Shown here: piece after piece, positions 1-42,936 of the stretch
How positions within the stretch are numbered: position 1 is the first letter of the stretch
Layout of the letters: each line of letters opens with the position of its first letter
DNA from: Sphingobacteriia bacterium
Lineage (GTDB): Bacteria; Bacteroidota; Bacteroidia; Chitinophagales; Chitinophagaceae
Reading direction: 5' to 3'
Length of the DNA: 42,936 nt
Assembly (NCBI GenBank): GCA_947460365.1
Contig: CANHJH010000002.1
Span: 1-42,936 of the forward strand
The notes under the pieces: generated by a model
What the model was told of the DNA's origin: nothing
The model's input: the letters and a program-made list of their open reading frames with translations, nothing else
Databases searched by the model: none
Made by a program: the position numbers and the translations under genes

Positions 1-15
1 ATTTAATTTTGACTT

Positions 16-840
16 TTGAAAGTACCTATAGGGATTTTTGACAGTGGTTACGGGGGCTTAACTATTTTAAAAGAATTGGTTAATCAGCTTCCCGAATACG
101 ATTATTTGTATTTAGGTGATAATGCCCGGGCACCTTATGGTTCCCGATCATTTGAAACAGTGTACCAATACACCTGGGAAGCTGTTCAGTGGTTCTTTCA
201 GCAGGGGTGTGAGCTGGTTATTTTGGCTTGTAATACCGCTTCAGCAAAGGCTTTACGTACTATTCAGCAAAAAAAATTACCGCATGGATATGATACTAAA
301 CGGGTGTTAGGCGTAATTCGGCCCACTGCAGAAGTAATTGCCAACTATTCTACGTCTAAAAACATTGGTGTTTTAGCCACATCCGGTACTGTAAATAGCG
401 AAAGTTATTTGATAGAAATCCATCATTTTTTTGAAAACGCCCATGTTTATCAGGAAGCTTGTCCATTATGGGTCCCACTAATAGAAAATGGAGAACATGA
501 AAGCGATGGGGCAGATTATTTTGTTAACAAGCATATTCAACATTTATTGCAACAAAATCCGGCAATCGATACTATTTTACTGGCTTGTACCCATTACCCA
601 TTGTTAATTCCTAAAATAATGGAGTGGGTGCCTCCTCATATTAAAGTGGTAGATCAAGGCAAAATCGTAGCAGCAAGTTTAGCCGATTACCTGTTGCGAC
701 ACCCGGAAATAGCGCAAAAATGCAGTAAAAATGGCCGGATTAAGTTCTGCACAACAGACTCAACCAGCGATTTTGACCAAAAAGGGGCAATTTTCTTTGG
801 AAAATCTATTAAATCCGAACATATTCTGTTGGGTCAATAA
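16..840 (+). CDS. murI: Glutamate racemase
   Basis: Interconverts L- and D-glutamate in the cytoplasm, supplying D-Glu for peptidoglycan. The 274-residue length is normal for the family. The substrate/catalytic signatures are visible: FDSGYGG near residues 8-14 (Asp9, Ser10), the first catalytic cysteine in ACNTASA (Cys72), and the second in LACTHYPLL (Cys191, with His193). The start is TTG at 16. It is forced, because in-frame stops lie just upstream (TAA at 4-6, TGA at 10-12) and the conserved N-terminus begins immediately afterwards. No Shine-Dalgarno is seen, as usual in Bacteroidota. It is followed by rpmH on the same strand, but a promoter candidate at its 3' end suggests rpmH is transcribed separately. 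Assignment is firm. Confidence 0.95.
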   Translation: MKVPIGIFDSGYGGLTILKELVNQLPEYDYLYLGDNARAPYGSRSFETVYQYTWEAVQWFFQQGCELVILACNTASAKALRTIQQKKLPHGYDTKRVLGVIRPTAEVIANYSTSKNIGVLATSGTVNSESYLIEIHHFFENAHVYQEACPLWVPLIENGEHESDGADYFVNKHIQHLLQQNPAIDTILLACTHYPLLIPKIMEWVPPHIKVVDQGKIVAASLADYLLRHPEIAQKCSKNGRIKFCTTDSTSDFDQKGAIFFGKSIKSEHILLGQ

Positions 841-859
841 CAATAATTTACTAATTTTG
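829..859 (+). promoter_or_regulatory. Candidate Bacteroidota promoter for rpmH
   Basis: A TTG at 829-831 (overlapping the end of murI) is followed after 20 bases by TAATTTTG at 852-859. This is an exact match to the Bacteroidota -7 consensus TAnnTTTG at the expected spacing. Transcription would start near 866, giving a leader of about 75 bases for rpmH. Motif match only. Confidence 0.5.
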
Positions 860-939
860 CCATCCTTTCACAAGCGGCAGTATGGTGACTGAAGCAATGA
901 AAAGAAACCAAATTTAAGGGCTAGTAAAAAAAATTATCA

Positions 940-1095
940 ATGAAACGTACATTCCAACCACACAAACGTCGTCGTAAAACCGTACATGGTTTCCGCAAAC
1001 GTATGGAATCTGCAAACGGCCGTAAAGTATTGGCAAGCCGCAGAAAGAAAGGTCGTAAGAAACTAACTGTTTCTAGCGAAAAAGGATTAAAATAA
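940..1095 (+). CDS. rpmH: 50S ribosomal protein L34
   Basis: This 51-residue, highly basic protein reads [20 protein letters not shown] at its start, followed by the conserved RM..ANGR.VL..RR.KGRK.L core, so it is bacterial ribosomal protein L34 of the large subunit. It is slightly longer than the usual 44-46 residues because of a short C-terminal tail (TVSSEKGLK). The ATG at 940 opens directly on the conserved N-terminus. A strong intrinsic terminator follows at 1151, and rnpA comes next, the near-universal rpmH-rnpA-yidD order. The terminator between rpmH and rnpA would allow the abundant ribosomal protein to be made in excess of RnpA. Confidence 0.97.
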
Positions 1096-1150
1096 TTCAA
1101 TAAGGTTAAAAGTAAGCTCTACTTCTTTTAACAATACTGATTTAAAATAT

Positions 1151-1177
1151 AAGCCTCGTCTTTCGACGAGGCTTTTT
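1151..1177 (+). terminator. Intrinsic terminator after rpmH
   Basis: A 10-base-pair stem (AAGCCTCGTC at 1151-1160 with GACGAGGCTT at 1165-1174) encloses a TTTC tetraloop and is followed by a T-run. It sits 56 bases after the rpmH stop and separates it from rnpA. Confidence 0.9.
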
Positions 1178-1184
1178 AATTTTG
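1177..1184 (+). promoter_or_regulatory. Candidate -7 element for rnpA in the terminator tail
   Basis: TAATTTTG at 1177-1184 matches TAnnTTTG exactly and begins in the T-tract of the rpmH terminator, 25 bases before the rnpA ATG. The upstream -33 position falls inside the hairpin and has only TTTC, so the support is partial. Confidence 0.35.
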
Positions 1185-1208
1185 TGTGTCGCACAGAACT
1201 AGAATGGT

Positions 1209-1625
1209 ATGCCAGCAGGTAAAAACAGTTACGCTAGAAACGAAAAGCTTAAAAGCAGAAAGGCTTTGGAACAATTATTTTCCAAAGGCAAAACGTTTTT
1301 GGTATTTCCTGTTAAAGTGTTTTATACCACTCAAAACCTCCAATTGAATCCTATTGAAAATGGCGTACATGCCGGTGTTGGGGTAAGTTCCCGAAATTTC
1401 AAAAAAGCTGTGCAGCGTAATACCATAAAGCGCTTGTTGCGGGAAGTGTACCGAACGCAAAAGCACGATTTGCATTTGTCCGCACAAAACAATTCCCTGC
1501 AATTGCAGGTCTTCTTTTTGTATATCGGTAAAGAAATGCCCACACATAACACAATGCAGGAAGCCATGAAAAATACTTTGGAAAAGCTCTGCGAAAAGCT
1601 GGAAAAATCAATCATTAAAAATTAA
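1209..1625 (+). CDS. rnpA: Ribonuclease P protein component
   Basis: Protein subunit of RNase P, which helps the catalytic RNA remove 5' leaders from pre-tRNAs in the cytoplasm. The 138-residue basic protein starts with a RNEKLKSRKALEQLFSKGK segment and carries the RNase P RNA-binding region AVQRNTIKRLLREVYR around residues 68-83, a good match to the conserved RNR motif. The ATG at 1209 is used because the overlapping ATG at 1204 is in another frame and does not open the conserved sequence. It lies between rpmH and yidD, the expected neighbours; yidD begins 15 bases after its stop. Confidence 0.95.
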   Translation: MPAGKNSYARNEKLKSRKALEQLFSKGKTFLVFPVKVFYTTQNLQLNPIENGVHAGVGVSSRNFKKAVQRNTIKRLLREVYRTQKHDLHLSAQNNSLQLQVFFLYIGKEMPTHNTMQEAMKNTLEKLCEKLEKSIIKN

Positions 1626-1640
1626 CATCAATATATCACA

Positions 1641-1916
1641 TTGTGTAAAAACTGCAACATATCATCCTCAGAAGATACCCGTAAAAGCGGCTTAATAACC
1701 CGTGCTTTGGCTTATCTGTTCATACCGCCAATAAAGTTCTATCAATATGTGATATCGCCTGTAATGGGCCCTAAATGCAGATTTGTACCTACCTGCTCAC
1801 AGTATGGAGAGCAGGCTTTAAAGCAGTATGGTTTGTTTAAGGGCGGATGGTTGTTATTAAAGCGACTAAGCAAATGCCGACCAGGAGGTGGTTCGGGTTA
1901 CGATCCGTTGGTTTAG
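1641..1916 (+). CDS. yidD: Membrane protein insertion efficiency factor YidD
   Basis: Small membrane-associated protein of the YidD family (DUF37), thought to assist YidC-dependent insertion of inner-membrane proteins. The family core is clear: an amphipathic helix IKFYQYVISPVMGPKCRF, then PTCSQYGEQALKQYG with its conserved cysteines, then KRLSKCRPGGGSGYDPL at the C-terminus. Of 91 residues, the first 22 or so (MCKNCNISSSEDTRKSG...) are an extra, cysteine-bearing N-terminus. The start is TTG at 1641; a second in-frame TTG around residue 25 would give a more standard YidD start and cannot be excluded. It probably forms one transcription unit with rnpA. Confidence 0.92.
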   Translation: MCKNCNISSSEDTRKSGLITRALAYLFIPPIKFYQYVISPVMGPKCRFVPTCSQYGEQALKQYGLFKGGWLLLKRLSKCRPGGGSGYDPLV

Positions 1917-1967
1917 TTATCTGCTATAACTATCATGTGCTGTAACAATGATTAGGCAATCCTCCGC

Positions 1968-3161
1968 TTATTTACTCAAATTCATGCTACGTTCTTTGTA
2001 CAACGTACGAAAATAAGGGTCTCTTAAATCTTTAATAAAGCGAATGGCTTCTCCCGTACTTTTCATTTCGGGCCCTAGTTCTTTGTTAACACCAGGAAAC
2101 TTTTCAAAGCTAAATACCGGTTCTTTGATAGCGTAGCCATCTAGTTTTTTCTCCATGGTAAATTCGGTCAACTTAGCCTCACCCAACATTACTTTAGTAG
2201 CAATATTCAAATAAGGAATTTGATATGCTTTGGCTATGAATGGAGTGGTTCTGGAAGCACGCGGGTTGGCTTCAATTACATAAACTTTATCGTTCTTAAT
2301 TGCGAACTGAATATTAATTAAACCACGTATATTCAATGCTTTAGCTATCTTTTCAGCATAAAATTCCATGGTTTCCACTACCAATGGCGATAAGTTAAAT
2401 GCCGGTAAAACCGCATTGCTGTCTCCGCTATGAATACCGGCCGGTTCAATATGCTCCATTACCCCCATGATGTGAAATGTTTCTCCATCATAAATGGCGT
2501 CTACCTCTGCTTCCTGACATCTGTCTAAAAAGTGGTCGATTAATATTTTGTTATCCGGAATATGTTTTAATAAACTGATCACCGCACGCTCTACATCTTC
2601 ATCATTAATTACAATACGCATTCTTTGTCCGCCAATAACATAACTCGGTCTAACTAAAACAGGGTATCCTACTTTGTTGGCTACTTCAATCGCTTCTTCT
2701 GCATTAAAAGCAGTACCATATTCCGGATAAGGAATGTTCAGTTCTTTCAATAAATCACTAAAACGGCCTCTGTCTTCGGCAATATCCATATTATCGAAGC
2801 TGGTACCGATTATTTTAACCCCCTTTTCATGTAATTTCTTAGCTAATTTTAAAGCAGTTTGACCACCAAGTTGAACAATTATACCATAAGGCTGCTCTAA
2901 CTCTATAATTTCCCATAAATGTTCCCAAAATACCGGCTCAAAGTATAACTTGTCTGCCATATCAAAATCGGTAGATACGGTTTCGGGGTTACAATTAACC
3001 ATAATGGCTTCAAAACCGCAATCTTTAATGGCCAGTAAACCATGTACGCAACAATAGTCAAACTCAATACCCTGACCAATCCTGTTAGGTCCACTGCCTA
3101 AAACAATAATTTTTTTCTTAGAAGAAGGAATCGATTCGTTGGAGTTGAGTGTAGGGTTCAT
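1968..3161 (-). CDS. carB: Carbamoyl-phosphate synthase large chain, C-terminal half only
   Basis: Encodes the second ATP-grasp synthetase unit of CarB, which in the full enzyme phosphorylates carbamate to carbamoyl phosphate for arginine and pyrimidine synthesis. Only 397 residues are present, against about 940-1070 for full CarB. The frame starts in the normal inter-domain linker (NESIPSSKKK) and runs through GSGPNRIGQGIEFDY, GGQTALKLA, RPSYVIGGQRM and the ATP-grasp metal-binding EANPRASRT to a natural Bacteroidota-type end (YFRTLYKERSMNLSK) that lacks the MGS allosteric domain. The N-terminal glutamine-coupled half is absent: an in-frame stop lies about 60 bases upstream of the ATG, and the next gene runs the other way. 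No internal stop or frameshift is seen. It could be half of a two-gene CarB whose other half is elsewhere, or the remnant of a rearrangement. Confidence 0.9.
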   Translation of the reverse strand: MNPTLNSNESIPSSKKKIIVLGSGPNRIGQGIEFDYCCVHGLLAIKDCGFEAIMVNCNPETVSTDFDMADKLYFEPVFWEHLWEIIELEQPYGIIVQLGGQTALKLAKKLHEKGVKIIGTSFDNMDIAEDRGRFSDLLKELNIPYPEYGTAFNAEEAIEVANKVGYPVLVRPSYVIGGQRMRIVINDEDVERAVISLLKHIPDNKILIDHFLDRCQEAEVDAIYDGETFHIMGVMEHIEPAGIHSGDSNAVLPAFNLSPLVVETMEFYAEKIAKALNIRGLINIQFAIKNDKVYVIEANPRASRTTPFIAKAYQIPYLNIATKVMLGEAKLTEFTMEKKLDGYAIKEPVFSFEKFPGVNKELGPEMKSTGEAIRFIKDLRDPYFRTLYKERSMNLSK

Positions 3162-3348
3162 TTGCTTTGAGAATTGTGCGAAAATACAACCTAAGGAGAA
3201 TTTTTTGTGTTATTTCTTTAAAATTGTTTGTTTTTTGCGTGCTATTCACCCCCTATTTTCAAATAAGAATCATTTATTTTAAAAATACATCATTTAAAAT
3301 TCCCATAAATTGCGGCATAAAATTCAATAGCCAGTTAATATTGCAACC

Positions 3349-4374
3349 ATGTTCAGAGTTTTTACAGGAGGAAATTATCCGGAAGTTTTTAATGCACAGG
3401 GCATTGAAAATAGCATGTCGGGCTATGCAACCCTGGTAGAGGACCCGGCAAAGGCGCAATTATTTGTTTTTCCTGTTTTTTATGAAGTGCTGGTAGATTA
3501 TTCGGCAGATGAATACATTAAATACAAAGTTACCAACGAGGACGTTCAATTTGCAAAAGACAAGTTAACACAAATGAGTGCTTTTGCGAAGCAATTCAAC
3601 AAACCTTTAATTCTTATTTTTTATCGGGATCCATCTTATAAAATTGATATACCCAACGTAGTAGTTTTTAGAACATCGTTGTATAAAAAAGAACGCGGCA
3701 ACAATGAGTTTAGCATGCCAGCCATTGTTACTGATGTATTGTTGCAGCATCCGTTTCAACCCATATTCAAATCGGCCAATCCTTCGGTGGGATTTAGGGG
3801 GCAATCGGCACCGTTGAAATTGCCTTTTACCGCGCAACTTCGCTTAACCACGAATGAGTTGATGCAGCAATTACACATCCCTGCATCAGTGGAAATGTTT
3901 TATAACCGAGGGTATATTGCCAGGAGATCTGCTATTCAATCTTGCTTAAAAAATCCACAAATAACTGCTGAAATCACCATCACCACTCCTTTTGATATCG
4001 AAAATAAAAACAGCAACCTGCTGTTCGAAGAAAATATATTGAACAATCAATACAGCTTAGCTGTAAGTGGACATGGAAATTATTCATTTAGGTTGTACCA
4101 GATATTATCGGCAGGTAGAATACCCCTATTTATTGATACAGATTGTGTTTTACCGTATGAAGAATTTATTGATTGGAAAAAGCATTTGGTTTGGGTAGAT
4201 GAAACCGATGCTAAAAATGCCGATAAATTCTTACTGGATTTTCATCATGCCATTCATCCGGATGATTTTATTACTATGCAGGAAAGCAATAGAAAACTCT
4301 GGGAACAATATTTAAATTATACAGGATTCTTTAGTAATTTAAAGCTGTATTTTGAGCGCCTGGTAGAACAATAA
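3349..4374 (+). CDS. Exostosin-family (GT47-like) glycosyltransferase
   Basis: 341-residue soluble protein resembling bacterial exostosin-type glycosyltransferases. The recognisable C-terminal half has RGYIARRSAIQSCLKNP (about residues 190-206), then SLAVSGHGNYSFRLYQ and SAGRIPLFIDTDCVLPYEEF, matching the exostosin pattern in which the sugar-nucleotide site is followed by G..IPV..D...LP....IDW. The N-terminal half has the ATLVEDPAKAQLFVFPVFYE segment typical of these enzymes, where the acceptor domain lists 'DPE-A-FF-P'. No signal peptide or membrane segment is seen. Donor and acceptor cannot be told from sequence; a role in surface glycan or glycoprotein synthesis is inference. It stands alone between carB and a convergent gene, 5 bases from that gene's stop. 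Confidence 0.7.
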   Translation: MFRVFTGGNYPEVFNAQGIENSMSGYATLVEDPAKAQLFVFPVFYEVLVDYSADEYIKYKVTNEDVQFAKDKLTQMSAFAKQFNKPLILIFYRDPSYKIDIPNVVVFRTSLYKKERGNNEFSMPAIVTDVLLQHPFQPIFKSANPSVGFRGQSAPLKLPFTAQLRLTTNELMQQLHIPASVEMFYNRGYIARRSAIQSCLKNPQITAEITITTPFDIENKNSNLLFEENILNNQYSLAVSGHGNYSFRLYQILSAGRIPLFIDTDCVLPYEEFIDWKKHLVWVDETDAKNADKFLLDFHHAIHPDDFITMQESNRKLWEQYLNYTGFFSNLKLYFERLVEQ

Positions 4375-4379
4375 ACAGG

Positions 4380-4997
4380 TTAATTGTTCATTGACGGATC
4401 TGATGCATTTAAAGGTTTACCTTCTTTTTGTTTCTTAATGTTTTCAGACGACTTTGTATATATCTTCACTATATGCAGTGCTAAGTTTTCTTTCAGGTTT
4501 TCAATTTTTTCTATTATAATTTCCAACAGGTAATTTTGATCAACCCAAAAGCGGTCATACGCTGAATTAACCACTTCATTATCAATTTCAAAAACCGTAG
4601 CAGCAGAAGCAATACTGATGTACCTCATTTTCATATCACTCAGGGTGATTAATTTAGGGGTATACTCTACATTGGTGTAAACCTGTATTTTCCCGGAAAA
4701 GCTATTGTTTTCATATTCAAATGTTCCGGAAGCAACTTTAATGTCCGATATAATATTGGGATCCAATGTTTTCAATACAGACTCATCAATCATTTGATCA
4801 TTTAAAAAATAAGCCATTTTGGATTTTTCAATGGCAGTTGATTTAGTTATATAGGAAACCTTGATGCCACTGTCGGAAGTTGCATACAAATTGATTAATA
4901 CAGAAGAATGGAGCGCATCATTACTTACTCCAATTGAAAAAGCATTTAAAGAAAAACATAATAAAAGCAGTGTGGTTAAATGTCTGAGCAACTTCAT
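4380..4997 (-). CDS. Secreted protein with a TonB-plug-like segment
   Basis: Not recognised as a named family. The chosen start (ATG at 4997) gives a classic signal peptide, MKLLRHLTTLLLLCFSLNAF, with probable cleavage near residues 19-20; an upstream in-frame ATG at 5018 adds seven residues that weaken this pattern. In the middle, YFLNDQMIDESVLKTLDPNIISDIKV followed by a FSGKIQVYT strand resembles the small plug-like segments (a name, an 'L.P..I..I.V' helix, then a G-K-G-x-hydrophobic strand) found at the end of Bacteroidota TonB-dependent and M56-linked proteins. The C-terminus is helical and charged. About 205 residues, with no barrel or lipobox, so probably periplasmic. Its stop lies 5 bases from the stop of the convergent glycosyltransferase gene. 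Confidence 0.55.
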   Translation of the reverse strand: MKLLRHLTTLLLLCFSLNAFSIGVSNDALHSSVLINLYATSDSGIKVSYITKSTAIEKSKMAYFLNDQMIDESVLKTLDPNIISDIKVASGTFEYENNSFSGKIQVYTNVEYTPKLITLSDMKMRYISIASAATVFEIDNEVVNSAYDRFWVDQNYLLEIIIEKIENLKENLALHIVKIYTKSSENIKKQKEGKPLNASDPSMNN

Positions 4998-5061
4998 AGT
5001 AATTGTATTTAAAAGCATTTTTTTAAGGCATACTTAGCCAGGTAATAGTTCGTATACCCAT

Positions 5062-5087
5062 AAAAAAATAGCCACAATGTGGCTATT
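5062..5087 (-). terminator. Intrinsic terminator on the minus strand
   Basis: A 9-base-pair stem (AATAGCCAC / GTGGCTATT) with a 3-base loop reads into a run of seven Ts on the minus strand (As at 5062-5068 on plus). It lies about 140 bases after the stop of the minus-strand gene 5225-6775 and would isolate it from the next minus-strand gene. Confidence 0.75.
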
Positions 5088-5224
5088 CATAATGATTTAT
5101 ATTGATAGGGACATACTACCTAATTTGGATTGGGTGTAAATGTATATTAATTATAAACATTGACCAAAAAATACAATTAATAGGCAATTATTATAATTAT
5201 TGAACATGTAGCATATCAATAATT

Positions 5225-6775
5225 CTATTCTCGTTTTTTACCAAATATATATTTTTCATTAATAATATGTTGCACCAATTTGCCTTCTATTTTACTCTGT
5301 AACCACGATACAATATCTAAATACATAAAAGCCCGATTCTCTAATGGTTGATCGGCTAAAGATTGTAAGATTTGTAATAACTCAATAAATAAAGGTTTTA
5401 CTTTTTCTGGTGAGATGCTGAAAGATTTTTTCAAGAAACTAAATACGGCTTCTTCGGCAGTACTTAAGTTTTGCATCTTCGACATAAAACGATAAACTGA
5501 TTTGAGTAAGTATTCTAAAATTTCGTGGTTGCCTAATTCATAGTGTGCAATTAAATGCAGTAATCGGGCATAACATTGTATGTCGGTTCTTAAATCTATT
5601 TTTAAGTGAATGATTTTATTGAGGTAGTCAATACTTTTTTCAAAATTTCCGCTACCAAAGTACAACGATGCTATCTTATAATAAAACACCAATACCCGAT
5701 GTCTGTCTAAGAACAACACATATTCTGTGAGCTTTTCTTCAATTTCTGGAACCAAATATAACCCCTCCGTAAAGCTGCCCTCCATAAAGTGTTTGTTGAG
5801 CTTGGCTGTATATAAATACGTAAAGGTTTGTATTAAATTATTTTGATTTTCTTGAACTACCGGAGTCTGAATAAACTGCTCAAATTCATGAATGGTTTCA
5901 TTGAACTTGGTATAATTCCTCAGATCAAAATGAGCAGACAATAAGTTGTGCACGCCCTTAATATAATGTGCAGTTTCTATCTCAATCATTTTTCTATCTG
6001 CATGAAATAAATCCACCCATTTTTGCGTGTAGCGATAGTACATTAAAAAATCTTGCGTAATAAAAGCATACCAACAATAACATTGGTATAAATACAATCT
6101 TTCATAAAATCCTTTATACTGATTGCTTTCATTAAATACAGGATTATTAAAGTAACCATCTATCGCTTTTTTATCTTCTTCATTTCGTGCATGACCATGT
6201 TTAATGTACCAGCCATATAATAACAGTGACAGGTTAGATAACGTGCTGATTACACTGAGTCGGGTATTGATTTCATCTACCTCATTACAAAGACTTTCGG
6301 CCCGGTTTTGCATACTTCGGGTAATGTGTAAGCCTTCAATTTTTTTCTCTAAAAACAATACCTGTTGAATATAAGTTACCTGATTATTGGTTTTGGCTAG
6401 TTCTTTTACTTTGTCTAATACTTTTAAGCTCTGTAAATAAAGCCCTTTATTGTATAATATTCTTGCAAAGTCTAATTGTTCATGTAATTGAAGATCTATG
6501 TTTTCGCTTTGTTTGAGCAAACGAATGCTGGAAAGAATTTCTTGATATAAATGTCCTTTTAAATTAGACAATTGTTGTTTTTGGATGGAGGGGGTTTTCT
6601 TTAAGAGTTGCGTTTCATCATAAAAACTCATTTTATCTAATGCGTCGAATAGCTGAATCACTTTTAAGTCGCCCGAAGAGGAGTTTCGGGTCATATAAAG
6701 TTTAAAATTGCGTTTTTCGGCCCTTTCCATCGAATGAATCAGCTGAAACAGGGCATCTGTATGTCGGTTGGGCAT
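5225..6775 (-). CDS. Conserved helical (TPR-like) protein of unknown function
   Basis: I do not recognise a characterised family. The 516-residue product has no signal peptide or membrane helix and is almost entirely alpha-helical. It opens with a charged segment (LIHSMERAEKRNFKLYMTR) and contains repeated helix pairs such as ARILYNKGLYLQSLKVLDKVKEL and KIASLYFGSGNFEKSIDYLN, which fit TPR-like helical-repeat folds. Many residues are Tyr, Phe, His and Leu, common in Bacteroidota helical scaffolds. It is transcribed divergently from leuA across a 211-base gap, and a terminator follows about 140 bases after its stop, so it is probably a single-gene unit. A scaffold or protein-binding role is only inference from the fold. 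Confidence 0.6.
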   Translation of the reverse strand: MPNRHTDALFQLIHSMERAEKRNFKLYMTRNSSSGDLKVIQLFDALDKMSFYDETQLLKKTPSIQKQQLSNLKGHLYQEILSSIRLLKQSENIDLQLHEQLDFARILYNKGLYLQSLKVLDKVKELAKTNNQVTYIQQVLFLEKKIEGLHITRSMQNRAESLCNEVDEINTRLSVISTLSNLSLLLYGWYIKHGHARNEEDKKAIDGYFNNPVFNESNQYKGFYERLYLYQCYCWYAFITQDFLMYYRYTQKWVDLFHADRKMIEIETAHYIKGVHNLLSAHFDLRNYTKFNETIHEFEQFIQTPVVQENQNNLIQTFTYLYTAKLNKHFMEGSFTEGLYLVPEIEEKLTEYVLFLDRHRVLVFYYKIASLYFGSGNFEKSIDYLNKIIHLKIDLRTDIQCYARLLHLIAHYELGNHEILEYLLKSVYRFMSKMQNLSTAEEAVFSFLKKSFSISPEKVKPLFIELLQILQSLADQPLENRAFMYLDIVSWLQSKIEGKLVQHIINEKYIFGKKRE

Positions 6776-6813
6776 CGTAATTTATTTGACACTAAATTCA
6801 ATACTGTAAAGGG

Positions 6814-6959
6814 TTTCAGCCTAAAAAAACCCTTTTACACACTGTAAAATCGAATCAATTTTAATTCATATTCGAGATACAAAATACTATATTCGAATTT
6901 AACAGGCTGTAAAGTTGCTAATTCGGGCATACAATTGCAACAATAATAGCCTGTTTTTT
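6814..6959 (+). promoter_or_regulatory. leuA leader with terminator-like hairpin and alternative pairing
   Basis: AACAGGCT (6901-6908) pairs with AGCCTGTT (6948-6955), enclosing an inner stem (GTTGC, AATT with AATT, GCAAC). A T-run at 6954-6959 follows, ending 27 bases before the leuA ATG. The same left arm can instead pair upstream: TTTCAGCCT at 6814-6822 matches AGGCTGTAAA at 6904-6913 with one bulge. The two pairings exclude each other, as in an attenuator. No ATG-initiated leader peptide exists in the 211-base gap. A weak promoter-like TATATTCG at 6888-6895 would start transcription too late to include the upstream arm, so the switch model depends on an unseen upstream start site. ACTGTAAA also recurs at 6803 and 6841. 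Confidence 0.4.
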
Positions 6960-6986
6960 CATCTAAAGACCATAAAAAAAAGATTG

Positions 6987-8153
6987 ATGGATCAAAAAAT
7001 ACACATTTTCGATACCACTTTACGTGATGGAGAACAAGTACCAGGTTGTAAGCTGAACACCAAAGAAAAGCTCAATTTGGCATTGCGTTTAGAGGAATTA
7101 GGCGTTGATATTATTGAAGCGGGTTTCCCGATTTCCAGTCCCGGGGATTTTGAATCAGTTAGTCAGATTGCTAAGGTAATTAAACACGCTACGGTGTGTG
7201 GATTAACCCGGGCTGTGCAAAAGGATATTGAAGTAGCAGGTGCAGCATTAAAGCATGCGGTTAGACCTCGTATTCATACCGGAATAGGCACTTCTGATTA
7301 CCACATTAAATCGAAGTTTAATGCTACGCAGGATGAAATCATTGCGCGTGCTATTCAGGCTGTAAAATGGGCACGAAATTTTACGGATGATGTAGAATTT
7401 TTTGCGGAAGATGCCGGCCGAACCAATAATGAATTTTTAGCGCGTGTGGTAGAAGCCGTTATTGGCGCAGGCGCAACAGTAGTAAATATTCCTGATACTA
7501 CAGGGTATTGCTTGCCACATCAATACGGAGAAAAAATTGCTTATTTAATAAATAACGTGCCAAATGTAGATAAAGCAATTCTTTCTTGCCATTGCCACAA
7601 CGACCTTGGTTTGGCAACAGCCAATTCCATTGCCGGTGCAATGAATGGCGCTCGTCAAATTGAGTGTACCATTAATGGATTGGGAGAGCGTGCCGGAAAT
7701 ACTTCATTAGAAGAAGTGGTAATGGTGATAGAGCAGCACAAAAAAGATTTAGGTGGTTTGTATACCAATATTAAAACACAGATGCTGAACCCAATTAGTA
7801 GGGAAGTATCTGATGTGATGCGTATGCCGGTTCAGCCTAATAAGGCAATTGTTGGTGCCAATGCATTCTCTCATTCATCCGGCATTCATCAGGATGGATT
7901 TTTGAAAGACGCACAAACCTATGAAATCATTAATCCGGAACAAGTGGGTGCAGAAGGCAGCAAGATTGTATTAACTGCACGTAGTGGAAGAAGTGCTTTA
8001 GCCTATCGTTTTCAAAAATTAGGGTATAGTTTTACTAGAAATGATATTGATGTATTGTATCCTAAATTTTTGGAAGTGGCAGATGGAAAAAAAGAAGTGG
8101 CAGATGCCGATTTAACACAATTGGGAGACGCGCATACACCGGAGCAAAATTAA
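6987..8153 (+). CDS. leuA: 2-isopropylmalate synthase
   Basis: Condenses 2-oxoisovalerate and acetyl-CoA in the first committed step of leucine synthesis. The HMGL-like TIM barrel is intact: [14 protein letters not shown] near the N-terminus (divalent metal and substrate site), [23 protein letters not shown], the metal-binding [13 protein letters not shown], and [14 protein letters not shown]. The catalytic domain ends with [11 protein letters not shown] and SGRSALAYR. At 388 residues it lacks the C-terminal allosteric LeuA dimer domain of the 520-residue enterobacterial enzyme, which is normal for Bacteroidota. I use ATG 6987; the frame is open to a TTG at 6915, but that would place the start inside the leader hairpin and add 24 unconserved residues. 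It is the first gene of leuACDB. Confidence 0.93.
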
Positions 8154-8156
8154 AAA

Positions 8157-8183
8157 CGTAGAGACGCATTGCTGGCGTCTTTT
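8157..8183 (+). repeat. GTAGAGACG-type palindromic repeat after leuA
   Basis: CGTAGAGACGC followed by a 7-base loop and GCGTCTTTT forms a 6-base-pair hairpin (AGACGC 8162-8167 with GCGTCT 8175-8180) with a short T tail, beginning 4 bases after the leuA stop. A sister copy lies at 16688-16713. They look like decayed copies of a small dispersed palindromic repeat and may act as weak terminators or 3' stabilisers. Confidence 0.55.
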
Positions 8184-8218
8184 GAAATTGATGCGATAAA
8201 TAAAATTCAACAATACAA

Positions 8219-9619
8219 ATGGGAAAAACATTATTTGACAAGATTTGGGATAAACACGTTGTAGAAAAAATACAAGACGGGCCTTCAGTAGTGTACATCG
8301 ACAATCATTTTATACATGAAGTTACCAGCCCGCAAGCTTTTAAAGGCATTGAGCAGCGTGGCGAGCAATTGTTTCGTCCTAAACAAACAGTTGCAACAGC
8401 CGATCACAACGTACCTACTTTAAATCAGCACTTACCTATAAAAGATGAATTATCGAGAATGCAGGTGGAGCAGCTGATTAATAATTGCGAAAAACATGGC
8501 GTTGAATTATATGGCTTAGGTCATCCTTACCAGGGTATTGTACACGTAATTGGACCGGAGTTGGGTATTACTCAACCGGGCATGACGATTGTATGTGGCG
8601 ATAGCCATACTTCTACACATGGTGCTTTTGGTACGATCGCATTTGGCATTGGTACCAGTGAGGTAGAGATGGTATTTGCCTCACAGTGTGTATTGCAAAC
8701 CAAGCCTAAAACCATGCGCATCAATATAGAAGGCGCATTAAATAAGGGCGTTGTATCGAAAGATATTATTCTGTACATCATCGCAAAAATTTCTGCAAGC
8801 GGTGCAACCGGTTATTTTGTGGAATATGCAGGCAGTACTATTCGTGCATTATCGATGGAAGCCAGAATGACCATTTGTAATATGAGTATCGAAATGGGTG
8901 CCCGTGGTGGCATGATTGCGCCCGATGAAATAACATACAGTTATATGAAGGGCCGAGCGTATGCACCAAAAGGCGGAGAGTGGGATAAGAAGAAAGCGCA
9001 ATGGGAACAATTGTATACAGATGCAGATGCGCAGTTTGATATGGAAATTAATATCAATGCTGCCGATATTCAACCGATGATTACATATGGCACCAATCCG
9101 GGTTTAGGTATTGCAGTAAATGCACATATACCTGTTGTACAATCAATTACCGAAGAAGGCGAAAAGAAAACAATTGAAAAAGCATTGCAATACATGGGTT
9201 TAGAAAGTGGCCAATCGTTGATTGGTATGCCCATTCAACATGTGTTTATCGGAAGCTGTACCAATTCAAGAATCGAAGATTTACGTGAAGTAGCGGCTTT
9301 GGTAAAAGGTAAAAAGAAAAGCGATAAAGTGCAGGTTATGATCGTACCCGGCTCACAGCAAGTAGCCAAGCAGGTGAATGCAGAAGGGCTCGATCGAATT
9401 TTTGCAGAAGCAGGATTTCAAATTCGTCAGGCAGGATGTAGTGCATGTTTAGGCATGAATGAAGATAAAATTCCTGCGGGTGAATATTGCATCAGTACCA
9501 GCAACAGGAACTTTGAAGGCCGTCAGGGTGCAGGCGCAAGAACATTGTTGGCTAGCCCGTTAACAGCAGCAGCTGCTGCACTTACAGGTGTAGTAACCGA
9601 TGTTAGAGAAATTATGTAG
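8219..9619 (+). CDS. leuC: 3-isopropylmalate dehydratase large subunit
   Basis: Aconitase-family subunit that with LeuD isomerises 2- to 3-isopropylmalate in leucine synthesis. The three cysteines holding the [4Fe-4S] cluster are present: Cys347 in [13 protein letters not shown] and Cys407/Cys410 in [10 protein letters not shown]. Substrate-site signatures ADHNVPT (residues 61-67) and [13 protein letters not shown] (126-138) are intact. At 466 residues it is the normal bacterial length. The ATG at 8219 opens directly on [14 protein letters not shown]. It lies 65 bases after leuA, with the palindromic repeat in the gap, and 50 bases before leuD. Confidence 0.97.
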
Positions 9620-9669
9620 TTAAAACAATTGAACTCAATTTAAAATTTACTATCAATCAGATTAAATAT

Positions 9670-10254
9670 ATGAAGGCGTTACAAAAAATAAATAGTCGTT
9701 TTGTTCCATTGCCAATAGAAAATGTTGACACTGATCAAATCATTCCGGCACGTTTTTTAAAAGCAACAACGCGCGACGGATTTGGTAAAAACCTTTTTCG
9801 TGATTGGCGTTATGAGAACAATGATGAATCGAAACCAAAGGCAGATTTTGTATTGAATCAAACTCAATACAGTGGCGAAATTTTAGTGGCAGGTAAAAAC
9901 TTTGGTTGTGGATCATCTAGAGAGCATGCTGCCTGGTCTATATTAGATTATGGATTTTTTGCAGTAGTGTCGAGTTTTTTTGCCGACATCTTTAAAAACA
10001 ATGCGTTGAACAATGGCGTGTTGCCGGTTACCGTATCGGAAGGTTTCTTGCAAAAAATATTTCAACAGGGAAATGAATCAACATTAAGCATTGATGTAGC
10101 TGCGCAAACAATTACCATCGACGCAACGGGTGATACAGAAAATTTTGAGTTGAATCCGTACAAAAAAACATGCTTACTCAATGGCTACGATGATATTGAT
10201 TTTCTGTTGAGTAAAAGAGAAACGATTGCACAATTTGAAAAAGAAAAAGTTTAG
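9670..10254 (+). CDS. leuD: 3-isopropylmalate dehydratase small subunit
   Basis: Small swivel-domain partner of LeuC. The family signatures are complete: [14 protein letters not shown] near residues 18-31 and [15 protein letters not shown], with the Ser-Arg loop that contacts the substrate. The 194-residue length is standard. It starts at ATG 9670 and ends 3 bases before the leuB ATG, so leuD and leuB are probably translationally coupled. Confidence 0.97.
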
Positions 10255-10257
10255 AAT

Positions 10258-11370
10258 ATGGATAAGAAAATTGCAGTGATAAATGGTGATGGTATTGGAC
10301 CGGAAGTAACCGCTCAATCAATAAAAGTATTGAATGCAGTTGCACAAGAGTTTAACCATAGTTTTAGTTATACCAATGTATTAATGGGAGCCGATGCGAT
10401 CGATAAAACAGGCAATCCCTTACCGGATGAAACATTAGATATTTGTAAACAAAGTGATGCGATTTTATTTGGCGCAATTGGTCACCCGAAGTATGACAAT
10501 GACCCAACGGCTAAAGTAAGGCCTGAACAAGGTTTGTTGAAATTGCGCAAAGAACTACAATTGTTTGCCAATATCCGACCTATTAATACCTATCCTTCTT
10601 TACAACATTTGTCTCCTTTAAAAAGCAAACAATTAGAAGGAGTAGACTTTATTATTTTCAGAGAGTTAACCGGAGGTATTTATTTTGGAAAGCGCACATT
10701 GAATGAAGAGCAAACATATGCAACTGATGAGTGTGCCTATAGTGCAGAAGAAATAGAAAGAGTAGCCAAGCAGGCATTTCAATATGCACAAACCAGAAGA
10801 AAAAAACTAACCTTAATAGATAAGGCGAATGTATTAGAAACTTCCCGCTTATGGCGTAAAGTAGTACAAACTTTATCGGCACAGTTTCCGGATGTAGCGG
10901 TAGATTATATGTTTGTAGATAATGCAGCGATGCAGATTATTATTAACCCGGCACAATTTGATGTAGTACTTACGGAGAACATGTTTGGTGATATCATTAG
11001 TGATGAAGCCAGTGTATTAAGTGGGTCATTAGGATTATTGCCTTCTGCATCTGTAGGAAATGGTGCGGCATTATTTGAGCCAATACATGGTTCTTATCCG
11101 CAAGCTGCCGGAAAAGATATAGCTAATCCATTGGGTTCTATTTTATCTTCTGCAATGATGTTGGATCATTTTGGCATGTATACTGAAGCAAAAATAGTTC
11201 GTGAAGCAGTTAATTGGACGCTGACACACAGTTTTGTTTCTAAGGACATTGATCCGATTAACAACTATGGTACCAATGCTATTGGTGACCTCATTGCAGA
11301 TTATGTAAAGAAGCATGCAAAAACAGGCGTACCCGAAAGTGGCGAATCGCATGCATCTACTATTATTTAA
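10258..11370 (+). CDS. leuB: 3-isopropylmalate dehydrogenase
   Basis: NAD-dependent oxidative decarboxylase that converts 3-isopropylmalate to 4-methyl-2-oxopentanoate. Signatures: GDGIGPEVT at the N-terminus, FRELTGGIYFG, DKANVLETSRLWR (the substrate lysine/asparagine region) and the metal-binding TENMFGDIISDEAS, followed by GSLGLLPSAS and the NAD loop EPIHGSYPQAAGKDIANP. The protein is 370 residues, slightly longer than usual because of a C-terminal tail (HAKTGVPESGESHASTII). It is the last leu gene; the 320 bases after it carry the ilv attenuator. Confidence 0.97.
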   Translation: MDKKIAVINGDGIGPEVTAQSIKVLNAVAQEFNHSFSYTNVLMGADAIDKTGNPLPDETLDICKQSDAILFGAIGHPKYDNDPTAKVRPEQGLLKLRKELQLFANIRPINTYPSLQHLSPLKSKQLEGVDFIIFRELTGGIYFGKRTLNEEQTYATDECAYSAEEIERVAKQAFQYAQTRRKKLTLIDKANVLETSRLWRKVVQTLSAQFPDVAVDYMFVDNAAMQIIINPAQFDVVLTENMFGDIISDEASVLSGSLGLLPSASVGNGAALFEPIHGSYPQAAGKDIANPLGSILSSAMMLDHFGMYTEAKIVREAVNWTLTHSFVSKDIDPINNYGTNAIGDLIADYVKKHAKTGVPESGESHASTII

Positions 11371-11407
11371 TACAAACAGTTGTAAGTATTAAATCGTAAA
11401 AAAGTTC

Positions 11408-11438
11408 TTTGTGAAATAAATAGACTGGCTTACCTTTA
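11408..11438 (+). promoter_or_regulatory. Candidate promoter of the ilv-thr operon
   Basis: TTTG at 11408-11411 and TACCTTTA at 11431-11438 match the Bacteroidota -33/-7 pattern (TTTG, about 19 bases, TAnnTTTG; last G replaced by A). The spacer is 19 bases. Transcription would begin around 11443-11446, about 10 bases before the leader-peptide ATG. This placement, right in front of a leader ORF and terminator, supports it. Confidence 0.5.
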
Positions 11439-11455
11439 TACAGAAGCAACATGCT

Positions 11456-11554
11456 ATGTATAAAAAAGGAAACAATATCATCACTACAATTATGGCAATA
11501 ATTATTGTCATGGTGATTATTATTATTCCGGTAATGCAAGGGGATGTACTTTAG
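11456..11554 (+). CDS. Ile/Val-rich leader peptide of the ilv operon
   Basis: A 32-codon frame (ATG 11456 to TAG 11552-11554), too short for most gene finders. Of its 32 codons 10 are Ile, 4 Val, 2 Thr and 1 Leu. They include an ATA-ATT-ATT run and four successive ATT codons before a Pro (residues 15-26 read IIIVMVIIIIPV with the intervening codons). E. coli IlvL is also 32 residues and likewise has a dense Val/Ile run ending in IIIP. The position (after a promoter, before a strong terminator, upstream of ilvE) and the RNA pairing described in the next entries indicate ribosome-mediated attenuation: stalling when Ile- or Val-tRNA is scarce. An alternative ATG at 11451 in another frame opens only a 16-codon peptide without this composition. 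A tiny single-pass membrane protein is the other possibility, since the same residues are hydrophobic. Confidence 0.8.
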   Translation: MYKKGNNIITTIMAIIIVMVIIIIPVMQGDVL

Positions 11555-11585
11555 TAAGTAAATAACAACTTAAAATACAAGCCCC
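11540..11585 (+). promoter_or_regulatory. Predicted antiterminator of the ilv attenuator
   Basis: GGGG at 11540-11543 can pair with CCCC at 11582-11585, TGTA (11545-11548) with TACA (11576-11579), and TTTA (11550-11553) with TAAA (11571-11574). This makes 12 base pairs interrupted by a 1x2 and a 1x1 internal loop. The 5' arm covers the last five codons of the leader ORF including its stop, and the 3' arm shares CCCC with the terminator. A ribosome stalled at the Ile run would leave 11540-11554 free, so the antiterminator forms; a ribosome at the stop codon would cover it, so the terminator forms. Predicted by hand pairing only. Confidence 0.65.
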
Positions 11586-11610
11586 GCCTAAATCGCGGGG
11601 CTTTTTGTTT
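11579..11610 (+). terminator. Attenuator terminator upstream of ilvE
   Basis: AAGCCCCGC (11579-11587) pairs with GCGGGGCTT (11595-11603): 9 base pairs, mostly G-C, with a 7-base loop and a TTTTTGTTTT tail. It lies 24 bases after the leader stop and 80 bases before ilvE, so it would terminate transcription before the operon unless prevented. Confidence 0.9.
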
Positions 11611-11690
11611 TACTGGTAATTTGCTTGTTTCAACAAAGGTTTACTGAAAAAACAGTAACCGCAACAAATAAAATCAATAAATAATAACAC

Positions 11691-12566
11691 ATGAACTATT
11701 ATAACAACGATACCATAATATATCATAATGGAAAATTGGTAAAAGCAGCAGAAGAAAAAATTGATTTGTACAGCCAATCTTTACATTATGGACTTTCTGT
11801 GTTCGAGGGTGTTCGTTCTTATAAAACAGCATCAGGTGAAACTAAAATCTTTAAACCTGTGGAGCATTATGAGCGGTTGAAGATTTCTGCTGAAACGGTG
11901 AACCTGCCATACAATTACAATACGCAAGCATTAATTGATGCGACTTATGAAGTGTTGAAGTTAAATAATTTGCAAGATGCATATATACGCCCTGTTGTAT
12001 ACGCCCCTGCAAACATGAGTTTTGCTCCAAATACCGAATCATACATATTTATACAAGCTTGGGAAATGGCGCCTTTTTTAGGAGAAAAGTTGTTGCGCAT
12101 CATGACTTCTTCCTTTCAAAGACCTAATCCTAAAGCCTTTAAAATGCATGCTAAAGTTGCGGGACACTATGTGAACTCTATTTTAGCCAGTCAGGAAGCC
12201 AAAGCAAAGGGATTTGATGAAGCCTTGTTATTAGACATTAATGACAACATTGCGGAAGGACCCGGTTCTAACATCTTCTTCGAAAAAGATGGTGTGCTGC
12301 ATACACCCAAACCCGGTTATATACTTTCAGGAATTACCAGAGCAACCGTTTTTGAAATTTGTACAAAATTAAATATTCCAATTGTTGAAGGTGCTTATAC
12401 CATTGAACAATTAAAACAAGCCGATTCGGTTTTCTTTTGTGGTACTGCCGCAGAAGTAATTGGTTGGGAATCGATAGATGATACGATTTTTCCTAAACCA
12501 TGGAAGGAATCATTAGGAGCTAAAATTCAGGAAGCCTATCAAAACCTGGTACACGAAAAAAATTAA
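11691..12566 (+). CDS. ilvE: Branched-chain amino-acid aminotransferase
   Basis: PLP enzyme of fold type IV that performs the last transamination to Ile, Val and Leu. The catalytic lysine is Lys155 (KMHAKVAGHYVN). Other signatures are LHYGLSVFEGVRSY near residues 31-44, IRPVVYAPANMSF, DEALLLD...IAEGPGSNIFFEK, and the phosphate-cup SGITRATVFEI. The 291-residue length is standard. It is the first structural gene after the attenuator, and ilvD starts 28 bases after its stop. Confidence 0.93.
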   Translation: MNYYNNDTIIYHNGKLVKAAEEKIDLYSQSLHYGLSVFEGVRSYKTASGETKIFKPVEHYERLKISAETVNLPYNYNTQALIDATYEVLKLNNLQDAYIRPVVYAPANMSFAPNTESYIFIQAWEMAPFLGEKLLRIMTSSFQRPNPKAFKMHAKVAGHYVNSILASQEAKAKGFDEALLLDINDNIAEGPGSNIFFEKDGVLHTPKPGYILSGITRATVFEICTKLNIPIVEGAYTIEQLKQADSVFFCGTAAEVIGWESIDDTIFPKPWKESLGAKIQEAYQNLVHEKN

Positions 12567-12594
12567 ATTAATAAAGTAGAAAGCATTTAACATC

Positions 12595-14274
12595 ATGGAA
12601 TTAAATAAATATAGCAAATCAATTACGCAAGATCCTACACAACCTGCAGCACAAGCTATGTTGTATGGCATTGGTTTAACGGAAGAAGATTTAAAAAAAG
12701 CACAAGTAGGTGTGGTGAGCATGGGTTACGATGGCAATACTTGTAATATGCATTTAAATGATTTAGCCAAAGTAGTGAAGCAAGGTGTTTGGAACAATGA
12801 CATGGTTGGTTTAATATTTAATACCATTGGTGTAAGTGATGGCATGAGCAACGGTTTGCCGGGTATGCGTTACTCATTGGTAAGCCGTGATGTTATTGCC
12901 GATTCTATTGAAGCAGTTTGCGGAGCACAGTGTTACGACTCGTTGATTGCTATTCCGGGTTGCGATAAAAACATGCCGGGTTCTATTATTGCCATGGGCA
13001 GATTAAATCGTCCATCTATTATGGTATATGGTGGAACCATTGCTCCCGGACATTATAAGGGTCAAGACTTAAATATCATTTCTGCATTTGAAGCATTGGG
13101 TCAAAAAATGGCCGGGCAATTGGACGAAGCTGATTTTAAGGGAATTATACAACATGCTTGTCCGGGTGCCGGAGCTTGCGGTGGCATGTACACTGCCAAT
13201 ACCATGGCATCTGCTATTGAAGCAATGGGTATGAGTTTGCCTTATTCTTCTTCTAATCCTGCATTAAGTGAAGAAAAGCAAAAAGAATGTATTGAAGCAG
13301 GAAAGGCTATTAAATTATTGATGGAGAAAAACATTCTTCCACGAGATATTATGACACGCAAAGCATTTGAAAATGCTATTACGTTAATTATGGTTTTGGG
13401 TGGAAGCACTAATGCTGTATTGCATTTGATAGCCATGGCCAGAAGCGTGGATATTCCTTTAACACAAGACGATTTTCAGGCAATCAGCGATAAGATTCCG
13501 GTATTAGCAGATTTTAAACCAAGCGGAAAATATTTAATGCAAGACGCACACCAATATGGTGGAGTACCTGCGGTGATGAAGTATTTGTTGAGTAAAGGTT
13601 TATTGCATGGCGATTGTATAACTGTAACAGGAAAAACGATTGCAGAAAATTTAGTGGATGTACCGGATCTAGATTTCGATCAACAAAAAATAATTTATCC
13701 TTTAGAAAATCCATTGAAAGCAACCGGACACTTGCAAATATTATATGGCAATTTAGCTTCGGGTGGAAGTGTTGCAAAAATTTCAGGAAAAGAAGGCGAA
13801 TTATTTGAAGGGCCAGCAAGAGTATTTGATGGTGAACAAGAATTGATAGCCGGAATAAATTCGGGAAGAATTAAAGCCGGTAATGTAATAGTGATAAGAA
13901 ATGTGGGACCTGTTGGCGCACCCGGAATGCCTGAAATGTTGAAACCTACTTCTGCCATTATTGGTGCGGGATTGGGTAAATCAGTTGCCTTAATTACCGA
14001 TGGAAGATTTAGTGGCGGCACACATGGTTTTGTGGTAGGACATATTACTCCTGAAGCAGTAAAGGGTGGATTAATTGGTTTAGTTGAAGATGATGACATC
14101 ATTGAATTAAATGTGGCTACTAAAAAAATGACGTTAAAAGTAAGTGAGGAGGTAATTGCAGAAAGAAGAGCTAAATGGGTAAAGCCGGCTCCAAAAGCAA
14201 CAAAAGGATTATTGTTTAAATATGCGCAGTGTGTAAAAGATGCATCTGAAGGATGTGTTACAGATGAAGCATAA
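12595..14274 (+). CDS. ilvD: Dihydroxy-acid dehydratase
   Basis: Iron-sulfur dehydratase that makes 2-oxoisovalerate and 2-oxo-3-methylvalerate, precursors of Val/Leu and Ile. The cluster ligands are visible: Cys50 in [10 protein letters not shown], Cys123 in [10 protein letters not shown] and Cys195 in [16 protein letters not shown]. The [14 protein letters not shown] motif near the C-terminus is intact. The 559-residue length is typical of the IlvD branch. It lies 28 bases after ilvE and 52 before ilvB, in the same operon. Confidence 0.96.
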
Positions 14275-14326
14275 AAGAAGTACGAACATAAAGATTACTA
14301 AATCATAAGATTATAAAATAAATTGT

Positions 14327-16096
14327 ATGAGTACAATTGAACAAAAAACATCAACAGCTGCTACCAATAACAACAGTGAAATTTTAAAAGATTCATTGGC
14401 AGGTACAGTAGAGCTAACCGGTTCACAGGCGGTGTTAGAAGCCTTTATTGCGGAAGGCGTTGATACCGTGTTTGGATATCCAGGCGGTGCAATTATGCCC
14501 ATATACGATGCATTGTATGATTACAATGATCGTTTAAAACACATATTGGTTCGTCATGAACAAGGCGGTATACATGCCGGTCAGGGTTATGCGCGCAGCA
14601 GCGGAAAGGTGGGTGTTGTATTTGCTACCAGTGGACCGGGCGCAACCAATTTGGTAACAGGTTTGGCTGATGCTATGATAGATAGTACTCCTTTAGTATG
14701 TGTAACGGGTCAGGTATTTGCACACTTGTTAGGTACCGATGCCTTTCAGGAGACGGATGTGATAAATATTACTACACCAGTTACTAAATGGAACTATCAG
14801 GTAACTGATGCCAATGAAATTCCACATGTATTAGCCAAAGCATTTTATATTGCAGGCACCGGTCGACCGGGCCCTGTGTTGATAGATATTACCAAGAATG
14901 CCCAGATTCAAAAAATAGATTACAAAGGCTATGAGAAGTGCACGCACATTAGAAGTTATAGACCTAAACCAATTGTAAGAAAGTCGTACGTTGAACAAGC
15001 AGCGCAATTAATTAATGCGGCTAAGAAACCATTTGTGTTATTTGGTCAGGGTATTATTTTAGGAAAAGCAGAAAAAGAATTCAAGGCGTTTATTGAGAAA
15101 GGCGGATTGCCATCGGCCTGGACGCTTTTAGGATTAAGCGCTTTACCTACCGATCATCCATTAAATGTAGGCATGTTGGGCATGCATGGAAACTATGGCC
15201 CCAACGTACTTACTAATGAGTGTGATGTTTTAATTGCAGTAGGTATGCGATTTGATGATAGGGTTACCGGCAGATTAGATAAATATGCAAAGCAGGCTAA
15301 AGTAGTACACTTAGATATTGATCCGGCAGAGATCGATAAAAATGTAAAAGCCGAAGTGCCTGTTTGGGGAGATTGTAAAGAAACTTTACCCCTGCTTACC
15401 AAACTCATAGAAGAGAAAAAACACACTGAATGGTTGGCTAAGTTTAATGAATATACCCGTGAAGAAAATGAAGTGGTTATTCAACACGAACTTCATCCTA
15501 CCACAGCGGTATTAACCATGGGTGAAGTAATCGATAGCTTAAATGAGTTAACCAATGGCAATGCAATTATAGTAACCGATGTAGGTCAACATCAAATGGT
15601 AGCTTGTCGTTACGCAAAGTTTAATCAATCTAAAAGTAATGTAACATCGGGCGGATTGGGTACAATGGGTTTTGGACTACCCGCTGCAATTGGTGCAAAA
15701 TTTGGAGCTCCGGAAAGAACAGTAGTTGCTGTAATTGGTGATGGAGGTTTTCAAATGACCTTGCAAGAGTTGGGCACGATCATGCAAACCGGTTTAGATG
15801 TTAAGATATTAATTCTGAATAATCAATTCTTAGGAATGGTTCGTCAGTGGCAGCAACTGTTTAATGATAAACGATATTCGTTTGTAGACATACAAAGTCC
15901 TGATTATGTTCAGTTAGTAAAAGCATATGGCATCGAAGGAAATAGAATCGATGAAAGATCAGCCATTAAATCTGCTTTAGCAACCATGTTAAATCATAAA
16001 GGTTCTTACTTGTTGGAAGTAATGGTAGGCAAAGAAAACAATGTATTCCCAATGGTACCGCAAGGTTGCAGTGTATCAGAAATCAGATTAAAATAG
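14327..16096 (+). CDS. ilvB: Acetolactate synthase, large (catalytic) subunit
   Basis: TPP-dependent enzyme making acetolactate or acetohydroxybutyrate from pyruvate. The catalytic Glu is Glu78 in RHEQGGIHAGQGYARSSG; the TPP/Mg motif GDGGFQMTLQELGT...LNN spans about residues 471-500. The FAD-linked middle domain (MLGMHGNYGPNV...GMRFDDRVTGR) is also present, as expected for the anabolic AHAS. The first 30 residues before TGSQAVLEAF are a low-conservation extension rich in Thr/Asn. The length is 589 residues. The stop is followed after 7 bases by ilvN. Confidence 0.96.
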   Translation: MSTIEQKTSTAATNNNSEILKDSLAGTVELTGSQAVLEAFIAEGVDTVFGYPGGAIMPIYDALYDYNDRLKHILVRHEQGGIHAGQGYARSSGKVGVVFATSGPGATNLVTGLADAMIDSTPLVCVTGQVFAHLLGTDAFQETDVINITTPVTKWNYQVTDANEIPHVLAKAFYIAGTGRPGPVLIDITKNAQIQKIDYKGYEKCTHIRSYRPKPIVRKSYVEQAAQLINAAKKPFVLFGQGIILGKAEKEFKAFIEKGGLPSAWTLLGLSALPTDHPLNVGMLGMHGNYGPNVLTNECDVLIAVGMRFDDRVTGRLDKYAKQAKVVHLDIDPAEIDKNVKAEVPVWGDCKETLPLLTKLIEEKKHTEWLAKFNEYTREENEVVIQHELHPTTAVLTMGEVIDSLNELTNGNAIIVTDVGQHQMVACRYAKFNQSKSNVTSGGLGTMGFGLPAAIGAKFGAPERTVVAVIGDGGFQMTLQELGTIMQTGLDVKILILNNQFLGMVRQWQQLFNDKRYSFVDIQSPDYVQLVKAYGIEGNRIDERSAIKSALATMLNHKGSYLLEVMVGKENNVFPMVPQGCSVSEIRLK

Positions 16097-16103
16097 CCAA
16101 AAA

Positions 16104-16691
16104 ATGAAATCAGAATATACCATCACCGTTTATACCGAAAATCAGGTAGGTCTGTTAAACCGAATTGCCATTATTTTCTCTCGCAGAAAAATAAATGTAG
16201 AAAGCCTTAATGTATCACCATCAGAAGTAGAAGGCATTCATCGATTTACCATTGTAATTAATGAAACAGAAGAAGTGGTAAGAAAACTTTGTCGTCAGAT
16301 TGAACGACAGGTAGAAGTATTGAAAGCTTATTACAATACCAATGAAGAAATTATTTGGCAGGAAATGGCATTGTATAAAGTGCCTACGGATGAAGTAGCG
16401 GAAAAAATGAAAGTAGAAAGATTGTTGCGTGAGCATGGTGCAAGAGCGGTAGTGATCAGAAAAGATTATACCATTTTTGAAACTACGGGACAAAGAGAAG
16501 AAACAGATAAGTTGGTAAAAGTATTAGAACCTTTTGGTTTGATAGAATTTGTTAGAAGTGCAAGAGTAGCAATTATTAAGGCAAGTAAAGGGTTTCACGA
16601 GAAGTTGAAAGAGTTTGAAGAGGGTGAGCCTTCAGAGGAATTGGCAGAAAACGAATTCTTAGATAAAGGACAAAGTGTATTTACCATGTAG
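16104..16691 (+). CDS. ilvN: Acetolactate synthase, small (regulatory) subunit
   Basis: ACT-domain subunit that activates IlvB and confers valine feedback inhibition. The N-terminal ACT domain is plain: YTITVYTENQVGLLNRIAI, then INVESLNVSPSE around residues 4-40. The central ALYKVPT and the downstream ACT-like part (LLREHGARAVVIRKDYTIFE, TGQREETDKLVKVLEPFGLIEFVRSARVAI) follow. At 195 residues it is longer than the usual 160-170, owing to an acidic tail rich in Glu (about residues 170-195). The TAG stop lies inside a GTAGAGACG-type palindrome, suggesting the repeat inserted at or overlaps the gene's end. Confidence 0.95.
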   Translation: MKSEYTITVYTENQVGLLNRIAIIFSRRKINVESLNVSPSEVEGIHRFTIVINETEEVVRKLCRQIERQVEVLKAYYNTNEEIIWQEMALYKVPTDEVAEKMKVERLLREHGARAVVIRKDYTIFETTGQREETDKLVKVLEPFGLIEFVRSARVAIIKASKGFHEKLKEFEEGEPSEELAENEFLDKGQSVFTM

Positions 16692-16713
16692 AGACGACAT
16701 GCTGTCGTCTTTT
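16688..16713 (+). repeat. GTAGAGACG-type palindromic repeat overlapping the ilvN stop
   Basis: GTAGAGACGAC, a 5-base loop and GTCGTCTTTT: 7 base pairs (AGACGAC 16692-16698 with GTCGTCT 16704-16710) and a short T tail. The TAG stop of ilvN is the TAG within GTAGAGACG. Sister of the copy at 8157-8183. Confidence 0.55.
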
Positions 16714-16781
16714 AAATTCAACATTCAACAAAGACCCTAACACGGTTAAATATTTATAACAAAACAAACAATCAATAAACA

Positions 16782-18266
16782 ATGGCAAATTATTTCAACT
16801 CATTACCGCTGCGTGAACAATTGAATCAATTGGGAGTATGTGAATTTATGGATAAGTCGGCATTTGCTGATGGTGTTACTGCATTAAAAGGTAAAAAATT
16901 AGTGATAGTAGGTTGTGGAGCGCAAGGTTTAAACCAAGGCTTAAACTTACGTGATTCAGGCTTAGATGTTACTTATGCGCTTCGTCAAGAAGCCATCGAT
17001 CAAAAAAGAGCTTCGTGGAAAAACGCTACCGACAACAATTTTACTGTTGGTACTTATGAAGCTTTAATTCCAACAGCTGATGTAGTAATTAACCTTACAC
17101 CCGATAAGCAACACACATCGGTAGTTACAGCCATTATGCCATTGATGAAAAAAGGCGCAACATTGTCTTATTCTCATGGTTTTAATATTGTGGAAGAAGG
17201 CATGCAAATTAGAAAAGACATTACGGTGATCATGGTAGCGCCAAAATGTCCGGGTACAGAAGTACGGGAAGAATATAAAAGAGGATTTGGCGTACCTACT
17301 TTAATTGCGGTACATCCGGAGAATGATCCTGAAGGAAAAGGATGGGATTACGCTAAAGCATATTGTGTTGGAACAGGTGGACATAGAGCGGGTGTTTTAA
17401 AGTCTTCTTTTGTTGCGGAAGTAAAATCAGACTTAATGGGTGAGCAAACTATTTTATGTGGTTTGTTGCAAACTGGTTCTATTCTTTCATTCGATAAAAT
17501 GGTGGAGAAAGCCATTGCGCCTGAATATGCAGCAAAATTAATTCAATATGGTTGGGAAGTCATTACCGAAGCCCTTAAACAAGGTGGAATTACTGCCATG
17601 ATGGATCGTTTATCTAATCCTGCAAAAATCAAAGCTTTTGAATTATCAGAAGAGTTGAAAGACATTATGCGTCCGTTGTTTCAAAAACACCAGGATGATA
17701 TTATGAGTGGTGTATTTTCTTCTACCATGATGCAAGACTGGGCTAATGACGATAAAAATTTATTAACCTGGAGAGAAGCAACAGGTCAAACTGCGTTTGA
17801 AAAAACAGCGCCGGGTTCAATGAAAATTACTGAGCAAGAATTTTTCGACAATGGATTGTTAATGGTTGCGTTTGTTAGAGCCGGTGTTGAATTAGCTTTT
17901 GAAACAATGGTAGAAGCGGGTATTAAAGAAGAGTCTGCATACTATGAGTCATTGCATGAAACTCCATTAATTGCCAACACTATTGCACGTAAGAAGTTAT
18001 ATGAAATGAATCGAGTAATTTCTGATACAGCAGAATATGGTTGTTATTTATTTGATCATGCATGTAAGCCATTGTTGACTGATTTTATGAAAAAAATAGA
18101 TACGGATGTTATCGGTAAAAATTTTAATACGGGTAAAGATGGTGGTGTTGATAATAAAACCTTAATAGCAATTAATGCGGTTATTCGCTATCATCCGGTA
18201 GAACTAATTGGGGAAGAATTAAGACAGGCAATGACAGACATGAAAACAATCAGTACTAACGCTTGA
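16782..18266 (+). CDS. ilvC: Ketol-acid reductoisomerase (class II)
   Basis: NADPH- and Mg-dependent enzyme that isomerises and reduces acetolactate and acetohydroxybutyrate. The N-terminal Rossmann motif [15 protein letters not shown] spans about residues 41-55, and the knotted C-terminal domain is duplicated. The 494-residue length marks the long class II form (as in E. coli, about 490) rather than the 330-residue class [18 protein letters not shown], with the metal-binding Asp and Glu, is present. It begins 90 bases after ilvN and ends 10 bases before ilvA. Confidence 0.96.
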
Positions 18267-18276
18267 TATTGAACTA

Positions 18277-19542
18277 ATGGATAATGTGCAAATAAAAGAG
18301 TCTGAACTGTATGGTCTTGATGTGAAAGGAGCAGCAGAAAGACTTCGACATATTGTTACACATACACCACTAACGTATAATACCAATCTCTCTAAAAAAT
18401 ATAATTGTAAAGTATATTTAAAGCGAGAGGATTTGCAGATAGTGCGTTCTTATAAATTACGTGGCGCGTATAATATGATCAGCAGTTTAACTGCTGATCA
18501 ATTAGCGCGTGGTGTAGTGTGTGCAAGTGCAGGAAATCATGCGCAAGGTTTTGCTTATAGTTGTAAGAAGCTAAACATTAAAGGCGTGGTTTTTATGCCC
18601 ATTATCACCCCCAATCAAAAAGTTAGTCAAACTAAAATGTTTGGTGATGGCAATATTGAAATAAAATTGATAGGAGATACATTTGATGATTGTGCAGCAG
18701 CAGCAAAGGAATATACAGCAGCCAATGGAATGACTTTTATTCCTCCGTTTGATCATCTGAAAATTATAGAAGGACAAGCAACAGTTGCGCTGGAAATTTT
18801 AGCAGATTTACCACAAGTTGATTATGTATTTTCACCTTTTGGTGGCGGCGGACTAACAGCGGGAATGGGTGCTTATTTTAAAAAGCATTCAAAGCATACT
18901 AAAATAATTGGATTAGAGCCGGAAGGTGCCCCATCTATGACAGAAGCTTTGAAAGCAGGCCATCCGGTAACAGTTGAAAATATTGAACGATTTGTAGATG
19001 GTGCGGCGGTGAAGCGTGTAGGAGATCTTACTTTTAATATTTGTAAAGAAGTGATGGATAAAATGTGTTTGGTGAATGAAGGTAAAGTTTGCACCACCAT
19101 TTTAAAATTATACAATGAAGATGCAATTGTAGTTGAACCAGCCGGAGCTTTGTCAATTGCTGCGTTAGATGACTTTGCGGAGGAAATACAAGGCAAAACT
19201 ATTGTATGTATCATTAGTGGCAGCAACAACGACATAGATCGGATGCAGGAGATAAAAGAAAGATCTTTGCAATACGAGGGCTTAAAGCATTACTTCCTGA
19301 TTCGTTTTGCACAGCGTCCTGGCGCATTAAAGGAATTTGTAAGTCATGTATTAGGCCCAACAGATGACATTACCCGATTTGAATACATACAAAAAAACAA
19401 TAAAGAAACAGGTCCGGCATTAGTAGGAATAGAATTACAGTCGAGTAAAGATTACACCGTTTTGATTGAAAATATGAAAAGGTATAATATAAACTATACT
19501 GCACTGAATCAAAATGATAATGTGTTTGGTTATTTGGTTTAA
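18277..19542 (+). CDS. ilvA: Threonine deaminase (biosynthetic)
   Basis: PLP enzyme that deaminates threonine to 2-oxobutanoate, committing it to isoleucine. The PLP lysine is Lys60 in RSYKLRGAYNMI, the substrate loop is CASAGNHAQGFAY, and the phosphate-binding glycine loop is FGGGGLTAG (residues 188-196). The C-terminal part (from about residue 330; HYFLIRFAQRPGALKEF) is a single ACT-like regulatory domain. At 421 residues this is the shorter, one-regulatory-domain form of IlvA, compared with 514 in E. coli. Placement directly before thrA links threonine supply to its main sink. Confidence 0.94.
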   Translation: MDNVQIKESELYGLDVKGAAERLRHIVTHTPLTYNTNLSKKYNCKVYLKREDLQIVRSYKLRGAYNMISSLTADQLARGVVCASAGNHAQGFAYSCKKLNIKGVVFMPIITPNQKVSQTKMFGDGNIEIKLIGDTFDDCAAAAKEYTAANGMTFIPPFDHLKIIEGQATVALEILADLPQVDYVFSPFGGGGLTAGMGAYFKKHSKHTKIIGLEPEGAPSMTEALKAGHPVTVENIERFVDGAAVKRVGDLTFNICKEVMDKMCLVNEGKVCTTILKLYNEDAIVVEPAGALSIAALDDFAEEIQGKTIVCIISGSNNDIDRMQEIKERSLQYEGLKHYFLIRFAQRPGALKEFVSHVLGPTDDITRFEYIQKNNKETGPALVGIELQSSKDYTVLIENMKRYNINYTALNQNDNVFGYLV

Positions 19543-19581
19543 TAAATTAATTTGTATTTAAGATTTTAAGAAAGAGAAGTT

Positions 19582-22023
19582 ATGCAGGTTTTAAAATTCG
19601 GAGGAAGTTCGGTTGCCAATGCAACTAACATCAACAAAGTTGTATCAATAGTAGTGAAAGCAAAGGAGAAAGAACCGGTTGTATTGGTTGTTTCTGCATT
19701 GGGAGGTGTAACGGATCAATTGATACTTACGGGTACTTTAGCTGCAAATGGTAATGAAGAATATAAGCTACAAATGAAAGCATTGGAAGCTAAGCATTTA
19801 GATGCGGTTAGAGAACTGTTACCTATACAAGAACAAAGCGCAACATTAAGTTGGGTTAAACAGCAATTAAATGAATTAGAGGGCTTATGTGATGGTATAT
19901 TTTTATTGGGCGAATTATCTCCTCGAATTAAAGATCGGTTGGTTAGCTTCGGAGAGTTAATGTCTTCTTATATTATTTCAGCTAAACTCCAATCAATATC
20001 AGTTAATCAACAATGGGTAGATTCTAGAAAGCTAATTATTACCGATGATCAATATAGCAATGCAGCGGTTAATTTTGAAAAAACCAATGCAAATATTCAA
20101 CAATATTTTTCTGAAAATAAATTTGACATATACGTTGCACCCGGATTTATTTCTTCTAATGAAGAAGGGTTCACTACAACCTTAGGCAGAGGGGGTTCTG
20201 ATTATACCGGCGCTATTTATGCAGCTGCATTAAATTCTGCAACTTTAGAAATTTGGACAGATGTGAGTGGTATGAAAACAGCTGATCCAAGGTTGGTGCA
20301 GCATGTAAAGCACATCGAAAGAATTTCTTACCAGGAGGCCATGGAGTTATCGCATTTTGGGGCAAAGATTATTTATCCGCCTACGATACAGCCGGTAATG
20401 AAAAAAAACATACCGGTTTGGGTGAAGAATACATTTGAACCATTAGCCGAAGGAACCATCATAGAGAAAGAAGTAACGCACGACAATCAAATTATCAGAG
20501 GAATATCCAGTATAAACTCTATCAGCTTATTGAGTTTAGAAGGGAGTGGTATGGTAGGGATACCTGGATTTTCAAAACGATTATTTGAAACCTTAGCCAT
20601 AAAAAATATCAATGTAATATTAATTACACAAAGTTCTTCAGAACATTCTATTTGCGTAGGTATTAGTGAAGCAGATGCAGTGGTGGCACAAGCAGCAATT
20701 GATCATGCGTTTTCATATGAAATCCAAACCAGTAAAGTGGAGCCGGTAAAAGTTGAAAACGGATTAAGTATTGTTGCTGTAGTAGGAGAACAAATGAAAA
20801 GTCACCCGGGTATCAGCGGTAAAATGTTTGGTGCTTTAGGTAGAAACGGAATTAATGTAAGAGCCATCGCACAAGGTTCTTCAGAAAAAAACATATCATC
20901 CGTATTGTCGGCAGTGGATGTAAAGAAAGCCATCAATGTATTGCATGAAGAATTTTTTGAAACCAGCTACAAGCAGCTCAATCTATTTATTGCAGGTACA
21001 GGAAATGTGGGAGGAAAACTAGTTGGACAAATTGCCAAGCAAGTAAATTATTTAAAAGAACATCTTCGTTTGCAAATACAAGTGGCAGGTATAGCCAACA
21101 GTAAAAAAATGTTGATGAATGATGGTGGTATTGATTTAAACAACTGGAAAGAAGAACTTGCATCCGGTGAAGACGCAACCATAGATAAGTTTGTAGAATC
21201 CATCATCCATAAAAACTTAAGAAATAGTGTTTTTGTAGATGTAACTGCTAATGCAGCCGTTGCCGCAGTTTATGGAACATTGTTAGAAAAAAGTGTGTCG
21301 GTAGTAGCATGTAATAAAATTGCTTGTTCTTCTGCTTACAACAATTATCTACATCTTAAAACATTGGCGCGTGCGTATAATACCCGCTTCTTATTTGAAA
21401 CAAATGTTGGAGCAAGTTTGCCCATTATAGGAACATTGAATGATTTAATACGCAGTGGAGATAAGATAAATAAAATTCAAGCAGTACTATCCGGCACTTT
21501 AAATTACGTATTCAATAATTACGATGCAACTGTGCCATTTTCACAAATTGTAAAACGAGCACAAGATGAGGGCTATACAGAGCCTGATCCACGTTTAGAT
21601 TTAGGGGGTACTGATGTGATGAGAAAAATAATGATTCTTGCTAGGGAAGCCGGTGAGAAAATGGAAATGGCAGACATCGAGAATGAAGCATTTTTGCCGG
21701 CATCTTGTTTTGAAGGCACCGTACAGGATTTTTATAATGAAATGGAAAAGCAAGAACCACATTTCAAGAAATTATATGAATCTGCAAAAGCAGAAAATTG
21801 TAAATTAAAATTTGTTGCTTCTTTTGATAATGGAAAGGCCAAAGTAGGATTGCAGCATATCCCTTCTGGTTCTGATTTTTATCATTTATATGGCAAAGAT
21901 AATTTAGTATTATTTTATACAGAAAGATATCCGGAGCAACCGTTGGTAATAAAAGGTGCCGGTGCAGGAGCAGATGTAACAGCATCGGGTGTATTTGCAG
22001 ATATAATTAGGGTAGCAGGCTAA
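19582..22023 (+). CDS. thrA: Bifunctional aspartate kinase / homoserine dehydrogenase
   Basis: 813-residue fusion catalysing the first and third steps from aspartate toward threonine. Aspartate kinase occupies about residues 1-300, with LKFGGSSVANA at the start and TLGRGGSDYTGAIYAAAL plus EIWTDVSGMKTADPR downstream. Two ACT regulatory segments follow (roughly 310-460, including SSEHSICVGI and GSSEKNISSVL). Homoserine dehydrogenase starts near residue 467 with the NAD motif FIAGTGNVGG, and its catalytic region reads LSGTLNYVFNN...AQDEGYTEPDPRLDLGGTDVMRK. The length matches E. coli ThrA (820). Aspartate-semialdehyde dehydrogenase, needed between the two activities, is not in the window. ACT domains imply feedback control by threonine. 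Confidence 0.95.
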   Translation: MQVLKFGGSSVANATNINKVVSIVVKAKEKEPVVLVVSALGGVTDQLILTGTLAANGNEEYKLQMKALEAKHLDAVRELLPIQEQSATLSWVKQQLNELEGLCDGIFLLGELSPRIKDRLVSFGELMSSYIISAKLQSISVNQQWVDSRKLIITDDQYSNAAVNFEKTNANIQQYFSENKFDIYVAPGFISSNEEGFTTTLGRGGSDYTGAIYAAALNSATLEIWTDVSGMKTADPRLVQHVKHIERISYQEAMELSHFGAKIIYPPTIQPVMKKNIPVWVKNTFEPLAEGTIIEKEVTHDNQIIRGISSINSISLLSLEGSGMVGIPGFSKRLFETLAIKNINVILITQSSSEHSICVGISEADAVVAQAAIDHAFSYEIQTSKVEPVKVENGLSIVAVVGEQMKSHPGISGKMFGALGRNGINVRAIAQGSSEKNISSVLSAVDVKKAINVLHEEFFETSYKQLNLFIAGTGNVGGKLVGQIAKQVNYLKEHLRLQIQVAGIANSKKMLMNDGGIDLNNWKEELASGEDATIDKFVESIIHKNLRNSVFVDVTANAAVAAVYGTLLEKSVSVVACNKIACSSAYNNYLHLKTLARAYNTRFLFETNVGASLPIIGTLNDLIRSGDKINKIQAVLSGTLNYVFNNYDATVPFSQIVKRAQDEGYTEPDPRLDLGGTDVMRKIMILAREAGEKMEMADIENEAFLPASCFEGTVQDFYNEMEKQEPHFKKLYESAKAENCKLKFVASFDNGKAKVGLQHIPSGSDFYHLYGKDNLVLFYTERYPEQPLVIKGAGAGADVTASGVFADIIRVAG

Positions 22024-22067
22024 TAATTTCATTAATCAATTCTGAGAATCAGTATAGATAAAAAAAT

Positions 22068-22994
22068 ATGAACAATAAAAAAATAGTAGTTCATGCTCCT
22101 GCAACAGTAGCCAATATGGTTTGCGGGTTCGATATTTTGGGTTTTGCAGTAAATGACCCTTATGATATTATGTCTATTTCATTTTCAGATCATGCAGGTA
22201 TTACCATAATAAATGAGGACGAATACAATCTACCAACGAATCCGGAAAAAAATGTAGCTGGTGCTGCATTGTTGGCATTAATGGAAGAGGCACCGGAGGT
22301 TAAAGGATTTGAATTACGTATCAAAAAACAAATAAAACCCGGCAGTGGAGTGGGTTCCAGTGCTGCAAGTTCTGCCGGCGCAGTAGTTGCGGCCAATGCA
22401 TTGTTGAATAATAAATTTAGTAAAGAAGATCTGGTTCGCTTTGCAATGAATGGAGAGAAATTGGCATCGGGTGTAAAACATGCAGACAATATTGCTCCTT
22501 GTATTTATGGTGGTGTAACGCTCATTCGTTCAATTTTCCCATTAGATATTGTTCAATTAAATGCACCTACATTATATGTTACTATTGTGCATCCTCAAAT
22601 AGAAGTGAGAACAGCAGATGCAAGAAGTATATTGAAACAGCAAATTCAATTAAAAGATGCGATAAAACAATGGGGTAATATTGCAGGTTTAGTTGCAGGC
22701 TTACAGAAAGAGGATTATGATTTAATAGGACGCTCTTTAGAAGATGTTTTGATTGAACCAATTAGAAGTATCTTGATTCCAGGATTTGATTTAGTAAAAC
22801 AAAAAAGTAAAGAAGCCGCTGCTTTAGGAGGTGGAATTTCAGGATCTGGCCCATCCATTTTTATGTTGAGTAAAAGTGAATCAACCGCAAAAGAAGTAGA
22901 GCAAGTTATGCACGAAGTATTCGAAAATATTGGCTTAGCCCATCATACTTATGTTACCACCATTAATCAGCATGGTGTAAAAATTATATCATAA
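22068..22994 (+). CDS. thrB: Homoserine kinase
   Basis: GHMP-family kinase phosphorylating homoserine with ATP. The phosphate-binding GHMP motif IKPGSGVGSSAASSAG lies near residues 89-104, and the C-terminal LGGGISGSGPSIFML motif is intact. The 308-residue length is standard. It follows thrA by 44 bases and precedes thrC by 31, in the canonical thrABC order. Confidence 0.95.
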   Translation: MNNKKIVVHAPATVANMVCGFDILGFAVNDPYDIMSISFSDHAGITIINEDEYNLPTNPEKNVAGAALLALMEEAPEVKGFELRIKKQIKPGSGVGSSAASSAGAVVAANALLNNKFSKEDLVRFAMNGEKLASGVKHADNIAPCIYGGVTLIRSIFPLDIVQLNAPTLYVTIVHPQIEVRTADARSILKQQIQLKDAIKQWGNIAGLVAGLQKEDYDLIGRSLEDVLIEPIRSILIPGFDLVKQKSKEAAALGGGISGSGPSIFMLSKSESTAKEVEQVMHEVFENIGLAHHTYVTTINQHGVKIIS

Positions 22995-23025
22995 TAATTT
23001 ATCTCCTTCAATTGTTTTATAGTAT

Positions 23026-24321
23026 ATGCAATATTATAGTTTAAATAAACAAGCACCGAATGTTAGTTTTAGAGAAGCGACCGTATTAGGTCAGGCGCCA
23101 GATAAGGGCTTGTATTTTCCGGAAAGAATACCTACGCTAGATAAATCATTGATTAGAGATATTAAATCCTATAAAAAAGAAGAATTAGCATTTAAAGTAA
23201 TGTTGCCTTATGTGGGTGGAACTATTGCTGATGAGGTATTGTATAAGATTGTATCGGAAACCATTGACTTTGATTTTCCGCTAGTAAAAATAAACGATCA
23301 AATTGCATCACTTGAATTATTTCATGGACCAACACTGGCATTTAAGGATGTAGGTGCAAGATTCATGAGTAGGTGTTTGGGCTATTTTTCTCAAAATCAA
23401 TCCAATAAAGTAACGGTACTGGTAGCCACTTCGGGCGATACCGGAGGTGCAGTGGCCAACGGTTTTTTAGGAGTAGAAGGGGTAGAGGTAGTAATATTAT
23501 ATCCTTCAGGCAAAGTGAGTCCGGTTCAAGAATTGCAGTTAACTACATGCGGCCAAAACATAACTGCATTAGAAGTTGCAGGAACGTTTGATGATTGCCA
23601 GGCGATGGTGAAGTCGGCCTTTATGGATGCAGACTTATTAGCGAAGATGCAGTTAACATCGGCCAATTCCATTAATGTAGCCAGATGGTTGCCTCAGCAG
23701 CTGTATTATTTTTTTGCCTATCAGCAATGGGATGAAGAGGCGCCTCCGGTGATAGCAGTGCCGAGTGGCAACTTTGGAAATATTTGTTCAGGGTTATTGG
23801 CATATGTAAGTGGATTACCTGTACAACATTTTATTGCAGCCTGTAATGAAAATGATGCAGTACCTGAATATTTGAGAACAGGAAAATATGCCGCGAAGCA
23901 GGCAGTAGCTACCATTTCTAACGCAATGGATGTGGGGAGTCCGAGTAATTTTGTACGTATATTAGAATTGTTTGAAAACCAATACGAAACCATTAAAGCA
24001 TTGGTTAGCGGTTATACGGTAAGCGATGCAATTACCAGGCAAGTAATGGCAGAGGTATTTAAGAAGGATAACTATATATTAGATCCACATGGTGCAGTGG
24101 CGTATTATGCGTTGAACGATTATCTGCATCAGCATAGTGATCAAAAAGGATTTATTTTAGAAACGGCACATCCGGTTAAATTTCCTGATACGGTTGAAGA
24201 AATGATTGAACAAAAACTACCCGTACCTGCATCTGCGCAAGCATTGTTTGGCAAAGAAAAGCACAGTATTTTATTAAATGCCGGTTTTGATGCGTTGAAA
24301 GAATATTTGATGAGCAGATAG
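23026..24321 (+). CDS. thrC: Threonine synthase
   Basis: PLP fold-II enzyme converting phosphohomoserine to threonine. The PLP lysine is Lys107 in HGPTLAFKDVGARFM, and the phosphate-binding loop is VATSGDTGGAVANG. The conserved N-terminal Y.S......SF.EA...G....GL..P pattern starts the protein. At 431 residues it is the mid-length bacterial form. It is the last gene of the ilvE-thrC operon; its stop is 2 bases from the stop of the convergent trpF-like gene, so the terminator must lie within coding sequence or transcription reads through. Confidence 0.95.
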   Translation: MQYYSLNKQAPNVSFREATVLGQAPDKGLYFPERIPTLDKSLIRDIKSYKKEELAFKVMLPYVGGTIADEVLYKIVSETIDFDFPLVKINDQIASLELFHGPTLAFKDVGARFMSRCLGYFSQNQSNKVTVLVATSGDTGGAVANGFLGVEGVEVVILYPSGKVSPVQELQLTTCGQNITALEVAGTFDDCQAMVKSAFMDADLLAKMQLTSANSINVARWLPQQLYYFFAYQQWDEEAPPVIAVPSGNFGNICSGLLAYVSGLPVQHFIAACNENDAVPEYLRTGKYAAKQAVATISNAMDVGSPSNFVRILELFENQYETIKALVSGYTVSDAITRQVMAEVFKKDNYILDPHGAVAYYALNDYLHQHSDQKGFILETAHPVKFPDTVEEMIEQKLPVPASAQALFGKEKHSILLNAGFDALKEYLMSR

Positions 24322-24323
24322 AC

Positions 24324-24974
24324 TTATCCGTATACTGCTTTAAAAAATGCAGATAACTTTTGAGGATCTAATTGTTTGTTGGTTCGAACACTGCTGCACA
24401 AATCAATACCAAAAGGTTGAACCGTATCAATAGCTGCACGAACATTTTCAGCATTGATGCCTCCTGCTAAAAATACAGGAACGCTAGATTGGTCTACAAT
24501 CATTTTACTAAGATTCCAGTTATGTGTTTTGCCGGTACCGCCTAATACTTTAACATCCAGATTGGGATTGCCACTATCGAGCAGTAATGCATCTACTTGT
24601 TCGGCAATTTCTAAGGCTTCTGTTACAGAATGTTCGTTTAATACATGAATAACCTGAACAATTTTTATACCGGGAAGTGCCTTTTTAATTTGTTGGTAAG
24701 TGCCTTCAGACAGTGCGTCTACTATTTGAATGGTATTGGTATGAACCAGTTGTTGGTGTTGAATAATATTACTCGCAACAGTTTCACTCGTCAGCAAAAA
24801 GCTACTGATTGCAGGGGGTAAAGTAGCGGTAATTGCTGCAATAGTTTCATTGGTAATAATACCTGGTCCGCTGGGCATAGGCCCTACTAAACCTAGTGCA
24901 GCAGCACCATGCTCAATAGCCATTTTAGCTTCATTTATTGAACTAATGCAACATATTTTTACTTTGGGTAGCAT
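24324..24974 (-). CDS. TrpF-like (phosphoribosylanthranilate isomerase family) protein
   Basis: 216-residue beta/alpha barrel of the PRAI family. The catalytic cysteine (Cys8 in KICCIS) and aspartate (Asp133 in ALLLDSGNP) align with those of TrpF, and GGTGKTHNW and FLAGGINAENVRAAI are present. It departs from true TrpF at substrate-contacting places: KICC for KICG, a MPSGPG loop in place of the KSPR-type loop, and SSVRT where TrpF has SGVE. I recognise this as a distinct TrpF-like group that tends to occur away from trp genes; none of the other trp genes are present here. It may still be the tryptophan enzyme of this organism, or act on a related phosphoribosyl or aminosugar-phosphate compound. 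Confidence 0.65.
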   Translation of the reverse strand: MLPKVKICCISSINEAKMAIEHGAAALGLVGPMPSGPGIITNETIAAITATLPPAISSFLLTSETVASNIIQHQQLVHTNTIQIVDALSEGTYQQIKKALPGIKIVQVIHVLNEHSVTEALEIAEQVDALLLDSGNPNLDVKVLGGTGKTHNWNLSKMIVDQSSVPVFLAGGINAENVRAAIDTVQPFGIDLCSSVRTNKQLDPQKLSAFFKAVYG

Positions 24975-25063
24975 AAGACTAACAGCTATACATTCGGGGA
25001 ATAGAAAAATTGAAAGTACAAAAAAACGATACGTACAAAAAATAAAACTTAAGTATTGGCCAG

Positions 25064-25079
25064 TTAAGTAGCTACTTAA
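25064..25079. promoter_or_regulatory. 16-base perfect palindrome upstream of the sugar transporter
   Basis: TTAAGTAGCTACTTAA is its own reverse complement and lies 72 bases before the transporter ATG; a related ACTTAAGT palindrome sits at 25047-25054. A promoter-like TACCTTTT is at 25123-25130. It could be a regulator-binding operator; no T-run makes it a terminator. Confidence 0.4.
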
Positions 25080-25150
25080 ATAAATTTTCTTGCCTAACTG
25101 TATTTTTTACACAAAAATTAAATACCTTTTACATTAGTAAAAAAAATACC

Positions 25151-26458
25151 ATGAACAAAAAACTAGCTCTTTGGTCAATAACTGTTGGATTAGGCGGATT
25201 ATTATTTGGTTTAGATGTAGCTGTTATTTCAGGCGCAGAAAAAGCAATTCAAACACTATGGAGTTTAACGGATTGGATGCACGGAACAGCCATTGCCATG
25301 GCATTGTATGGAACTGCTTTTGGTGCAGCGTTTGGAAATATTCCTGCAAATACAATGGGTCGTAAAGCAACGCTAATCTGGATTGGTATTTTATTTTTTG
25401 TTACGTCTATAGGTGCTGCCGTTGCTACAGATGTGTACACTTTTATGTTTTTTAGATTTGTTAGTGGATTGAGTATTGGTGCTTCATCAGTAGTAGCTCC
25501 GGTATATATTTCAGAAATTGCGCCTCCAAAATACAGGGGTAGAATGGTGGTTTCTTTTCAATTAAATATTGTTGCAGGCATATTGATTGCGTATTTATCT
25601 AACTATTTAATTGCCAAAATTGCCGGGGAAAATGATTGGAGATGGATGTTAGGAATTGTAGCAATACCTTCTTTAATATTTTCGTTATTAATGTTGGTAA
25701 CGCCCGAAACGCCAAGATGGTTAGTGTTGTATAAAAAAGACGATGCCGCTGCAAAAGCTGTATTGCAATTAACTGGTGAAGATGCTGAAAAAGTGATTGC
25801 GGATATTAAGTCATCAAGTTCCACTATTACTGAATCATTATTTAATAAGAAATTTATTAAGCCGCTTTTATTAGCATTTTTAATTGCCTTCTTTAATCAA
25901 TTGTCGGGTATCAATGCAATTATATACTTCGCACCCAAAGTGTTTGAAATGGCGGGTATAGAAAGAAGCGGTGCATTGCTTTCTACTGTGGGTATTGGTG
26001 TGGTAAATTTAGTGTTTACTATTTCGGGTTGGTATTTAATAGACCGTTTAGGAAGAAAATTATTGATGTATATTGGTTCGTTTGGTTATATCCTATCACT
26101 TTCATTAATCGCGTTTTCATTTAATAGTAGCGATCACAGCATGATTGTATATTATGTATTTATGTTTATTGCATCACATGCAGTAGGACAAGGTGCGGTA
26201 ATTTGGGTATTCCTTTCAGAATTATTTCCTAATGGCGTACGCGCAAGTGGCACTTCATTCGGAAGTTTAACTCACTGGATATTTGCAGCATTAATTGCGC
26301 AGGTATTTCCTTATTTTGCTAACCATGTGTTGCCAATGTATATTTTTGGATTCTTTGCAGTGATGATGGTATTACAATTATTATACGTTTGGAAAATGAT
26401 GCCCGAAACCAAAGGGATTGCGCTAGAAGACATGGAGCGCTCTATGGTAATGCATTAA
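25151..26458 (+). CDS. Sugar porter (MFS) transporter
   Basis: Twelve-helix inner-membrane symporter or facilitator of the sugar porter family (TC 2.A.1.1). The family fingerprints are present in order: GGLLFGLDVAVISGA in helix 1, MGRKATL in the first cytoplasmic loop, PPKYRGR (residues about 125-131), TPETPRWLV, NQLSGINAIIYFAP in helix 7, DRLGRKLL, and PETKGIALEDME at the C-terminus. The NQLSGINAI segment is where sugar contacts lie in XylE and GLUT proteins, so a hexose or pentose substrate is likely but not decided. The 435-residue length is normal. It stands alone, convergent with ppdK 36 bases away, behind the palindrome at 25064. Confidence 0.88.
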   Translation: MNKKLALWSITVGLGGLLFGLDVAVISGAEKAIQTLWSLTDWMHGTAIAMALYGTAFGAAFGNIPANTMGRKATLIWIGILFFVTSIGAAVATDVYTFMFFRFVSGLSIGASSVVAPVYISEIAPPKYRGRMVVSFQLNIVAGILIAYLSNYLIAKIAGENDWRWMLGIVAIPSLIFSLLMLVTPETPRWLVLYKKDDAAAKAVLQLTGEDAEKVIADIKSSSSTITESLFNKKFIKPLLLAFLIAFFNQLSGINAIIYFAPKVFEMAGIERSGALLSTVGIGVVNLVFTISGWYLIDRLGRKLLMYIGSFGYILSLSLIAFSFNSSDHSMIVYYVFMFIASHAVGQGAVIWVFLSELFPNGVRASGTSFGSLTHWIFAALIAQVFPYFANHVLPMYIFGFFAVMMVLQLLYVWKMMPETKGIALEDMERSMVMH

Positions 26459-26494
26459 TACAATTTAAAAAACATCATGCTATTGTTTTAAAAT

Positions 26495-29239
26495 TTAATC
26501 TGCAATAGCTGCCTGTGCCGCTGCCAAACGGGCTATAGGAACTCTGAACGGAGAGCAACTTACATAGCTCAATCCCATGTTATGAAAGAATTGTACACTG
26601 GCAGCATCGCCACCATGTTCGCCGCAAATGCCCACTTTTAAATTCTTTTTAGTAGATCTGCCACGTTCAGTTCCTAATCGAACCAATTCACCCACCCCGT
26701 TTTGATCGATGGTTTGAAAAGGATCTTCTTCTAAAATTTTTTGATTTAAATAATTAGGCAAAAATCCACCAATATCATCTCTGCTGAAACCGAAACACAT
26801 TTGAGTTAAATCATTCGTGCCAAAACTAAAGAAGTCGGCATCATTAGCCATTTGCGCTGCTGTAATTGCCGCACGAGGCGTTTCTATCATGGTTCCAAAT
26901 AAATAAGGAATGTTTTTAACGTGCATCGATTTGCACACTTTTTTATATACCGTATTAACTATTTGTTTTTGATGTTGTAGTTCATTTGCAGTGCATGTTA
27001 CCGGAATCATAATTTCCGGAAAAGTTTTTTTACCCAACTTGTTTAATTCGGCAGCTGCTTCAAATATTGCGCTGACTTGCATCTCTGTAATTTCAGGATA
27101 CGTGATGCCCAATCTTACGCCCCGGTGCCCTAGCATAGGGTTGTTTTCATGCAAGGCCAATACTCTTCTTTTTAATAAACTCATACTAATGCCTAACTCT
27201 TTACTCAGTTGTTGAAGCTTTGCAGCATCATGTGGAACAAATTCATGAAGTGGAGGATCTAACAAACGGATAGTAACCGGATAACCGCTCATGATTTTCA
27301 TGGTTTCTTTAATATCTTTTTTTACAAAAACAAAAAGTTCTTTCAACACACTTTTTCTTTCTTCCATTGTTTTACAAACAATCATTTTGCGTAATAAAAA
27401 CAATGGCTTATCGCTGCCTTTTCCGTAAAACATGTGTTCTGTTCTGAGTAAGCCTATACCTTCTGCACCAAACGACAAAGCAGTTGCTGCATCAGCAGGG
27501 GTGTCGGCATTGGTACGTACCCCCATTTTTTTAAAGCGATCTACCAATTTCATTAAGTCTTTGTAAGATTTGTTTTTATGAAGATCAATGTCGACCAATG
27601 GCAAACTACCTTCATAAATCAACCCCTTTGTACCGTTTAAACTAATCCAGTCACCTTCGTGAATATGTTGCCCAGATTTTGTTGTAAAAGAGGTATGCTC
27701 TGCATTAATTTCAACATCACTACAACCCACAATACAACATTTACCCCAGCCTCTTGCTACCAGCGCTGCGTGTGAGGTCATGCCCCCTTTAGAAGTAATG
27801 ATGGCAGCAGATTTGTACATGCCATCCACATCTTCCGGAGAAGTTTCTTCTCTTACCAATATAACTTGCTCTCCTTTTTTAGCCCATTCAACTGCATCAG
27901 CAGAAGTAAATACCACACGACCACGTGCACCACCGGGGCCAGCAGGAAGTCCCTTTGCAATAGGTTTGGTAACTAATTCAATGGAGGGATTGAGCATCGG
28001 TAATAATAACTCAACCAGTTGATTAGGCCCAACCCTGCGAATGGCGGTTTTAGCGTTGATTAGCTTTTCTTTATACATTTCAGTAGCCATTCGTACCGCA
28101 GCAACACCATTTCTTTTACCTACCCTGCATTGCAACATATATAATTTTCCCTTTTCAATGGTAAATTCAATATCCTGCATGTCTTTGTAATGTTTCTCCA
28201 ATTTATTTTGATAGCCATCGAGTTGTTTATATAAATCAGGCATTAATTTTTCTAGGGTAGGAAGATGTTTGCTTTGTGCGTTTTTAGAATAGGCATTAAT
28301 AGGTGCAGGTGTTCTGGTACCCGATACAACATCTTCACCTTGTGCATCTACTAAAAATTCGCCATAAAATTTATTTTCTCCATTGCCGGGATTGCGGGTA
28401 AAGGCAACACCTGTTGCACTTTGTTTCCCCATATTACCAAAAACCATTGCCTGCACATTTACAGCAGTGCCCCATTCTTCCGGTATTTTTTCGATTTTTC
28501 TGTACTCAACAGCCCTGCGGCCATTCCAGCTGGTAAAAACAGCACTAATGCCACCCCATAACTGTTCATAAGGATCATCTGGAAAAGGACGACCAAATAA
28601 ATGTTTAATAGTAAGTTTATAATCAATCACCAATTCTTTTAATTCTTCCGCTGAAAGTTCAGTATCATTTTCGTAGTTGTTTTTGTGTTTGATCTGTGCT
28701 AATTTTTCATCTAATATTTTTCTGATACCTTTTCCGTTTTTGGGTTCAATGCCTGCGGCTTTTTCCATTACTACATCCGCATACATCATAATCAGTCTTC
28801 TGTAAGCATCGTACACAAAACGTTCATCACCAGTATGGTAGATTAAACCTTTAATCGTTTTTTCATTTAATCCAACATTCAAAATAGTTTCCATCATACC
28901 CGGCATAGATCTTCTTGCGCCGGAGCGAATAGATAACAGCAATGGATTTTCGGCATCACCAAAACGCTTATGCATTAAGCTTTCTACTTTTTTAATAGAT
29001 TGCTCCACTTGTTTAGTTAATATTTCTGGGTAGTGTTTTTTGTTTTGATAGTAGTACGTGCAAACTTCTGTAGTAATGGTAAAGCCTGGTGGTACGGGTA
29101 ATTTTAGTTTAGGATGACCAGCCATTTCTGCTAAATTAGCACCCTTACCTCCCAACAAGTTTTTCATAGATTCATTGCCATCTGCCTGACCGCCTCCAAA
29201 AAAATAAACATATTTGGTGGAGTTATTAGACTTTGCCAT
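26495..29239 (-). CDS. ppdK: Pyruvate, phosphate dikinase
   Basis: Cytoplasmic enzyme interconverting pyruvate + ATP + Pi and phosphoenolpyruvate + AMP + PPi. The order of domains is the family's: N-terminal nucleotide-binding ATP-grasp part (GGKGANLAEM near residues 30-40, SGARRSMPGMMETILNVGL), central swivelling phosphohistidine domain with His490 in GGMTSHAALVARGWGK, and C-terminal TIM barrel with FGTNDLTQM and the catalytic cysteine Cys872 in GICGEHGGD. The 914-residue length is slightly above the typical 875-890. The ATG at 29239 opens on a conserved YVYFFGGG segment. It is a single-gene unit. Confidence 0.97.
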   Translation of the reverse strand: MAKSNNSTKYVYFFGGGQADGNESMKNLLGGKGANLAEMAGHPKLKLPVPPGFTITTEVCTYYYQNKKHYPEILTKQVEQSIKKVESLMHKRFGDAENPLLLSIRSGARRSMPGMMETILNVGLNEKTIKGLIYHTGDERFVYDAYRRLIMMYADVVMEKAAGIEPKNGKGIRKILDEKLAQIKHKNNYENDTELSAEELKELVIDYKLTIKHLFGRPFPDDPYEQLWGGISAVFTSWNGRRAVEYRKIEKIPEEWGTAVNVQAMVFGNMGKQSATGVAFTRNPGNGENKFYGEFLVDAQGEDVVSGTRTPAPINAYSKNAQSKHLPTLEKLMPDLYKQLDGYQNKLEKHYKDMQDIEFTIEKGKLYMLQCRVGKRNGVAAVRMATEMYKEKLINAKTAIRRVGPNQLVELLLPMLNPSIELVTKPIAKGLPAGPGGARGRVVFTSADAVEWAKKGEQVILVREETSPEDVDGMYKSAAIITSKGGMTSHAALVARGWGKCCIVGCSDVEINAEHTSFTTKSGQHIHEGDWISLNGTKGLIYEGSLPLVDIDLHKNKSYKDLMKLVDRFKKMGVRTNADTPADAATALSFGAEGIGLLRTEHMFYGKGSDKPLFLLRKMIVCKTMEERKSVLKELFVFVKKDIKETMKIMSGYPVTIRLLDPPLHEFVPHDAAKLQQLSKELGISMSLLKRRVLALHENNPMLGHRGVRLGITYPEITEMQVSAIFEAAAELNKLGKKTFPEIMIPVTCTANELQHQKQIVNTVYKKVCKSMHVKNIPYLFGTMIETPRAAITAAQMANDADFFSFGTNDLTQMCFGFSRDDIGGFLPNYLNQKILEEDPFQTIDQNGVGELVRLGTERGRSTKKNLKVGICGEHGGDAASVQFFHNMGLSYVSCSPFRVPIARLAAAQAAIAD

Positions 29240-29307
29240 AATGAAAGATTTATGGCTGGTAAGTTATTTTATTTATAAATAAAGGAAAAGGTGATTTGTC
29301 AGAATAT

Positions 29308-29327
29308 AAACTGATAATAATCAGTTT
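29308..29327. promoter_or_regulatory. Inverted repeat upstream of ppdK
   Basis: AAACTGAT (29308-29315) and ATCAGTTT (29320-29327), separated by AATA, form a perfect 8-base-pair inverted repeat 69-88 bases upstream of the ppdK ATG. No T-run follows on either side long enough to call a terminator; an operator is possible. Confidence 0.35.
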
Positions 29328-29404
29328 TAATTAAGAAAGTTTTTAATAAAAATTAGCATAAATATTGATTTTTAATTTTTTGAATAAGTAGTGTTACAAT
29401 AAAT

Positions 29405-29976
29405 TTCATACTTCTTTTTTTATTATTTACTTTTTTTCCCCGAATAGTCGGGATGTTCCACTTGATAAAAAAAGTAACAAAAAAATCAAGATTAGCCCGA
29501 TCGCTCCGCGCGTCTAATCTTCCCACGCGCCCTACTAAAATGATTATCGTAAACCGGAATGAAATTCAGTAAAGAATGTCATAAACTTTCTTTTAAAGAG
29601 AGAAAATGCTGTAATTTCTTAAAAAATTTTGAAACACAAGGTGCCTATCAAATTAAACCAATTTTGTCATTGTAACAACGTGCAATAAGTATGCAGGTTT
29701 GGGTGGCGTATCGGCAGCATTAACCAAAATTTGAGCGGAATGGATGCAGTTTTCAACCCAAAGGAAAATAGTTAAGGTCGAAAAAAATAGGGCTATCTCA
29801 ACAATTTAGGTTGGGTTGAAAACAAAGACTGAAGTGAAAAATTTTGGTGATGGCGGTAACAAAATATGCCATGGAAGCTAAAGTATACCAACCGCCAAAT
29901 GCCTTCGATGCGACTTGACTTTTTTGTTACTTTTTGTGTCAAGACAAAAAGTAAATAATAAAAAAAGATGTATGAA
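29405..29976. repeat. Nested inverted-repeat (MITE-like) non-coding element
   Basis: The gene-free stretch 29240-30058 is mostly this element of about 570 bases. Its ends are inverted repeats of about 31 bases with one mismatch (TTCATACTTC then T7 ATTATTTAC at the left; its complement at the right, 29947-29976). Inside these lie a second pair of about 30 bases (29461-29490 and 29914-29943; CTTGA...AAAGTAACAAAAAA.TCAAG), a local 7-base-pair hairpin around a GC-rich core (29489-29520), AACCAAAATTT/AAATTTTGGT (29722-29732, 29839-29848) and GTTTTCAACCCAA (29749-29761, 29811-29823). Such nesting suggests a folded RNA or a non-autonomous mobile element. No open frame of useful length exists and no target-site duplication was found. 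I recall CTTGACACAAAAAGTAAC-type sequences as common intergenic repeats of Bacteroidota, from memory. Confidence 0.6.
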
Positions 29977-30058
29977 TATATAATAAAACCAATTTATTCA
30001 TAGAATATTTATAACAAGATGTTTGCCCTAAAGAAACAATATAGACCAATTAAAATGG

Positions 30059-31708
30059 TTATTTAATATAAGGTAATCCTGTTCCATTATATTCAATCAC
30101 TAAATTTTCTATAGAATGAATCGCAGTAAATGTTTGCAGCATCTCTTTAAAATTAAAATCAATAGGAAGAACTACATACCTGAATTTATTGTGCGGTAAT
30201 TTTAATGATTCCAATAAAGCAAATTTTTCTTTTTTCGGAATTTCTTCAATGAATTTATTACCGGGTTTAATTTTGTGTTGTAAATAATAATCAATGGCCA
30301 GTAGCTGAGGTATAATAGTATCTGTAGCGTAATTGGCTTGAATAAACTGATCGGCAATTTGGTAGATATCATTCAGGGTATATTGAAAGAAGCTACTTTG
30401 TTTTTCAAAATGTTTGCCGAGCCCTAATAAAAAATCAAAAATACTGTAGTGCGTAGTAATATATTGAAGGGTATGTTTCAGTCTTTTTTTATTCCAATAA
30501 ATTTCTAATGCATGTTCCAGTTTAGTGATTTCTGCCAATTCAAATTCCGATAAATAGTTGCTACGAATAATCTGATAAGGTGCTATAGGATCAAAAACAT
30601 ATCCATGTTCAGGATATTTCTCTCGAACAGGGGTACCTTTTAAAAACTTTAAAAAACCCAGTTGCAATTCAGGCGGAAAGAGTTTAAACACTTCTTCAAA
30701 ACTGTATTTAATATCATCCCAATAATCTAAAGGAAGTCCTACAATTAAATCGAGGTGCATTTCTACATAATCCTTTAATGCAAGAATAACCCCCTTTGTT
30801 TTTTCAAAATCCTGTTTTCTACCAACCGATAAATTAGCTTTTTGATTTACGGTTTGAATACCAATTTCGAACCGGAACATGCCTTTGGGAACTTTGTCTT
30901 TAATGAATTGCATGATGGCGGGATGCAAAATATCCGCAGTAATTTCAAACTGAAAAACATTATCTGGTTTGGCATGATCTAAAATAAACTGAAAGATGTC
31001 TATCGTAAAATCTTTCTTCACATTAAAAGTGCGATCTAAAAATTTTATGGTTTTGCCATGCGTCATTAAATAGCGCAAATTATTTTTAATATGCTCCGTT
31101 GGGAGAAAGCGAACGCGGTTGTCTAAGCTGGCTAAGCAAAATTCACATTTATAGGGGCAGCCTCTAGATGTTTCTATGTACAATACCCTGTTGGCTAAAG
31201 TTGCAGGGTCATCATTTTGGTAGGGGTTAGTTGAAGCATATTTTTCTAATTCAAATGCTGCACTGTTATTGTGATAGTGAATAATGCCATTTGTTTTAGA
31301 TACTAAGTTGTCGATGTGATCGGTGTTTGGATAATTGGCTAAAAACAGTGCAAAAGGAATTTCGCCCTCCCCGGTAATAATATAATCTACTTCATCTGAA
31401 AAAATTAATTGCTGCCAATCGTAGGTAACTTCTGGTCCGCCCAGTAAAATTTTTGTATTTGGGTTAAGTGATTTTATTTTTTGTGCAACGGTAAGTGTTT
31501 GAGTAATGTTCCAGATGTAGCAACTGAAGCATACTACTTCAAATTTACAGCAGTAAGCAGCAATTTCATTTACCTCTTCTTTAATGGTAAATTCTTTCCA
31601 GGAAAGTCGTTCATCTGCTTTGTTTAATTCATACAATAGCCGAATAGCTAGGTTAAGGTGTATGTATTTGGCATTGAGTGTAGTTAAAAGAATGGATGGC
31701 TGTTGCAT
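30059..31708 (-). CDS. B12-binding-type radical SAM protein (DUF4080-like)
   Basis: About 549 residues from ATG 31708 (MQQPSILLTTLNAKYIH). The N-terminal third is a cobalamin-binding-like Rossmann domain (KILLGGPEV...DYIITGEGE), followed by a radical SAM barrel with the [4Fe-4S] cysteine triad in SRGCPYKCEFC (Cys184, 188, 191 from this start) and the RFEIGIQTVNQ and LDLIVGLPLD motifs of the family. The C-terminal part is helical and fits DUF4080. An in-frame TTG at 31786 adds 26 residues but overlaps a promoter-like TTTG/TAAATTTC pair, so I prefer 31708. The substrate is unknown; B12-radical SAM enzymes methylate or rearrange unreactive carbons. It is transcribed divergently from the neighbouring AraC-type regulator. 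Confidence 0.82.
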   Translation of the reverse strand: MQQPSILLTTLNAKYIHLNLAIRLLYELNKADERLSWKEFTIKEEVNEIAAYCCKFEVVCFSCYIWNITQTLTVAQKIKSLNPNTKILLGGPEVTYDWQQLIFSDEVDYIITGEGEIPFALFLANYPNTDHIDNLVSKTNGIIHYHNNSAAFELEKYASTNPYQNDDPATLANRVLYIETSRGCPYKCEFCLASLDNRVRFLPTEHIKNNLRYLMTHGKTIKFLDRTFNVKKDFTIDIFQFILDHAKPDNVFQFEITADILHPAIMQFIKDKVPKGMFRFEIGIQTVNQKANLSVGRKQDFEKTKGVILALKDYVEMHLDLIVGLPLDYWDDIKYSFEEVFKLFPPELQLGFLKFLKGTPVREKYPEHGYVFDPIAPYQIIRSNYLSEFELAEITKLEHALEIYWNKKRLKHTLQYITTHYSIFDFLLGLGKHFEKQSSFFQYTLNDIYQIADQFIQANYATDTIIPQLLAIDYYLQHKIKPGNKFIEEIPKKEKFALLESLKLPHNKFRYVVLPIDFNFKEMLQTFTAIHSIENLVIEYNGTGLPYIK

Positions 31709-31876
31709 TTCAGGTACAATGGTAAAATATTTTTTGTTATTAGCCAATTTACTAGTATGAAATTTAGGGATTGGGTAATTTAACAAAGGGTAAATTAACT
31801 GATATATTTAATTTAATATTGCAAGATTTAATTTCAATTTATTCGACTAACACATTAGTAAATTATAATAACTATC

Positions 31877-33706
31877 ATGACAAAGCAATTCATTTTAGCT
31901 TCCTTGGTATTGGTTTTAGCATCTTGTGAGAGAATGGCTAAAGTTTTTGATAGTAGTTCTTCAAAGGTTGAATCGCAAATAGAGCAAGCAGCAGCATTAA
32001 CAGTTCAACTACCTGACAGTGCAATACATATAACAGATGCATTGTTGAAACATGCAGATACAGTAAAGGTTTCCGATCAACAACTTTTAAAAATCTACCA
32101 GATAAGAGTAAAGTCATTTGCTGCTTTAGGTAAAACAGATTCAACTTTAGCAAGTGGTCAATCAGTTCGGGAAACGGCTGTATTATTATCGGATTCGTTG
32201 GCTATTGCAGAAACCGTATTAGATTTATACAGCAATGTAGATTTTAAATATATTAATAGAGCACAGCGTTTTTTACCCGGTGCCATATCTACTTTTAATA
32301 CGTTAAATAAAAAATACGAAACCGGAATTGCGAATGCCGTAAATGGTGTTTTCTTAAGTAATAAGGGCGAATATTTAGAAGCACAAAAATATTTTATGCA
32401 ATCGTATAAAATATTTACTGAACTGGATAGTGTAAAAGCTGTTGCGAGAATATGTAATAGTTTGGGTAACAATTATGGAAGAATTAATAGCTTGAAAGAA
32501 TCAACCGATTATTACAGACGTGCGTTGCAATCCGCAAAATTGATGAAAGATCAGCCTTTACAAGCATCTATTCTCATTAATTTAGGCGTTAATTACAAAT
32601 ACATTAATTTGGATAGCGCAGTTGGCTATTATCAGCAAGCTTTAAACTTATTACCGGTAAACTATAAGGGCAATTTAAAATTGAAAGCTAAATATAATTT
32701 GGCTAATATTTATATGTCTAATAATCAATTTAGAAAGGCAGAAGAAGAATATAAAAATATTCTTGCTAGTTCCATTGCAGCTAATTATCAGGAGGGTGTA
32801 GCCATGGCTTACGGTGGATTGGGTACGCTGTATAGCAATGCAAAGAATTATACTTTATCGGTAAGAAATTATCAAACAGCTATTAAACTACTAGATTCGG
32901 TAGGGTTAAAAAATGTGATGATGATGCTTTTGCCTGAATTAATTAATGTATATAAGTTGATAGGAGATAGCAAAAATATCATACTATACAGTGATCAATA
33001 TTATACATTAAAAGACTCCCTGGTTTCAGTAGAAAAAACAACTGCTATACATGAGTTAGAGAAGCGATATCAAACAGAGAAAAAAGAATTAGAAAATAAA
33101 AGTTTGCGATCTCAATTGTCTACCAAAAAGTTAACCAATGGTTTGTTAGTGGGACTACTGATATTAATGACCTTGTTTGTGTTGATCTTACGACAAAGAA
33201 ATTATTATCATCAGCAAAGAAATATTTCTTATGAAGTATTGATTGAAAAATACAGAGAGGAGAAGCTAGAGCGTGAAAAACAAGCATTAACACCAAGTGT
33301 AGGCCAAACCGTAGAGCAAAATGAGTACCCTGCTGAAAATAGTTTATTTGAAAAAATCGATAACTATTATAAAACGCATAAACCTTATCAAAACGTAGGA
33401 TTAAAAATTGAAGATATTGCTGCGTTTTTAAATGTCCCTACGAAGGATATTTTCCAATCCATAAAACTAAATGGGTTTAGAAATTTCAATTCGTTTACCA
33501 ATAGTTACAGGGTAACATCTGTTAGAATAATGTTTGAAGACCCAGCGTATGATCACTACAAATTAGAATCTATTTGGACGGCAGCCGGCTTTGGGTCTAA
33601 ACCCACTTTTTATACCGCCTTTGTAGAAGAAACTGGAATTAAACCGGCATATTATAGAGTAATGATTAATAAATCTACTAATCCGGATGCATATAATCAA
33701 TCTTAG
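31877..33706 (+). CDS. Membrane-anchored TPR protein with C-terminal AraC-type HTH
   Basis: 609 residues. An N-terminal lipoprotein signal (VLVLASC, Cys17) is followed by a periplasmic-looking region of tetratricopeptide repeats (about residues 60-390; for example YYRRALQSAKLMKDQPLQAS and AMAYGGLGTLYSNAKNY), one transmembrane helix at about residues 421-438 (LLVGLLILMTLFVLIL), a charged linker, and a C-terminal helix-turn-helix like AraC/XylS regulators (LKIEDIAAFLNVPTKDIFQS, then VRIMFEDPAY and AAGFGSKPTFYTAFVEETGIKPAYYR). This architecture lets the sensor part sit outside the inner membrane with the DNA-binding part in the cytoplasm. Similar TPR-AraC proteins are common in Bacteroidota. The targets are unknown, but the giant gene 285 bases downstream is the obvious candidate by position. 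Confidence 0.75.
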   Translation: MTKQFILASLVLVLASCERMAKVFDSSSSKVESQIEQAAALTVQLPDSAIHITDALLKHADTVKVSDQQLLKIYQIRVKSFAALGKTDSTLASGQSVRETAVLLSDSLAIAETVLDLYSNVDFKYINRAQRFLPGAISTFNTLNKKYETGIANAVNGVFLSNKGEYLEAQKYFMQSYKIFTELDSVKAVARICNSLGNNYGRINSLKESTDYYRRALQSAKLMKDQPLQASILINLGVNYKYINLDSAVGYYQQALNLLPVNYKGNLKLKAKYNLANIYMSNNQFRKAEEEYKNILASSIAANYQEGVAMAYGGLGTLYSNAKNYTLSVRNYQTAIKLLDSVGLKNVMMMLLPELINVYKLIGDSKNIILYSDQYYTLKDSLVSVEKTTAIHELEKRYQTEKKELENKSLRSQLSTKKLTNGLLVGLLILMTLFVLILRQRNYYHQQRNISYEVLIEKYREEKLEREKQALTPSVGQTVEQNEYPAENSLFEKIDNYYKTHKPYQNVGLKIEDIAAFLNVPTKDIFQSIKLNGFRNFNSFTNSYRVTSVRIMFEDPAYDHYKLESIWTAAGFGSKPTFYTAFVEETGIKPAYYRVMINKSTNPDAYNQS

Positions 33707-33951
33707 TATTAATAATTTATTGTATAAATAATCAATTGAAATACAATTTACACCTACGGTCTGTTTACAATTAATGTGTTGAAATAATGCAACAAATTTC
33801 ACCTTTAGACACATCTAAATAAATCATTCGATGTAAGTTGAAATATTTTATTTTCGATTAAAGCATTGATAATCAATTTATTGATCAACAGTTAAATAAA
33901 TTCTTTACTACTATAATTTGTTAAACACTTATTATAATTGTTTTATTGTAC

Positions 33952-33968
33952 TTGCATTTAAAATGCAA
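33952..33968. promoter_or_regulatory. Inverted repeat just upstream of the giant gene
   Basis: TTGCATT and AATGCAA separated by TAA form a perfect 7-base inverted repeat ending 23 bases before the giant gene's ATG. Between it and the start is AGGAG (33984-33988), a Shine-Dalgarno-like site uncommon in Bacteroidota. It may be an operator or an RNA hairpin; no evidence decides. The rest of the gap 33707-33991 is AT-rich with nothing else I can support. Confidence 0.35.
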
Positions 33969-33991
33969 ACCGAACATTAAAATAGGAGTTT

Positions 33992-36900
33992 ATGAGATCA
34001 ATATCCAAGAAAACTAGTGAAACCAATAAAGTACAAAGTATAAAATATTTACATATTTTATATCGCAACCAACCCATACAATTAATTATTAGTGTATGGC
34101 TAATTTTACTTGTTGGATTGGTACAGTTAAAGGCACAAAACCAAGCACCAAAAATTAGTTTTTACGATAGTAAATCGCCGAAAGTTCCGGGTACCAATAT
34201 ACCCTTGCTAGATTTTTCATTAGGTATTCTTAATCAGACTGCTCCTATCATTAGCAATAGCGGCGGGCCTTTACCGGAAAATATATTTGGCAATGTTTTG
34301 CTTACCAGCCCTGGAGAGAGAGTTTTAGTGCAAACAAAATACGGAATGGTACCTAAGGGAAGAGTGTTTGATGGTAAAGTAAACAGAGTTAGAAGTGTTT
34401 TTCAAGCTTCTACTGTAAATAATCCATTGCTGGCTACTACAAGTAGGATCAGTCTGATTGAGTGCGGCAAAAATGGCGTAGTATATTTTGTAGACTCCTT
34501 GTATTACGTTAGAAAAGTTGAAAATGGTGTGGTAACTACAATAAAAAAATGCCCTAATGAAATTACCGCCATGAAAATTGATTCAAAAGGCAATATTATT
34601 ATTGCCGATAAAGTGCCGGGTACCACTACCACATCAAAAGGAACTTATAATGTAGACGTTTTTTCCATTAAAAAAATCGATAGCAATGGGAAAATCAGTT
34701 TGGTTGCCGGTTCAGGAAAATTCAGAACTATTGATTCTGTATATTCATATACGCTTCCTCCTAATGATCCATACAAAGCCTACATAGCCAGAACGGATTT
34801 ATATGACGGCAAAGGTACTGCTGCCAGTTTTGGTGAGATCCGCAGCATAGCATTAGATGGTAAGGATAACATATATGTAAATGATTACTATCAGTCTTAT
34901 GGTATTTCTCCTGATATGACAAAAGAATCAACGACTCAATTGTATAGGAAGATTACACCAGATGGTTCAGTAAAATCATTTGCAGGTTCTTTAATCCAAT
35001 ATTCTTTAGGTTTTAAAAAAGATGTGAAAAAATCTTTTTCCACATATGAAAAAATCTTGGGCGCTGCTCAACAATTTCAATGTGATGCTGCTGGTAATAT
35101 TTACATTTTATCTAATTATACAATTGCTAGAAAAATTAACCCAAATATTCTGCAAATAATAAAACTGAGTACTAAAAATATTGTTGATACAATATTTTCT
35201 ACAGCTGCTGAAAGGCCTTTTTATATAGATAATTTCATATTGGATCGAGAAGGTAATTTCCATCTTACATTTCCAAAAGAGGTCTTAATAATAGATAACA
35301 CAGGTCAATTATTAGATACAGTAAGCTTAACAACCTCCACTTTAATTTTTCCCAACACGATTGCGACTGCTTATGATGCAAGCCAGCGAAAATATTATCT
35401 AACATCTAATATGGAATATTTACTCGAACATCATCGTGATGGTATGGAGATAAAGAATTTTGTTGAAACAGGCTTGGATTATACCGGCAAATCAGTTATT
35501 GTGGGTACTCCTACTGCATTAAGAAAATCTCCGGTAATATCAACGATTTATGCCAGAAACAAATTTGGTGTAGACACATTACAAGTTGCTTTTACTGTTT
35601 CATCCAATCCTGCTTTGAAAATGGGCAAGTCTAAACAGGGTTTCAATAGTTCCCTTAATGTATTAGCAACTGCTAAAGCAAAAGACTCTGTAGTAATAGA
35701 AAGAGGTTTTTTATATGCCTTACAATCAGCCAATACAGCCATGTTGCCTGATTCGCCGGGTGTATTTAAAAAGGTAGCTACTGGTACTAAAACCGGAAAT
35801 TATTCGACCATTATTTTTGGGTTAACACCCGAAACGAATTACGAGCTGAGAGCCTATGCCATTAATAGTTCCGGTATTGGCTTCAGTGAAGTAAAAACGT
35901 TGAGTACTAATCTACCTCCGGAGATAAAATTCATTAAAAGTTTAGCTACCAATATCGCTAATTTCACTAAAAAAACAGTAGCGACAGTGTTTGACTTTGC
36001 CAAAGGAGCTGTAAAAAAAATCGACCAGCTATCTTTTAAAATTGTCGGCAATATTTTTAAACCGGCTTCTAAGTTTAAAATTAAATTGTTTTCAGACCCG
36101 GTTACGTTGTATGAAGGAACTGTTGGTGCTGATGGAATTATTGATGTGATTGCCTCTATACCAGATACTACTGAACCTGGTTTGCACCATATAGTACTAG
36201 AAGCAATTGATTCTACCGGTAAAACTATTACGAAAGAAACACGTATTAATATAGCGGAGGATGGTACAGTTACAGAAGTAACTAATACGGTATTTTTAGC
36301 CAACCTAGAAAACAAGCAGTTAATTGATACGATACAAGCTTCAGATGCCGATGCAGGGCAAACGCTTACTTACAGTGTCATTGGAGGTATTGACTCTAAT
36401 AAAGTAATTATTGATTCTACAACCGGGGTACTTCAATTTAAAAACATACCTGATTATGAAAAGCCTGGTGATGTTAATAGCGAAAATGTATATGAAGTAC
36501 TGGTTCAGGTGAGAGATAATGGCGTAGGCAGTGAGCCTGCTACAGTTTTATTGTATATAACCGTAACAGATGAAAAAGAAGCACCAGCGCTTAACAATTG
36601 TAATGTAGAACAAGTTGGTATGAGTGTTGGTATGGTAAGTGGTGTTATAGACTACAATGGTGGCTCACCCATTATAGATAGAGGTTTTGTGTATAGCAAA
36701 AAATCCGATAATGCTGATCCGCTCATAGGAGGAACAGCTGTTATAAAAGTGGTGTCGACCGACACTACCAATGAATTTAAAGAATCCATACAAGGCTTAA
36801 CTGGTTCTACCGAATATGTAGTAAAGGCATATGCCACTAATAGTATCGGTACGTCTTATACTGAAGTTCAATCGTTTACTACTTTAGGTAATACAACAGG

Positions 36901-39900
36901 ACCATTTGTGATATATACACCAGATTCTTCTTATTATTTAAAGAATACCATCAGTACATTAACACCCTTGCAAGGTGGAACAGCAGTACCTGCAACTATA
37001 TATAAAGCGGTTAGCACATTTGTAGGTGCAATGGGTATTGCTTCCACCAATGGTACTACCAATGCTACCGGCACTGCGGCACGTTTTAACGGCCCTAAAG
37101 GCATGACACAAGACACTGCCGGTAATATTTATGTTGCAGATAGAGATAATCACCTCATTCGTAAAATCACCCCGGCAGGAGTAGTTACCACATTAGCAGG
37201 TACAGCAGGCAGTTCAGGTACTACCGATGGAATTGGTACGGCGGCTAAATTTAATACGCCGGAAGATGTGGTCATAGATCCTACCAACACCTACTTATAT
37301 GTAGCCGATAGAAGTAACCATAAAATCAGAAAGATAGAACTCAGCACAGGAACAGTGACCACCCTAAGCGGTACTGGAACTGCCGGCAATGCAGACCATC
37401 ATATTGCACCTGAGTTAGCTCAATTCAGTAGTCCGTCCGGTATAACAATTGACACTGTTGGTAATCTCTATGTGGCTGATTATGGAAATAATAAAATCAG
37501 AAAAATATCTTTCCAACCTACAGCGGATAACAATGCCTTGAATTTTAGTGGAAGTAATTATGTAGAAGTGGGAGGAGCAGGTGATTTGAATTTCACCAAC
37601 GCAATTACTGTAGAGGCATGGTTTAAAGTAGATGCATTTGACAAAGCGTGGCAAACGATTGCATCAAAAGGAGATGATTCCTGGAGATTATCACGCGCAC
37701 AATATGGCAATACACTTGAATTTTTTGTATCAAGGGCTAGTGCTGATTTTGGTGTAACGGGTGTTAAAAATGTAAATGATGGCAAATGGCATCATGTAGC
37801 TGGCGTATATACTGGCACAGCTATGGAGCTGTATGTAGATGGAGTATTAGATGCACAAGCTACCACATCACTCGAACCCATCAAGCAATCAAACTATAAA
37901 GTGGCAATTGGCCATAATAATCAAAGAACCGATCGTAAATGGAAGGGAAATATTGATGAACTACGTATATGGAATGTTGCAAGAACCGTTACCCAGATAC
38001 GAGACAACTTAAATAAAATTTTGCAGGGAAATGAAGACAGTTTAAAACTGTATATGAAGTTCGATCAGGGTATAGCAGGAGGCACCAATACCGGACTTAC
38101 ACAAGCTACCAATACGGCTACATCCGGTAGTAGTTTAAATGGGGTATTAACGGGCTTTAGTTTAACGGGTGCAACGTCTAACTTTACAAGCGGTTTCACT
38201 TGTACCAGTGTAGCTACTTATGCCGGTACAGGAACTGCCGGTGCAACAGAAGGCAATGCAAAAACCACGGCAACATTTAAGCAACCACAAAATCTAATCA
38301 TCAACAAAAGTGGTGTAATATATGTGGCAGAAGTGGGCAATCATAAAATTAGAAAAATTGAAAACGGTATCGTGTCTACATTGGCCGGAAGTACACAGGG
38401 ATATGCAGATGGACAGGGTGCTTTAGCTAAATTTAATACACCCAATGGCATGGCATTGGATGCTATCGGCAACCTGTATGTAGCCGATCAGTTGAATCAT
38501 CGGATAAGGAAAATAACACCTGCCGGAGCCGTTACAACATTTGTAGGAACAGGTACAGCAGGAGCATTAGACGGAAAAGAGTATGAAGCCAATTTTAACA
38601 AACCCGCTGCATTATTATTTGATACGGTTAGCGCCTCGTTGTTAGTAGCTGATTATGAATACGATAAAATTAGAAAAATAGGATTAGGAGGGTACGAACT
38701 AAGTCACCCCTTACCAACGGGAATGAGCTTTGATAATACCACCGGTGTTATCAGCGGTACCCCTCTCATTAAAACCTATAAAACTTATTACAGTAATAAT
38801 TTTAACGATACTACGCTAAAAACAGCCAGCGTATATGGAACAACACAAAGGGTTGACAATTACATACAGCTTACCCCTGCTGTAAACAACAAGTCTGGTG
38901 CATTTCAGGTACCAGCCAGTGGAAACAATGAGAAAAGGTATAAAGTAAACTTCACATTGGTTACCTCTAAAACATCTGGTGGTGCAGACGGATTAAGCTA
39001 TAGTTTTGCAGATGATGCTAGTATAGATGCAACATCGCCTGCTGCACAAGTTGGTACAGGCACTAAATTTTCTTTATCATTTGATGATTATGAAAATACC
39101 GGTGGCGAAAGAGGGATTCGATTGCTGTATGGCATTAAAGCTAATTTACCAGGTAAAGTAGCCGGTCAAAATGGCCTAATCGCCTACTCAAATAATACAT
39201 CATGGATTGGCAAGAGAAGTGATGTTATACTGAGTATCGATGAAACAGGAGCAGTAACTGTATCAGTAGACACTGTTATTATTTTCAATAAAGTACGATT
39301 GCCGGCCTCATATAATAGTGAAAACAAAGCAACATGGAAACATATTTTCAGAGCTGCTACCGGTGGTTCAAACGATATTCATGGCATAGATAATTTAGTG
39401 ATTGAAGAAGGAGAAGGGGTAGCCAATTATGGAGTAACAGCCTATAACAATTATGGAAGTTATACCGCAATTGTACCATTAGATGTGGTAGGAAAGCCAT
39501 TGCCAGAGATTACATATGGTGTTACAACAAAAACATATCTAAGAAAAAGCACCATCAGCCCATTAACTATTACCAATAGAGGTGGTAGTGTTAGAACATC
39601 AAGTGGATTATATGGTCAGATTTCTCCATTCGTTGGATCTGGTACTGCGGGTAATACAAATGGTGTAGGGACTAATGCACAGCTCAATTATCCTAAAGGG
39701 ATTGTGTACGACAAAGTGAATAAAGTATTTTATATAGTAGATTCGCGTAATCATAGCATACGTAAAGTGGCTCCAGATGGCACAGTAACAACGTTAGCTG
39801 GCATGGGTGTTTCGGGCTTTGCAGATGGTGCGGGAGTTAGTGCTAAGTTTGCATACCCTGAAGGGATTGCAGTAGATGGATCGGGCAATATTTATGTAGC

Positions 39901-42900
39901 TGATTATATCAATGTACTTATTCGTAAAATCACACCGGAAGGCATAGTATCTAGTTTTGCTGGTGGACTAGGTTTAACTGGTAATACAAATGGACAAGGA
40001 TCTGCTGCCAGATTTAATGGTCCGGTAGGATTAGCGATAGATACTAATAATAATGTTTTTGTATCAGAATGGAATAATTTCGGTGTACGTAAAATAACAC
40101 CAGCAGGTTTGGTGAGTAGTTTTGCGGGAGGCACACGAGGTTATTTCAATGGAGTGGGTAGTGCGGCACAATTTGGTAATCTATATGGTATAGCCATCGA
40201 CAAATTGAACAATTTATATGTGACTGATGGGGTCAATTATAGCATACGTAAGATTACGCCAGCGGGATTGGTGAGTACGTTGGCAGGGGGGACAAATGGT
40301 TATGCCGATGGTACCGGTGCTGCTGCAAAATTTGCTTCACTTACGGGTATTGCAGTAGATGATTCTGGTTATGTGTATGTTACTGATCAAAGAAATAGTA
40401 ACATCCGTAAAATCAGTAGTACAGGCATGGTAAGTACCTTGGCCAGTGGTTTTAGTGTAGCACCGATGCTTACAGTAGTTGACGACTCCAGCTATTTATA
40501 TGTGGCAGAAACCGATCGCCATAAAATTTCCAGGGTTAATTTACAAGGGTATACGGTAACACCAGCTTTACCTGAAGGCTTAACTTTAGATTCGGTAGGC
40601 ACTATATCCGGAACTGCGATTACCGTAACCCCCAAAACAACCTATTCTATCATTGCGTTTAATGAGATAGGTAGTGATACCACAACTATAGAGCTAGAGG
40701 TGTTACCTGATTTGCCCAAAATTAGGTATACCACCCCTCACACTTTTGTAAAGAATACAGCTATTACCCAAGTATCACCTACCAATACAGGTGGTACCAT
40801 ACAACCGGGTATTGCCGGTATGGTATCTACTTTTGCCGGTGGTGTAAGAGGTAATTTAGATGGCGTAGGTACTGCTGCTAAATTTGGTTCTCCATATGGT
40901 ATAGCCATCGACAAATTGAACAATATATATGTAACTGATGGGGCCAATAATAGCATACGTAAGATTACGCCAGCGGGATTGGTGAGTACGTTGGCAGGGG
41001 GTACAAGTGGTTATGCCGATGGTACCGGTGCTGCTGCAAAATTTGCTTCACCTTCGGGTATTGCAGTAGATGATTCTGGTTATGTGTATGTGGCTGATCA
41101 ATTAAATAGTAAAATTCGTAAAATCAGCCCTGCAGGCGAAGTGACTACCATAGCAGGAAGCACTTCTGGTTATTTAGATGGTATAGGTACTGCAGCAAAA
41201 TTTGTGTTTCCTACAGGTATTTGTGTAGACAAATCGGGAAATATATATGTTGCGGATAATGGGAATGGTTTAATCCGTAAGATAACACCGGCTGGTGTAG
41301 TAAGTACATATGCTGGTAGTACAATAGGCAATAGTGATGGAGAAGCTTTAAAGGCCCAATTTGCTACACCTTATTTTCTTACCATGGATGCCACCGGTAA
41401 TTTATTTGTAACAGAGATTGGCAATGTTGGTCGTTTACGTAAAATAACTACTGATGGTATGGTGAGTACATTAGCAGGAAGCGCCAATACAGGGTATAAA
41501 GACGGACAAGGATCTAATGCTAAGTTTTATCTACCGGCGGGCATAACCACAGATCCATCGGGTAATATATATGTTGCGGATGCCTATAATCATAAAATAC
41601 GGAAGGTAACTTCTGATGGGTTGGTAAGCACGTTTGCAGGCGGCAACAGGGGTTTTACCGATGGTGCAGCTTTAAAAGCAGCCAAATTTAATAATCCTTT
41701 TGGTATTGCTAGAGATGAATTGGGTAATTTATATGTAACAGATTTTGGCAACAATGCTATTCGTAAAATAACCAATACAGGCTACCAGATTTCACCTGCT
41801 TTACCTGCGGGCTTAAGCATGGATAGTGCGGGTAATATAGTAGGAACACCAACCGTAGCAAGTCCTAAAACCACCTATATGGTGTTGGGTACCAATGAAG
41901 ACGGAACAGATACCGCCTATATAGATTTAGCGGTAAATGAAACAGCTGCTGCGGCAGTGCCTACGGTAACTACAGCGGCTGTTAACAGCATTACCACATC
42001 AAGTGCAGTATCTGGTGGAGATGTAAGTGCCGATGGAGGAGCAGCTATAACGGATAGAGGCATTGTGTGGAGCACCAGTACAAACCCAACGATTGCAGCA
42101 ACTACAAAAATTAGTAACGGAAGTACTACCGGGTTATTTACCGGTAACTTATCTGGCTTGCAACCCAATACGATGTATTATGTAAGGGCTTATGCAACCA
42201 ATAGTGCAGGTACAGCTTATGGCAATGAACTGAGCTTCACAACATCTGTTCTTCCGCAACAAGGGGCTACGCAATTAAGCATTGCAGCACCTACAAGTGC
42301 CCCCGCCAAAGAATATGATGGTACTACGGTTGCTACGGTTGCATTAGGCGCATTAACAGGCGTAGCAAACGGCGATACTGTTACGGTAAACTCAACTGCA
42401 GAATATGAGAACAGTGCGGTAGGTAGCAACAAAAAAATAATTGTGTCATATACATTGTCGGGTACAGGGGCAAATAAATATACCCCACCTGTAAATGATA
42501 CAATTGCAACGGGTGTTATTACACCAAAACAGTTAACGATAGCCGATCCGGATGTAAATAAAACCAAAGTATATGATGGTACCACCAATGTAAGTTCAGC
42601 AGCAAAAGCATTGATAGGGGTGATAGGATCGGATGTGGTTACAACAAGTATAGCAGCTACATACGACAATAAAAATGTGGGTGTTAATAAAACGATTAAG
42701 GTAACATATGCGATAGATGGAGCCAATGCAGGTAACTATATTAAACCAGTAGATACGGTGATAGTTGATGGAATAATTACCCAATCGCCATTGGTTGTTA
42801 AAGTAAAAGCAGATGCCAAGTTTGCTGGAGAAAATGATGTGGTAGGATATAAAGGCATAGTTGTTACGGGTTATGTAAATGGCGAAAATGAAACGGTAAT

Positions 42901-42936
42901 AAATCTTTCTGGGTTAAACATAACACGCAGCAATAG
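33992..42936 (+). CDS. Giant secreted NHL-repeat / lectin / Ig mosaic protein, partial
   Basis: An open frame from ATG 33992 runs to the window's end with no stop: at least 2981 residues, so the C-terminus is missing. A signal peptide with a long n-region precedes the hydrophobic core (about residues 31-48). Approximate order: NHL-like segment 85-490, fibronectin-type-like 534-640, cadherin-like 737-863, fibronectin-type-like 867-967, NHL blades 990-1174, LamG-like 1182-1357, NHL 1404-1563, putative-Ig about 1567-1594, L-type-lectin-like 1594-1817, NHL 1870-2183, putative-Ig 2185-2240, NHL 2270-2597, putative-Ig 2597-2647, fibronectin-type-like 2653-2750, two YDG-type modules 2760-2930, and the beginning of an MBG-type module. 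Blades share a phrase like GNIYVAD..NH.IRKITPAG.V.T.AG. The role is inferred: a surface or secreted adhesin, possibly exported by the type IX system (sorting domain not visible). Confidence 0.85.
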   Translation, partial: MRSISKKTSETNKVQSIKYLHILYRNQPIQLIISVWLILLVGLVQLKAQNQAPKISFYDSKSPKVPGTNIPLLDFSLGILNQTAPIISNSGGPLPENIFGNVLLTSPGERVLVQTKYGMVPKGRVFDGKVNRVRSVFQASTVNNPLLATTSRISLIECGKNGVVYFVDSLYYVRKVENGVVTTIKKCPNEITAMKIDSKGNIIIADKVPGTTTTSKGTYNVDVFSIKKIDSNGKISLVAGSGKFRTIDSVYSYTLPPNDPYKAYIARTDLYDGKGTAASFGEIRSIALDGKDNIYVNDYYQSYGISPDMTKESTTQLYRKITPDGSVKSFAGSLIQYSLGFKKDVKKSFSTYEKILGAAQQFQCDAAGNIYILSNYTIARKINPNILQIIKLSTKNIVDTIFSTAAERPFYIDNFILDREGNFHLTFPKEVLIIDNTGQLLDTVSLTTSTLIFPNTIATAYDASQRKYYLTSNMEYLLEHHRDGMEIKNFVETGLDYTGKSVIVGTPTALRKSPVISTIYARNKFGVDTLQVAFTVSSNPALKMGKSKQGFNSSLNVLATAKAKDSVVIERGFLYALQSANTAMLPDSPGVFKKVATGTKTGNYSTIIFGLTPETNYELRAYAINSSGIGFSEVKTLSTNLPPEIKFIKSLATNIANFTKKTVATVFDFAKGAVKKIDQLSFKIVGNIFKPASKFKIKLFSDPVTLYEGTVGADGIIDVIASIPDTTEPGLHHIVLEAIDSTGKTITKETRINIAEDGTVTEVTNTVFLANLENKQLIDTIQASDADAGQTLTYSVIGGIDSNKVIIDSTTGVLQFKNIPDYEKPGDVNSENVYEVLVQVRDNGVGSEPATVLLYITVTDEKEAPALNNCNVEQVGMSVGMVSGVIDYNGGSPIIDRGFVYSKKSDNADPLIGGTAVIKVVSTDTTNEFKESIQGLTGSTEYVVKAYATNSIGTSYTEVQSFTTLGNTTGPFVIYTPDSSYYLKNTISTLTPLQGGTAVPATIYKAVSTFVGAMGIASTNGTTNATGTAARFNGPKGMTQDTAGNIYVADRDNHLIRKITPAGVVTTLAGTAGSSGTTDGIGTAAKFNTPEDVVIDPTNTYLYVADRSNHKIRKIELSTGTVTTLSGTGTAGNADHHIAPELAQFSSPSGITIDTVGNLYVADYGNNKIRKISFQPTADNNALNFSGSNYVEVGGAGDLNFTNAITVEAWFKVDAFDKAWQTIASKGDDSWRLSRAQYGNTLEFFVSRASADFGVTGVKNVNDGKWHHVAGVYTGTAMELYVDGVLDAQATTSLEPIKQSNYKVAIGHNNQRTDRKWKGNIDELRIWNVARTVTQIRDNLNKILQGNEDSLKLYMKFDQGIAGGTNTGLTQATNTATSGSSLNGVLTGFSLTGATSNFTSGFTCTSVATYAGTGTAGATEGNAKTTATFKQPQNLIINKSGVIYVAEVGNHKIRKIENGIVSTLAGSTQGYADGQGALAKFNTPNGMALDAIGNLYVADQLNHRIRKITPAGAVTTFVGTGTAGALDGKEYEANFNKPAALLFDTVSASLLVADYEYDKIRKIGLGGYELSHPLPTGMSFDNTTGVISGTPLIKTYKTYYSNNFNDTTLKTASVYGTTQRVDNYIQLTPAVNNKSGAFQVPASGNNEKRYKVNFTLVTSKTSGGADGLSYSFADDASIDATSPAAQVGTGTKFSLSFDDYENTGGERGIRLLYGIKANLPGKVAGQNGLIAYSNNTSWIGKRSDVILSIDETGAVTVSVDTVIIFNKVRLPASYNSENKATWKHIFRAATGGSNDIHGIDNLVIEEGEGVANYGVTAYNNYGSYTAIVPLDVVGKPLPEITYGVTTKTYLRKSTISPLTITNRGGSVRTSSGLYGQISPFVGSGTAGNTNGVGTNAQLNYPKGIVYDKVNKVFYIVDSRNHSIRKVAPDGTVTTLAGMGVSGFADGAGVSAKFAYPEGIAVDGSGNIYVADYINVLIRKITPEGIVSSFAGGLGLTGNTNGQGSAARFNGPVGLAIDTNNNVFVSEWNNFGVRKITPAGLVSSFAGGTRGYFNGVGSAAQFGNLYGIAIDKLNNLYVTDGVNYSIRKITPAGLVSTLAGGTNGYADGTGAAAKFASLTGIAVDDSGYVYVTDQRNSNIRKISSTGMVSTLASGFSVAPMLTVVDDSSYLYVAETDRHKISRVNLQGYTVTPALPEGLTLDSVGTISGTAITVTPKTTYSIIAFNEIGSDTTTIELEVLPDLPKIRYTTPHTFVKNTAITQVSPTNTGGTIQPGIAGMVSTFAGGVRGNLDGVGTAAKFGSPYGIAIDKLNNIYVTDGANNSIRKITPAGLVSTLAGGTSGYADGTGAAAKFASPSGIAVDDSGYVYVADQLNSKIRKISPAGEVTTIAGSTSGYLDGIGTAAKFVFPTGICVDKSGNIYVADNGNGLIRKITPAGVVSTYAGSTIGNSDGEALKAQFATPYFLTMDATGNLFVTEIGNVGRLRKITTDGMVSTLAGSANTGYKDGQGSNAKFYLPAGITTDPSGNIYVADAYNHKIRKVTSDGLVSTFAGGNRGFTDGAALKAAKFNNPFGIARDELGNLYVTDFGNNAIRKITNTGYQISPALPAGLSMDSAGNIVGTPTVASPKTTYMVLGTNEDGTDTAYIDLAVNETAAAAVPTVTTAAVNSITTSSAVSGGDVSADGGAAITDRGIVWSTSTNPTIAATTKISNGSTTGLFTGNLSGLQPNTMYYVRAYATNSAGTAYGNELSFTTSVLPQQGATQLSIAAPTSAPAKEYDGTTVATVALGALTGVANGDTVTVNSTAEYENSAVGSNKKIIVSYTLSGTGANKYTPPVNDTIATGVITPKQLTIADPDVNKTKVYDGTTNVSSAAKALIGVIGSDVVTTSIAATYDNKNVGVNKTIKVTYAIDGANAGNYIKPVDTVIVDGIITQSPLVVKVKADAKFAGENDVVGYKGIVVTGYVNGENETVINLSGLNITRSN
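40183..40416 (+). repeat. Intragenic repeat, copy A
   Basis: 234 bases within the giant gene that recur, 711 bases downstream, as copy B (40894-41127). I count 14 mismatches by eye and no indel, i.e. about 94% identity. It encodes two NHL blades (TDG.N.SIRKITPAGLVSTLAGGT region). The 711-base offset is a multiple of three, so the frame is kept. Confidence 0.85.
40894..41127 (+). repeat. Intragenic repeat, copy B
   Basis: Second copy of the 234-base repeat at 40183-40416. Bases outside the pair diverge quickly even though the protein pattern continues, which indicates a recent local duplication or gene conversion rather than constraint on DNA sequence. Confidence 0.85.

Follow-up and report, generated by a model that had tools for sequence, protein, structure and literature searches.

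The window, i.e., the whole 42,936-nt stretch of DNA that was analysed, carries two neighboring sets of amino acid biosynthesis genes recognized with NCBIfam models. Upstream are leuA, leuC, leuD, and leuB, the last ending at 11370, and downstream on the same strand as leuB is a cluster in the order ilvE-ilvD-ilvB-ilvH-ilvC-ilvA-thrA-thrB-thrC, which makes the earlier label "ilv-thr operon" right. The gap between leuB and the ATG of ilvE (11370 to 11691) contains a short ORF, referred to here as the leader, and an intrinsic terminator (Table 1).

The leader ORF runs on the plus strand from an ATG at 11456 to a TAG stop codon (11552–11554). An Ile/Val leader peptide ahead of an ilv operon had been predicted from this DNA, and the sequence bears out its length, its content of 10 Ile, 4 Val, 2 Thr, and 1 Leu codons, its ATA-ATT-ATT run and its four consecutive ATT codons, as well as the order ORF, terminator, ilvE. 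The peptide has basic residues near its N-terminus plus a hydrophobic stretch. The ORF is beyond chance expectation: when the 320-nt gap was dinucleotide-shuffled 5000 times, no ATG ORF had at least 8 Ile/Val per 10 residues (0/5000; 9 were observed), and at least 7 per 10 residues was reached in 6/5000. The specificity of the sensor is for Ile/Val, no weight being given to the two Thr codons.

The terminator, likewise anticipated between the leader and ilvE, is a hairpin of nine pairs (seven of them G-C) followed by a T tract. Two hallmarks of attenuation are therefore found in the gap: upstream of the first structural gene, ilvE, stands a short ORF whose codons for the operon's product form a run, and an intrinsic terminator separates the leader stop from that gene. 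As for the promoter candidate placed before the ORF, a TTTG-N19-TACCTTTA pattern can be read by eye and its TTTG is presumably the -33 element of a Bacteroidota-type promoter, whereas a sigma-70 scan of 11000–12200 gave no promoter-like site within 11371–11456. The pattern precedes 10 of the 55 non-redundant leaders described below (1.2 expected) and ends 15–20 nt before the ATG in eight of the ten. A TAnnTTTG -7 box is named in the accessible text of a study on Flavobacterium psychrophilum (PMC9723704).

Among the closest known systems is the ilvL attenuator of Escherichia coli K-12 (ilvXGMEDA), and the likeness originally noted holds: both leaders have 32 residues and a dense Val/Ile run closing with Pro, and a terminator 20 nt past the stop is a further common feature. 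The two differ in that IlvL has four Leu (one in the window leader), and that the window element has a promoter of the Bacteroidota type and reaches the gathering score of no Rfam leader family. The VVVIIIP string of IlvL was found by inspection in 7/55 leaders, a string too short to separate descent from convergence.

Table 1. Coordinates of the features of the leader region in the window, and related leaders in other genomes.
Feature	Position	Strand	Basis or location
Candidate promoter: TTTG (11408–11411), 19 nt, TACCTTTA (11431–11438)	11408–11438	+	read by eye
Leader ORF, 32 codons, MYKKGNNIITTIMAIIIVMVIIIIPVMQGDVL	11456–11554	+	sequence, shuffle test, relatives
Putative sensor codons ATA ATT ATT GTC ATG GTG ATT ATT ATT ATT	11498–11527	+	sequence; Ile/Val columns in relatives
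Segment 2, GGGGATGTACTTT, core of predicted pairing with segment 3	11540–11552	+	fold; begins 12 nt beyond the run's final codon (11528 to 11540)
Segment 3, AAAATACAAGCCCC, putative antiterminator 3' half, overlapping terminator 5' arm	11572–11585	+	fold, duplex energy
Intrinsic terminator hairpin (11579–11603) and T-rich tail	11579–11609	+	terminator scan, fold
ilvE, at the head of the operon presumed to be controlled	11691–12566	+	ORF list, NCBIfam
ilvD, ilvB, ilvH, ilvC, ilvA, thrA, thrB, thrC	12595–24321	+	ORF list, NCBIfam; gaps of at most 90 nt
Example of tandem leader peptides: first MNFTNQKNIIVISIIAVVINNSKETAF, second MYQLLSVIIIVIIIPLRL			genus g39 of family f23
His-run leaders (L192, L196, L198, L200, L202, L204–L206, L210–L214, L217)			before hisG

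A second hairpin with a T tract, stable (z -4.2), occupies positions 6900–6962 of the window directly before leuA; a leader ORF was not seen with this hairpin, which is perhaps a separate leu control element. In L119 a similar hairpin with changed bases was noted by eye before leuA. Leucine leaders before leuA were found in none of the 12 regions with gene matches (of 13 scanned) and, by eye, not in the window. A different contig of the window's own assembly (G000:C274, L002) carries a further ilvE (53%) and ilvD (64%), either paralogues or contamination.

Occurrence before ilvE and across the phylum

An IlvE search of genome contigs yielded 55 relatives, 53 of which have upstream DNA (L021 and L040, without it, were left out). 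An ORF with an Ile/Val run and a terminator precede ilvE in 46/53 (45 by scan and L010 by reading), including records of Sediminibacterium, Terrimonas, Flavihumibacter, Chitinophaga, Chryseobacterium, and Epilithonimonas. The comparison of relatives' gaps proposed with the original prediction thus came out in its favor, the ORF being retained together with the terminator and the Ile/Val run being kept. The seven relatives in which the pair was not found before ilvE are L009, L017, L019, L045, L046, L058, and L059.

Among 50 loci with leuB just upstream of the ilv genes (window included), the two elements come and go together with the length of the gap between leuB and the next ilv gene. Neither is present in the 19 loci with a gap of 144 nt or less (19/19), and both were detected by scan in 28/30 loci with a gap of at least 227 nt; the remaining two, L066 and L010, showed both elements on separate inspection (30/30). 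In L045, with a gap of 213 nt, the terminator is present and the leader absent. Some rows are not independent. L069/L121 stand for a single locus, and in three further pairs a genome recurs, unchanged or nearly so, in a second collection: L006/L067 and L018/L068 (with identical leaders) as well as L009/L061 (identical across the compared stretch).

The survey was extended to DNA upstream of ilvD, taken both from relatives and from genomes sampled across the phylum. A leader with a terminator occurred in 24 of 66 regions in the sense orientation vs. 1 in the reverse complement, and, with a looser threshold, in 26 vs. 2 of 60 regions phylum-wide; the scan found no leader in 42/66 and 34/60 of these regions, i.e., about half or more. 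Scanning 179 regions altogether (53 + 66 + 60) produced 100 candidates, located in 95 of them; 58 remained when near-copies were taken out, and 55 once three that resembled parts of long genes (L103, L110, L185) had been dropped before the pairing test. Two of the 55 (L153, L163) start with TTG. The family f36 loci with divergent ilvD (28/30) gave no credible leader, the single match, L233, being doubtful. Five loci (L104, ALLLPVIILNLLLLILG; L105; L106; L112; L114) have ORFs before ilv genes that are Leu-rich as well as Ile/Val-rich, as if their lineages sensed all three branched-chain amino acids.

Predicted pairing of the leader with the terminator arm

The putative antiterminator was examined in 55 non-redundant pairs by calculating the energy of the duplex that the terminator 5' arm would form with the RNA reaching from the end of the run to 12 nt past the stop codon. 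The mean was -16.3 kcal/mol for own pairs vs. -10.6 kcal/mol with arms swapped in from dissimilar loci, none of 5000 partner permutations was equally good (z -13), and 46/55 pairs reached p ≤ 0.05 against shuffles, where 2.8 were expected. For the family, this points to an antiterminator that shares the terminator 5' arm and could lie under a ribosome positioned on the leader stop codon. In the window alone the evidence is marginal (-12.8 kcal/mol, p 0.05 by shuffling), so that the antiterminator of the window rests mainly on the family. In 43/55 leaders, pairing begins 8–14 nt past the final Ile/Val codon of the run, and in the window the core of segment 2 begins 12 nt past it, a spacing that would leave segment 2 free while a ribosome stands on the sensor codons. 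Applied to E. coli, the same test was passed by thrL (p 0.003), ilvL (p 0.03), and ivbL (0/300 shuffles), and failed by the known attenuators hisL (p 0.23) and leuL (p 0.84).

A switch operating at equilibrium was considered and rejected: the stalled and released states could not be told apart by equilibrium folding, the terminator being favored in most loci in both (mean probability 0.84 stalled, 0.95 released). Because equilibrium favors the terminator whatever the ribosome does, the switch would have to be kinetic, and kinetic folding is assumed here. Folding predicts that at least half of the terminator 5' arm is sequestered before the 3' arm exists in 53/55 leaders.

A GGAGG motif, often as GGAGGTGG, lies within segment 2 in 19/55 leaders, where it is a Shine-Dalgarno look-alike inside the coding region. 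Bacteroidota ribosomes are reported to work without Shine-Dalgarno-led initiation; in our interpretation they could ignore the motif in the antiterminator strand.

Tandem leaders and histidine leaders

In a genus of family f23 (g39), a single ilv operon is preceded by two Ile/Val leaders in series in 20 of 28 loci (L253–L280), each leader having a terminator of its own. Five further loci (L108, L109, L148, L168, L184) were picked because they are tandem. The distance from the first terminator to the second ATG is 7 to 32 nt in these 25 loci, a distance that seems too short to hold a separate promoter, and the second leader should therefore be reached by readthrough of the first terminator. Both antiterminators reach p ≤ 0.05 in 12/25 tandem loci and at least one fails in the other 13. 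Within the material accessible to our literature search, the tandem attenuators of Salmonella mgtCBR (PMC3641672) came up and nothing on amino acid leaders in series was evident; the tandem form may be undescribed so far. As far as the accessible text goes, mgtCBR resembles the Bacteroidota pairs in that a single operon leader contains two short ORFs, but does not concern amino acid biosynthesis, whereas the Bacteroidota pairs repeat the Ile/Val run, each with its own terminator.

Leaders of a second specificity were found before hisG: ORFs with a His run and a terminator occur in 14 of the 30 best-scoring loci of the phylum (1/30 on the reverse strand). The pairing test was passed by 12/14, and two near-duplicate pairs are included in the 14.

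Probable attenuation and alternative explanations

The best reading of the element is leader-peptide attenuation, as originally proposed, because ORF and terminator co-occur according to the gap, the Ile/Val run is kept and the antiterminator is supported across 55 pairs. Judged from sequence data, it is very probably a ribosome-mediated transcription attenuator that senses charged tRNA-Ile and tRNA-Val. The ORF, its codons, the terminator, their joint presence or absence in relatives, the complementarity and the spacing can be read in the DNA itself. In the scheme we infer, which involves translation of the leader, ribosome stalling, co-transcriptional folding and a response to starvation, RNA polymerase would start just 5' of the leader ORF with a ribosome following. 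When Ile and Val are ample, the ribosome would reach the stop codon at 11554 and cover segment 2, leaving segment 3 free, so that the terminator forms and transcription ends without reaching ilvE. Under a shortage of Ile-tRNA or Val-tRNA, the ribosome would stall in 11498–11527 with segment 2 uncovered; segment 2 would then pair with nascent segment 3, pre-empting the terminator and allowing ilvEDBHCA-thrABC to be transcribed.

The ORF might instead encode a small membrane protein with one hydrophobic helix, its position next to a terminator being incidental; the basic residues close to its N-terminus, together with its hydrophobic stretch, would fit such a protein. Core composition was compared using 51 non-redundant hydrophobic ORFs with terminators, picked without favoring Ile/Val over other hydrophobic residues (the same scan of the reverse complement gave five). 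Their cores contain 44% Ile, 24% Val, 14% Leu, 4.5% Ala, and 1.2% Phe (Ile/Val/Leu 81%), vs. 12% Ile, 12% Val, 16% Leu, 18% Ala, and 7.8% Phe in 41 hydrophobic stretches of the window's long ORFs. Cores made of Ile/Val/Leu and poor in Ala and Phe fit sensor codons better than a membrane helix.

The pN/pS ratios of the leader bear on the same question and differ between groups: 0.22 in 20 Chitinophaga, 0.73 in nine Sediminibacterium-like, and 1.20 in four Terrimonas-like loci (the Chryseobacterium-type value, 0.71, was set aside owing to the mis-trimmed row L056). The higher two values suggest little purifying selection on the peptide outside Chitinophaga. In Chitinophaga, the low ratio and peptides kept over most of their length would suit a membrane protein. 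The Chitinophaga leaders (L023, L026–L039, L041–L044, L057) conserve Trp, Gln, and Asn outside the run as well. Against a membrane protein also speak the range of peptide lengths (17 to 50 residues as called), the complementarity of the ORF end to the terminator and the His-run ORFs that occupy the same position before hisG in 14/30 loci, and we regard this explanation as very unlikely.

Even less probable is that the hairpin only terminates the leu operon, the ilvE promoter lying downstream of it and the ORF having arisen by chance. Although the end of leuB is found upstream on the same strand and both Ile codons and the gap are AT-rich, the shuffles never produced such an ORF and a promoter-like site precedes it. 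Moreover, leader and terminator are kept before ilvE in 20/20 Chitinophaga and 10/10 Chryseobacterium/Epilithonimonas-type loci that have no leuB within 2.5 kb upstream.

At gathering scores, Rfam reported no family in the window, in 18 relatives or in 14 further loci, and the leader families (Thr, Leu, His, Trp, and Phe leaders) did not reach theirs in the window, the best leader-type match on the ORF strand being Phe_leader (25.4 bits, cut-off 55). A low-threshold scan of 11380–11700 (E up to 10) picked up 38 matches across the two strands, none of which reached its own cut-off. The match with the lowest E-value, GcvB (9.5e-5; 28.9 bits, cut-off 42), an enterobacterial sRNA, was taken as a terminator-like match and not as a relative. 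Use of the terminator by a T-box, a riboswitch or a binding protein is equally improbable, for although the same hairpin would serve any antiterminator, no T-box or riboswitch model is among those 38 weak matches, the window lacks Rfam matches at gathering scores, and the sensor codons correspond to the operon's product.

The attenuator had been considered possibly new for this lineage. The accessible text of PMC9723704 asserts putative leader-peptide attenuators upstream of amino acid operons in F. psychrophilum, a member of the same phylum, and names structured 5' elements before pheA and hisG, so that the suggestion of novelty has to be qualified; that text contains no sequences, does not name an ilv leader and, unlike the present analysis, reports no antiterminator test. 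The available portion of PMC7366714 describes sORFs of Bacteroides thetaiotaomicron reminiscent of leader peptides. As stated in the accessible part of a 2010 paper presenting a case from Firmicutes (PMC2965389), leader-peptide systems had, to its authors' knowledge, earlier been shown only in Proteobacteria and Actinobacteria, and leader genes and reinitiation are the topic of PMC4833913, as far as its accessible text indicates. Our search, with most subscription journals outside its scope, found no paper recognizable as describing this ilv leader, and cases in this phylum may already be included in a 2010 comparative survey (doi 10.1134/S0026893310010164).

We consider it rather likely that leader-peptide attenuation is widespread in the control of amino acid biosynthesis in Bacteroidota (ilv and his at least) and that several lineages have two complete Ile/Val attenuators in series. 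Specialists may be most interested in the ilv leader family, which goes unreported by any Rfam model, and in the leaders arranged in tandem. The leaders described here would provide a regulatory logic for branched-chain amino acid synthesis in a large phylum with sparsely described RNA regulation, and supply a set of candidate natural attenuators that could be annotated and used to build an Rfam family. If the tandem attenuators are real, the level of readthrough would reflect two ribosome decisions multiplied together and the response would be steeper. The pairs offer a test of whether repetition of an attenuator sharpens the response.
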